Below are positions 1 to 42,268 of a stretch of DNA of 42,268 bases, piece after piece (the stretch's first letter is position 1; every line of letters begins with the position of its first letter). The notes below the pieces were generated by a model. It saw only the letters and a list, made by a program, of their open reading frames with translations, was not told the origin of the DNA and ran no database searches. The DNA comes from a virus, in the IMG/VR virus record IMGVR_UViG_3300042979_000002, positions 1 to 42,268 of that record, one strand, 5' to 3'. A program made the position numbers and the translations under genes.

Positions 1-38
1 GTAAGAAGCAAGGCTTCGAGCTAAGTGCTTGAAAAGGA

Positions 39-88
39 TGGTGGACGCGACAGGGATTGAACCTGTGACCCCCTCGGTGTGAACGAAG
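39..88 (-). other. Attachment-site junction: 3' part of tRNA-Val(CAC)
   Basis: Read on the minus strand this is the 3' half of a tRNA. The CCA end is at 41-39, the discriminator A at 42, and the acceptor strand CGCGTCC at 49-43. The T arm is at 66-50 with loop TTCAATC. The anticodon loop TTCACAC (83-77) has U33 and anticodon CAC, meaning Val. The anticodon stem CTTCG/CGAGG is complete. Upstream of it the sequence does not form a D arm, so the gene is only a fragment. The integrase gene ends about 100 bases away and points at it. Known biology: tyrosine integrases often use tRNA 3' ends as att cores. I infer a phage-host junction, with the intact tRNA regenerated at the far end outside the window. 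Confidence 0.85.
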
Positions 89-191
89 CGTGTTCCGCCC
101 GAAACGCCCTTTCCGCTTGGATTCGGCCTTCGCTACTTTCCGGTTTCGTTCACGGTGTTTTCGACCATTTGCGGGAAGTAACTGGGGAGCA

Positions 192-1325
192 TCAGCGCAT
201 CGCCCGCCGCGCCGCCGACTGGTGATCCGGCCTATGGTGCCCGTAGTGACTTTCAAGGGTCGCCGTCGTCATGCCGAGATAGCCCGCTGCTTCCCAGCCA
301 TCGACGTTCTGTTCCATCAGCCAAGTCGCCGCAGTGTGTCGGAGCCAGTGCGGCGTGACGCCCGAAAGCCCGGCCGCCTTGGCGCATGCGGCGAATCCGG
401 TCCGCACCGAGCCGATCTGCTCCCCGCCATGGTGGATGACGATGGCCAAGCCCTTCTTCTCGTCGATGCGGCGCCAGCGTCGGAGGTGCGCTAGAAGCCG
501 GGGCGGCAGCTTCACCAGGGGGCGCTTCTTGTTCGCAGCGACACTTTCATTCCGGCCGCGCCGATAGATGATGCCGCGCTCCAGATCGACCCAGGGGTTG
601 TTCAGGCTTTCCAGCCACGACAGACGCTTGATCGCTGTCGAGCGAGTGCCGGTGTAAAGCCCGATCAGAATGAAGCGACGAAGGTGTGCCCGGTTCTCCC
701 GGCCGGATGAGGAATCGCCCCGCTGCATGGTCGCCCGCAGAAGGGCAGCCGCCTGCGATCGCGTGAGGGCGTCCCGGTTGCTTTCCGCCTTTTCGGGGAG
801 GACGACCATCGGCCGGCGCGTCAGATGGTGCTCTGCGTCCCAGAAGCCGATCGCGGCCGACAGAACCTCCAGCTCGCGCCGCGCTGTCTGCGCAGACACC
901 TTTCGCCCGGTCGAGCCGGTGCGGATGACCTGGGACGTTCTGTAGCGGACATAGGCGTTACATGACGATCGCTTGACGTCCGAAAGCATTTGCTCGCCCC
1001 AGAAGGCGTTCAGGTGATCGACGAACCCCTTCATGGTCGCGGGATCCGCCTTCAGCTGTGGCCCGCGCTCCATGCTGTAGAGCGCGAGTGCGTCAGCTAC
1101 GAGGACTTGAGCGGGATCACTGTTGCCGACTGGCTTGGACCATTTTTCCGCGATGAACGCGGCGAGTTGTCGTTCCGCGTCGTCCAAGCGCTCGACGCTG
1201 CAGCCTGTGCCAACCTCACTCTTTCCGTCACGGATGAACCAACGGTCGGGGAGCTGCTGGCCCGTCCGATTGTCGATCCGGCCTTTGCGGAGGTAGAGGC
1301 GCGGGCCTTTGGACTGACGGGGCAT
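192..1325 (-). CDS. int: Tyrosine recombinase / phage integrase
   Basis: A 377-residue site-specific recombinase that would integrate and excise the phage at the adjacent tRNA-Val fragment. The catalytic domain shows the family signature. The first Arg lies in TGTRSTAIKRLSW (about residue 225), HWLRHT gives the His and second Arg (326, 329), and Tyr 361 in SHYGHH is the nucleophile. The N-terminal half should be the core- and arm-binding region. Length is normal for prophage integrases. It is the last gene of the leftward operon. Its start lies 229 bases inside the preceding excisionase-like frame, and I see no clear Shine-Dalgarno, so translation may depend on that overlap. Identification is firm; the exact start is less so. 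Confidence 0.95.
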   Translation of the reverse strand: MPRQSKGPRLYLRKGRIDNRTGQQLPDRWFIRDGKSEVGTGCSVERLDDAERQLAAFIAEKWSKPVGNSDPAQVLVADALALYSMERGPQLKADPATMKGFVDHLNAFWGEQMLSDVKRSSCNAYVRYRTSQVIRTGSTGRKVSAQTARRELEVLSAAIGFWDAEHHLTRRPMVVLPEKAESNRDALTRSQAAALLRATMQRGDSSSGRENRAHLRRFILIGLYTGTRSTAIKRLSWLESLNNPWVDLERGIIYRRGRNESVAANKKRPLVKLPPRLLAHLRRWRRIDEKKGLAIVIHHGGEQIGSVRTGFAACAKAAGLSGVTPHWLRHTAATWLMEQNVDGWEAAGYLGMTTATLESHYGHHRPDHQSAARRAMR

Positions 1326-1546
1326 CGAAAGAGGGCTTTCACAGCGGCGGGGGTGACGAAGTAGGAGCCCCCAACGCGGGAAGCCGTCAAGCGCCCGCGA
1401 GCGATCTCCGTCCGCATGGCCGAAACCGTTATAGGGAGCACTGCGCCAAAAACGGACGCAAACTCGACCAGGGTCATTGGATCGTCGTCGGTCCAGTCTT
1501 CCGGCGCCGGCCGGTCAGCGGTGCGGCATTTGAGGTTCGCGCTCAT
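1097..1546 (-). CDS. Excisionase-like small DNA-binding protein
   Basis: A 149-codon frame whose first 75 or so residues look like a genuine HTH/winged-helix excisionase-type domain (MTLVEFASVFG through TASRVGGSYFVTPAAV). This fits a recombination directionality factor working with the integrase. The ATG at 1546 overlaps the stop of the upstream nuclease gene (ATGA) and follows a GGAG-type ribosome site. The last 75 residues are Ser/Arg/Ala-rich and coincide with the integrase N-terminus in another frame, so they look like a shadow extension. Either the protein carries a nonfunctional tail or the overlap has a regulatory role. Function is inferred from position and fold pattern. Confidence 0.6.
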   Translation of the reverse strand: MSANLKCRTADRPAPEDWTDDDPMTLVEFASVFGAVLPITVSAMRTEIARGRLTASRVGGSYFVTPAAVKALFRCPVSPKARASTSAKAGSTIGRASSSPTVGSSVTERVRLAQAAASSAWTTRNDNSPRSSRKNGPSQSATVIPLKSS

Positions 1547-1962
1547 CTCCACACTCCCCTGCGTTCGCGCCGAGCGGCGTCTTCCTCACGCCGGTAAGGA
1601 TCACCGAATCCGGTCTCGCTGATCGCCCAGCCCTCGCGGACGAGGATCGAGCCCAGGTCACGGCTGTCGACCGTGCAGACCGCGACATTGCGCTGGTATC
1701 GATCGGTCGAGGTGATGGTGCAGCGGGCGCCATTGGCGGCAAGCTGGCGGGCGCGGGCGGTCGCGGACTGACCTGAGGACCGAGCGACCGGCGAGCAAGC
1801 CCACACGTCGGGCCGCTGACGGCACCGGCTGTAGGGCGCGACCTCCCCGGCATCGATCCCAGCCAGGCGGACACGGTGGCGCTCGCCGTCCGATGTGACG
1901 CAGCGTCCGGAGTCGCCATCGCTCATCAGCAAGGTCGCGCAGATCAGGACGACGGCGCTCAC
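1543..1962 (-). CDS. SNase-like (thermonuclease-type) nuclease, probably exported
   Basis: A 139-residue protein with a short hydrophobic N-terminus (MSAVVLICATLL), probably a signal peptide, followed by a staphylococcal-nuclease fold. Visible family features are RHRVRLAGIDAGE near residue 35, which matches the first SNase strand and acidic site, and the C-terminal LVREGWAI...YRREEDAARRERRGVW region. Several Cys residues fit an extracytoplasmic location. It overlaps the next gene by ATGA and sits between small hypotheticals and the excisionase. Such nucleases cut DNA or RNA nonspecifically. Its role in a lysogen could be nucleotide scavenging or barrier to foreign DNA, but this is speculative. 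Confidence 0.8.
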   Translation of the reverse strand: MSAVVLICATLLMSDGDSGRCVTSDGERHRVRLAGIDAGEVAPYSRCRQRPDVWACSPVARSSGQSATARARQLAANGARCTITSTDRYQRNVAVCTVDSRDLGSILVREGWAISETGFGDPYRREEDAARRERRGVWR

Positions 1963-2243
1963 GTTTGGTTGTCCACTACACGCAACCCATGCTCGAGGCG
2001 GTGGATCTTTATCTCGGTCTGCTTCTGCCGTTCGTCATCTTTGTTGCCCCACGGCCGAGGCGCCAGCGCCAACACTTCCGCAGGCTCTACCCGCAGCAAG
2101 TGTTCGTACACACGATCGTGCGGCACACGATCATCAACCGTGAGAACCACGACGCTTCCATCGGGGTCGGCGATTTTGACCTCCAGCCAGCCGTTCTCGT
2201 CATAGTGCATTATGACCACGGCTTTGATTTCGCGAGCGCTCAT
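1959..2243 (-). CDS. Hypothetical protein (94 aa)
   Basis: I do not recognise a family. I chose the ATG at 2243 because GGGAGGG lies just upstream and the ATG overlaps the stop of the preceding gene (ATGA), whereas a longer frame would run into that gene. The N-terminal half predicts a beta-rich fold (IKAVVIMHYDENGWLEVKIAD). A more charged C-terminal half follows. No transmembrane segment or metal motif is visible. It is a small accessory member of the leftward operon. Confidence 0.7.
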   Translation of the reverse strand: MSAREIKAVVIMHYDENGWLEVKIADPDGSVVVLTVDDRVPHDRVYEHLLRVEPAEVLALAPRPWGNKDDERQKQTEIKIHRLEHGLRVVDNQT

Positions 2244-2752
2244 CCCTCCCCCTTCCCATTGCGGGCGAGGAAGGCGCGGATGCGGCGGAACATGCCAAAA
2301 GTTAGTGAGCGGCGGATTCCATCTGATCCAATCCATTCACCGCTGACGGTGCTGTCGTCGGACCACAGTCCGTCGTCCTCACCTAGATGACCGTCTAGGG
2401 TTTCCAGAAGTCCCCTCGCCTCCTTCAGTTCAGCGATCAGGTCGCCGAGCCCGTCAAACGCTGTCTGATCGTCCAGCAGCTTCCCCAGGTGCGTGATTGC
2501 CTCGTCCAGAGAGGTATAGCCCCACTCGACCAGGCGCGGCTCCAGTTCTCCGGTAATCCCGGAACACTGACCGCCCCCTTCTGGCAGCGGCGATGCGGGG
2601 GCGGCTAGAATCGCCTCAACGGCTAGGCGCGCATTATGTCCGGCAGATCGCGCCGGGTTGCCGTGAATGCGCTCCATGAGCAGATCGCGCACCTCTTCAA
2701 GCGCCGACACAGGCACCAGGCGCAGCGCATCGGTGGGGCATTGCGTCTTCAT
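2240..2752 (-). CDS. Hypothetical protein (170 aa)
   Basis: Unrecognised soluble protein. The N-terminus (LRLVPVSALEEVRDLLMERI) and the centre (LGDLIAELKEARGLLETLDGHL) look helical and acidic. The C-terminus has WSDDSTVSGEWIGSDGIRR, then a basic helix. It overlaps both neighbours by ATGA/ATG-stop junctions, so it is translationally coupled in the early-left operon. No catalytic motif is visible. Confidence 0.7.
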   Translation of the reverse strand: MKTQCPTDALRLVPVSALEEVRDLLMERIHGNPARSAGHNARLAVEAILAAPASPLPEGGGQCSGITGELEPRLVEWGYTSLDEAITHLGKLLDDQTAFDGLGDLIAELKEARGLLETLDGHLGEDDGLWSDDSTVSGEWIGSDGIRRSLTFGMFRRIRAFLARNGKGEG

Positions 2753-2973
2753 TTGATCTCTCCGGCATAATGGATCGACATCAGGCCCCTGATGTCCGCC
2801 ATGAACTCGTCAGCGTCAGACAGGCGGATGATGAGCCAAGCGTCAGGACGGTGGCGGCTTCCGTTGATGGTCAGCGTGTCGCCCTCAAGCTCCAGCTTCC
2901 ACTCTCGGATCGTCTGGCCCGACGCGTCATCGTCATCGCGTAGAATTCGTTCGACTGTGATCTTGGAAGCCAC
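2749..2973 (-). CDS. Hypothetical protein (74 aa, GTG start)
   Basis: Small unrecognised protein. I prefer the GTG at 2973 over a longer reading. AGGAGG stands seven bases upstream, the preceding gene ends at 2975, and the residues before this start are low-complexity Ser/Pro/Arg typical of a wrong frame. The product is acidic (RDDDDASGQ) with alternating strands (WKLELEGDTLTIN), suggesting a small beta protein. It overlaps the next gene's start. Confidence 0.65.
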   Translation of the reverse strand: MASKITVERILRDDDDASGQTIREWKLELEGDTLTINGSRHRPDAWLIIRLSDADEFMADIRGLMSIHYAGEIK

Positions 2974-2974
2974 G

Positions 2975-3238
2975 TCACCCCTCCTGCTGTAGGGCGGCGC
3001 GCGCTTCGTGGTCAGCAAGCAAACTCCGATAGGCCTTCCGCTCGACCTTGATCTGATCGTCAGCGTATCCCTTGAGGCGCTTCCACCTTTCAAGCTCAGC
3101 CTCCAACTCCGCGATCCTGGCTTGAGCGGATGCGGCGGTGACGAGGGGTTCGGAGACGCTGTGGCCGTCACCCACTCGACGCCAACGTGTCTCCACCACC
3201 TCCAACCCCGACGTGTTCGCGTTAGAGGGGGTGGTCAA
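2975..3238 (-). CDS. Hypothetical coiled-coil protein (87 aa)
   Basis: Small protein with a central heptad-like helix (ARIAELEAELERWKRLKGYA, about residues 40-60), so a short coiled coil is likely. No family assigned. It is linked to the upstream gene by an ATGA overlap at 3235-3238 and to the downstream GTG-start gene by a one-base gap. This kind of gene is common in the accessory part of alphaproteobacterial phage operons. Confidence 0.65.
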   Translation of the reverse strand: MTTPSNANTSGLEVVETRWRRVGDGHSVSEPLVTAASAQARIAELEAELERWKRLKGYADDQIKVERKAYRSLLADHEARAALQQEG

Positions 3239-3459
3239 AACTCGGCCCCCACTTCGTAGTGAACAGCGACGAATGACGCCGGAACGCGAGCAACGATGTC
3301 ATCGCCCCGATACACGGCGTAATATGGGACGTAATCGCCCTGACCATGCTCCTTGTAGGCGATAATCCGCAAACCAGAGGCCGCTGACCAGCAACCGATT
3401 TGACCAGAAATGCTTTGTATCGGGCGCGGGTCGTCATAGATCAGGCACGGTTCCATCAC
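3235..3459 (-). CDS. Hypothetical protein (73-74 aa)
   Basis: Unrecognised small protein. Starts are possible at GTG 3459 or ATG 3456, both just after GGGGGAGA and overlapping the stop of the upstream gene. The sequence has an aromatic, beta-like stretch (YKEHGQGDYVPYYAVYRGDD) resembling small phage proteins of unknown role. A second frame on the same strand (3222-3437) is poorer in composition and was rejected. Confidence 0.6.
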   Translation of the reverse strand: MMEPCLIYDDPRPIQSISGQIGCWSAASGLRIIAYKEHGQGDYVPYYAVYRGDDIVARVPASFVAVHYEVGAEF

Positions 3460-4430
3460 TCTCCCCCTTCCTTCGCGGCGGTCGATTTCAGGGCGGAGAG
3501 ACCGATTCCAACTGCAACCTTGGCCTCATACAAGGCCTCGGCGCTGCTCTCCGTGCGGTAGAATGAACCCATTGGTCCACGCGTTACGTTGATGCGGTCG
3601 CGCGCCTTCTCCAACGCCTCGACCGCGATCCGCACCCTGTCGTCATCCTGTGCGGGGACGGGAGCCGCGTAGAGGGGGCGAAGCCGGAAGCGAGGGTTCA
3701 GGGCTTCATCGTCAAACCAAGCATGACGAACGCCCGACGTGTGCCACTCCATGTCGTCGCCATGACGCCATTGCCACGCCACAGCCTCCCCAGCCGTTTC
3801 GGCGGCAGGGGCGGAAGCCATTGCACCAGCAACAAAAGCCGCCCGCTCTTTCGTCTGGTCTATGCCGGGATATTCGTAACAGGCGCGATCACTGGCAGAG
3901 AGCGCTACTGCATCGGCGACAGGCACACACGCCAAAACGTCGTCAGGCGGGAAGTCGGTCGCGCTGCTGTGCTGGCCTCCCGAGGCGACTGGGGCGGGGC
4001 GGATCAGGGCTTCGGCTTTGGTCTCGTATCGGGCGTTCTGGACGGACCAGACCGGCGATCCTGTCGCGCATTCGATCGCAGCGTTTGGCGTCCAATACCA
4101 GCCGTCCGCGAAGTCCTTAACCAGATACCCGCCCGGTCCGCGCGTCTCTCCGCTCGGTTGGGGGCGGGACGGATTGTGCGCGACCGTTCGATGGCAGCCC
4201 TCGACAGTCGGATCGGGAATGATCTCTAGGAACGGCGCGCTTTCTTCGTAGGCTCGACGCAGTTCGTCATCCCGCTCCGACCCGCTCGCTTCGACCGGAG
4301 CGGTGGGGGCGAGGCCGCAGAAGGTGCACGCTGCGTCACGCTCAGCTTTGAACGCGCCGCAAGCCTTGCACTCGCGGTTCACGTCATCCCCGCTCAGCGG
4401 GCCGGGTGTGGGGGCTTGGGTCGCGATCAT
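3456..4430 (-). CDS. Hypothetical protein with N-terminal zinc ribbon (324 aa)
   Basis: A modular phage protein. Near the N-terminus CKACG...CTFCG (about residues 21-38) makes a four-cysteine zinc ribbon. A mid region has GWYWTPNAAIECATGSPVW. A later Ala-rich region contains AVAWQWRHGDDMEWH and PRFRLRPLYAAP, a pattern seen in phage early-region proteins built from shuffled short domains. The last 60 residues are helical. I cannot name a function. It is coupled by overlaps to the C5 methyltransferase upstream and to a small gene downstream. Confidence 0.7.
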   Translation of the reverse strand: MIATQAPTPGPLSGDDVNRECKACGAFKAERDAACTFCGLAPTAPVEASGSERDDELRRAYEESAPFLEIIPDPTVEGCHRTVAHNPSRPQPSGETRGPGGYLVKDFADGWYWTPNAAIECATGSPVWSVQNARYETKAEALIRPAPVASGGQHSSATDFPPDDVLACVPVADAVALSASDRACYEYPGIDQTKERAAFVAGAMASAPAAETAGEAVAWQWRHGDDMEWHTSGVRHAWFDDEALNPRFRLRPLYAAPVPAQDDDRVRIAVEALEKARDRINVTRGPMGSFYRTESSAEALYEAKVAVGIGLSALKSTAAKEGGE

Positions 4431-5620
4431 GCTGCGGCTTTCTGATGATAGACGGCCGAGAGCGCTGCCTCCGTGCGGAGGATGGCCCGGCCTATTGCTT
4501 CTGGGATTTGGGGGAGGACGGCGTCGCCGAACGCTTCGACGATGAGGCTAGCGGCAGACGTCCCGCGAGGACCGCCGACCGCAATGCGCTGCTCAGCCAG
4601 CCAGGCGGGTAGCCCATCATCCAGCCGTATGTGACGGGCAAGGTCATCGAGGGACCAGTCAGCCCTGTGTTGGAGAGCAGCGCCGCGATCTGACGGGCGT
4701 AGGCCCACTTGTCCGGCGAGCGATCGGTCATCGCCCCGTCCAGAACCGCATCCATCGTTGGCGATTTCCGCTTGTCGTAGGCTGGAGACCAGCGATCCAT
4801 CCGCTTGTCCCGCTTGGTCGGCGTCGGCAGGGCTTCCTGCGCCATTCCCGCATGGCGATTGTTCTGGTTCGTCAGTTGAGCCAGCACGTCGCCCCGAAAG
4901 CCCCGATCTGCGTCCGTCTTCCGCGGCGTGGCGAGGATCTTCCGAAATGGATACGTCGAACCGGCCCCCCATCCCGCTCCGTCCTTCATGCCGTCCGAGG
5001 CCATAGGCGTCGGCAGCATCGTGCCCTCGGCAATGATTGCCCACGGCTTGCAACTCTCCCACTTCTGCATGGACGGAGCGCCGAAGTTGGCCTTGGTTGT
5101 GGGGGTGTGCATCAAGCTGCTCGACGTCACAGCCGATGACCCAAGAGCGCTTCCGCTCATGATTGGCACCGATGTTGTCGCCACCAACCACGACCGCCCA
5201 GCAGGCGTAGTCGAGGCCTTCCAACTCACCGAGAACCCGGTCAGCGCCGCGAGTTCGGAGGTTAGCGCTGTTCTCAAGAGCGAACCAACGAGGGCGGACC
5301 TCTCCGATGATGCGGACGGCTTCGAAGAAGAGGCCCGACCTTTCGCCGTCGACGCCTTTGCCCTTGGTGTTGGCGCTGCTGATGTCTTGGCAGGGGGGTG
5401 ACCCAACGACGATGTCGGGAAGAGTTCCAAGGTCGGCAAGCAGTCGTTCGCCGGTGAGCGTCCGGACATCGTCATAGATCAGCACTCCGGGGTTGTTCTC
5501 GGCGTAGAGGGCGCGGCGCCAGTCGATCCATTCGCAGGCGGCCACAGTTTCAAATCCGGCGCGGTGCAGGCCGAGCGACCATCCGCCCGCCGCAGCGCTG
5601 AATAGGTCGAGCACCCTCAT
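4427..5620 (-). CDS. DNA (cytosine-5)-methyltransferase
   Basis: A 397-residue C5-cytosine methyltransferase that moves a methyl group from SAM to cytosine in a specific site. Motif I is LDLFSAAAGGWSLGLHRAGF at the N-terminus. Motif IV is GSPPCQDIS with the catalytic Cys about residue 77. Motif VI is LENS, about 115. A motif VIII-like ERKRSW follows, then a target-recognition region. Motif X is GDAVLPQIPEAIGRAI, about 365-380. All key parts are present, so it should be active. No cognate restriction gene is adjacent, so it is probably a solitary phage methyltransferase used to evade host restriction or mark phage DNA. It overlaps both neighbours. Confidence 0.92.
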   Translation of the reverse strand: MRVLDLFSAAAGGWSLGLHRAGFETVAACEWIDWRRALYAENNPGVLIYDDVRTLTGERLLADLGTLPDIVVGSPPCQDISSANTKGKGVDGERSGLFFEAVRIIGEVRPRWFALENSANLRTRGADRVLGELEGLDYACWAVVVGGDNIGANHERKRSWVIGCDVEQLDAHPHNQGQLRRSVHAEVGELQAVGNHCRGHDAADAYGLGRHEGRSGMGGRFDVSISEDPRHAAEDGRRSGLSGRRAGSTDEPEQSPCGNGAGSPADADQAGQADGSLVSSLRQAEIANDGCGSGRGDDRSLAGQVGLRPSDRGAALQHRADWSLDDLARHIRLDDGLPAWLAEQRIAVGGPRGTSAASLIVEAFGDAVLPQIPEAIGRAILRTEAALSAVYHQKAAA

Positions 5621-5668
5621 GCTTCGCCCTCCCCCTCATTTGCGGGGCTGTCTTCTCCGGTGGGACGA

Positions 5669-6226
5669 TCAGGTGCGCTCGAAGATGAGGAGACCCTTGC
5701 GAGTGACGCCGCAGCGGCTCCAACCGGCATGTCGAAAACAAGCACCCGGATTGGCTGACCGGACAGCTGACGGATCGACAAAGGTGTAATGCCGCAAACC
5801 AGGCCAGCAGTGATCAGCGACCGCGTCAGCCTGTCGGATAAGGAGCGACGAGAGGATCGGCCCTTCGTTGCGGAAGATGGCGCAGTTGACGCCCGTCTGA
5901 CCGCTGTCGTCGATGAACCGGCGCCATACGAAAACAGCGTCTGCGTCAGCGGTTCGAAGGGCGATGACTTCGCCAGGACCGATGAACAGGTTTGAGGTCC
6001 GCTTGCTCTTCCGGCTGCTGTAGTGGCGGCGGTAGAGATCACGGCATGATCGGTCGCCATCCTTCGTGAGCCACCAGAGCGGCCCATCACGAAAGGGTCG
6101 GTATGTCCCTGCTTCTCCCCCATCAGACGCGGGCCTCCGATTGGGCGCGGAGGATGGCGGCGCAGATTGCGGACGGCACGTGACCGCAGTCGTTGTGACC
6201 GTAGTGCGGTCCTGCCTGGTCGCCAT
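5669..6226 (-). CDS. Conserved phage protein, 5' end probably frameshifted
   Basis: The convincing part starts near 6115 and runs to 5669: DGPLWWLTKDGDRSC, LYRRHYSSRKSK, GPGEVIALRT, FVWRRFIDDSGQTGVNCA, then a C-terminus ending in RKGLLIFER. This matches a conserved phage family of unknown function that I recognise by pattern only. In this frame the only standard start is ATG 6226, with no ribosome site and inside the preceding gene. A well-placed ATG at 6123, after GGAGG, is in the wrong frame by one base. One extra G in the five-base run at 6117-6121 would repair it and give a start MGGEAGTYRPF. A sequencing error or a real lesion are both possible. Confidence 0.7.
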   Translation of the reverse strand: MATRQDRTTVTTTAVTCRPQSAPPSSAPNRRPASDGGEAGTYRPFRDGPLWWLTKDGDRSCRDLYRRHYSSRKSKRTSNLFIGPGEVIALRTADADAVFVWRRFIDDSGQTGVNCAIFRNEGPILSSLLIRQADAVADHCWPGLRHYTFVDPSAVRSANPGACFRHAGWSRCGVTRKGLLIFERT

Positions 6227-6521
6227 GGTTCATGTTTAGTGTGACACGGGCCACACCGTACAATGTCGTTATCTCGTATTCCTGACCGGGCCAGAACCGC
6301 TCAGCCAGCGCCAGAGCGGCGTCTAGGCTGGTGGTGACGCTCTCTTGAGCAACGGAAAGGGGGGACTTCGGCGCCGACGGGTGAACCCAATACGTGCAGC
6401 TATCCATCGGGAAGCGGGTCTCGGCATAGCCACAGGCAGAGAGAACCTCGTCGCTAAGCCTATTGCTCCCGACCTCAGCCCCTTCCAGCTTCTCGATCAG
6501 CGATGTGATGGTCTCAAGCAT
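6123..6521 (-). CDS. Hypothetical protein (132 aa)
   Basis: Unrecognised small soluble protein. Start ATG 6521 is chosen because it overlaps the end of the preceding gene (ATGCTTGA) and the residues before it in this frame look random. Features: N-terminal helix LETITSLIEKLEGAEVGSNR, then LSDEVLSACGY, then ALALAERFWPGQEYEI, and a C-terminal helix PSAICAAILRAQ. This looks like a small phage family in which helices flank a short beta segment. It is part of the leftward operon. Confidence 0.7.
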   Translation of the reverse strand: MLETITSLIEKLEGAEVGSNRLSDEVLSACGYAETRFPMDSCTYWVHPSAPKSPLSVAQESVTTSLDAALALAERFWPGQEYEITTLYGVARVTLNMNHGDQAGPHYGHNDCGHVPSAICAAILRAQSEARV

Positions 6522-6948
6522 GGGTGGCCTCGCTGGATTGGGCCGCGATCCACTCGTCTGTGCCGGGGATGTCCTCGTAGTTGGACAGATCGAGGATGTT
6601 GCCGGTGGGCTTTTCCTTATCGACGAGGGCTTTCCAGAGGGCGTTGATCTGGTCGCAGAGAGGCTGAAGCTCGGTCTTTCCGAGGTTGGCCTCAGCAGTG
6701 AAGCCGTCCTCATTGGACTGATCCTCGTGCCGACCGTCGATGTGATCGGCCAAATCCTGCCAGTCGTTGAAAATCTCGTCCCAGGCACCGCGTGGATAGC
6801 CGCGGGCGATCTTGAACGGCGCTCCATCGTCATAGGCGTCACGGCCCATCTCGATGGCGACGTCTCTGCTGGCGAACGGTCCGTTCCACACGTCGTGGCG
6901 TGTCTCGTGATACCAGTTTGCGGGCGATGTGATGGTCTGGTCAGACAT
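6514..6948 (-). CDS. Hypothetical protein (144 aa)
   Basis: Unrecognised acidic protein beginning TITSPANWYHETRHDVWNGP. The middle is rich in Asp/Glu and aromatic residues (WDEIFNDWQDLADHIDGRHE), and the C-terminus has LPLCDQ-like helices followed by NILDLSNYED. No known motif. Its ATG overlaps the methyltransferase stop (6948-6950). Coupling to the methyltransferase may mean co-expression, but a shared function is only a guess. Confidence 0.7.
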   Translation of the reverse strand: MSDQTITSPANWYHETRHDVWNGPFASRDVAIEMGRDAYDDGAPFKIARGYPRGAWDEIFNDWQDLADHIDGRHEDQSNEDGFTAEANLGKTELQPLCDQINALWKALVDKEKPTGNILDLSNYEDIPGTDEWIAAQSSEATHA

Positions 6949-8033
6949 CAGGCGGCGACCTCTATGGCTTGGAACATGCCCTGCTCGGTCGAGATGCGAC
7001 GGCGCGCGATCTCGGCGTATTCGGGGTTCAGTTCGATGATGGTGCAGTCGAGGCCCATGCGGTCAGCGACCAGGGCCGTGGTGCCGGCGCCGCCGAACGG
7101 GTCGAGGACGGTGCCGCCGGCGGGGCAGCCGGCCTGAAGGCAACGCTCGGCAAGCTCGGGCGGAAACGTGGCGAAGTGGGCCTCACTGAACGGACGCGTG
7201 GCGATGGGCCAGACCTGAACGGGCGCCGGTTCATAGTTGCGGAGGTTCCGGCCCTCGCCGCGCGGATAGGCGACGTCTTCACGGTCGGGGCGATGTGTCC
7301 CCATGCTCTGGCCTGGGTGAGCGGCCGCGCGCTTGCTGTCCTCACGTTTGAAGCTGTCGCGGCGGCGAGCACCGCCAACAGCTTTCATGGTGCCGTTCGT
7401 CTTGGCGCCGCCGTTCGCGCGGTGAGACCCTTCCTGAGCCTCGACATTCTGGGCCAGGCGAGAGATCGACGCTTCTGCGAGACCCTGCCGCACCGCATCC
7501 GCATCGTAGTGATAGCGAGGCGCGCGGCTCAGCAGGAAGATCTTCTCGTGCGAAGTCGCCGGCCGGTCGTTGATGCTCTCGGGCATCGGGTTCGGCTTGG
7601 CCCAGATGATCTCCGAGCGAACCCACCAGCCCGCTTCCTGCAGGGCGATGGCCAAGCGGTTCGGGACCATGCAGAGGTCTTTCGCCTTCAGCACGCCCTG
7701 GATGGTCGAGAACGGCTTGTCGCGGAACGTCCGGTCATCCGTGCCCGCCGCTTTCGTGTCAGCCGCGCTGCGACCGTTCGGCGAGGTGGCGTAGCAGTCG
7801 CCGTAGTTCAGCCAGAGGGTGCCCGTCGGCTTGAGGACGCGGCGAACCTCTTCGAAGACCGCAACCATGACGGTCAGGTGCTCGCCGAGCGTCGGCTCAA
7901 GGCCGATCTGCCCGTCAACGCCATAGTCGCGAAGGCCCCAATAGGGCGGCGAGGTCACGACGCAGTCCACCGAGTCCGCTGGCATTTCGCGCAGCCGGTC
8001 ACGGACGTCACCGATCAGGATCGTCACGCCCAT
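6948..8033 (-). CDS. Beta-class DNA methyltransferase (N4-cytosine or N6-adenine)
   Basis: A 361-residue SAM-dependent amino-methyltransferase. The catalytic motif IV, TSPPYWGLRDYG (about residues 28-39), precedes the SAM-binding motif I DPFGGAGTTALVADRMG (from about 311), the order that defines the beta class. The SPPY form is compatible with N4-cytosine or N6-adenine methylation, and I cannot tell which. The middle (about 180-270) is Arg/Lys-rich and should contain the target recognition region. It is a different chemistry from the C5 enzyme two genes downstream. An HNH nuclease gene ends three bases before its start, so a small restriction-like pair is possible but unproven. Confidence 0.92.
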   Translation of the reverse strand: MGVTILIGDVRDRLREMPADSVDCVVTSPPYWGLRDYGVDGQIGLEPTLGEHLTVMVAVFEEVRRVLKPTGTLWLNYGDCYATSPNGRSAADTKAAGTDDRTFRDKPFSTIQGVLKAKDLCMVPNRLAIALQEAGWWVRSEIIWAKPNPMPESINDRPATSHEKIFLLSRAPRYHYDADAVRQGLAEASISRLAQNVEAQEGSHRANGGAKTNGTMKAVGGARRRDSFKREDSKRAAAHPGQSMGTHRPDREDVAYPRGEGRNLRNYEPAPVQVWPIATRPFSEAHFATFPPELAERCLQAGCPAGGTVLDPFGGAGTTALVADRMGLDCTIIELNPEYAEIARRRISTEQGMFQAIEVAA

Positions 8034-8036
8034 CCT

Positions 8037-8486
8037 CTAGCCCTCCCTGTTGGAGGAAGAGGCGGGGCCATCGTTCGCGGCCCGGGTCCGAGCGGCCTTC
8101 TTCGTCAGCTTGATCTTGCCGTCGAAGCCGCGGGAGACGGAGCCGAAGCCCCTGCCCTGCAGTTTCCGCGCGGGTTCGCCCTGGCACGTCTCGCCGGCCC
8201 GGCGCTTGGCCCGGGCGATGAAGGCCATGTCCTTGGCGGTCTTCACCGCGGAGCATGGTTTGCGCCAGATCAACCGGTTGGACAGGTCGTTGGAGCCGCC
8301 CAGGGCCAGAGCGACGATATGCTCGTCGATTGTGCCTTCGCGGGCGTGGTCGAGGCGTTCGCCGCAACCGCAGCCACACCGGCCTTTTTGATCCAGGGCG
8401 AGCTGGGCGCGCTGCTTCGCCGTCAGCGGGACGCGCTTCTCGGTCGAGCGATCTGGCGCCGGGATCAGAGAGACGTCGGGCCTCAT
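8037..8486 (-). CDS. HNH endonuclease
   Basis: A 149-residue nuclease with CGCGCGERL, then DEHIVALALGGSNDLSNRL, and a later KPCSAVKTAKD. This is the His-Asn-His metal finger at about residues 35-85 with paired cysteines. The basic C-terminus (KIKLTKKAARTRA) suggests nucleic acid binding. Phage HNH proteins commonly assist packaging beside the terminase. Here the gene is instead in the early operon between a DnaQ-type exonuclease and a methyltransferase, so a role in recombination or defence is equally possible. It overlaps the exonuclease stop by ATGA. Confidence 0.88.
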   Translation of the reverse strand: MRPDVSLIPAPDRSTEKRVPLTAKQRAQLALDQKGRCGCGCGERLDHAREGTIDEHIVALALGGSNDLSNRLIWRKPCSAVKTAKDMAFIARAKRRAGETCQGEPARKLQGRGFGSVSRGFDGKIKLTKKAARTRAANDGPASSSNREG

Positions 8487-9190
8487 CGTCCCGCCCTCCG
8501 ATCAAGCTCGCGCTGGGCGTTCCATTTCAGGTCCGCTTCCATGGTCGGCTGGGCCAGCATCCATGACAGGAAGCCAGCATCGACCTCGGGCCACGGCTTG
8601 CCCCGGAACTTGCCGATTGGGCACGTCGGCAGAAGGCGCGGCTCTTTCGTCCAAGCGACCAGATCCTGCCCCGTCGCGCCGGCGGCGAAGAGCGCTTTGA
8701 GGATGTGGGCGGTGACATAAGCGTCAGGCCCGGCGCGGTGCGGCGGCATGGCCGTGTCGTGGTCCAGGGTCAGCAGGCCACGATCTTCTAGCCAGTAGCG
8801 CAGGACACCGTTGGAATGGGCTGGGGCGTCAGGCCAGACCCGATAGGAGCCCTTAAGGGTGCAGATTGCTGGCACGGCGCCGCGAACGTCGATCCATTGA
8901 CTGTCGAACTCCCAGCAGTGAGCAGCAATGGCATCTGCGCCGGCCAAGACGCGAAGGATGTCCGCTTCACCAAAGGGCGGCAGGCCAGCGACCTCGCTCA
9001 TTCCGATATGGTGCACCGCCCTTGTCTCAGGCGGGATGGTGTCGGCTCCGCACAACCACGAGACCGGTTGTCCGATGGTCCATTCGCCGGTGTCGTGCCG
9101 TGTCAGATCGCAATAAGCGACCTCGACAGGAGTGGCTGGGGGCGCGAAGCCCGTGGTTTCGGTGTCAACGACGCGAATGACATAGGCCAT
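8483..9190 (-). CDS. DnaQ-type 3'-5' exonuclease (ExoX-like)
   Basis: A 235-residue DEDD exonuclease. Motif Exo I is VDTETTGF at the N-terminus and Exo II is in AAHCWEFDSQW. Exo III lies in the HRAGPDAYVTAHIL segment, where H/D spacing fits the DEDDh type. The C-terminal part (IGKFRGKPWPEVDAGFLSWML) is the small domain often fused to ExoX-like phage proteins. It should degrade single-stranded 3' ends. Placement just after the RecT-like gene suggests a place in phage recombination or replication. Confidence 0.88.
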   Translation of the reverse strand: MAYVIRVVDTETTGFAPPATPVEVAYCDLTRHDTGEWTIGQPVSWLCGADTIPPETRAVHHIGMSEVAGLPPFGEADILRVLAGADAIAAHCWEFDSQWIDVRGAVPAICTLKGSYRVWPDAPAHSNGVLRYWLEDRGLLTLDHDTAMPPHRAGPDAYVTAHILKALFAAGATGQDLVAWTKEPRLLPTCPIGKFRGKPWPEVDAGFLSWMLAQPTMEADLKWNAQRELDRRAGR

Positions 9191-9192
9191 GC

Positions 9193-10227
9193 TCAGCCCT
9201 CCTTCGCGGCGACGATGGCGGCCTCGAGCGCCTTGGCCTTGTTCAGGTCAGTCGCCTTCAGGATGGCGAACTTCGCCAGCTCCTTCCGGTCCTGCTCAAG
9301 ATGCGCGATCTGCTCCGGCCGCATGAACGGCAGGTCGTCGATCAGCTTGTCAGCCCAGGCGATGACGTCGACAGCCGAGCCCGTTCCTTCAACGGCGTTG
9401 GCCTCAGCGGGCCCGGCTGTCTGGCCTTCTCCAGTGATGGGGAGATCACCGGGGAAGGGTTCGCCCGCGTCGGTCTGGTCGGAGGCACCATCGGACGCGG
9501 GCGGTTCCGAGGCGTCGGAGGGATCCGTCTCGAAATCGGGAATGTCGTCGTCGCCAAGCGGCGAGCCGTGCAGAGCGTTGAAGCCCTCGGTCGCGGCATC
9601 GGTTTTGGGGGCGGTCAGTCGAGCCGCGAGGCCTGGCCCTTCCGACGGGACGCGCCGCGCTGTGATCGGCTGATAGTCCTGCACCTCTTCGGCGACGAGC
9701 ATGCCGCGCAGGACATCAGATGCACCGTCCCGCGCAGCGAAAGCGCGAGCCCGCATCTGGAGCATCCGGCTTTGATACTGCTGCCACGGCCCCTGCTTGC
9801 CCAGCAGGCCCGCCTGCTTTGCCTGAGCGACTGAGAACGATCGCTCGATCTCCTTCCCGCCGGGCCGGGTGATTTTGCAGAAGGCTTTGGTCGGCTGGTC
9901 ATCGTTGTCGAACCATTCGTCGATCTCGAAACCACGCGACCACAGCAGCGCCGGCAAGGCGTCGCCCCAAATGTTGGGCTTGCCGTTGATGACGGCGAAC
10001 GACTGCATGGCTTGGAAGGGTGCGAAACCGAGTTCGGCACCGGCCATGATGGCGACGAGCACCTTCTCCGTGGTGTCGACGCCCTTTGGCGCCAGGCCCG
10101 AGGCCGCGATGGCGGTGGCGACGCGGAAGGCCTCGTCCAGAGATTGCGGGACCAGGGCGGCGACCTGCCCACCCGCCATCATCGGGGGCTTCGGTAGCGC
10201 GGGGCGAGTGGCGACTTGCTGGTTCAT
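9193..10227 (-). CDS. recT: RecT-like single-strand annealing recombinase
   Basis: A 344-residue protein with the conserved core of a phage RecT family. Residues about 55-180 include AIMAGAELGFAPFQAMQSF, VINGKPNIWGDALPALL, and KGPWQQYQSRM-like positions that make the annealing fold. The C-terminal third is acidic, Pro/Ser-rich and probably disordered, ending in a helical tail. Such proteins pair homologous single strands after an exonuclease has resected an end. The RecE-like partner is two genes upstream, with a homing endonuclease inserted between them. Clear start ATG 10227. Confidence 0.88.
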   Translation of the reverse strand: MNQQVATRPALPKPPMMAGGQVAALVPQSLDEAFRVATAIAASGLAPKGVDTTEKVLVAIMAGAELGFAPFQAMQSFAVINGKPNIWGDALPALLWSRGFEIDEWFDNDDQPTKAFCKITRPGGKEIERSFSVAQAKQAGLLGKQGPWQQYQSRMLQMRARAFAARDGASDVLRGMLVAEEVQDYQPITARRVPSEGPGLAARLTAPKTDAATEGFNALHGSPLGDDDIPDFETDPSDASEPPASDGASDQTDAGEPFPGDLPITGEGQTAGPAEANAVEGTGSAVDVIAWADKLIDDLPFMRPEQIAHLEQDRKELAKFAILKATDLNKAKALEAAIVAAKEG

Positions 10228-10230
10228 GGT

Positions 10231-10815
10231 CTAGGCGGCCTCGTGCTGAGCGTGGTTGTCGTTGGCAGACCCGATGTGGGACCAGTTCTGGCCCCTCTTG
10301 ATCTGTTGGATGGTGGAGCGGTTGACGCCGTAGTCACGGGCGATTGCCGCCGGAAACTCGGACTTCAGCCGCTCACGGATCGTCGGAATGTCGGCTTCTG
10401 TTAGGATCGCGCGCCCGTTTTTGGAGCCAGGATGCGACACGTGAGAGCCGTGTCGAAGAGCGTCCTGGACGTTCTCGGAGTGCGTGCCCCATCGGAGGTT
10501 GGCCGGCACATTGTTCGTGCCGTTGCCGTCGCGATGAAGGCTTTCCATTCCCGCCGGTCGTGGCCCGACGAACGCAGCCAGAACCAGGGCGTGAACGAAG
10601 TGGCGCTGTTGCTCGCCCAGCTTAGACAGTTGGACGACCATATGGCCGTCGACGGTCTTGTTGAGCCGCCTGACGCGCCCCGCGACGTGTCGGATGATTA
10701 CGCCCGTCCGGCGGCGTTCACGGACTTGCCGGTCTAGTCCCCGCACGCGGCCGAGATCGCTGACCTCATAGAGACCTTCGTAGCCAACAACGGCCCTCCA
10801 GCTTTCCAGGGTCAT
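10231..10815 (-). CDS. HNH homing endonuclease with NUMOD4 domain
   Basis: A 194-residue free-standing homing endonuclease. An N-terminal NUMOD4 motif (SWRAVVGYEGLYEVSDLGRV) leads to an HNH core, VHALVLAAFVGPRPAGME then LHRDGNGTNNVPANLRWG. A C-terminal HTH (IARDYGVNRSTIQQIKRGQNW) completes the usual order. Such enzymes cut alleles lacking them and spread into phage genomes. It sits exactly between the RecE-like and RecT-like genes, overlapping the former by ATGA and leaving three bases to the latter, so both flanking genes stay intact. Confidence 0.92.
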   Translation of the reverse strand: MTLESWRAVVGYEGLYEVSDLGRVRGLDRQVRERRRTGVIIRHVAGRVRRLNKTVDGHMVVQLSKLGEQQRHFVHALVLAAFVGPRPAGMESLHRDGNGTNNVPANLRWGTHSENVQDALRHGSHVSHPGSKNGRAILTEADIPTIRERLKSEFPAAIARDYGVNRSTIQQIKRGQNWSHIGSANDNHAQHEAA

Positions 10816-11765
10816 GCTGCCGCTCCCCGCCGCTCGTTGTCATTCGCGCTCGCGGCCTGGATTTCGAGTTCCTCGTCGATGCGGCGAGCCGCGTACGCCG
10901 GCAGAGACAAATATTCCGCGTCTTGCTGGGCACCGGGGCCGGGCCACTCGCCGCTGTCCAGGCAGCGAGCCATCGTGCGCAGCGCCGACCGGACCTGCAT
11001 GCGGCCCCGTTCCAGGTCGTCGGGCGTCAGGGTGGTGACGCGGACGCAGAACGGCGCCGTCTTCTCGACCCAGACCAAGGTGAACGACTGCATGGGGATG
11101 CCGAGCACGGCCTCGGAAGCCATGCCGACCAGCGCGCCCTGCATGGGGTAGTCGTAGGACGACAGCGACTGCTCCAGAGCCTTGGTGGCGACGCTGACGG
11201 TCGTCTTCAGGTCGGCATAGTCGCCAGAACTGTTCGGGATCACGTCGGGGCGGCTCTTGAGCCAGATGCCCGTCTCTTCGTCCTTCCAGATCAGCGACCG
11301 CTCAACATGGCCGTCGAGGATGCCCGCCTTCACCACGGGGTGGCGGCCCAGGCTTTCGGCCATGCCGGTGACGGTCACTAGATCATCGGGCGTGATGACG
11401 GTGCGGCCCATGCCGATCTGCAGGTCGCGCCAAGCCTTGGCGTCCTTGGTGCGCCAGTCCGTCCATTCGTCGGGCCGGATCGCGAAGTCCTGTTCCAGCC
11501 CTTCTCGGCCCTCCAGCAGCAGCTTGTGCGCCAGGCGACCGACGGCGAACGCGGGCCGGTCCTCTTGCGGCAGCCGGTTCGGGTTCAGCGGCGACCGGGC
11601 CCAGAAATGCGCCGGGCTTTCGGCCCAGATCGTGCGCAGACCAGACGACGACACCGACGGGCCAACGCAGATGCTGGAGTGATAGGCCTCGATGGGAATG
11701 GCGTAGCAGCCGGGTTCGCTGATCTTGCCGTTGGAGGGGAGCGCGAGGGGGTTGTGCAGGGTCAA
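10812..11765 (-). CDS. RecE-like PD-(D/E)XK exonuclease
   Basis: A 317-residue nuclease of the exodeoxyribonuclease VIII/DUF3799 type. Near the N-terminus, YHSSICVGPSVSSSGLRTIW precedes the His of GRLAHKLLLEG. The metal-binding core is SRPDVIPN followed by YADLKTT, the D...(D)xK pattern near residues 175-190. Known members resect double-stranded DNA to make 3' tails for a RecT annealing partner, which is encoded nearby. It overlaps the next upstream gene by ATGA. The function is well supported; the exact family is from pattern memory. Confidence 0.85.
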   Translation of the reverse strand: MTLHNPLALPSNGKISEPGCYAIPIEAYHSSICVGPSVSSSGLRTIWAESPAHFWARSPLNPNRLPQEDRPAFAVGRLAHKLLLEGREGLEQDFAIRPDEWTDWRTKDAKAWRDLQIGMGRTVITPDDLVTVTGMAESLGRHPVVKAGILDGHVERSLIWKDEETGIWLKSRPDVIPNSSGDYADLKTTVSVATKALEQSLSSYDYPMQGALVGMASEAVLGIPMQSFTLVWVEKTAPFCVRVTTLTPDDLERGRMQVRSALRTMARCLDSGEWPGPGAQQDAEYLSLPAYAARRIDEELEIQAASANDNERRGAAA

Positions 11766-12265
11766 AAGGGAATCCCATCGAAGTCGGATTGCGCAGGCTC
11801 AAGGTCTTGGAGCGCGCCGTTCAGGTCGCGCAGGGCGTCGCGATCAGGGACGTGCGGCCGCTCCCAGCTGTCCTTTGGGGAATGGGCGGCGCGGAAACCG
11901 TCGAACCAAAGCAGGCAGTCGGCGACGATCGCTTGGAAACGTCGGTGATCGCGCTGGATCACGCCGAGCTTCTTCATCGACCGTTCCAGAGCGGTGGCCT
12001 TTTCATGCCACTGATCGGAGTAGGCTTCGGCCTTCATGATCTCGCGGTGAGCCTGGGCCAGACCTTCGGCCTTACCGTCGCTCCAGGCCTTCGCCGTGCT
12101 GGCGTCGGACCCGGCCATGACGGGTGACATGATGATGAAGCGCTCGCCGGGGTTCTCTCGGGTGAGGCGTTCGGCCTCGGACAAGGCGCGCCCGATGGTC
12201 TCATGGACCACGGTCGGCATTCCGCGCGCCGGGTTCCAAACCATAAATCCAATGCCATTGGTCAT
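11762..12265 (-). CDS. Hypothetical protein (167 aa)
   Basis: Unrecognised protein lying between the coiled-coil gene and the RecE-like gene. N-terminal segment NGIGFMVWNPARGMPTVVHE, with RALSEAERLTRENPGERFII, resembles a small alpha/beta domain found in phage proteins that ride with recombination genes. The rest is helical and charged. The stop at 11762 overlaps the RecE-like start. Three bases separate it from the upstream gene. Confidence 0.7.
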   Translation of the reverse strand: MTNGIGFMVWNPARGMPTVVHETIGRALSEAERLTRENPGERFIIMSPVMAGSDASTAKAWSDGKAEGLAQAHREIMKAEAYSDQWHEKATALERSMKKLGVIQRDHRRFQAIVADCLLWFDGFRAAHSPKDSWERPHVPDRDALRDLNGALQDLEPAQSDFDGIPF

Positions 12266-12267
12266 GA

Positions 12268-13398
12268 TCAGAACCGGATGCTGACGGCCGGCACTTCACC
12301 GGCTGCGATGGCGAGGACGATGGCGCGGGCGGTTTGTTCGCCGACGCCGTGACCCATGATCGCCTGCTTGGCGGCACCCATGATCTTCGAGCGGTGTTCT
12401 TGGTCGGCGGCCCGGCGCGCGGCTTCGGCGGCAACGCGTTCGTCCTCAGCGCGCTTTGCTGCGGCCTCACGCTCAACCCGATCGGCTTCGGCCTTGCGGG
12501 CTGCCTCAGCTTCGTCGGCGCGACGCTTCTCGGCGGCGAGGGCTTCGGCATGGGCGCGCTCGGCCGCTAGGCGCTCTTCGTTCGCGCGGGCTTCAGCAGC
12601 GGCGCGAGCGGCATCTTCGGCAGCCTTTGCAGCGGCGGCGATCCGTGCATGCTCTTCCTCAGCAGCACGGGCGGCGCGGGCCTCGGCTTCCTGGCGCTGG
12701 CGCTCGGCCGCTTCGGCGGCGGCCTTGGCTTCGGCTTCGGCGCGCTCCCTTGCCTCACGCTCGGCAGCCTCGGCACGCAGGCGTTCCAGCTCGGCCCGGT
12801 CAGCTTCCTCCTTAACAAGGCGGACGTGGGCGGCGGTCAGGGCTTGGACGGCAGCCTCTTGTTGAGCCGTCGCCAGCGGCAGCGAGCTTTGGAACTGGCC
12901 CTCGTCCAACGCGAACGCCTTCACCTTGGCCAGACGCTGGGCCACGCTCTGGGCGGTGTCCTCCAACGACACGACGGCAGCCGCCTTCATGCGCTCGATC
13001 AAAGCGTCACACGCAGCGACCCGCTCTTCTTCGCGGGCCTCCCATTCGGTCAGCGGGCGCCGTACTTCATCCTTCAGCGCATCCAGCTTGTCGCGGATGT
13101 CGCGGCGTGCGGCGTCCACGATGTTGATCTTTGATCGCGCCTCTTCGTTCAGCAGCTTGCCGGCGGCGTCGATGGCGGTCTTCGTCTTCGCGACCTTGTG
13201 GGCCATGGACGCGATTTCCTTGCGCCCCTTCTCGGTCGTCAGGTCAGGGACCAGCTTGTCGGTCTCGGCCTTGATGGCCTCGTAGAACTGGTCGAACCGC
13301 TCGCGATCCAGCAGGACCAAGCCGGGGTTAGCGCTGACCTGGGCAACCAGAGCGGTTTGCGGGGTTTCGTCTTCAACGGCACGCAGAGCTTGAGCCAC
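12268..13398 (-). CDS. Ala/Glu-rich coiled-coil phage protein (DUF1351-like)
   Basis: A 376-residue protein with an ordered N-terminal part (about 1-190: LDRERFDQFYEAIKAETDKL, then KVAKTKTAIDAAGKLLNEEA). A long Ala/Glu/Arg repeat region follows (about 190-335) that should be one extended helix or coiled coil. A compact C-terminal domain ends in GEVPAVSIRF. The pattern matches phage early proteins near RecE/RecT that have been called DUF1351-like. It starts with GTG 13398 after AGGAGG. A structural or recombination-mediator role is plausible but not shown. Confidence 0.75.
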   Translation of the reverse strand: MAQALRAVEDETPQTALVAQVSANPGLVLLDRERFDQFYEAIKAETDKLVPDLTTEKGRKEIASMAHKVAKTKTAIDAAGKLLNEEARSKINIVDAARRDIRDKLDALKDEVRRPLTEWEAREEERVAACDALIERMKAAAVVSLEDTAQSVAQRLAKVKAFALDEGQFQSSLPLATAQQEAAVQALTAAHVRLVKEEADRAELERLRAEAAEREARERAEAEAKAAAEAAERQRQEAEARAARAAEEEHARIAAAAKAAEDAARAAAEARANEERLAAERAHAEALAAEKRRADEAEAARKAEADRVEREAAAKRAEDERVAAEAARRAADQEHRSKIMGAAKQAIMGHGVGEQTARAIVLAIAAGEVPAVSIRF

Positions 13399-13407
13399 GT
13401 AGGCCTC

Positions 13408-13494
13408 CTATGGTTTCCGGCGAACCGGGATTGAGAAGATCGCCAGCAGCCCCACGGCCGCGACGAGGATTTGGAAGGCCAGACCGGAAGTCAC
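13408..13494 (-). CDS. Tiny membrane peptide (28 aa)
   Basis: A very short frame starting GTG at 13494, overlapping the stop of the GIY-YIG gene (GTGA). It encodes a basic-flanked hydrophobic helix: LAFQILVAAVGLLAIFSIPV, then RRKP and stop. It ends just before the ribosome site of the coiled-coil gene. A single membrane-spanning segment is clear; whether it is expressed is not. Overlap coupling and a clean reading frame argue for a real small protein. Confidence 0.45.
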   Translation of the reverse strand: MTSGLAFQILVAAVGLLAIFSIPVRRKP

Positions 13495-14045
13495 GGCACG
13501 TGGGTCCACTTCTCGCGGCGGACGATGCTGGACACACTGGTCTGGGAGATGCCGAACGTCTTTGCGATCTGACGCTGGGACAGGCCGCCACCGGCTTGGC
13601 GCCGGATCTCGATGACATCAGAAGCCGTGACCTTGGCGACGGGGCTGTTAGCGCCTCGCTTGCTCTCAGACAGTCTTGCGCGGGTCTCGGCGCTTACGAA
13701 GCGGCCGCGTTTCCGTTCAGCCATCACGGCCCGCGTCTCGGGCGTGTGGATCAGGCCGGCATTCGACCCGGCGCGCTTTGCGATGTTGAATAGCGCGCCT
13801 TGCGGCTCCATCTGATCCAGCCAGACTTGCTCTCGCTGGATCAGATCGCCTTCGGGAACCAGCTCAAGGATCACAAAGCTGAACGCCGCCTCGCCTAGTT
13901 GCGTCCACGCGGTCTGGAGCGGCGTGTTGGAGTGTCGCCCGAGGCGCAGAAGGCTGCGGTGCTTAGACCAGCGCACTTTGGTCCGCGTGGTGCTTCCGAC
14001 GTAGTGACGCCCGTCGACGCACTTGATGGCGTAGATCGCTCTCAT
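13491..14045 (-). CDS. GIY-YIG homing endonuclease with NUMOD3
   Basis: A 184-residue free-standing homing endonuclease. The GIY-YIG nuclease core is at the N-terminus (IYAIKCVDGRHYVGSTTR), with catalytic Arg/Glu in the next 60 residues. A NUMOD3-like DNA-contact segment follows (ETRAVMAERKRGRF and ETRARLSESKRGAN), and a C-terminal HTH (LSQRQIAKTFGISQTSVSSI) ends it. I start at ATG 14045, since the longer TTG start overlaps the previous gene. Together with the HNH enzyme at 10231 the operon carries two unrelated homing endonucleases. Confidence 0.9.
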   Translation of the reverse strand: MRAIYAIKCVDGRHYVGSTTRTKVRWSKHRSLLRLGRHSNTPLQTAWTQLGEAAFSFVILELVPEGDLIQREQVWLDQMEPQGALFNIAKRAGSNAGLIHTPETRAVMAERKRGRFVSAETRARLSESKRGANSPVAKVTASDVIEIRRQAGGGLSQRQIAKTFGISQTSVSSIVRREKWTHVP

Positions 14046-14047
14046 GA

Positions 14048-14251
14048 TCAGATCATCCAAAGGGCGGTGAGCGCGGCACAGCCTAGACCGAGGACCAGGA
14101 CGGCCTTGATGAGGTTGACGGGGTAACGGCGAGGCTTTGGCTCAGCCCGGCTGGCGGCGAGGACGGCGTTGCAATGCCGCTCGTTCCAGCGGTCCCTGAC
14201 GACATCCCATTCGGGGTTGGACAGGGCGCCGGTGATCGGGTGGCGGGTCAT
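14048..14251 (-). CDS. Small membrane protein (67 aa)
   Basis: A soluble, charged N-terminus (PEWDVVRDRWNERHCNAVLA) is followed by a single C-terminal transmembrane segment (VNLIKAVLVLGLGCAALTAL) ending in WMI. The basic RRYP before the helix suggests the N-terminus is inside. It overlaps the preceding gene's stop by ATGA and ends two bases before the GIY-YIG start. No family recognised. Confidence 0.65.
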   Translation of the reverse strand: MTRHPITGALSNPEWDVVRDRWNERHCNAVLAASRAEPKPRRYPVNLIKAVLVLGLGCAALTALWMI

Positions 14252-14595
14252 TCCGGCCTCCGCGCTTCGTCAGCCTCGGCGGCCTCGATCATCATCGCTT
14301 CCAGATGCCGGTCGCTGTTTTCCAGCATGCCGACGACGGTCGCCTCGAACTCGTCGTCTTCATCGGCGATATATCCGTCGTACATGCCCCAAGGACGGCG
14401 CTTGCCATCGACCGTGTCGAGCGCGATGTCCTCGATCAGGGGGTTGCTGGCAGGGGTCCCGCCGCAGTCGTAGGTCGGGCCGCGCTCGGGCTCGCCGGGA
14501 ATCACCGAAAACGACACGACGACGTCGAAGTCAGGTCCGCAGTCATCGCCAGACGAGACCTCGACGTTGGTACTGTAGGTGTACCGCTGGGCCAT
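14248..14595 (-). CDS. Hypothetical protein (115 aa)
   Basis: I start at ATG 14595, which overlaps the upstream stop (TGATG). The longer frame upstream is Arg/Gly-rich shadow sequence. The real part is acidic and beta-rich (RYTYSTNVEVSSGDDCGPDF, VVSFSVIPGEPERGPTYDC) with a helical C-terminus (ATVVGMLENSDRHLEAMMIE). No recognised domain. It belongs to the first third of the leftward operon. Confidence 0.65.
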   Translation of the reverse strand: MAQRYTYSTNVEVSSGDDCGPDFDVVVSFSVIPGEPERGPTYDCGGTPASNPLIEDIALDTVDGKRRPWGMYDGYIADEDDEFEATVVGMLENSDRHLEAMMIEAAEADEARRPE

Positions 14596-14915
14596 CACGC
14601 AGCCCTCGCCATTGCGGCCGGCGGCAACGGATCGTTCTCGGCCTCCCGCGCGTCGCGGATGGCCCAAGCCAAGGCGTTGCTGACGGGGATCAACAGGCCA
14701 GGGTCTTCGGCGACGGCCATTTCGGAGGCCAGGCGCATCAGCTCTTGCGTGGCCTGATCGACGGTCATCCACCGACGGGTGCGACGGTCCAGAACCTTCG
14801 GCCCCTCAACGATAAAAATCGGGCGCTGGGTAAACGGGACCATGCTCGGGTCCAGATCAGCGGCGGCAGCGATGTTCGCCAGCACGCCGGGAAGGATTGC
14901 GGAGATCGGGCGCAT
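14595..14915 (-). CDS. Hypothetical protein (106 aa)
   Basis: Small protein starting at ATG 14915, which overlaps the stop of the NlpC/P60-like gene. Everything upstream in this frame is Arg-rich shadow. Sequence features are an N-terminal helix (SAILPGVLANIAAAADLDPS), FIVEGPKVLDRRTRRWM, and a helical C-terminus (LAWAIRDAREAENDPL). No family recognised. It is tightly coupled on both sides. Confidence 0.65.
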   Translation of the reverse strand: MRPISAILPGVLANIAAAADLDPSMVPFTQRPIFIVEGPKVLDRRTRRWMTVDQATQELMRLASEMAVAEDPGLLIPVSNALAWAIRDAREAENDPLPPAAMARAA

Positions 14916-15379
14916 CAGGCTGCGGCCTCGATCAAGGCGTTGTCGTTTTCGGCAGGGATCGCATAGGTGAAGACGCCAACCAGACGATCGGTCCAGGACC
15001 GGCCCAACCAGCACTGCGACGCCGCCTTGCCGAACTGACAGGAGATCATCTTGGGTTCGGCACCGCCCGTCTCGGACACGACGCCAGCATGGAAGCCGTC
15101 GCGGCCCATGTCGAAGACCAGCACGTCGCCGGGCTGAGCCGCAGCGAGGGTCGTCAGCTTCATGCCGCGATTGAAGAACTGGCCCATGGCCATCCAGCGA
15201 TCGCGCGGACCCCAGCCCGGCACGAACGACGGAGCCCGGCCGCCGAAGCATTGGGCGATGAAGGTCCAGCCGTTGAAGCAGTCAGCCTGGACCGGCGACG
15301 AGACGTAGGCGTGACCGATCAGCGAGCGCGCGGTTTCAAGCGCGGCGGATCGGTCGAGGTTGGCGGGATGGATAGACAT
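14915..15379 (-). CDS. NlpC/P60-like fold protein
   Basis: A 154-residue protein resembling papain-fold NlpC/P60 or amidase-like proteins. A Cys in QADCFNGWTFIAQCFGG (about residue 34) is in the usual nucleophile place, and GDVLVFDMGRDGFHAGVVSE (about 83-102) supplies the expected beta strand and catalytic His. Known members cut peptidoglycan peptides or form tail-tip components. The gene is unusual in an early operon, far from the tail or lysis genes. It has no signal peptide, so a cytoplasmic role or late release by lysis would be needed. Catalysis is inferred from motif spacing only. Confidence 0.6.
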   Translation of the reverse strand: MSIHPANLDRSAALETARSLIGHAYVSSPVQADCFNGWTFIAQCFGGRAPSFVPGWGPRDRWMAMGQFFNRGMKLTTLAAAQPGDVLVFDMGRDGFHAGVVSETGGAEPKMISCQFGKAASQCWLGRSWTDRLVGVFTYAIPAENDNALIEAAA

Positions 15380-15382
15380 GGG

Positions 15383-15808
15383 TCACGCTGCCTTGTTCAG
15401 AAGGTTGCGATGGTGCTGGCGATGATGTTCGGGGCAGAGCCACCGGACTTCGAGCGGCTTCTCGTAGTCGTCGTGGTGGCCCTCGACAGGCCATCCGCCA
15501 CACACCTCGCAGGGCTGTTTAGTGAGCTTTCCGACCGAGGCTGCGTATCGGGCGGCAGACCGGATGAGGGTGCGGCGGCGCCGTTCTGGGTCGGCTCGAT
15601 AGGCGGCTGCATCGCGCAGGTAGGCCTTCTTCTTCGCCTCTGCGGTTTTTGGCTTTTTGATCTCGCGCTTTCCCTCGGCGCGCTGCTTGAGCCGCCACAC
15701 CTGGTTCGCAGCTGCGCGGCAGGCGTTGCACTGATGCACTCCCCGCGCAGCCGCCGCCGGCGTCTGGTCAAAGGCAGCTCCACATTTTCGGCACGTCGCG
15801 CTCTGCAT
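15383..15808 (-). CDS. Zinc-finger, HNH-like protein; first gene of the left operon
   Basis: A 141-residue protein with two metal-binding regions. The N-terminal pair is CRKCG...CNAC (residues 6-30). The C-terminal treble-clef region is CEVCG, VEGHHDDYEKPLEVRWLC then PEHHRQHH, the pattern of an HNH-like finger without an obvious catalytic Asn. A Lys/Arg-rich linker separates them. AGGAGAG lies five bases before ATG 15808. Being promoter-proximal in the leftward operon, it is probably the first early-left product, with nucleic-acid binding its likely activity. Confidence 0.75.
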   Translation of the reverse strand: MQSATCRKCGAAFDQTPAAAARGVHQCNACRAAANQVWRLKQRAEGKREIKKPKTAEAKKKAYLRDAAAYRADPERRRRTLIRSAARYAASVGKLTKQPCEVCGGWPVEGHHDDYEKPLEVRWLCPEHHRQHHRNLLNKAA

Positions 15809-15836
15809 CGCGCTCTCCTGTCTTCGTTGGAGAGAC

Positions 15837-15877
15837 TGTGCATTCCTGCACGTTCGGTGTCAATGCACAAATGCACA
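15837..15877. promoter_or_regulatory. Leftward control region: operator dyad, TTGACA box, TGCACA repeats
   Basis: TGTGCATTCCTGCAC occurs at 15837-15851 and contains the dyad GTGCA-TTCC-TGCAC. On the minus strand a perfect TTGACA lies at 15864-15859, so the dyad falls across the spacer and -10 position of a leftward promoter. I see no good -10 hexamer. TGCACA repeats directly at 15864-15869 and 15872-15877. The same 15-mer occurs at 17528-17542 in the repressor/cro region. I infer repressor operators controlling the left operon and perhaps the rightward lipoproteins. Confidence 0.65.
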
Positions 15878-15930
15878 GTTTTTCCGAACCGACGTTCCGC
15901 TAGGGTGACTGCGGGCACGGGAGGGTTGCG

Positions 15931-16317
15931 ATGAAACGGCTAGGATTCGCGGTGACGGCGGCGTTGATGATTGCCGGATGCGCCAGTACCGGGCGAATGC
16001 TTTCCTACGGGACAGATCTGTCGGACGCAGTTGTTCGGATGGGGCCGGCCGCCTTCTCGATCTACATCCACCCCAAGGACGACACGTTGCTGATCCAGCG
16101 CCGAATGATGCAGACATCAGCGCATGACGGGCCGGAACTGATCACCATCGCCGCCCAGACCTTCCTTGACCCTATAGGCTGCACAGCCGGGCCGTCGGCA
16201 TCTCTCGGCCCCGGGTCGTGGGAGACGACGTTCTCCTGCCCCTCGTCTGTCGACATCAGAACCTTGGCCCGCCAACAGCGCGCCGCGCTCCAATCCGGCA
16301 CGCCGATCCACCCGTGA
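15931..16317 (+). CDS. Lipoprotein (128 aa)
   Basis: A bacterial lipoprotein. The signal sequence MKRLGFAVTAALMIAGCAS has a lipobox (IAGC) with Cys 17. The mature part has strands (FSIYIHPKDDTLLIQRRM) and two later Cys that may pair (IGCTAGP, FSCPSS). No family recognised. GGGAGGG precedes the ATG. It is the first rightward gene after the left operator region, with a second lipoprotein nine bases downstream. Location in the outer membrane periplasm face is expected. A lysogen-surface role such as superinfection exclusion is a guess. Confidence 0.8.
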   Translation: MKRLGFAVTAALMIAGCASTGRMLSYGTDLSDAVVRMGPAAFSIYIHPKDDTLLIQRRMMQTSAHDGPELITIAAQTFLDPIGCTAGPSASLGPGSWETTFSCPSSVDIRTLARQQRAALQSGTPIHP

Positions 16318-16325
16318 GAGATCCG

Positions 16326-16778
16326 ATGAAGAAGTTCGCAGCATCCCTTGGCTTGGCCGCCCTTCTGTCAGGCTGCGCGACCGCGCCGGCCATCATCCCC
16401 ATCGAGAACAGCAGAGCCATTCCGCTGTCCAAGGACGCGGTGTGGAGCAACCTTGTCGAGTATTTCGCGGGCGGGAACATCGCCATCAAGACCATCGAGA
16501 AGGACAGCGGCATCATCTATGCGGAGCGGATGTTCGCTCGCGGCAATGAGTTGTCAGCGTATGCCGACTGCGGAACCGACGCGATGTCCGCGCCGGTCGG
16601 CGGCGCCGCTGACCTGAACGTCTTCGTCCGCGAAACTGGAACAGGCGTGACCGCCACGGTCAATGCCCGGTTCCGGCAGACACGCGCAAGCGGCTGGACC
16701 GGCACGGTTTCATCGACCGATTGCGCCAGCTTGGGCAGCCTAGAGCGCGTGATCCTGGACGCCGCTGCCGGTCGGTAG
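16326..16778 (+). CDS. Lipoprotein (150 aa)
   Basis: A second lipoprotein. Start ATG 16326 has a GAGAGAT-type ribosome site, and the signal MKKFAASLGLAALLSGCAT ends in lipobox LSGC. The rest (SKDAVWSNLVEYFAGGNIAI, DSGIIYAERM, YADCGTDAM, TATVNARFRQT) looks like a small alpha/beta domain with Cys residues likely disulphide bonded. It resembles bacterial outer-membrane lipoproteins of unknown role. The pair sits between two operator regions, convergent with the repressor gene ending at 16787. Expression in the lysogen is plausible. Confidence 0.8.
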   Translation: MKKFAASLGLAALLSGCATAPAIIPIENSRAIPLSKDAVWSNLVEYFAGGNIAIKTIEKDSGIIYAERMFARGNELSAYADCGTDAMSAPVGGAADLNVFVRETGTGVTATVNARFRQTRASGWTGTVSSTDCASLGSLERVILDAAAGR

Positions 16779-16786
16779 GCCCGCCG

Positions 16787-17470
16787 CTAGATAAAGCGCT
16801 GAAAGGCTTGAAGCAGAAGGCCGGTGATCTGGACTTCGATGTCTCCGTTGTGACCGCCATCGAGGACAACAGGATCCGACCAACGCGGATTGGTTGAGCG
16901 CGGCCACAGGCGCATTCCGTCAGGGCCGATCTCAACCTCCTTCAGGGTGATCTCGCGAAGGGCACCGCCGTCCCGACTGCGCGTCACCTCAACGATCATG
17001 CCTGAGTTCAGGTTCACCCCCGCATCGGTGATGTCCACGATATGCGCGTAGTGGCCAGGCATGACGCCTCGCGCGTTCATGCTGTCCCCGCGCACCTGAC
17101 GGATCCATTGGCGGGCATGTGGGTAGCGCCGGTCAGCGATGACCGACAGCAACAAAGGCTCGTCTTGGTTCGTCTCGTCGATCTCGGCCCATTTGCCCGC
17201 CTGGATCGGCCCGATCAGCGGCAGCTCGTCCGTTGACGGCGCCGCCATCGGCGCGACAGCCAGACCTTGAGGAAGGTCTAGCCCGGCGGCCTCGGCGATT
17301 TTCCGCAAGGTGGCCGGCTTCGGCGTGAACTTAAACTCTGGATCGTTCAGAGGGCGAGTAATCGTTGTAGGCGCGCCGCCCGGTCTCTGGGCGAGCGCGA
17401 AGGGCTTCAGCCCCGGCGCCTCTAGGGCGCGGGCCAGGAATGCGCGGGCATCTTCGGTTGCATCAGCCAT
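16787..17470 (-). CDS. S24 peptidase-type CI/LexA-like repressor
   Basis: A 227-residue phage repressor. The N-terminal part (about residues 1-70) holds the DNA-binding domain. A LexA/CI peptidase domain follows: GPIQAGKWAE with the Ala91-Gly92 cleavage bond, Ser130 in RGDSMN, and Lys177 in ITLKEVE as catalytic dyad. It should self-cleave when RecA is activated, which gives SOS induction. I start at ATG 17470; longer starts run into the cro side. No ribosome site precedes it, so the mRNA may be leaderless. It is divergent from the Cro-like gene across an operator-rich 84-bp gap. Confidence 0.9.
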   Translation of the reverse strand: MADATEDARAFLARALEAPGLKPFALAQRPGGAPTTITRPLNDPEFKFTPKPATLRKIAEAAGLDLPQGLAVAPMAAPSTDELPLIGPIQAGKWAEIDETNQDEPLLLSVIADRRYPHARQWIRQVRGDSMNARGVMPGHYAHIVDITDAGVNLNSGMIVEVTRSRDGGALREITLKEVEIGPDGMRLWPRSTNPRWSDPVVLDGGHNGDIEVQITGLLLQAFQRFI

Positions 17471-17554
17471 TGTGTGATTGTGCACATGCTCGCACTCAAC
17501 GGACCGTGCATTTACGCATTGACTTACTGTGCATTCCTGCACATTCTGCCCGTC
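17471..17554. promoter_or_regulatory. Repressor/cro switch: operator dyads and divergent promoter
   Basis: The gap holds several GTGCA half-sites. Palindrome GTGCAC is at 17480-17485. The imperfect CGTGCATTTACGCATTG is at 17505-17521. The full 16-bp dyad TGTGCA-TTCC-TGCACA is at 17528-17543. Rightward, TTGACT (17519-17524) and a weak CATTCT (17542-17547) stand 17 bases apart around the dyad. That -10 position ends seven bases before the Cro ATG. I infer that a repressor and Cro compete here; binding is not proven. Confidence 0.75.
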
Positions 17555-17788
17555 ATGCAGAACGTCGCCCCCGAAGTGATCGAAGTCGAGCAGCGCGCCA
17601 AGGATGCGGGCCTCACCATGGCGTCCATCCTGTCGGAGGTAGGCGTCGCTCAGTCCACGTGGTGGCGCTGGCGGAAGGGCGGGGTCGAGCCTCGCCTCGG
17701 AACTCTGCGGGACGTGGCTCATGCCCTTGACCGCCGGATCGCGCTGACCGCCGCCAACGACGACACCGCCACCGAGAAGGCGGCCTGA
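17555..17788 (+). CDS. Cro-like HTH transcriptional regulator
   Basis: A 77-residue protein with an XRE-type HTH: AGLTMASILSEVGVAQSTWW then RWRKGGVEPRLGTLRDVAHAL (about residues 17-60). Position just across the operators from the S24 repressor and size argue for a Cro analogue that represses the repressor promoter and commits to lysis. There is no Shine-Dalgarno before ATG 17555, and the predicted promoter -10 ends seven bases upstream. A leaderless message is therefore likely. A basic surface and Trp-rich recognition area (STWWRWRK) suit DNA binding. Confidence 0.85.
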   Translation: MQNVAPEVIEVEQRAKDAGLTMASILSEVGVAQSTWWRWRKGGVEPRLGTLRDVAHALDRRIALTAANDDTATEKAA

Positions 17789-17789
17789 C

Positions 17790-18131
17790 GTGTCCCCCTC
17801 ACCGGCCCGCCTCCCTCTGGTCGTCGAAACCCTGGTCGTTGCTGACGCCGCCTATGGGACGGTGATCGAGATCCAGAAGCTGGCCACCGAGGGTCGCCAG
17901 TCTGACGCGCTGGCCCTGCTGGCGCTGCTTGCTGAGGGAATGGCGGCGCACCGCCCCATCATCCGGGGCGTCTTGGCCGCCGAGCGTCAGGCCGCACAGG
18001 CTTATGATCTCACGCAGAGGCCAACAGTCCGCGTCCTCGCGAGCATCGGTGTCGCCCAGCCACATCCTCACGCCGCGAACTCTGAAACCCAATCGCCTTC
18101 TCCCGAACAGCCAAGTCCTTCCGTCGCCTGA
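17790..18131 (+). CDS. Hypothetical protein (113 aa, GTG start)
   Basis: Unrecognised small protein directly after the Cro-like gene, with GTG at 17790 two bases past its stop. It is helical in the middle (VIEIQKLATEGRQSDALALL, LLAEGMAAHRPIIRGVLAAE) with a Ser/Pro/Gln-rich disordered C-terminus. No ribosome site is obvious, so coupling to cro is likely. A short gap without a gene follows (18132-18178). Confidence 0.6.
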   Translation: MSPSPARLPLVVETLVVADAAYGTVIEIQKLATEGRQSDALALLALLAEGMAAHRPIIRGVLAAERQAAQAYDLTQRPTVRVLASIGVAQPHPHAANSETQSPSPEQPSPSVA

Positions 18132-18178
18132 CCGGCCCCTTCGGTCATCTGGAAACCCGCCCGGAACATCCGCAGCAC

Positions 18179-18634
18179 ATGAACAAGCTCAGCCATCGTG
18201 AACACGCCCGGCTCGCCCGCGAGCTGATCGACCATTGCGGCGGCCTGGAAGAGGCGGCCGGGGCCTGCCGGGTCCGCAAGTCGGCCCTGTCCGGCTACCA
18301 GAACCCCGAAGACCCCTCGACCATGCCGGCCGACGTCATGGACGCGCTGGAGGAATACGCGGGTCAGGGCCCGGTCTATTCCGGCGCCATTGCTGAGCGC
18401 CGGATGTTCCCGACGAAGGTCACGGGCTGCCTCAAGGAACTGGCCTTCGACCTGGCTCAGGAGAGCATGGACGTGGTCACCGCCGTTCGTGAGGCCCTGG
18501 CTGACGACCGGCTGTCTCCCAACGATCTGGACGCCATCGCCCGCGCCGAGCGTGACGCCGAAGAAGCGCTGGAGCGGGTCCGCGCCGTGCGCCGGGCCGC
18601 CGAGAACGCCACCGATGATCGGAGGGCTGCCTGA
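18179..18634 (+). CDS. CII-like phage regulator
   Basis: A 151-residue protein whose N-terminus looks like a CII-type or related HTH (HREHARLARELIDHCGGLEE then ACRVRKSALSGYQNP). A helical middle (MPADVMDALEEYAGQGPV) and a C-terminal helix rich in Ala/Glu/Arg follow. Position after cro and before replication genes is where lambdoid phages keep cII. I infer a transcription regulator for lysogenic promoters or replication timing. The N-terminal HTH match is by pattern only. It ends by overlap with the next gene. Confidence 0.55.
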   Translation: MNKLSHREHARLARELIDHCGGLEEAAGACRVRKSALSGYQNPEDPSTMPADVMDALEEYAGQGPVYSGAIAERRMFPTKVTGCLKELAFDLAQESMDVVTAVREALADDRLSPNDLDAIARAERDAEEALERVRAVRRAAENATDDRRAA

Positions 18635-18882
18635 TGTTCGGCGACGCCCTGTATCTCGCCCACGTCGCCTTCCAGGCTGTGACGCGCCCATTCCGCGAGC
18701 GCCGCGCTATCGCCGCCTTGAAAGCCCTCTCCGACGCCAAAGACGCATATCGCGCCGCCAAGGTCCGTGGCGACACTCGCGCCCAGGCGGCGGCCGAGGT
18801 CGCTGTCTTCCGCGCCCGCACCGCGCAACTTCGGGCCGAGCTCGCCCTCAACTCCTTCGCCTCGCACCCGCGAGAGCGCTGA
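18634..18882 (+). CDS. Hypothetical helical protein (82 aa)
   Basis: Small Ala/Arg-rich helical protein (FRERRAIAALKALSDAKDAY, AAAEVAVFRARTAQLRAELA). The N-terminus (MFGDALYLAHVAFQAV) could be amphipathic. It overlaps the CII-like stop at its first base and ends just before a strong intergenic hairpin. No family recognised. Confidence 0.6.
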   Translation: MFGDALYLAHVAFQAVTRPFRERRAIAALKALSDAKDAYRAAKVRGDTRAQAAAEVAVFRARTAQLRAELALNSFASHPRER

Positions 18883-18913
18883 CCAACGGGACAGACCGCC
18901 CCGTTGAGCGGTC
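18881..18913 (+). other. Intergenic hairpin with nested arms
   Basis: CAACGGG (18884-18890) and CCCGTTG (18900-18906) form a perfect 7-bp stem with a 9-base loop. Outer GACC (18881-18884) and GGTC (18910-18913) can partly extend it. There is no T-run after it, so it is not an intrinsic terminator. It lies just before the ribosome site GGAGGG of the next gene. An RNA control element or RNase processing site is possible; no direct evidence. Confidence 0.45.
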
Positions 18914-18928
18914 ATGATGGAGGGCCAG

Positions 18929-19597
18929 ATGGCCAACGACAACGACGCGTACGAGCCCATCCAGGGCACGGTCGGGAGCATCCCGAACGAACCGCAGGAC
19001 ACGAACGGCCTGCCGAGCCATGACGAGATCCGCATGGCTGCGCACGACCAAGTCCAGTGGAACCTCAAGCGCAAGGCCCTGAACGACCAGATCAGCGCCT
19101 TCCGCAAAGGCCTGAAGGCCAAGGGCCACATTCTCGGCAAGCTCGACGACGAGGTCCGCAAGCTTGAATGGACCCCCGAGGAGTACAAGGCCGACCGCGA
19201 GGCCTCCGACCACTACGCCCAGGCCATGGCCCAGCCGGTCGGCACGCAGTTGGAACTGTATGGCACCGACGCGACACCTGATCCGGTTCGCATCCAGCTC
19301 AAGTGGCGCCAGCTGGGTGTCAAGCACGGCATCGCCGGCATCGGTTGGGCGAACCAGCCGCCCGAAGACTGCCCGTTCGATTGCGCTCAGTCCTACGGCG
19401 AAGGCCACGAGGAAGGCCAAGGCACCGTCCGCCGCGCCTTCCAGACCCGTCTGGAACAGGCCAAGGCGGCCGCCGACGCCGCGCGAGAGGGTTCTGAAGA
19501 CGATGACGACCAGATCGACATCGAAGACGCCGTAAACGCCGCCAGCGCCGCCAATGATGATGGCGACGACAGCGACCATTCGCGGGAAGCTGCCTGA
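18929..19597 (+). CDS. Phage protein with RMF-like C-terminal segment
   Basis: A 222-residue protein started at ATG 18929, chosen because GGAGGG is six bases upstream. The N-terminal half is charged and helical (AAHDQVQWNLKRKALNDQIS, then RKGLKAKGHILGKLDDEV). The middle has WANQPPEDCPFDCAQSYGEG, a pattern like ribosome modulation factor or related phage proteins of alphaproteobacteria. The C-terminus is an Asp/Glu-rich disordered tail. RMF-like segments bind ribosomes in stationary phase; whether this copy does so is unknown. Confidence 0.65.
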   Translation: MANDNDAYEPIQGTVGSIPNEPQDTNGLPSHDEIRMAAHDQVQWNLKRKALNDQISAFRKGLKAKGHILGKLDDEVRKLEWTPEEYKADREASDHYAQAMAQPVGTQLELYGTDATPDPVRIQLKWRQLGVKHGIAGIGWANQPPEDCPFDCAQSYGEGHEEGQGTVRRAFQTRLEQAKAAADAAREGSEDDDDQIDIEDAVNAASAANDDGDDSDHSREAA

Positions 19598-20034
19598 TGT
19601 CGGGGCTGGCCTTCACCATTCCGGGCGACCCTCGCGGTAAGGGCCGGCCCCGCGCCACCACCATCGGTGGACACGCCCGCATGTTCACCGACAGCAAGAC
19701 CGCCAGCTACGAGAACCTCGTGAAGCTGGCGGCTTCGCAAGCCTTGGGCTCGCGCCAGCCCTTCGACGAGCCGCTGGCAATGATCGTCACGGTTCGAATG
19801 ACGCCAGCGGCCTCCGACAGCGGCAAGAAGCGCGCCGCTAAGCTCGCAGGCTCCATCCTGCCGACGAAGCTTCCTGACCTCGACAACGTCGTGAAGGCCG
19901 TCCTCGACGGCTGCAACAAGGTCGCCTTTCGCGATGACGCCCTGGTCGTCCGCCTCGTCGCCGAGAAGGCCTACGCCGAGACACCGGGCGTCGACGTCAT
20001 GATCAATCCCGTCCAACTCCGAGCCGCAGCATGA
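19597..20034 (+). CDS. rusA: RusA-family Holliday junction resolvase
   Basis: A 145-residue nuclease of the RusA type. The N-terminus FTIPGDPRGKGRPRATT and the later LPDLDNVVKAVLDGCNKVAF, with FRDDALVV, are the recognised core. The Asp residues of DLDN and RDD and a following Lys form the metal-binding active site. It cuts four-way junctions formed during phage recombination and replication. It overlaps the previous gene's stop by one base and the GcrA-like gene's start by four bases. Confidence 0.93.
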   Translation: MSGLAFTIPGDPRGKGRPRATTIGGHARMFTDSKTASYENLVKLAASQALGSRQPFDEPLAMIVTVRMTPAASDSGKKRAAKLAGSILPTKLPDLDNVVKAVLDGCNKVAFRDDALVVRLVAEKAYAETPGVDVMINPVQLRAAA

Positions 20035-20774
20035 ACATCTTCGCCAAAGTCAGCCGCGCCGAGTTTACCCGCCTGTGGGAAGCGGGCCTGAGCGGAACCC
20101 AGATCGGCAACCGCCTCGGCATTTCCGAGACCAGCGTCCGCAGCATTCGCAAGAGCTTCGGCCTGGAAAGCCGGCGTCATGGCAATGCGCTGCACACGCC
20201 CGAGATTGTCGAGCACGTCAAACGCATGTGGCTGGAAGGCAAGTCCGCCAGCAACATCGCCCGTCTGATGGGTCCGACCTGGACCCGCAACATGGTCATC
20301 GGCATGGTTCATCGGCACGGGTTGAGCGAGGGTCGGAAGACAAACGGAAAGCCTAGCGCTGCTGCCAAGACCGCGAAGGTGAAGCCCCTTCGCGAGCCTC
20401 GCCCGCCGAAGCCTCCCAAGCCGCCGAAGGCCGTCTCTCCCCAGCCCTTCGACCTATCCAAGTCCAAGTCCGACAGCACCGCCGAGCAGCGCGCCGAGAA
20501 GGCAGCCGCCGGCCGCCTGATCATCAAGCGGACGATCGACGCGGCGAACGACAACTCGGTCCCCATGGTCGGTCGCAGCTTCAGTCAATGCGCCTGGCCC
20601 GTAGGGAAACCGGCCCGCGCCGCCGACCAGCTGGCCTGTGGCGCTCCGATCTATCAGGGCATCGAGAAGTGCTCCTACTGCCTCGACCACGCCCAGCGCG
20701 CTTTCGCCCGCGACATCACCCAGCCGAAGCCCAAGGAGAACCTTGAGCGTGCAAACCGTCGGTGGGCCGCCTGA
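20031..20774 (+). CDS. GcrA-family cell-cycle regulator with tandem N-terminal HTH
   Basis: A 247-residue GcrA-like protein. Residues about 57-100 match the GcrA DNA-binding helix motif (IVEHVKRMWLEGKSASNIAR, then TRNMVIGMVHRHGLS). Residues about 185-222 match the C-terminal sigma-70-binding module (QCAWPVGKPARAADQLACGA, KCSYCLDHAQRAF), with conserved Cys/His. Ahead of these, residues 8-48 form a second HTH of similar style (LWEAGLSGTQIGNRLGISET). The 100-180 linker is Lys/Pro-rich. In Caulobacter GcrA acts with RNA polymerase at GANTC-methylated promoters. A phage copy could redirect host or phage transcription; this is inference. Confidence 0.9.
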   Translation: MNIFAKVSRAEFTRLWEAGLSGTQIGNRLGISETSVRSIRKSFGLESRRHGNALHTPEIVEHVKRMWLEGKSASNIARLMGPTWTRNMVIGMVHRHGLSEGRKTNGKPSAAAKTAKVKPLREPRPPKPPKPPKAVSPQPFDLSKSKSDSTAEQRAEKAAAGRLIIKRTIDAANDNSVPMVGRSFSQCAWPVGKPARAADQLACGAPIYQGIEKCSYCLDHAQRAFARDITQPKPKENLERANRRWAA

Positions 20775-21127
20775 TGTCCCGTCCCCAACGCCGCGACTTC
20801 TCCGACCGCGTCCTGACCCAGATCGACAAGGACCGCCGCACCGCCGCTCAGAAGGCGCGTGACGCCAAGGTCAGGACTGATGCGCGCATGGCCACCGCCG
20901 TCACCATTGCGGGCATCAGCGACGCTGACCTAGTGCTGCATTGCGATGGCGTGCTCTCGGCCGTGAAGGACGCCCTTTGCGCCCGTCTGGATGCCGAGGG
21001 CGCTGCGTCCACCTTCGGCCGCTTCGCCCACGTCTCGATCTACACCGGGCCGATCCGGCGCGACGCCGCTGAGCAGGCCTTTGCCAACCTGACCAAGGCC
21101 GCCAACGATGGGGGCCGCGATGAATAG
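20774..21127 (+). CDS. Hypothetical protein (117 aa)
   Basis: Unrecognised protein starting at ATG 20774, overlapping the GcrA-like stop. The N-terminus is strongly basic (RRDFSDRVLTQIDKDRRTAA), followed by VTIAGISDADLVLHCDGVLS and VSIYTGPIRRDAAEQAFANL. Length and composition suggest a small DNA- or protein-binding accessory factor. No known motif. Confidence 0.65.
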   Translation: MSRPQRRDFSDRVLTQIDKDRRTAAQKARDAKVRTDARMATAVTIAGISDADLVLHCDGVLSAVKDALCARLDAEGAASTFGRFAHVSIYTGPIRRDAAEQAFANLTKAANDGGRDE

Positions 21128-21305
21128 GCGCGACATCGTCGATCTTGAACTGCACTACGCCCGCATGGTCCGGCGCGAGGCCAAGGCCCGTGCCAAACAG
21201 AACCCGGCCGCCGCCGAGCAGCTGAACCGCTTCGCCGATGCCGCCATCCAGCGCGTCGAGGCGATCAAGTGCGGCCCCCTCTTCGACACGGAGAAGGCGG
21301 CATGA
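21120..21305 (+). CDS. Hypothetical helical protein (61 aa)
   Basis: Small protein that overlaps the previous stop (ATGAATAG at 21120-21127) and the next start (ATGA). It is one long Ala/Arg-rich helical segment (MVRREAKARAKQNPAAAEQL, NRFADAAIQRVEA) with a Cys near the end. No family recognised. It is part of the tight replication block. Confidence 0.6.
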   Translation: MNRRDIVDLELHYARMVRREAKARAKQNPAAAEQLNRFADAAIQRVEAIKCGPLFDTEKAA

Positions 21306-22042
21306 GCAGGCTGGAGTGGCATCCCCGCTATCATCGTGATGCCCTGGACGGCATGGAGCGCATGCCTCTGGAAGAGCGCGGCGCTTACACGACTCTCTTG
21401 GACATGATGTACGACCGCGCCGGCCCTGTGCCGGATGAGGATCGCATGCTGGCGGGCCAAATGCTGGTGTCCGTCAGGGGGTGGAAAATCATCCGTGAGC
21501 GCCTGATCACAGCGGGCAAGATCGAGGTCATCGACACCCAACACGGCCCCGCCCTGATCAACGGCCGCGTACGTGAAGAGCTCGAAAAACAGACGAAACG
21601 TTCGCGAAAAAACGCCGAGAGTGGCGCGAAAGGCGGGCGAAACAAGCCGATGATGCCGCCAAAAGTCATTGGAAACAATGACAACGATGAAGCGAACGCT
21701 TTAGCGAAATCCAAGCTAGAGACAGAGACAGATACAAAGGGTTCCGAAGATAAATCTTCGGACGCTCGACGCGTCGTGTCGATCGATCACGATGCCGAGG
21801 CGTGGAGACAGGCGGTCACCCTCCTAACCAGCCAGGGCGGTATGACCCAGGCCAAAGCGCGACCGTTCTTCGGTAGGCTGATCTCGCTCCACAAGCTCGA
21901 ACCCCGCGACCTCCTGCCCTCTCTCGCCAAGGCGACCGTGAGCGGCACCCAGGATCCGCAGAGCTACCTCAGCAGGGCTGCCGAAGCCGTTGCTCGCCGG
22001 AGGAACGAGGACGCGAAGCCCAAACGGGTCGGGTGGGTGTGA
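21302..22042 (+). CDS. DUF1376 replication protein
   Basis: A 246-residue protein. The N-terminal DUF1376 domain is clear (LEWHPRYHRDALDGMERMPL, then GAYTTLLDMMYDRAGPVPDE, GRVREELEKQTKRSRKNAES). A polar low-complexity linker (about 105-160) follows. The C-terminal DnaT/DnaB-loader-like helical domain (AWRQAVTLLTSQGGMTQAKA, GRLISLHKLEPRDLLPSLAK) ends it. In phages such proteins act at the origin and load the helicase. Here the helicase is encoded next. Its linker-coding DNA carries two perfect hairpins and GCGAA repeats, as in lambda O, where the origin lies inside the initiator gene. Confidence 0.85.
   Translation: MSRLEWHPRYHRDALDGMERMPLEERGAYTTLLDMMYDRAGPVPDEDRMLAGQMLVSVRGWKIIRERLITAGKIEVIDTQHGPALINGRVREELEKQTKRSRKNAESGAKGGRNKPMMPPKVIGNNDNDEANALAKSKLETETDTKGSEDKSSDARRVVSIDHDAEAWRQAVTLLTSQGGMTQAKARPFFGRLISLHKLEPRDLLPSLAKATVSGTQDPQSYLSRAAEAVARRRNEDAKPKRVGWV
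21592..21762 (+). other. Candidate replication origin inside the DUF1376 gene
   Basis: This stretch is A-rich compared with flanking genes. It contains CGAA-type repeats (for example 21593-21600, 21604-21610, 21626-21631, 21637-21641, 21692-21697, 21704-21708). Perfect hairpins are GTCATTG-GAAA-CAATGAC (21665-21682) and TCCGAAGA-TAAA-TCTTCGGA (21743-21762), with a smaller AAGCG-AA-CGCTT at 21690-21701. The position in the linker of a lambda-O-like gene supports an origin. Function is inferred. Confidence 0.5.
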
Positions 22043-22320
22043 TGGCGCACAAGACCGACAAGGCCCGAGCGGCGGGCATCAACCCCGGAAACGGCGCGGA
22101 TTACCGGACGACCTGTCCCAAGTGCTCAGCCAACCGGAAAAAGAAGAAAGACCCGTGCCTCCACGTCACCGTCCAGTCGGACGTCATCCTCGTGAAATGC
22201 TGGCACTGCCCCTACGAAGAAGGATTTTTCGATGACCGTGATGGACATCCTCGACGCTCGTGGTCTGGACGTGGAACTGGCGTCGCGCCTCGGCCTGAAC
22301 GGCGCGCCAGGTGGTGGTGA
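22042..22320 (+). CDS. Primase zinc-ribbon protein, overlapping the helicase frame
   Basis: A 92-codon frame beginning at ATG 22042, overlapping the DUF1376 stop. Residues about 25-60 are a T7-primase-type zinc ribbon: CPKCSANRKKKKDPCLHVTV then KCWHCPYEEGFF. This domain normally heads the T7-gp4 type primase-helicase. After about 22231 the residues become a shadow of the helicase frame (Arg/Gly-rich). The zinc ribbon is thus separated from TOPRIM and helicase by a frame change, at GGATTTTTC. It may be a separate subunit or reach the next frame by a frameshift. Confidence 0.75.
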   Translation: MAHKTDKARAAGINPGNGADYRTTCPKCSANRKKKKDPCLHVTVQSDVILVKCWHCPYEEGFFDDRDGHPRRSWSGRGTGVAPRPERRARWW

Positions 22321-23710
22321 AGTCCTGCAGATCGACTTCCGGCGCGGCGATGATGTCGTCCGGCGAAAGTTCAAGCGCATGGGCGAGGTGCCTGAGGGCG
22401 CGCCCCGCTACTGGCAGGAGCCGAAAGGCGGCGCCAAGATCGCTTGGAACGAGGATGCGCTGAAGGATCAAAGCCTGTCTGGCCCTCTGGTGATCACCGA
22501 GGGCGAGATCGACGCCGCCACGGCGATCCAGTGCGGCTTCCTGCGCACCATCAGCGTGCCTGACGGTGCCCCGCCACCAGGCGAGCGGTCGGCGGAGGAC
22601 CTAGAGGCCAGCGCCAAATACGACTGGTTGCGTGAGCTCAAGCCCTTTCTGTCACGCGAGGCTGTGCCCGAGGTGATCCTCGCGACCGACGGCGATGAGA
22701 ACGGGGCGGCACTGCTGCAAGACCTGTCGATCCAGCTGGGCCGGTTTCGCTGTAAGTTCGTGACTTATCCTAAGGCGCGCGACCCAGAGGCACGCGGCCG
22801 GCCACGTCTGAAAGACCTGAACGAGGTCCTTCAGGATTATGGGCAGAAGGGCGTTATCGAGACCCTTAACCGCGCGCAATGGATCAAGGTTGAGGGCGTC
22901 CACCGAATGAGCGAGCTGCCGCCGCTCCCGAAACAGGTGATCTATGAACCGCGCCCCAGCCGGTTCGCCAACTTCCGCCACAACTTCAAGGTCCGGCTGG
23001 GCGACTTTTCAGTCATCACCGGCACGCCAGGCTTCGGCAAGACCAGCTTCGCCAACGACGTGATGTGCGGGATCGCCCAGGACAATGACCTGACGATTGC
23101 ATGGGCGTCATTCGAGCAGGAGCCTCAGCGCGACCACAAGCGGAACCTTCGTTCTTGGTTTATCGGCTTTCCCGACCATCGCGCGAAGCCCGAGCAGGTC
23201 GATGCAGCCGATCGCTGGATCGACGAGCGTCACGTCTTCATCGTCCCAAGCGAGGACGAGGATGCTGATCTCGAATGGCTCCTGGACAAGATGGAGGCCT
23301 CGGTCGTTCGCTACGGCGCCAGCATCATCATGATCGACCCATGGAACGAGCTGGAGCACAGCCGAAAGCACGGGGAGACAGAGACAGAATACACCGGTCG
23401 GGCGATCCGAGCGCTGAAGCGGTTCGCCAAGGCTTTTCGGGTCCACATCTGCGTTATCGCCCACCCCACAAAGTCGGTGAAGGACAGCGACGGCAAGTAC
23501 AAGATGCCGACCCTCTACGACATCGCGGGCTCGGCGAACTGGTACAACAAATGCGACTTGGGTGTGATCGTTCATCGTGAGACGGAGGAGACCACGCTGA
23601 TAAAGGTTCAGAAGAGCCGATATCACGAAACCATTGGAAAGCCTGGTGAAGTGCTGATGTCGTTCTCAACCGACGCGAGGCAGTTCATCGAGACGGAGAA
23701 AGTCGCATGA
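22232..23710 (+). CDS. T7 gp4-type primase-helicase (TOPRIM + DnaB-like helicase)
   Basis: A 492-residue protein. The TOPRIM part has VITEGEIDAATA (Glu90) and ILATDGDENGAALL (about 145-160). A RecA-fold helicase follows with Walker A ITGTPGFGKTSF (about 260-272), a Walker B-like IIMIDPWNEL, and a VIAHPTKS motif. The N-terminus lacks the zinc ribbon that the preceding ORF supplies in another frame. AAGGA stands nine bases before ATG 22232, so it can be started on its own. It should unwind phage DNA and, with the zinc part, make primers. The end overlaps the next gene by ATGA. Confidence 0.9.
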   Translation: MTVMDILDARGLDVELASRLGLNGAPGGGEVLQIDFRRGDDVVRRKFKRMGEVPEGAPRYWQEPKGGAKIAWNEDALKDQSLSGPLVITEGEIDAATAIQCGFLRTISVPDGAPPPGERSAEDLEASAKYDWLRELKPFLSREAVPEVILATDGDENGAALLQDLSIQLGRFRCKFVTYPKARDPEARGRPRLKDLNEVLQDYGQKGVIETLNRAQWIKVEGVHRMSELPPLPKQVIYEPRPSRFANFRHNFKVRLGDFSVITGTPGFGKTSFANDVMCGIAQDNDLTIAWASFEQEPQRDHKRNLRSWFIGFPDHRAKPEQVDAADRWIDERHVFIVPSEDEDADLEWLLDKMEASVVRYGASIIMIDPWNELEHSRKHGETETEYTGRAIRALKRFAKAFRVHICVIAHPTKSVKDSDGKYKMPTLYDIAGSANWYNKCDLGVIVHRETEETTLIKVQKSRYHETIGKPGEVLMSFSTDARQFIETEKVA

Positions 23711-23895
23711 CTATCGCCAACGACGGCACATACCGCGTTCTCGCTGATGGGCTGATCAGCCAAGCCGAACAACTGCCCCGAAAACACCCCGCCGTTCAGT
23801 GTCTGCGAGACGCCGCCGCGTCGCTGTTGGATGCCGACATGCACCTCTCAGCGGCCAATGATGCCGGCCCGGACCGAAAAGGCGCAGCCGCATGA
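23707..23895 (+). CDS. Hypothetical protein (62 aa)
   Basis: Small protein overlapping both neighbours (ATGA at each end). It is helical (LADGLISQAEQLPRKHPAVQ, LRDAAASLLDADMHLSAAND). No family recognised. It is one of the accessory ORFs of the early-right operon, directly after the primase-helicase. Confidence 0.6.
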   Translation: MTIANDGTYRVLADGLISQAEQLPRKHPAVQCLRDAAASLLDADMHLSAANDAGPDRKGAAA

Positions 23896-24713
23896 GCAAG
23901 CAATCGAAACAGCGGGCCCGCCTCCGCAAGGGCCGCTACGCCAAGCCGTCCCCGCCCCGGATGATCGGGGCCAACGACAACCACCCGGCAGCGGTGAACG
24001 ACAACGCGGCGCCGGTGACGATTCGGGGCGTTCGGCTGACGCAGGGCCAGGCCTATCGCTTCGCCAAGGCCCAGGACGATCTGGCAAGCGAGAGCCTGGA
24101 GACGCGCCGCGCCGGTCACCGTGCTCTGGAACTTCTGGATGCCGAGCTGGGCGCCAAGGTGCTGGCGGACAATGTCGGTGACGCCTTGGAAGAGCGGCGG
24201 GGCCTCGAAGCCCTGCGCGGCATCGTCATCGACAAGTCGAATGTCGAGGGCGCCGTCGGTGCGCCGCGTATCGCCCGCGATGGTCTGGAAACCTTGCTGA
24301 CCGCCAACTCCATCAGCCGGACCCAGCACGCCGCCGGCCTGCTCTACCGCGCCGACTATGAGCGGATCGATCCTGAGAAGATGCTGACCCCGCCCCAGTT
24401 GGACCCGGAGAAGCTAAATGTCGTCCGCGGCGGCGACGGCTGGGACCACAAGCGCCGGGAGATCGAGGAACGGGTCTTCGGCATCCACCTCATGATCTGC
24501 GGCGTCGATGCGCCGACGGAGACGGAGCGTCGGGCCCTGCCCCGGCTGCCGCCAAATCACCCGGCCATGCGGGCGATCCATGCCCTGGTCGAGATCGCGG
24601 GAAAGGGGGCAAACCTCGGCGACATGACCAGCAGCGGATCGGTGAAGGCGCGCATCCGCGAGGACTTGATTTTCGCGCTGGACGCGTGCGCAATCAGCTA
24701 CGGCTTGGAGTGA
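23892..24713 (+). CDS. Phage protein with DUF6456-like C-terminus
   Basis: A 273-residue protein. The N-terminus is basic and low-complexity (KQRARLRKGRYAKPSPPRMI). The middle includes AARAGH-like helices and AGLLYRADYERIDPEKM. The C-terminus ends with KARIREDLIFALDACAISYG. The AGLLYRADYE and ALDACAISYG segments resemble DUF6456, a small alphaproteobacterial DNA-linked domain. Because it is the last real early-right gene before the late operon, a role as late activator or antiterminator is possible, but I cannot show it. It overlaps the previous gene by ATGA. Confidence 0.6.
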   Translation: MSKQSKQRARLRKGRYAKPSPPRMIGANDNHPAAVNDNAAPVTIRGVRLTQGQAYRFAKAQDDLASESLETRRAGHRALELLDAELGAKVLADNVGDALEERRGLEALRGIVIDKSNVEGAVGAPRIARDGLETLLTANSISRTQHAAGLLYRADYERIDPEKMLTPPQLDPEKLNVVRGGDGWDHKRREIEERVFGIHLMICGVDAPTETERRALPRLPPNHPAMRAIHALVEIAGKGANLGDMTSSGSVKARIREDLIFALDACAISYGLE

Positions 24714-24721
24714 TCACTGAA

Positions 24722-25105
24722 ATGTTCGCAGCAGCGATTTTTGCGTCAGCGCTTGCTCTCCCGTCAGGGCAAACCGAAACGCTAACTCGAGAAGGAAGGG
24801 CCATCAGTCATGCAGCCCGAAATCTTTGTCGAATGGATACCCAGGATGCAGCGAAGCGGTCGGCGATAAACGACCTGAAGATCAGCCCGGCCGAACTCTG
24901 TCGCTGCAACATTGAGGAAACGGTCTTTTCTTTGGAAGGAACCACGCCCGGAGCTACATTCGCGTCCTACATCGAGCGAACATCGCAAGCGGCTGACGGC
25001 GCATTTGTATCAGACGACGAGCGTAGGTCGCTGAATGCGTTCTTCGAGGCTTATCAGCGGGCCAACGAAAACTGTGTATCGCGAATGGTGCCCCCATCGT
25101 CTTGA
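24722..25105 (+). CDS. Secreted hypothetical protein (127 aa)
   Basis: Exported protein. The signal peptide MFAAAIFASALALPSGQ is followed by a mature domain with several Cys (NLCRMD, ELCRCN, ENCVSR) that could pair in the periplasm. Helical stretches include SYIERTSQAADGAFVSDDER. The base composition is less GC-rich than the early genes around it. It ends just before the intrinsic terminator at 25158. I see no homology. It may be a lysogenic-conversion gene (moron), but expression is uncertain. Confidence 0.6.
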   Translation: MFAAAIFASALALPSGQTETLTREGRAISHAARNLCRMDTQDAAKRSAINDLKISPAELCRCNIEETVFSLEGTTPGATFASYIERTSQAADGAFVSDDERRSLNAFFEAYQRANENCVSRMVPPSS

Positions 25106-25157
25106 CACCGGAAGTTTAATCGCGGACACACGCCAAGAGCGCAAGACGCGCCCGATC

Positions 25158-25187
25158 AGCCCCGACCCGCAACGGACGGGGCTTTTT
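25158..25187 (+). terminator. Intrinsic terminator of the early-right operon
   Basis: AGCCCCG (25158-25164) pairs perfectly with CGGGGCT (25177-25183), with a 12-base loop, and TTTTT follows (25183-25187). It faces rightward after the secreted-protein gene. It should block transcription into the terminase region unless an antiterminator acts. The remaining bases of the gap 25106-25229 hold no gene that I can support. Confidence 0.85.
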
Positions 25188-25229
25188 CGTGGGCGAAAGC
25201 AATGCGAGACCGTTGATCGGGCCCGGGCT

Positions 25230-25787
25230 TCATCGGCCTAAAATGATATGGGACGCATCGCTAATGCGATCCGAGTGGTCGAACAGCCGATAGTGCGCGT
25301 GACGTAGGCGCTCGATGACTAACGGAGCAAATCGGACCGCGTCGCGAACGTCATCCTTGGGAACGGACCAAGTCGTAGGTTTTGGATGGTCAACCAGCTG
25401 TCTGTAGGTGTCGAGCTCCTCAGCTAGCGCAGACTCCTCTGCGGACAGAGTGATAGGCCCACCATATTCAAGGCGTCCTGCCGCCTGGATCGCAGCGACT
25501 GCCTCAGCGAACGAAAGGGTCCGCTCCGCGGGATAGGTGAGCTCCGGCCGCGCATCCCGCTCGCGCAAGTACTCAATATGCTTGCCAGCTAACTTTTCTG
25601 GATACGCTCCCACACCAGCGGATCCGACCAGAGCGCCGATCATAGCTGCCAAGCTCGAAAGGTGAGCGCATCTCACCGCGTCGAGCAGTCGGTTCGGGTC
25701 AACGTGCGCGGCAATGATATGTTCGGCGCATCGCTCCAACTGCTGGACGCAGGTCGTTTCGATGTCGATGCGAAGATAAGCCGTCAT
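25230..25787 (-). CDS. Unknown reverse-strand protein (185 aa)
   Basis: An unrecognised helical protein read against its neighbours. Features: N-terminal LRIDIETTCVQQLERCAEHI, HVDPNRLLDAVRCAHLSSLA, a Gly/Ala-rich hydrophobic stretch (MIGALVGSAGVGAYPEKLAG), EYLRERDARPELTYPAERTL, and a C-terminus with PLVIERLRHAHYRLFDHSDR. It is convergent with the early genes and starts only 15 bases before TerS. Its coding DNA is less GC-rich than the structural genes. Placement between early and late operons is typical of a moron gene, such as an anti-phage or host-interaction factor; no such function is shown. Confidence 0.7.
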   Translation of the reverse strand: MTAYLRIDIETTCVQQLERCAEHIIAAHVDPNRLLDAVRCAHLSSLAAMIGALVGSAGVGAYPEKLAGKHIEYLRERDARPELTYPAERTLSFAEAVAAIQAAGRLEYGGPITLSAEESALAEELDTYRQLVDHPKPTTWSVPKDDVRDAVRFAPLVIERLRHAHYRLFDHSDRISDASHIILGR

Positions 25788-25802
25788 GGAAGAGTCGCTG
25801 TT

Positions 25803-26255
25803 TTGCCAGTCCTAGAAAATGCACGTCATGAGCGGTTCGCCCAAGCTTTAGCGAAAGGCGAAACAGCGACCGCTGCCTATGAGCAGGCCGGATATGAGCC
25901 GAACGACGGCAACGCCACCCGCCTGAAAGGAAATGACAGGATCGAGGCCCGTGTCGCCGAAATCCTTGAGCGCGCTGCCATGCGTGCCGAAATCACGGTC
26001 GCTGGCATCTCCGAACGACTGCTCATGATCGCCGACAAGGGCGAGAAGCTGTCCGAGGCATCCGGTCTGTCTGTCGCCCGCGCCTCGCTCATGGATGTCG
26101 CCAAGCTGAATGGTCTCGTCGTCGATAAGCGCGAGATGTTCGGCAAGGGCGGCGGCCCCATCGAATACACCAACATGACGGAGGCTGAGATTGACGCTCG
26201 CCTCGCCGCTCTCGCCGGAGGCTCTGAGCCGGCTCCCCCTTCCTCAGAAGATTGA
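25803..26255 (+). CDS. terS: Terminase small subunit
   Basis: A 150-residue DNA-recognition subunit of the packaging motor. PVLENARHERFAQALAKGET then AYEQAGYEPNDGNATRLKGN is the typical N-terminal HTH region. ARVAEILERAAMRAEIT and a Gly-rich C-terminus follow. The start is TTG 25803, supported by GGAAGAG (25788-25794) eight bases upstream and by the family's N-terminus; earlier starts lie inside the reverse gene. The gene ends overlapping TerL by 65 bases. It should bind the pac or cos region and recruit TerL. Confidence 0.82.
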   Translation: MPVLENARHERFAQALAKGETATAAYEQAGYEPNDGNATRLKGNDRIEARVAEILERAAMRAEITVAGISERLLMIADKGEKLSEASGLSVARASLMDVAKLNGLVVDKREMFGKGGGPIEYTNMTEAEIDARLAALAGGSEPAPPSSED

Positions 26256-27747
26256 AGCCCTCGCCCTTTTGGAGCGCCGGGCCGAACTGGTCAGGCAACG
26301 GGAAGCAGAAGAAGGCCGAGAAGCCGAGCGCCGCCGCCTTGAGCGCGACTTCTTCGCCATCCGTGAGCGCTGCGAGAGCCTAGCCGGGTTCGTCCGCGAG
26401 GCCTGGCGCGTGCTGGAGCCGAACACGCCGCTGGTCTGGAACTGGCACCTCGACGCGCTCTGCCTCCACCTCGAAGCCGTGACCGACGGCCGGATCAACC
26501 GTCTGGCGGTCAACATCCCGCCCGGCTCGTCCAAGTCGATGATCGTCTCGGTGCTGTGGCCCGCCTGGGAATGGGGGCCGCGGGGCCTGCGCTCGATGCG
26601 CTACCTCACCACGTCCTTCGCCGAAGACAGCGTGAAGCGGGACACCCGCAAGCACCGGGATCTGACGCTGTCGGACTGGTATCGATCGCTGTGGCCCGAA
26701 GTCGTTCTTGTCCGCACCGGCGAGATGAGCTTCGCCAACCAGGACACCGGCACCCGCGAGGGCACCGCCTTCGGATCGCTGACCTCGAAGCGCGGCAACC
26801 GCCTCATCATTGATGACCCGCACTCGACCAAGACCGCCGAGAGCGACACCGAGCGGGCCAGCACCGTCCGTCAGTTCCGCGAAGGCTCGCTCAACCGCCT
26901 GAACGACCAGGAACGCGACGCCATCGTCGTGGTGATGCAGCGTCTGCACGAACAGGACGTCACCGGCGCCCTGATGAAGCTGGGCCTCGGCTTCGTTCTG
27001 CTGATGCTGCCGATGGAGTTCGAACCGCAGCGCCGGTGCTCCACGTCGATCGGCTGGACCGACCCTCGCACCGAAGAAGGCGAGCTGCTCGACCCCGTCC
27101 GCTTCCCCCGCAAGGTGGTGGACGACCTGAAAAAGGGCCTGGGTTCCTATGCCTACGCCGGACAGTATCAGCAGCGGCCGGCCCCTCGTGATGGCGGACT
27201 GTTTAAGCGGTCCTGGCTTCCCGTCGTCGACGCCCTGCCCAATGACATCGTGTCATGGTGCCGGGCCTGGGACATTGGGGCGACCAAGGGAGGGGGCGAC
27301 CCGACAGCCGGGGTGAAGGTCGGCAGGGGGCGGGATGGTATCTTCTATGTCGTCGACGTCGCCCACGGTCAGGAAGGCCCGGCCGAAGTCGAGCGGATGA
27401 TACTGGCCACCGCTACCTTGGACGGGACAGGCGTCACCCTTCGGCTTCCACAAGACCCCGGTGCCGCCGGTAAGGCCTATGCCCAGACGCTGATCAAGCT
27501 GCTCGCCGGCTATCCAGTGAAAGCCGTCGCCCCGACCGGTGACAAGACCACTCGCGCCACCCCTGCGGCGGCACAGGCCGAAGCCGGCAACGTCCGCCTT
27601 CTTCGCGGCTCTTGGAATGACCGCTTCATCGACGAGCTGTGCACCTTCCCTGCCGGCGCGCACGACGATCAGGTCGACGCCTTCGCGGACGCGATCAACG
27701 AGCTCGCTCTCGGCGCCATTGGCCTCGACATCGACGCCCTGCTCTGA
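26191..27747 (+). CDS. terL: Terminase large subunit
   Basis: The DNA packaging ATPase and nuclease, 518 residues from TTG 26191. Walker A is VNIPPGSSKSM (about 105-115) and Walker B is RLIIDDPHS (about 207-215). A coupling region is VVVMQRLHEQDV. The nuclease domain starts at CRAWDIGATKGGGDPTAG (about 357) and ends with GAHDDQVDAFADAI near residue 495. It overlaps TerS. It cleaves concatemers and drives DNA into the prohead through the portal encoded next. Confidence 0.95.
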   Translation: MTLASPLSPEALSRLPLPQKIEALALLERRAELVRQREAEEGREAERRRLERDFFAIRERCESLAGFVREAWRVLEPNTPLVWNWHLDALCLHLEAVTDGRINRLAVNIPPGSSKSMIVSVLWPAWEWGPRGLRSMRYLTTSFAEDSVKRDTRKHRDLTLSDWYRSLWPEVVLVRTGEMSFANQDTGTREGTAFGSLTSKRGNRLIIDDPHSTKTAESDTERASTVRQFREGSLNRLNDQERDAIVVVMQRLHEQDVTGALMKLGLGFVLLMLPMEFEPQRRCSTSIGWTDPRTEEGELLDPVRFPRKVVDDLKKGLGSYAYAGQYQQRPAPRDGGLFKRSWLPVVDALPNDIVSWCRAWDIGATKGGGDPTAGVKVGRGRDGIFYVVDVAHGQEGPAEVERMILATATLDGTGVTLRLPQDPGAAGKAYAQTLIKLLAGYPVKAVAPTGDKTTRATPAAAQAEAGNVRLLRGSWNDRFIDELCTFPAGAHDDQVDAFADAINELALGAIGLDIDALL

Positions 27748-27757
27748 GGACTAATCC

Positions 27758-29110
27758 ATGGGTGAAGTCGTGATGATCGGCGACGGGCTCGCCAATGCGC
27801 TGTCGGGCCTCAACACCGAGCGGGACAAGGCGGCGCACAGCTACTACGCCGAGCCCACCATTGACGCGCTGGAGCTGGTCAACGCCTATCGCGGGTCTTG
27901 GATGGCGAAGAAGATCGTGGACATCCCCGCGATGGACAGCTGCCGCAACTGGCGCGGCTGGCAGGCGGATCAAGCCGACATCGCACTCATCGAGGCCGAG
28001 GAGAAGCGCCTCAACGTGCGCGGCAAGGTGTTGGAGGCCCGCAAGAAGGCCCGGCTGTTCGGTGGCGCCGCCGTCTATGCCGACTTCGGGGATGACGCGT
28101 CTCGGCCGCTGGATCTGGACCGGGTCCAAAAAGGCGGCATCCGCTTCCTGACCGTGTTCACGCCTCGGCAGCTTGTTCCCGGAGAGATCGACACCGATCC
28201 CATGTCCGAGTTCTTCGGGATGCCGAAGGAGTTCACCATCGCCGGCGGCGCCACAGGCCAAGCACGTATCCACCCTTCCCGCCTGACCGTCTTCGTCGGC
28301 AACGACCTGCCCGACCACGACATCACCGCCTCAGCGTTCGGCTGGGGCGACAGCGTTCTGGTCTCCGTCATGCAGGCGGTGAAGCAGGCCGAGAGCGCAT
28401 CCGCGAACATCAACAGCCTGATCTACGAGGCCAACGTCGATGTCGTGTCGATCGAGGGCCTGAGCGAAATCCTCAAGCTGCCGGGCGGCGAGGACAAGGT
28501 GCGCGGCCTCCTGCAGATGAACCTGGACGCCAAGTCCAACCTCCGCGCCCTCGTCCTCGACGCCAAGAACACCTATCAGCGCAAGGCCGTCAGCTTCGGC
28601 TCCCTGCCCGATCTGATGGACCGCTTCGACCAGCACGCAGCCGGCGCCGCAGATATCCCGATGACCCGCTTCATGGGGATGTCGCCCGGTGGCTTGAACA
28701 GCGCCGGAGAGAGCGATCTCCGAAACTACTACGACCGCGTCTCTTCAGGTCAGACCCTGGAGATGGGCCCGGCCATGATGCGGCTGGACGAGGCCCTGAT
28801 CCGCTCCGCGACCGGCGCCCGTGATCCGGCCATTCACTACGAGTGGAACCCGCTGTGGCAGCTGAGCGAAAAGGACAAGGCCGACATCTTCAAGACGAAG
28901 GCGGACGCCGCGCGAACTCTCGCCGGGACAGGCGGGACGTCGGAGCCGATCATCCCGCTTGAGGCCCTGTCCGACGCTCTGGTCAACGAGTTCGTCGAAG
29001 ACGGCGCGCTGGCTGGGCTAGAAGGCGCCATTGAGGACTATGGAAAGCTCAGCGAGCAGGAAGAGGACGACGAGGGCGAGGTGGCAGCTCTCGGGGCCCC
29101 TGTCGCCTAG
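27758..29110 (+). CDS. Portal protein (DUF1073 type)
   Basis: A 450-residue portal of the DUF1073 (phage_portal_3-like) family. The N-terminus (YRGSWMAKKIVDIPAMDSCR, NWRGWQAD), FGGAAVYADFGDD, the loop FTPRQLVPGEIDTDP, and the helical region RFMGMSPGGLNSAGESDLRN fit the family. The C-terminus is acidic and disordered. It should form the twelve-fold ring at one capsid vertex that TerL uses for packaging. ATG 27758 is ten bases after TerL. Confidence 0.9.
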   Translation: MGEVVMIGDGLANALSGLNTERDKAAHSYYAEPTIDALELVNAYRGSWMAKKIVDIPAMDSCRNWRGWQADQADIALIEAEEKRLNVRGKVLEARKKARLFGGAAVYADFGDDASRPLDLDRVQKGGIRFLTVFTPRQLVPGEIDTDPMSEFFGMPKEFTIAGGATGQARIHPSRLTVFVGNDLPDHDITASAFGWGDSVLVSVMQAVKQAESASANINSLIYEANVDVVSIEGLSEILKLPGGEDKVRGLLQMNLDAKSNLRALVLDAKNTYQRKAVSFGSLPDLMDRFDQHAAGAADIPMTRFMGMSPGGLNSAGESDLRNYYDRVSSGQTLEMGPAMMRLDEALIRSATGARDPAIHYEWNPLWQLSEKDKADIFKTKADAARTLAGTGGTSEPIIPLEALSDALVNEFVEDGALAGLEGAIEDYGKLSEQEEDDEGEVAALGAPVA

Positions 29111-29139
29111 CATCAGCCCAACGCGAGCGTCACCGGGGC

Positions 29140-29376
29140 CTAGCCCTGCTGAGTTAACACAAGCAGCTTCCAGCGAATGGCCCCCTGAGATGTGGAATGC
29201 TGGCGATGGTTCTGGGTCGGGAGCTGCACGTTCTTGTTCGAGGCGATTTCGTCGCCACAACCTTGGCAGCGATAGATGCCGGCGTAGTCCGGCGTTTCGC
29301 CAGGCTTCCAGATCTTTTCCCAAGCCGCGTGGGGGTTCGCCTTCACCACAAGGTTCTCGTCTCGATAAAGCGCCAT
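29140..29376 (-). CDS. Small CxxC protein on the opposite strand (protein L-like)
   Basis: A 78-residue protein encoded against the late operon between portal and protease. Features: ALYRDENLVVKANPHAAWEK, then YAGIYRCQGCGDEIASNKNV, then LPTQNHRQHSTSQGAIRWKL. It resembles a small bacterial family I know by pattern, in which a CxxC knuckle and a conserved His make a zinc-binding unit. A ribosome site GAAGAG precedes ATG 29376. Reverse orientation suggests a moron with its own promoter. Role unknown. Confidence 0.75.
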   Translation of the reverse strand: MALYRDENLVVKANPHAAWEKIWKPGETPDYAGIYRCQGCGDEIASNKNVQLPTQNHRQHSTSQGAIRWKLLVLTQQG

Positions 29377-29441
29377 TGTTTCTCTTCTCGGTAGTGGTGC
29401 CGGCATCCAGACACAACTCCCGATAAGAGTCGAGGCGCATC

Positions 29442-30554
29442 ATGATCCTGTTCGACGCCGTCCCCCTCGGCGAGCCTCGGCTCACGCGGGATGGATACCT
29501 CGTGGCCGATGCCAAGATCGCCCGTACCGGCATCCAGCTGTACGCGGGCAAAGAGGTCGACCCCGAGAACAAGAATGGCTGGCGCGACAAGGCGCAGGTC
29601 CGCGTCTACCGGCCCGAGAGCGAGGTCTTCGCCGCCGACGCCATGTCGAGCTTCGCTCACCGGCCGGTCACCAATGACCACCCAGCAGAGGCCGTCTCAG
29701 CCGCCAACTGGAAGTCGCACAGCGTCGGGATGACCGGCAACGAGATCGCCCGCGACGGCGCCTTTATCCGCGTCCCCATGGTCGTCATGGACCAAGCCGC
29801 CATCCAAGACTGGAAGGACGGCAAGCGCGAGCTGTCCTGCGGCTACGAAAGCCAGATCGTCTTCGACGCCGGCACCACGCCCGAGGGCGAGGCCTACGAC
29901 GCCATCCAGACCAACATCCGAGGCAACCACCTGGCCATCGTGGGCCGGGGTCGAGCCGGATCAGCATGCCGCATCGGGGACCAGGGCGCCTCCGAGACCG
30001 GTCAATCCAAAGCGCCCGTCCACCAAGGAGATCGTCTGATGACGCTCAAGACCATCACCGTGGACGGCCTGCCGGTCGAAACCACGGATGCGGGCATCGC
30101 CGCCATCGAGAAGCTGCGCGGCCTGCTCACGGTCTCGGATGCCGCCCTGGCTTCCGAGAAGGTTGCCCACGAGAAGACCAAGGCCGAGAAGGACGCCGAG
30201 GCCGCCAAGAAGGACGTCGAGATCGAGGACCTGAAGAAGAAGGTCGTCGACGGCGCCGCTCTGGATGCCCTGGTCGCCGACCGCGCCGCTGTTGTCACCA
30301 AGGCCAAGGCCCTCAACCCAAACGTCGTCACCGATGGCAAGTCGAACGCCGAGATCAAGCGCGCCGTCCTCGGCGACAGCGTCAAGGACAAGTCCGAAGC
30401 CTACGTCGATGCCGCCTGGGACATGAAGGCCACCGACACGGCCAACGACGATGTGCGCGCCGCCATCCGCTCGCAGGACCACTCGATCACCTCCGACGCC
30501 TGGAACGACGGCATCTTCACCGCCGCCGGCGTCAATCAGAAGAAGGCTGCCTGA
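29442..30554 (+). CDS. DUF2213 prohead protease with scaffold domain
   Basis: A 370-residue capsid-maturation protein. The N-terminal DUF2213 domain (about 1-190; GEPRLTRDGYLVADAKIART, SFAHRPVTNDHP, RELSCGYESQIVFDAG, AIVGRGRAGSACRI) is a prohead protease family. The C-terminal half (about 200-370) is a coiled-coil scaffold (VAHEKTKAEKDAEAAKKDVE, DLKKKVVDGAALDALVADRA). An in-frame internal ATG at 30039 has its own strong ribosome site, so a scaffold-only form is likely. It should organise and then clear the prohead interior. Confidence 0.88.
   Translation: MILFDAVPLGEPRLTRDGYLVADAKIARTGIQLYAGKEVDPENKNGWRDKAQVRVYRPESEVFAADAMSSFAHRPVTNDHPAEAVSAANWKSHSVGMTGNEIARDGAFIRVPMVVMDQAAIQDWKDGKRELSCGYESQIVFDAGTTPEGEAYDAIQTNIRGNHLAIVGRGRAGSACRIGDQGASETGQSKAPVHQGDRLMTLKTITVDGLPVETTDAGIAAIEKLRGLLTVSDAALASEKVAHEKTKAEKDAEAAKKDVEIEDLKKKVVDGAALDALVADRAAVVTKAKALNPNVVTDGKSNAEIKRAVLGDSVKDKSEAYVDAAWDMKATDTANDDVRAAIRSQDHSITSDAWNDGIFTAAGVNQKKAA
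30039..30554 (+). CDS. Nested internal start: scaffold-only protein
   Basis: Within the DUF2213 gene, AAGGAG (30025-30030) stands eight bases before ATG 30039, in frame with the larger gene. The product would be the last 171 residues, which are the coiled-coil scaffold part beginning MTLKTITVDGLPVETTD. Lambda C/Nu3 shows the same nested protease-scaffold arrangement. The internal ribosome site is unusually good for chance. Protein evidence is needed to confirm the second product. Confidence 0.65.
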   Translation: MTLKTITVDGLPVETTDAGIAAIEKLRGLLTVSDAALASEKVAHEKTKAEKDAEAAKKDVEIEDLKKKVVDGAALDALVADRAAVVTKAKALNPNVVTDGKSNAEIKRAVLGDSVKDKSEAYVDAAWDMKATDTANDDVRAAIRSQDHSITSDAWNDGIFTAAGVNQKKAA

Positions 30555-30557
30555 CCC

Positions 30558-30923
30558 ATGGCCCAACTGAACTCGACTCGCGGCTCGGCCGGTTTCCTCG
30601 TCTCTGAAGCCAACGGCATGTACCGCTCGCGTGATGTCGGCACAGTCGCCGCCGGCGCTGCTCCGGGCCTGGCTGTCGGCACGATCCTAGGCAGGCTGAC
30701 GGCGGGCGGCAACTTCGTCGCCTATGCCCCCGGCGGCTCCGATGGCTCTCAGACCGTTGCCGGCATCCTGTGGGAAGCCGCCATCGGCACGGTCAAGAAA
30801 ACCATCGTCACCCGCGACGCCGAAGTGAACGGCGCGCACCTCGTCTATCAAGCCGGCGCCAACGACGCCGCGAAGGCTACGGCCAACGCGGCGCTGAAGG
30901 CCCTCGGCATCATCGTCCGCTAA
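30558..30923 (+). CDS. Head decoration protein (lambda gpD-like)
   Basis: A 121-residue capsid stabiliser. It is short, Ala/Gly-rich and beta-like, with VAAGAAPGLAVGTILGRLTA, VAYAPGGSDGSQTVAGILWE and VNGAHLVYQAGANDAAKA. This order matches gpD/HDPD decoration proteins. It is placed between scaffold and major capsid, as in lambda. It would sit at capsid three-fold axes after expansion. ATG 30558 lies three bases after the protease gene. Confidence 0.85.
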   Translation: MAQLNSTRGSAGFLVSEANGMYRSRDVGTVAAGAAPGLAVGTILGRLTAGGNFVAYAPGGSDGSQTVAGILWEAAIGTVKKTIVTRDAEVNGAHLVYQAGANDAAKATANAALKALGIIVR

Positions 30924-30937
30924 GGAGGGCTGACACC

Positions 30938-31963
30938 ATGGCATCCATGGATATCTTCAACTCGTCGGCCTTCTCGATGACCTCGCTCACCGGCGCGGTT
31001 ACCAAGGTCGGCTATAAGCCGCAGCTCCTGGGCTCGCTCAACCTGTTCGAGCCGATGCCGGTGCGCACCCGCACCGTCTTCGTCGATCGCCAGAACCAGC
31101 GCCTGACGCTGATCCCGTCTAGCCCGGTCGGCGCCCCGCCGAAGGAGTTGGTGGTTGATCCGCGCAACGCCGTGCCGCTGAAGACCACTCGCCTGGCAGA
31201 GGGCTTCACGCTCTATGCCGAAGAGATCCAAGGCATCCGCGCCTTCGGGTCGGAGAGCGAGACGCAGCAGGTGCAGACCGAATATCTGCGCCGCATGGCG
31301 TCCGTTCGGGACGACATGGAGCTCACTCACGAGTTCCACCGCCTCGGCGCCCTGCAAGGCCTGCTGCTGGACGCGGACGGCACCACTGTCATCTACGACT
31401 ACTTCTCCGAGTTCGGCATCTCGCAGCCGGCGGTCATCGACTTCGATTTGGACAACGCCAGCCCGGCCCAGGGCGCAATCCGCCTGAAGTCGGCGGCGCT
31501 GATCCGCTCGATGGCACGCTCGGCCGGCGGCGCGTTCACGCCGGGCACCACGGTCCACGCCTTGGCTGGCGATGCGTTCTTCGACGCTCTTGTCACCAGC
31601 GCCGAGGTCGAGAAGTCGTATCTGAACTGGGCGGCTGCGGCCGATCTGCGTCAGGACCGCTCGTTCCAGGCCTTCACCTACGCCGGGATCACCTATCACA
31701 ACTACCAAGGCACGGACGACAACTCGACGGTGGCGATTGCTCCCGACGAGGCGAAGTTCTTCCCGGTGGGTGCGAAGGACATCTTCAAGAAGGCGATGGC
31801 GCCGGCCGAGTTCGGCCCGTACGTCAACACGCTGGGCCAGGACACCTACGCGATGAACATCGTGGACCGTGACCGCCAAGCGTGGACCCGTGGCGAACTC
31901 TACAGCTACCCGCTGTATCTCTGCCAGCGCCCCGACGTCCTGCGCACCGGCAAGAGGACCTGA
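30938..31963 (+). CDS. Major capsid protein (lambda gpE-like)
   Basis: A 341-residue coat protein. ATG 30938 is chosen because AAGGAGG stands about ten bases upstream; upstream residues in the frame are Arg-rich shadow. The N-terminus (DIFNSSAFSMTSLTGAVTKV, LLGSLNLFEPMPVRTRTVFV) and later VHALAGDAFFDALVTSAEVE, then AFTYAGITYHNYQG, are typical of the gpE family. It should form the HK97-like fold shell with the gpD-like partner. Confidence 0.93.
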   Translation: MASMDIFNSSAFSMTSLTGAVTKVGYKPQLLGSLNLFEPMPVRTRTVFVDRQNQRLTLIPSSPVGAPPKELVVDPRNAVPLKTTRLAEGFTLYAEEIQGIRAFGSESETQQVQTEYLRRMASVRDDMELTHEFHRLGALQGLLLDADGTTVIYDYFSEFGISQPAVIDFDLDNASPAQGAIRLKSAALIRSMARSAGGAFTPGTTVHALAGDAFFDALVTSAEVEKSYLNWAAAADLRQDRSFQAFTYAGITYHNYQGTDDNSTVAIAPDEAKFFPVGAKDIFKKAMAPAEFGPYVNTLGQDTYAMNIVDRDRQAWTRGELYSYPLYLCQRPDVLRTGKRT

Positions 31964-31965
31964 TC

Positions 31966-32223
31966 ATGGCGACCTACAGCGTCAAGAACGGGTCATCGCT
32001 CGGCAAGGCCTTCAAGGTCGACGGCGGCCATCAGGTCGTCCCGGCCGGAGAGACTGCCGAGGTCACCACGACCGAAGCTCTGACCGAAGAGCAGATCGAC
32101 GCCTATGCAGTTGATGGCGTGAAGGTCACGGCGAAGAAGGCCAAGGATCCGCTGGACCACGACGACGACGGCAAGAAGGGCGGCTCCGCTGCCCCGAAAG
32201 CTGACGACAAGAAGGACGCCTGA
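31966..32223 (+). CDS. Hypothetical head-region protein (85 aa)
   Basis: Small protein right after the capsid gene, start ATG 31966. The N-terminal half may be a small beta domain (YSVKNGSSLGKAFKVDGGHQ, VPAGETAEVTTTEALTEEQI). The C-terminal tail is very charged (HDDDGKKGGSAAPKADDKKD). Position equals lambda FI/FII region or a head-fibre protein. Role not known. Confidence 0.6.
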   Translation: MATYSVKNGSSLGKAFKVDGGHQVVPAGETAEVTTTEALTEEQIDAYAVDGVKVTAKKAKDPLDHDDDGKKGGSAAPKADDKKDA

Positions 32224-32225
32224 TC

Positions 32226-32705
32226 GTGGCGGGCTACGGTTCTGATGACCGCATCGAGGCATGGGCTGCCGACAACGGCTATGCCCTGCCCGCCGGCGGT
32301 CCTCTGACCGTAGCCCAGCTGCGCCAACGTGGGTCCGCCTATATCGACGCCCTCTATGAGCCGAAGTTCCCCGGTCAGCGCACCGGCGGCCTGGAGCAAG
32401 AGCGCGCTTTCCCTCGCACCGGTGCGTCTGCCTATGGCCAGGCCATTGGGGCAGACGTCATTCCTCTTGCTGTCGAGCACGCCAGTTATCACGCGGCGCT
32501 CCAAGAAGCGGCGAAACCCGGCTCGCTGTCGATCTCGGCCGTCAACTCAGGCGCCCTGAAGCGCAAGAAGGTGGACGTGATCGAGAAGGAATATTTCGAA
32601 GGCTCTGGCGATGCAGTCGCCGACAACACCCTGCGGCTTAGCGCCGTCGAAGGCCTGCTCGCCCCGTTTTTCCGCGTCCCCGAAGTCGCTGTGTTTGTCG
32701 TCTGA
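32226..32705 (+). CDS. DnaT-like putative head-tail connector (159 aa, GTG start)
   Basis: A 159-residue protein starting at GTG 32226. The start (YGSDDRIEAWAADNGYALPA), RGSAYIDALYEPKFPGQR and a later VDVIEKEYFEGSGD match a protein family found between capsid and neck genes and named DnaT-like by fold. I infer an adaptor that joins portal to tail. Sequence motifs are weak. Confidence 0.65.
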   Translation: MAGYGSDDRIEAWAADNGYALPAGGPLTVAQLRQRGSAYIDALYEPKFPGQRTGGLEQERAFPRTGASAYGQAIGADVIPLAVEHASYHAALQEAAKPGSLSISAVNSGALKRKKVDVIEKEYFEGSGDAVADNTLRLSAVEGLLAPFFRVPEVAVFVV

Positions 32706-32706
32706 C

Positions 32707-32964
32707 ATGACCTGTGCGACTGTCCCGGCTGTGGCGAACGATCCCGAAAATCAGCGCGAAACCGCGCATCGGATGCCGTCAAAGATGTCGACGGAGATCA
32801 TCCTCGACGTCGTGACGACGGCCGACCTGATGCAGCAGGCCATCTACAAAGATCAGCCCCAGGCAGAGATCGAGCGCCTTCGTGAGGTCGCTCGGGCTCA
32901 GTTCGAAGCGTATCTCGACGCCATGGCCGAAGCCGCCACCCACGTCAGAGCGCTTCGGCCCTAA
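32707..32964 (+). CDS. Hypothetical protein (85 aa)
   Basis: Small protein starting at ATG 32707, two bases after the previous stop. Helical in the middle (IILDVVTTADLMQQAIYKDQ, IERLREVARAQFEAYLDAMA). The N-terminal residues (TCATVPAVANDPENQRETAH) are polar. No family recognised. It lies between the connector and the gpF-like gene. Confidence 0.6.
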   Translation: MTCATVPAVANDPENQRETAHRMPSKMSTEIILDVVTTADLMQQAIYKDQPQAEIERLREVARAQFEAYLDAMAEAATHVRALRP

Positions 32965-32970
32965 CACCAC

Positions 32971-33996
32971 ATGGCACGGCGACCGTCTCAGAAACGGCTC
33001 TTCCGGGAGCTGGCGGCGAAGTATGGCCTGGAGGTCGCTGAGGCCTTCATGGCGGCGGTCAAAGACCTGACGAAAGAGGTCGAGCTGCAGAAGCTGCTGC
33101 TGGCCTTGGAGCGCCGCGATCTCGACGCCGCCATGCAGGCCCTGCACATCGACAGGGCCGCGTTCCAACCGCTGGAAGCCAAGCTGGTGGAAGCCTTCAC
33201 CGCTGCGGGCCAAGGCGCTGTCGCATCTATGCCGGCCGCTGTGTCGATCGGTTTCCGCTTCGATCCCGGCAACCAGCGCGCCGCCGCGATCATCAGGGAG
33301 ATGGCCGGCTCGCTCATCACCCGCCTCACACAGGGCGAAATCGATCAGGCTCGCGCCTTCCTCGCCGACGGCATGGCGCGCGGCGCCGGTCCTCGGTCTG
33401 TGGCGCTGGATCTGGTCGGACGGATCAGCCGCGCCACCGGGAACCGCGAAGGCGGCCTGATCGGCCTGTCCGGCCCCTATCGTGACTACGTCGCCACCGC
33501 CCGCGCCGAGTTGGCGTCGACGGACCCCGCCCTGCTCCGCAACTACCTGACCCGCAACCAGCGGGACCGCCGCTATGACAGGGCCGTGGCCCGCGCCATT
33601 GAGACGGGCAAGCCAGTTACGCCGGAAACCGCCCGCACGGCCGTCACCCGCTATTCCGCTCGCCTGGTCCGCCTCCGTGGCGAGGTCATCGCCCGCACAG
33701 AAGGCCTGCCCGCCATCCGCGCCGCCAAGCATGAGGCGTTTCAGCAGCTCGTCGATGACGGCCGGGTCGAGGTCATGGACATCGTGCGCGGCTGGTCCAC
33801 CACGGAAGATGGACGCCAACGCGACACCCACGACGCCATGAACGGGCAAGAGGTTCGCGGGCTCGACATGCCGTTCACCAGCCCGAGCGGCGCGCAGTTC
33901 CGCTGGCCTGGAGATACGTCGCTCGGAGCGCCGGCCGCCGAAGTGGTCGCGTGCCGCTGCGATGAATATCTGACAATCAGGAAGTGGCCCCTATGA
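32971..33996 (+). CDS. Phage head morphogenesis / minor head protein (Mu gpF-like)
   Basis: A 341-residue protein of the SPP1 gp7/Mu gpF class. The C-terminal half has RLRGEVIARTEGLPAIRAAK, EVMDIVRGWSTTEDGRQRDT and the ending SPSGAQFRWPGDTSLG...VVACRCDEYL, with the conserved Cys-x-Cys end. The N-terminal half is helical. These proteins enter the head early or are ejected with DNA. It is unusual that it follows rather than precedes capsid genes, but the module is otherwise normal. The next gene overlaps its stop by ATGA. Confidence 0.85.
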   Translation: MARRPSQKRLFRELAAKYGLEVAEAFMAAVKDLTKEVELQKLLLALERRDLDAAMQALHIDRAAFQPLEAKLVEAFTAAGQGAVASMPAAVSIGFRFDPGNQRAAAIIREMAGSLITRLTQGEIDQARAFLADGMARGAGPRSVALDLVGRISRATGNREGGLIGLSGPYRDYVATARAELASTDPALLRNYLTRNQRDRRYDRAVARAIETGKPVTPETARTAVTRYSARLVRLRGEVIARTEGLPAIRAAKHEAFQQLVDDGRVEVMDIVRGWSTTEDGRQRDTHDAMNGQEVRGLDMPFTSPSGAQFRWPGDTSLGAPAAEVVACRCDEYLTIRKWPL

Positions 33997-34367
33997 GCAT
34001 CATCACGGGTGTCGCCGAAGAGGCACTGGAAGACTTCGGCGAAGACTTCGAAGACGGGGCTCTGACTGTGCCAGGCTCGCGTACCCCAGATGGCCAGGGC
34101 GGCTTCACGACGGGCCTCGCAACCATCTACCCCTGCAAGGCCCTCGTCGGCAGCTACAAGGACACGCGCCGCGTCGCGCTGGGCATCCCTGCCAGCGATC
34201 GACGCGTCCTGGTCCTCTCTGCCAGCCTGCCGTCCGGCATCTATCCGGCGAAGGGCCACAAGATCGCAGCGCCTGACCCCGCCAAGGGCCTGCTGATGAC
34301 CACATTCGAAGTCATCGAGCGGACGGGCGATCTGGCGGGCGCTCTTGCCGAGTTGCAGGCGCGCTAG
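33993..34367 (+). CDS. Neck / head-tail stopper-like protein (124 aa)
   Basis: Start ATG 33993 overlaps the previous stop. The protein is beta-rich, with SIITGVAEEALEDFGEDFED, IYPCKALVGSYKDTRRVALG, then RRVLVLSASLPSGIYPAKGH and AAPDPAKGLLMTTFEVIERT. The size, strand pattern and place in the order fit a stopper or joining protein at the neck. Not certain by sequence alone. It ends in a CTAG shared with the reverse gene's stop. Confidence 0.6.
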   Translation: MSIITGVAEEALEDFGEDFEDGALTVPGSRTPDGQGGFTTGLATIYPCKALVGSYKDTRRVALGIPASDRRVLVLSASLPSGIYPAKGHKIAAPDPAKGLLMTTFEVIERTGDLAGALAELQAR

Positions 34368-34549
34368 GCGTCCTTCGCCAGGACCGGGGCGGCCTGGACA
34401 CCCTTCGGCAGCGACGCCCTCATCTCGGCAGCCTCGCGCCAATCCAGCTCGACGGCTTCGCCACGATCCGGTGACCATTCCTTGCCTGCGGTCAGATACT
34501 GGCGCGGCTCGGTGAGCGAGACGATGACGAGCTTCAGAGGTTCGGACAT
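34364..34549 (-). CDS. Small reverse-strand protein (61 aa)
   Basis: A short frame opposite the late genes, in a 204-base gap between two neck genes. The residues are plausible for a folded protein (EPLKLVIVSLTEPRQYLTAG, KEWSPDRGEAVELDWREAAE). Its stop overlaps the neighbouring stop (CTAG at 34364-34367). A ribosome site is weak. It could be a moron, or the gap could be non-coding; I lean to a real gene because composition is not shadow-like. Confidence 0.5.
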   Translation of the reverse strand: MSEPLKLVIVSLTEPRQYLTAGKEWSPDRGEAVELDWREAAEMRASLPKGVQAAPVLAKDA

Positions 34550-34571
34550 CCGGTCGTCATAGGAGACCCCG

Positions 34572-34970
34572 ATGGCGAAAGTCACGCTCGACCTTGGCGC
34601 CATCGATGCGGTTTCGGATCGAGCGGCTGAGGCCGGCCTTCGACAGGCCCTTGGCGAGTACGAGCGGATCCTCAAGACCGATGTCCTGAACCGGGCCGGG
34701 TCGGGGAAGCAATACGGCAAGCACCAGGCCTCAGCCCCAGGCGAGCCCCCTGCCCGCGACCTGGGCAACCTCGTCGCCAACACGAACGCCGATCCGACCA
34801 TCCGCGACGACGGGGACGCCAAGGTCGGCACGGTAACCGCCAACGCCGCCTATGCCCTGCCCCTGCACAACGGCACCGAGCGCATCGCGGCGCGCCCCTT
34901 CATGGATGTGCCGGCGAAAGAGAACCAGCGCGAGCTAACCGAGGCGTTCGTCAGAGGTGCGAGAGAATGA
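34572..34970 (+). CDS. HK97 gp10-like neck/tail protein (132 aa)
   Basis: Start ATG 34572 with AGGAG upstream. Sequence features are KVTLDLGAIDAVSDRAAEAG, GKQYGKHQASAPGEPPARDL, then AALPLHN-like residues (AYALPLHNGTERIAARPFMD), the last of which is a common gp10-type signature. It should join tail tube to the neck or terminate it. It overlaps the next gene's ATGA. Confidence 0.7.
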   Translation: MAKVTLDLGAIDAVSDRAAEAGLRQALGEYERILKTDVLNRAGSGKQYGKHQASAPGEPPARDLGNLVANTNADPTIRDDGDAKVGTVTANAAYALPLHNGTERIAARPFMDVPAKENQRELTEAFVRGARE

Positions 34971-35398
34971 ACAGCACCGCCGCCATCTTCGCCCGCCTGA
35001 ACGGCTCGCTGTCGATCATCGACCGTCTCGACGTATTCGAAGACCGCGCCGCCATCTTCAACGACCGTGCCCCCGACGACTTCCAGTTCACGGGTAAGGC
35101 CGCCTTGGTGATCGCCGCGCCGTCGGGCGACATCGACGCCAGCACCTTCTCCGAGACCATCCGCGACATCACCCAGGACGTCCGCCTCTACGCCCGCGAC
35201 ACCGGCTCGACAGCCGGCATCGACGCGCTGGGCCGCGACATCCGCGACCTCTTCCACCTCCAGGCCTCACAGATCGAGATCGAGGACGGAACCTGCTCTC
35301 TCGCGACCGCTACCGGGCCGGTTGCAGCGCCGACCACTGACCCCTCGCTGGTCGGTCGGCGGGTTCAGCTCCGGATCCAACTGAAAAAGGACCTCTGA
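34967..35398 (+). CDS. Tail terminator-like protein (143 aa)
   Basis: A DUF3168-type or gpU-like protein by place and pattern. Features: AAIFARLNGSLSIIDRLDVF, RAPDDFQFTGKAALVIAAPS, SETIRDITQDVRLYARDTGS and a closing GRRVQLRIQLKKDL strand. Such proteins cap the tail tube and bind the head. It precedes the tube protein by two bases, which fits the order neck, terminator, tube. Not fully sure. Confidence 0.65.
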   Translation: MNSTAAIFARLNGSLSIIDRLDVFEDRAAIFNDRAPDDFQFTGKAALVIAAPSGDIDASTFSETIRDITQDVRLYARDTGSTAGIDALGRDIRDLFHLQASQIEIEDGTCSLATATGPVAAPTTDPSLVGRRVQLRIQLKKDL

Positions 35399-35400
35399 CC

Positions 35401-35823
35401 ATGCCCACCTTGGCGCAAGGCTATATGAAGCTGCAGGTGGACCTGTCAGCCACCGGCACCCCCGACTGGACCAACATTCCCGGCGTCACCGTCGCCAACG
35501 GTCTCGGCTTCTCCGAGAACCGCATCGACACGACCGACTTCGATACCGCGCCTGGCTCGACCGAGAGCATCAGCGGCCCGCGTGCGAACACGCCCCTGAC
35601 CTTCACGATGCACGACGAGGCAGCCGACGAAGCTCAGATCGCGCTACACGACGCTTCAGACGCCAACGAGGCCCTGCAGTTCCGCCTGATCCGCGGCACG
35701 AAGGCTCAGGTCTTCACCGGCGTGCCCGTCCTGAACTTGGCGGCGCCGGTCAACGGCGTGGTCACTTACTCGGGCTCGATCACCCCCGACGCCAAGCCTA
35801 CTCGCGGCAACGTGACCCCGTAA
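35401..35823 (+). CDS. Major tail tube protein
   Basis: A 140-residue beta-rich protein (YMKLQVDLSATGTPDWTNIP, VTVANGLGFSENRIDTTDFD, PGSTESISGPRANTPLTFTM). This matches the lambda gpV class of tail tube proteins. It sits between the terminator and the tail chaperones, as expected. It should form stacked rings around the tape measure. Confidence 0.85.
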   Translation: MPTLAQGYMKLQVDLSATGTPDWTNIPGVTVANGLGFSENRIDTTDFDTAPGSTESISGPRANTPLTFTMHDEAADEAQIALHDASDANEALQFRLIRGTKAQVFTGVPVLNLAAPVNGVVTYSGSITPDAKPTRGNVTP

Positions 35824-35824
35824 A

Positions 35825-36205
35825 ATGAACGACGCCCGCCTCGGCATTGTGCGCCTGTCGCTCCCAGACGAGCGGCAGGTCGCCCTGCAACTGACCTTCG
35901 CTGCCTTAGACGCCAAAGGCCATGACTGGCTGCTGGACCGCTTCAAGGTGCTACAGAAGGGCCGTGCCGGGGCGTCGTCTGCTCTCGGTGACCTGCTGGA
36001 GGTGCTGACCGCAGGCGCCATCACCAAGGCAGATGTGATCGGTGCCCCTGTTGCCGCTTTTCCCCTGTCGCCCTGCATGAAAGCCTGCTGGGATGCGTGG
36101 GAGCTTGCCCAATACGGCCCGGCCGGGAGGTCCGCCGAAGCTGGCCCCGCAAACCCTCCGACGCGCCGGCCGACGCTGTGGAGGCGGCTCTTCGGGCGGC
36201 GCTGA
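35825..36205 (+). CDS. Tail assembly chaperone, short form (gpG-like)
   Basis: A 126-residue helical protein (RLSLPDERQVALQLTFAALD, KGHDWLLDRFKVLQKGRAGA, CMKACWDAWELAQYG) between tail tube and tape measure. The last 50 residues are Pro/Arg-rich and overlap a second frame. This is the place of lambda G, whose frameshift gives GT. The slippery A AAC CCT at 36151-36157 is in its frame. It coats the tape measure before tube assembly. It should be made in excess over the fused form. Confidence 0.8.
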   Translation: MNDARLGIVRLSLPDERQVALQLTFAALDAKGHDWLLDRFKVLQKGRAGASSALGDLLEVLTAGAITKADVIGAPVAAFPLSPCMKACWDAWELAQYGPAGRSAEAGPANPPTRRPTLWRRLFGRR

Positions 36206-36504
36206 AAGGCGGACTGTCCGAAGCCGAGTTCTGGAAGCTTACGCCCTACCGCCTGGGCATGATCCTGACCGAGCGTGGGCGCGGTGAAGCAGCCTCGGCC
36301 CTCTGGACCGGATGGATGGTCGCCCGTCTCGCTGTTGAGCGGGAACCGACCCTGTCAGGGCCCCAGCATTATTTCCGCGAGTTCTTCGACCCGAGCGGCA
36401 AGGCCTCCGATGCCGAGGCCATGGCCGATGCCGAGTTCAACCGGATCGCCCGCGTCTATGGCGTCGAGATCGTGGACTTGTCGGATGAGGGCGCGGCGCC
36501 CTAG
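36097..36504 (+). CDS. Tail assembly chaperone frameshift extension (gpT-like)
   Basis: Real-looking residues start near 36157: DAPADAVEAALRAALKGGLS, then EAEFWKLTPYRLGMILTERG, then PQHYFREFFDPSGKASDAEA. Those before (36097-36156) look like junk, so this frame is probably not begun at its own GTG but is reached by a -1 slip from the short form. The fused protein would run from 35825 to 36504 with about 226 residues. The T-domain binds the tail tube protein in lambda. The frame difference is exactly -1. Confidence 0.75.
   Translation: MGACPIRPGREVRRSWPRKPSDAPADAVEAALRAALKGGLSEAEFWKLTPYRLGMILTERGRGEAASALWTGWMVARLAVEREPTLSGPQHYFREFFDPSGKASDAEAMADAEFNRIARVYGVEIVDLSDEGAAP
36151..36157 (+). other. 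Programmed -1 frameshift site AAACCCT
   Basis: In the frame of the short chaperone the bases read GCA-AAC-CCT, so A AAC CCT is a textbook X XXY YYZ heptamer (X=A, Y=C, Z=T). After a -1 slip the tRNAs re-pair with AAA and CCC, and translation continues as SDAPADAVEAAL into the T-like domain. GC-rich sequence (36160-36205) just downstream could form a stimulating stem. The site lies inside the overlap of the two frames, 48 bases before the short form's stop. Confidence 0.8.
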
Positions 36505-36529
36505 CCTGTCGTTCTTTCGGGAGTGACGA

Positions 36530-36736
36530 ATGCTGAAGCTGATCGCCGGTTGGATCCTAGTGCTGCTGGGCCTCGCTCTCGGTGGCTTTGGGCTTCTGGC
36601 CCTTGCTGGCCCGCCCCAAACGTTGGGCCTAGGCAGCGCCGCGCAGCTTCTGGCCTTGCAGACACAGATGCTGGTCCTGGGTTCGACCTCCCTCATCGTC
36701 GGCACGATCCTCCTGACGACCAGACGGCGCGACTAG
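36530..36736 (+). CDS. Small two-helix membrane protein (68 aa)
   Basis: Two transmembrane helices are visible: LIAGWILVLLGLALGGFGLL near the N-terminus and MLVLGSTSLIVGTILL near the C-terminus, followed by TRRRD. The linker is Ala/Leu/Gln-rich. It sits between the tail chaperones and the tape measure, a place that does not usually hold a membrane protein. It could be a holin-like or superinfection-exclusion protein; no family recognised. Confidence 0.65.
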   Translation: MLKLIAGWILVLLGLALGGFGLLALAGPPQTLGLGSAAQLLALQTQMLVLGSTSLIVGTILLTTRRRD

Positions 36737-36758
36737 CGCCCACGACATTGATCCTACC

Positions 36759-36785
36759 AGGGCTCGCTTCGGTGGGCCTTTTTCT
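36759..36785 (+). terminator. Weak putative terminator before the tape measure
   Basis: GGCTC (36761-36765) can pair with GGGCC (36774-36778, one G-U pair) across a loop GCTTCGGT, followed by TTTTTC. The stem is short and imperfect, so this may be a partial attenuator lowering tape-measure level, or nothing. The ribosome site GGAGG for the tape measure follows directly. Confidence 0.35.
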
Positions 36786-36796
36786 TTGGAGGCGGC

Positions 36797-39115
36797 ATGA
36801 CCGACAGCCCTGTAGTCGGCAGCGCCTCTTGGGAGCTGCGCGCCACACGCGACAAGCTGAAGCAGGATCTGCGCGATTCCGAGACCGACGTGAAACAAGC
36901 CGTCGGCGCCATGGAGAGGGACGCCACCGCAGGCGCAGACAAGGTCGGCGCTTCGTTCGGCAAGATGGGTAAAGCCATTGGTGTCGGGATTGCAGCCGTC
37001 GCCGCCGTAGCAGCCGCCGGCCTGGCCATCGCGCTCCAGTTCGGCCAAGCCAGCCTCAAGATGGCCGATGACCTGGCCAACTCGGCCCAGCGCATCGGCA
37101 TCGGGACCGCCGCACTACAGGAATGGCAGTACGTCGCGCGCAAGACCGGCGAGGACGCCTCAGCAGTCAGCGGCTCGCTAGAGACCTTCTCCAACAAGTT
37201 CGCCTCTGCGGCTGCCGAATTGTCGAAAGCGGACGTGAAGGCCTTTGCAGCCCTGCGGCTAAATCCAGAAGACCTTCGCGGCTTCAAGGACGTCGAGGCA
37301 GCGCTTGATGAGGTGGTTGACCGGATCGGGTCACTGAAAAGCGAAAGCGACCGCGCGGCGATTGCTGAGCGACTGGGCCTTGGTCCGCTGGCCTCAGCAC
37401 TTCGCGACGGTTCGGCGGAAGTCGCTAGGCTGAGGGATGAGGCGCAAGCCCTCGGCTTCGTGATGGACGAAGACCTGATCCGGAAAGGATCGGAAGCCCA
37501 AGGCCAGATGGAAGACCTGGCGCAAGTGATCGGCATCCAGCTCGCCGGGGCGTTCATCGAACTGTCAGACGAAGTGCTGACCTTCACCAGCTACATCGCT
37601 GACGCGCTACGGGGCCTGAACGCCTTTATCGAGCGCGCCCAGACCTGGAAGACGCGTGTGGACGCCATGTACGGCGACGGCGTCACCACAGGCATTAAAG
37701 AAGGCGGCGTCATGGGCCCCCTTCGCGCCATAGGCAGCGCCGTCGGGTCGGTCGTCTCCGGAAGAACGTTCCGAGCGGCCGCTGACATCCGTGCCGGCAA
37801 AAGCCTTCCGGATTACGCCAATCCCATCGATGCCAACGCGGTAGCTGCCTTCGGCATCTCACCGCCGCCACCCCGCACACCTCGCAATGACTTCGCCGGC
37901 ACGCTTTCCGTTCCAGCCGGCCGCACCCGCACCGACAATAGCGCCCAACGCGCCGCCGAGCGCGAAGCCCGCCGCGCCGAACGCGTCGAGCAGGAAATCT
38001 TCCGCGCTCGTCAGCGCCTGCTTCGGGTCGCCGAAGACGACATCTTGACCGCCCAGCAGCGCTACGACCTGGCGCGCGAGCAGCTGAAGATGGACCGCGA
38101 GGCGCGCGACGCCGAGATCCAGAGCAAAACCGACCGTGGAGAGATCAAGGCTGCTGAACGCCGCCAGCTGGACGCCGCCAACGCTTCGGCCGACGCCCTG
38201 GAAGACCGGCTGCTGACCGACAACGCCTTCCGCGAAATTCAAGACGAGCGCTTGGCGACCGAGAAGCTGCTCTCTGGCCTGACCGCCGACCTGCTGTCGC
38301 TTCAGTCCGGCGCCGCCCGCACCGCCAAGGAGCGCCAGCGGATTGAACTGGACCTGCTGGAGATCACCCAGCGCCAGCGTCGCGAAGCACTCCGTCTGGA
38401 GCTGGACCGCAACCCATCGCTGACCCAGGCGCAGCGCGACGGCGCTATGGCCACCAACGGCCGGATCGAGCGCGGCGAACGCGACGCCGTGATCCGCAAC
38501 AACCTGTCGCCGCTCCAAGCCTGGCGCGACGAGAGCCTGAAGACTGCCGACGAAATCCGCGAGGCCTATGAGAACGTCGGCGCACGCGGCCTCGATGCGC
38601 TCAACAGCGGCATCGTCGACGCCATCATGAACACCAAGAGCCTGGGCGAGACCTTCTCGTCTGTGGCCAAGCAAATCCTGGCGGACCTGCTGTCGATCTC
38701 GGTGCGGCGCGGGATCACCGAGCCTCTGGCGGATATGCTGTTCGGCGGCTCAGGTTCTGGATCAGGCGGCGGCATCGGCTCGTCGATCTTCTCGGCCATC
38801 AAGTCGGCGCTGAAGATCCCAGGCTTCTCCAGCGGCGTCTCTAACTTCGGCGGGGGGCTCGCTTATGTCCATGCCGGCGAAATCCTGGCCAACCTGCCGC
38901 AGGGCACCGACGTGATCCCCGCTCATGCGGTCCAGGCCATGGGAAGCAGGGGCAGCGTGTCACGCATTGTGGTGACGACCAATGATGACCGGTTCAACGC
39001 CTACGTCGACGACCGGGCCGCCCGGCCGGCCGCTGCTGCCTTCAGCACCGCTCGCGAGACTGTTCCGACCGACATGGCCCGAAAGAGCCGTTACACCTTG
39101 GGACGTCGTCGCTGA
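36797..39115 (+). CDS. Tape measure protein
   Basis: A 772-residue tail-length protein. The N-terminus is helical (VGSASWELRATRDKLKQDLR) with a hydrophobic segment (IGVGIAAVAAVAAAGLAIAL, about 55-75). A long Arg/Ala/Glu coiled coil fills about 370-580. The C-terminus is Gly/Ser-rich (FGGSGSGSGGGIGSSIF), ending with FSSGVSNFGGGLAYVHAGEI then ANLPQGTDVIPAHAV, a common tape-measure end motif. At a usual 0.15 nm per residue it predicts a tail of about 115 nm; this is an estimate. Confidence 0.93.
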   Translation: MTDSPVVGSASWELRATRDKLKQDLRDSETDVKQAVGAMERDATAGADKVGASFGKMGKAIGVGIAAVAAVAAAGLAIALQFGQASLKMADDLANSAQRIGIGTAALQEWQYVARKTGEDASAVSGSLETFSNKFASAAAELSKADVKAFAALRLNPEDLRGFKDVEAALDEVVDRIGSLKSESDRAAIAERLGLGPLASALRDGSAEVARLRDEAQALGFVMDEDLIRKGSEAQGQMEDLAQVIGIQLAGAFIELSDEVLTFTSYIADALRGLNAFIERAQTWKTRVDAMYGDGVTTGIKEGGVMGPLRAIGSAVGSVVSGRTFRAAADIRAGKSLPDYANPIDANAVAAFGISPPPPRTPRNDFAGTLSVPAGRTRTDNSAQRAAEREARRAERVEQEIFRARQRLLRVAEDDILTAQQRYDLAREQLKMDREARDAEIQSKTDRGEIKAAERRQLDAANASADALEDRLLTDNAFREIQDERLATEKLLSGLTADLLSLQSGAARTAKERQRIELDLLEITQRQRREALRLELDRNPSLTQAQRDGAMATNGRIERGERDAVIRNNLSPLQAWRDESLKTADEIREAYENVGARGLDALNSGIVDAIMNTKSLGETFSSVAKQILADLLSISVRRGITEPLADMLFGGSGSGSGGGIGSSIFSAIKSALKIPGFSSGVSNFGGGLAYVHAGEILANLPQGTDVIPAHAVQAMGSRGSVSRIVVTTNDDRFNAYVDDRAARPAAAAFSTARETVPTDMARKSRYTLGRRR

Positions 39116-39699
39116 TGGGCGTGCTGACCCTGCCGACGAGTCCGGCGCCGTCGAACATGGGCATTGCCCTGATCTCGGCGAAGAACGTCCTGGCCCCGGC
39201 CTTTGGTGACGGAGAACAAGAGCTTCTGCGCAAGGGCAGCCGCTACGCCCTGACCTTCCAGATGCCGCCCATGCGCTACGTCACGTCGATGGACTGGGAC
39301 GACCTGATGGCCGAGGGCGACACGGTCGTAATGAAGGTTCACCAGCCCGGCTTCGACACCGGCGCGCCGGGCACACCCCGTGTGAACACGTCGGGCCAAT
39401 CTGGTCGCATCATCGCCTTGAAGGGTATGACGCCGGGCTATGTGATCCACAAAGGCCAGTTCCTGTCGATCGTCACGCAGGGCCGGCGGTTCCTGTATCG
39501 CGCAGCGAACGCCGCTCTGGTGCTGGAGAACGGTCGGGCCAACGTCTTGCTGCGCACCATGCTGCGCTTCCCGCCGGCGGATAACGACGTGGTCGAGATC
39601 GCTCAGCCGATGATCGAGGGCTTCGTCCGTGACCTGGGCGAATGGTCGGTTGGCGTCGATCGTTTGGTCGGGCTGCAGTTCACGGTGAGGGAGCGCTGA
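39115..39699 (+). CDS. Distal tail protein (194 aa), family unclear
   Basis: A beta-rich protein following the tape measure by a one-base overlap. Features: MGVLTLPTSPAPSNMGIALI, RYALTFQMPPMRYVTSMDWD, KVHQPGFDTGAPGTPRVNTS and FLSIVTQGRRFLYRAANAAL. Place and size fit a distal tail or baseplate component like lambda gpM/gpL. I do not recognise the family well enough to name it. Confidence 0.6.
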   Translation: MGVLTLPTSPAPSNMGIALISAKNVLAPAFGDGEQELLRKGSRYALTFQMPPMRYVTSMDWDDLMAEGDTVVMKVHQPGFDTGAPGTPRVNTSGQSGRIIALKGMTPGYVIHKGQFLSIVTQGRRFLYRAANAALVLENGRANVLLRTMLRFPPADNDVVEIAQPMIEGFVRDLGEWSVGVDRLVGLQFTVRER

Positions 39700-40334
39700 T
39701 GGACGCGAACCTGATCGCCGCCTATCAGCAGCCCGCCTTTGTCAAAGCGACCCTGGTGCGGTTCGATATGGCGGGCGGCGCCGTCTGCCTGACGGACGGC
39801 GGTTTCGTTGTGTTCGACGCCGGCGAAGGCGATGGGCCGGAGGGGTATGTCGCCTACCATCCCGTCTATGGATCGCTGGACACTGTCGGCGGCGTCAAAG
39901 ACGGCGCCGAGGCCCAGACCACACGCATCGACATCGCTCTTCTGCCCGCCTCGGACACCGCCGCCGCAGCTCTGGCTTCGCCAACGACTCAAGGCACGCG
40001 TATCCAGTGGTGGGAGGGCGCCGTCGATCCTGACAGCGGTCTCCTGATCGGCGTCCCCGAACTGAAGTTCGACGGGGAGATCGACAAGGCGCGGTTCCAG
40101 GTCAGCGACAGCTGGAGCCTGACGCTGGAATGCGGAACCCAGGCCGAGCGCCAGCTGGAGCCGAACGCCGACTGGCGGTTGAACAACGCCTTTCATCAAC
40201 TGATCTGGCCCGGCGAACTGGGCCTGTCCTACGTCGACGGCGTCACCCGTAAAAAGGAATGGCGCAGCCGACCCGAAAACCCGGGCGTGTTCAAACGTCT
40301 GTTGAAGTCGCTGGTCCCGCTGCTGCCCGACTGA
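39699..40334 (+). CDS. Tail protein, baseplate-hub type (DUF2163-like)
   Basis: A 211-residue protein; start ATG 39699 overlaps the previous stop. Beta-rich segments include KATLVRFDMAGGAVCLTDGG, VYGSLDTVGGVKDGAEAQTT, and FQVSDSWSLTLECGTQAERQ. The C-terminus has SWSLTLECGTQ then WRLNNAFHQLIWPGE. The order tape measure, distal tail, this gene, DUF6950, hub suggests a hub-adapter like DUF2163. The call is by context more than by motif. Confidence 0.55.
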   Translation: MDANLIAAYQQPAFVKATLVRFDMAGGAVCLTDGGFVVFDAGEGDGPEGYVAYHPVYGSLDTVGGVKDGAEAQTTRIDIALLPASDTAAAALASPTTQGTRIQWWEGAVDPDSGLLIGVPELKFDGEIDKARFQVSDSWSLTLECGTQAERQLEPNADWRLNNAFHQLIWPGELGLSYVDGVTRKKEWRSRPENPGVFKRLLKSLVPLLPD

Positions 40335-40345
40335 GGGAAACCATC

Positions 40346-40771
40346 ATGAACACGATGCTCAAGCGGGCTGCGGCGACGCAGGCCTGCATGGACCGTTTCG
40401 CCTACAAGCCCGTCGAACCCGGCGTGCGGGATTGCGGCAAGCTGGCGGCTCACGCCCTGCACAAGCAGGGCCGATCCGCCAAACTGCTGAACGCCTCGAA
40501 ACACCGTAGCTGGCGCGGGGCCCTGGCCTATCTGAAACGAACCGGGTTCGCGTCCCTGGTCGAGCTGATCGACGCCATGGAGCTGCAGCGGATTCCGCCG
40601 GCCGCGGCCCTGCCGGGCGACATCATCGCCATGCCGACCGATGAGGCGAACGGCTTCGGCTGTTCACTGGCCGTGGCGCTGGAGAACGGCCGGGTGCTGG
40701 GTCTGAACCCGGCGACGAACTTGATCGAGCCGATGATCCCGCACCTGTTCGTCTGCGCCTGGAGGGTCTGA
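40346..40771 (+). CDS. DUF6950 / NlpC-P60-like tail protein
   Basis: A 141-residue protein with ACMDRFAYKPVEPGVRDCGK (Cys in an NlpC-like place), GDIIAMPTDEANGFGCSLAV and a closing VCAWRV. It matches the DUF6950 family found beside tail hub genes in alphaproteobacterial phages. The papain-like fold suggests a peptidoglycan peptidase of the tail tip, though the conserved His is not clear. ATG 40346 is chosen over a long shadow extension. Confidence 0.78.
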   Translation: MNTMLKRAAATQACMDRFAYKPVEPGVRDCGKLAAHALHKQGRSAKLLNASKHRSWRGALAYLKRTGFASLVELIDAMELQRIPPAAALPGDIIAMPTDEANGFGCSLAVALENGRVLGLNPATNLIEPMIPHLFVCAWRV

Positions 40772-42268
40772 GTGCCGCACCTTCTGCCCGCCGCCGCCAG
40801 CGCCATCGCCCAGGCCGCGCCGACCGCCGCCGCCACGGCGGCCAAGGCGACCGTCATGGGGACGCTGAAGTCGGTCGCTTTCAACGCCCTGACCAGCCTG
40901 GCGATCAGTTCGGCCTTGTCGGTCTTTTCGCCCGCCGTGGGGGCGTCGGCGCGGCAGGTCGAGTTCGTTATCGATCCGGACGGACCGATCCCCTTCGCCG
41001 CCGGCCGCGTCGGCGTGTCGGGCTCGGTGATCCACCGCGACACCTTCGGCCCCGACCTGATGTATTACGGCATCCCGTTCGTCCTGTCGGGCGCGGGGCC
41101 GATCACCGCCATCGAATCCTTCATGGCGGACGATCATCCGATGGCGTTCGACGCCAACGGCGGCGCGACGACCGAACCCTATCGCCAGGAACTGTTCTTT
41201 CGGTCCGTCCTGGGTTTCCAGCCCGCCCCCGCCGCCCTGACCACGCCCAGCGGTCTCAAGAAGGGCGCGACGCTGCCGGGCTGGACGTCGGCGCACAAGC
41301 TGTCGGGCAAGGCGGCCGGGCTGATCGTCATGGCCGAGAACAGCAAGGGCTCGGCCTTCCCGACCGGCGAGATCAAGCCGCTGATCCAGCTGCTCGGCCT
41401 GAAGGGGTGGGACCCCACGCTGGACAGCACCTATCCCGGCGGCGACGGCCCGTGCCGGCTTCACGACGCCTCGACCTGGGTGACGTTGACCTGTCCGATC
41501 CTGTGGGGGCTGAAGTGGGCGTTGGGGCTGTGGGAAGGCCCGACGTTGAAAGGCGCGCCCGCGCACGACAGTCTGACCGACCATCAGGTCGGCGGCATCG
41601 GCGCCCGGTTGTCGGGCATCGACGTCCCCGCCTTCGTCGCCGCCTCCAATATCGCCAAGGCGAACGCCTGGACGGTGTCCGCCTATCCGAACACCGACGA
41701 CGACAAGCACCAGGTGCTGGAGGCCTTCCTCCAGACCGGCGGCGCCACCTATTCCCAGCGCGCGGGCAAGATTAGCTGCATCAGCCGCGCAGCGCCACGC
41801 GCCAGCTTGGTCACGATCTCGGCCCGCGACACGGCCGGACCGCTGGAGATCGACACGGCCGCCAGCCGTATCGACCGTATCAACACCCTGCGTCCCCGTT
41901 TCTGGAGCCCTGCGCACCGTTGGCAGATGACGGCGATGGACGGGGAGGTCACGGCCCAGTCCTATCGCGACGAGGACGGCGGGCGCACCCGGTCGCGCGG
42001 CATCGACTTCCCGTTCGTGTCGGACGCGACCCAGACCGCTCAGCTGACCGCGCTGCAGATCGCCAACACGCGCGAGGGCATCGCGGGCGTGATCCCGCTG
42101 AAGCCGCATCTGCAGCGCATCCGTCCAGGCGACGCGTTCACCATCACCGAGGCAGGCTTTGTCCTGAATGGGCTGAAATGCTTGTGCCTGAACACTGACT
42201 ATGATCCGGCCACGGGGGTGGTGCGGGTGTCGTTCGTCAGCGAGACCGACGCCAAATATCCGTTCGCT
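40772..42268 (+). CDS. Tail hub / tip-attachment protein (partial)
   Basis: Open to the end of the window (499 codons so far). It begins at GTG 40772 with GGAGG six bases upstream, right after the DUF6950 stop. The N-terminus has an Ala-rich membrane-like stretch (SVAFNALTSLAISSALSVFS), then PIPFAAGRVGVSGSVIHRDT, PDLMYYGIPFVLSGAGPITA, GPTLKGAPAHDSLTDHQVGG and ISARDTAGPLEIDTAASRID. This pattern is the central hub/gpJ-like group. It should bind the host receptor or carry the tail fibre. The 3' part is missing. Confidence 0.8.
   Translation, partial: MPHLLPAAASAIAQAAPTAAATAAKATVMGTLKSVAFNALTSLAISSALSVFSPAVGASARQVEFVIDPDGPIPFAAGRVGVSGSVIHRDTFGPDLMYYGIPFVLSGAGPITAIESFMADDHPMAFDANGGATTEPYRQELFFRSVLGFQPAPAALTTPSGLKKGATLPGWTSAHKLSGKAAGLIVMAENSKGSAFPTGEIKPLIQLLGLKGWDPTLDSTYPGGDGPCRLHDASTWVTLTCPILWGLKWALGLWEGPTLKGAPAHDSLTDHQVGGIGARLSGIDVPAFVAASNIAKANAWTVSAYPNTDDDKHQVLEAFLQTGGATYSQRAGKISCISRAAPRASLVTISARDTAGPLEIDTAASRIDRINTLRPRFWSPAHRWQMTAMDGEVTAQSYRDEDGGRTRSRGIDFPFVSDATQTAQLTALQIANTREGIAGVIPLKPHLQRIRPGDAFTITEAGFVLNGLKCLCLNTDYDPATGVVRVSFVSETDAKYPFA

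Follow-up and report, generated by a model that had tools for sequence, protein, structure and literature searches.

A phage GcrA-family protein with a predicted second helix-turn-helix and a DNA-binding half exchanged between sister phages

GcrA serves as the model of a sigma-70 cofactor able to read DNA methylation. A phage gene that codes for a GcrA-like protein with an additional DNA-binding domain ahead of the usual one raises the question of which promoters such a protein would read and whether it keeps the contact to the polymerase. The gene studied here lies in a stretch of viral DNA of 42,268 nucleotides (IMG/VR record IMGVR_UViG_3300042979_000002), the whole of which is called the window. 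GcrA consists of a DNA-binding domain (DBD), a linker and a sigma-2-binding domain and promotes open-complex formation (PMC7403470), and the corresponding parts of the phage gene are the following:

20031-20774, plus strand: gcrA-like gene, 247 aa, ATG start overlapping the RusA stop codon (ATGA), matched by Pfam and NCBIfam
20031-20378, plus strand: DNA-binding half subject to exchange, codons 1-116, whose right breakpoint lies at about 20378/20379
20055-20156, plus strand: HTH1, predicted extra helix-turn-helix (HTH), residues 9-42
20199-20315, plus strand: HTH2, GcrA-type DBD, residues 57-95
20346-20570, plus strand: Pro/Lys-rich linker, predicted to be mostly unstructured (low pLDDT), common to the single-HTH alleles from codon 117
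20571-20771, plus strand: GcrA sigma-interacting module, residues 181-247

Judged by its sequence, the product of this open reading frame is a GcrA-family protein. The Pfam GcrA profile (PF07750) matches residues 56-228 with E=1e-23 and 84.9 bits against a curated cut-off of 26.9, a match that spans both the DBD and the C-terminal module, and in phmmer the solved Caulobacter GcrA 7ye1 was matched at 1.1e-11 over residues 56-244. The NCBIfam model for the "sigma 70 cofactor GcrA" (NF050816) covers residues 56-245 with 84 bits, far under its equivalog cut-off of 280, and the protein would thus be a member of the family and not an orthologue of the Caulobacter GcrA. Among 49 aligned GcrAs, R86, G91, R95, C187, C203, Y216, C217 and H220 are invariant. 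In an AlphaFold2 model built with 49 aligned sequences, HTH2 is composed of helices 57-68, 73-80 and 86-95 (pLDDT ~95), and the C-terminal module is compact (pLDDT about 91-94). The top Foldseek matches are 7ye1_G, from the Caulobacter GcrA transcription complex (probability 1.00, E=0.014), and 5yix_B, the sigma-interacting domain of GcrA in complex with sigma-70 domain 2 (probability 0.98, E=0.22, TM-score by target 0.64); these E-values are weak, as expected with small domains, and the ranking agrees with the sequence matches. A preliminary description of this DNA had placed a GcrA-like DNA-binding segment at about residues 57-100 and a Cys-rich GcrA module at the C-terminus, and both assignments were borne out, the borders of the first being off by a few residues at most.

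The typical GcrA layout, in which the N-terminus starts at a single DBD, is not that of the window protein, where about 55 extra residues are predicted to form HTH1. AlphaFold2 places its three helices at residues 9-17, 22-29 and 33-42 (pLDDT ~93), hence within the first 55 residues and to within a few residues of where the preliminary description had proposed a second HTH (8-48). In Pfam, HTH_23 was matched at residues 9-43 (E=1e-4) with 22 bits, below the threshold of 24.6. A wrong start codon as the source of HTH1 was rejected in view of the coupled ATG in two upstream contexts and by purifying selection: the ATGA overlap lies behind RusA in the window and behind an unrelated RuvC-like gene in the sister contig L002, and a comparison of the two over 52 codons gives a dN of 0.048, a dS of 0.91 and a dN/dS of ~0.05, which indicates purifying selection. 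The HTH1 region is therefore very probably translated from the coupled ATG. Since the diverged relatives L118, L119 and L124 also keep the tandem layout at equal spacing, HTH1 is, on the predicted fold, a real second three-helix HTH.

Regarding its origin, HTH1 can be aligned with canonical GcrA HTHs along 36 residues, better than shuffled sequences can, but an unrelated HTH, that of Gordonia phage Dmitri gp53, aligns better still, so that HTH1 may or may not stem from an internal duplication; the score against the GcrA DBD profile is weak. The profile of the CRISPR repeat-binding protein Cbp1 (NF040595) matches weakly across residues 11-103 (E=4e-5), its 23.7 bits lying well under the cut-off of 140 for membership. 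The structure models do not fix the orientation of HTH1 relative to HTH2, and none of the Foldseek matches of the HTH1-HTH2 models to two-HTH proteins was significant.

A second HTH appears to be rare among GcrAs. Five non-phage copies, taken from plasmid or chromid records and solved structures only (Caulobacter, Sinorhizobium, Cereibacter, C. rhizosphaerae and Methylobacterium), each possess one HTH, located at the N-terminus or close to it, and none ahead of the DBD, in line with the earlier statement that chromosomal GcrA is shorter at this end. Of 80 viral GcrA loci, nearly all have a start codon no more than ~20 codons from the DBD, and when profiles were used to look for a second HTH ahead of it, L081 was the only locus to show one; this survey was made with the canonical GcrA DBD profile and is hence biased toward canonical proteins. 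The L081 protein, encoded in the 2501 region at the contig end, has a diverged second HTH with a sequence distinct from the window allele. Scans of the genome collection found no relative of the tandem-HTH variant. Annotated GcrAs occur in several Caulobacter and Brevundimonas phages; the GcrA of Brevundimonas phage vB_BgoS-Bajun (L008), which bears the annotation "cell cycle regulator", has two GcrA-type HTHs and a sigma module, while in Rhizobium phage RHph_X2_24, as read from its sequence, the sigma module is joined to an apparently different N-terminal HTH. Several phages thus apparently altered the DNA-binding part of GcrA, and more than once. The giant Brevundimonas phages Bambus (L017, 742-1290) and Kikimora (L018, 757-1278) carry annotated GcrAs with an HTH and without the sigma module. 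In Caulobacter phage DMCA (L021), gcrA (1471-2112) is located ~900 bp upstream of an annotated adenine-specific methyltransferase gene (2983 onward).

The remainder of the window protein resembles GcrA to different degrees. HTH2 is matched by the PDB GcrA DBD 5yiu (E=3e-7) and keeps R86, N87, V89, I90, G91 and R95, as judged from conservation over the 49 GcrAs; because these conserved recognition-helix residues are retained, HTH1 may extend the GcrA site instead of replacing it. The sigma module departs further from the canonical protein, its GDP motif having changed to GKP/GTP and the F of FxFCG being lost, and its affinity for sigma may consequently have changed. Directly ahead of this module, all gcrA alleles contain the core AND of a motif, AAND[ND], that recurs in many unrelated window proteins, often near their ends (10231-10815, 10812-11765, 14915-15379, 17474-17788, 18914-19597, 20031-20774, 20762-21127, 23707-23895, 23892-24713 and others); the tripeptide AND occurs 13 times in window proteins, compared to 2.8 expected from shuffling.

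The most informative comparison is that with sister phages, in which the locus was found with the neighbouring genes as anchors. The ten proteins compared fall into four tandem alleles, T1 (window and L002), T2 (L118, L119), T3 (L124) and T4 (L127), and three single-HTH alleles, S1 (L003, L004), S2 (L115, on a contig shared with L123) and S3 (L125), all of which end in the sigma-contact module. L002 encodes the same tandem protein as the window (92% identical), while L003 and L004 have one ordinary GcrA HTH at the front and are nearly the same as the window from about codon 117 on, the sigma modules of the window and L003 being 97% identical. At the DNA level, the L002 and L003 loci match in blastn at 92.9% over 1147 bp up to the gcrA start codon and again, starting at codon 116, at 93.1% over 2334 bp, with no match between these flanks, that is, in codons 1-116. 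The flanks of the exchanged segment are about 91-94% identical between the tandem (L002) and single (L003, L004) alleles, and the right breakpoint of the window against its sisters is identical (20378/20379). For the difference between T1 and S1, recombination would be the natural reading of these sequences. Between T2 (L118) and T3 (L124), identity falls from 94% in the sigma module to 71% in the linker, 45% in HTH2 and 24% in HTH1, and here strong diversifying change is also possible. HTH1 is more variable than HTH2 between tandem alleles, at a spacing that is equal in T1-T3, and S1 and S2 are without the conserved N after R.

The genes around gcrA agree with the earlier placement of the locus between RusA and the replication genes:

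19597-20034, plus strand: RusA-like Holliday junction resolvase (PF05866, E=7e-31), upstream of gcrA
20762 or 20774 (start) to 21127, plus strand: conserved gene of 117-121 aa, the locus anchor in sister phages
21269-22042, plus strand: DUF1376/primosomal-type replication protein (PF07120, 2e-10; phrog_9327, 4e-16)
22232-23710, plus strand: Toprim and DnaB-like replicative primase/helicase (phrog_239, 9e-59)

Where the window has RusA, L002-L004 carry the unrelated RuvC-like gene, which in L003 (3462-3977) matches RuvC weakly; two analogous Holliday junction resolvases thus appear to be exchanged at one site. Further downstream, an intergenic block of 75 bp (25117-25191) shows 97-99% identity to two mosaic sister phages and 96%, over a slightly longer match, to a third. 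The block closes with a GC hairpin and a T run, is without a match in Rfam and probably terminates transcription of the early operon. The closest relatives of the terminase belong mainly to alphaproteobacterial phages (42-50% identity), together with some Aeromonas phages.

GcrA is tied to promoters with m6A-methylated GANTC sites. The window contains 23 GANTC sites, compared to ~222 expected under a first-order model (ratio 0.10), which makes GANTC the most depleted of the 16 five-base (NNxNN) palindromes, and three sister contigs are also sparse in it (15, 38 and 21 sites). This scarcity is consistent with hosts in which GANTC is methylated or avoided. Those sites that are left in the window are nearly all coding, and no clustering at phage promoters was found. 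YGAKTCG is the motif of GcrA sites, and only three of the 23 fit it. No repeated operator-like motif common to the window and the other tandem phage was found. The conserved HTH2 residues are kept, yet within the phage genome, to which this analysis applies, GANTC is depleted and not associated with promoters. The preliminary description had suggested that the fused protein might read other DNA sites while keeping the RNA polymerase contact; the sisters, which share the C-terminal half behind a different DNA-binding half, agree with a DNA-reading part that changes on a constant contact part. The targets of the protein may thus be GANTC promoters of the host or else phage sites with a different sequence, and its position in the early replication operon fits either. 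Two methylases are encoded in the window:

4427-5620, minus strand: C5-cytosine DNA methylase
6948-8033, minus strand: N6/N4 DNA methylase with an SPPY motif

The latter was considered as a phage-borne CcrM partner and rejected, since its score for CcrM is only 88 bits against 830 and its motif is SPPY.

Taken together, the gene product is best read, with a probability of roughly 0.6, as a phage sigma-70 co-activator with a bipartite DNA reader on a half that is swapped between sister phages. A co-activator of the GcrA kind would be made from the replication operon, probably early; by homology, its C-terminal module would dock on host sigma-70 domain 2 and aid promoter opening as in Caulobacter. 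HTH2 would serve as the GcrA-type reader and HTH1 would add a second DNA contact beside it, as suggested by the existence of free-standing phage proteins with two HTHs and no sigma module (Gordonia Dmitri gp53, Sulfitobacter pCB2047-A) and by the weak Cbp1 match; a longer or different site than that of host GcrA is then to be expected. With the DNA-binding half as a recombination module and the sigma-contact half retained, related phages could run different promoter sets, their own or those of the host, via the same polymerase handle. More tentatively, the locus may be seen as a specificity locus for activation, where DNA-binding halves, two-HTH readers among them, exchanged on a constant sigma-70 docking module would send the polymerase to phage-specific promoters.

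Other explanations have to be weighed against this co-activator. The protein might act mainly at methylated GANTC promoters of the host and hold the cell in a replicative state, HTH1 merely adding affinity, as has been proposed for gp222 of phage phiCbK (PMC3556154). HTH2 does keep the residues conserved across GcrAs, the gene sits within the replication operon, and the phage avoids GANTC, so that most targets that depend on GANTC would lie in the host; still, tandem and single alleles replace each other although their recognition helices differ greatly, which would be odd if the same host sites were read, and the conserved N is absent from the S1 and S2 alleles. We regard this explanation as unlikely.

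It is even less probable that the protein is an anti-activator that holds sigma-70 domain 2 or GcrA sites without activating and thereby blocks host GcrA. The diverged sigma module (GKP/GTP) would agree with such a competitor, and the phage sigma-binding regulators that have been reviewed are repressors, though they target sigma domain 4 (PMC7403470), but a bare sigma module would suffice for this task and a conserved two-HTH reader under purifying selection would not be needed. Similarly improbable is that HTH1 is a domain for protein contact or dimerisation, or a vestigial duplicate of HTH2, and no second DNA reader. Its alignment with canonical GcrA HTHs, the weak DBD profile score and its greater variability compared to HTH2 could be understood in this way, while purifying selection, a predicted recognition helix, the equal spacing in T1-T3 and the free-standing two-HTH proteins, which suggest a DNA-reading pair, argue for a reader.

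Natural alleles that combine one sigma-contact half with varied DNA-binding halves offer a means to ask which of the two halves determines the choice of promoters and whether the reading of methylation is replaceable. A phage-encoded GcrA has been described for phiCbK (PMC3556154) and is as such already known; the tandem, swappable DNA-binding half is new, no description of a two-HTH GcrA or of an exchange of its DNA-binding half having been found in a search of literature mostly from outside subscription journals.

Caulobacter crescentus GcrA (PF07750; PDB 5yiu, 5yix, 7ye1) shares with the window protein the GcrA-type HTH, the basic Pro-rich linker, the C-terminal sigma-2-binding module and the invariant Cys and His residues, whereas the window protein has an HTH of ~50 residues in front and a diverged sigma module, reaches 84 of the 280 bits of the orthologue model and is encoded by a phage, in an early replication operon. 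The phiCbK gp222 protein and its relatives are phage GcrAs with one HTH and a sigma module, but they belong to phages over 200 kb and no exchange of the DNA-binding half has been described for them. Bajun GcrA likewise has a pair of HTHs ahead of a linker and a sigma module; both of its HTHs are clearly GcrA-type, and residues 1-117 differ in sequence and spacing from the window protein. Cbp1 and the free-standing phage proteins also have two consecutive three-helix HTHs, but are without a sigma module, and the Cbp1 match is far under its cut-off. An analogous case is the swapping of immunity specificity in lambdoid repressors, the swap proposed here being one for activation through sigma. The alleles also suggest that domain exchange, by which phages diversify repressors, serves them to diversify an activator as well.
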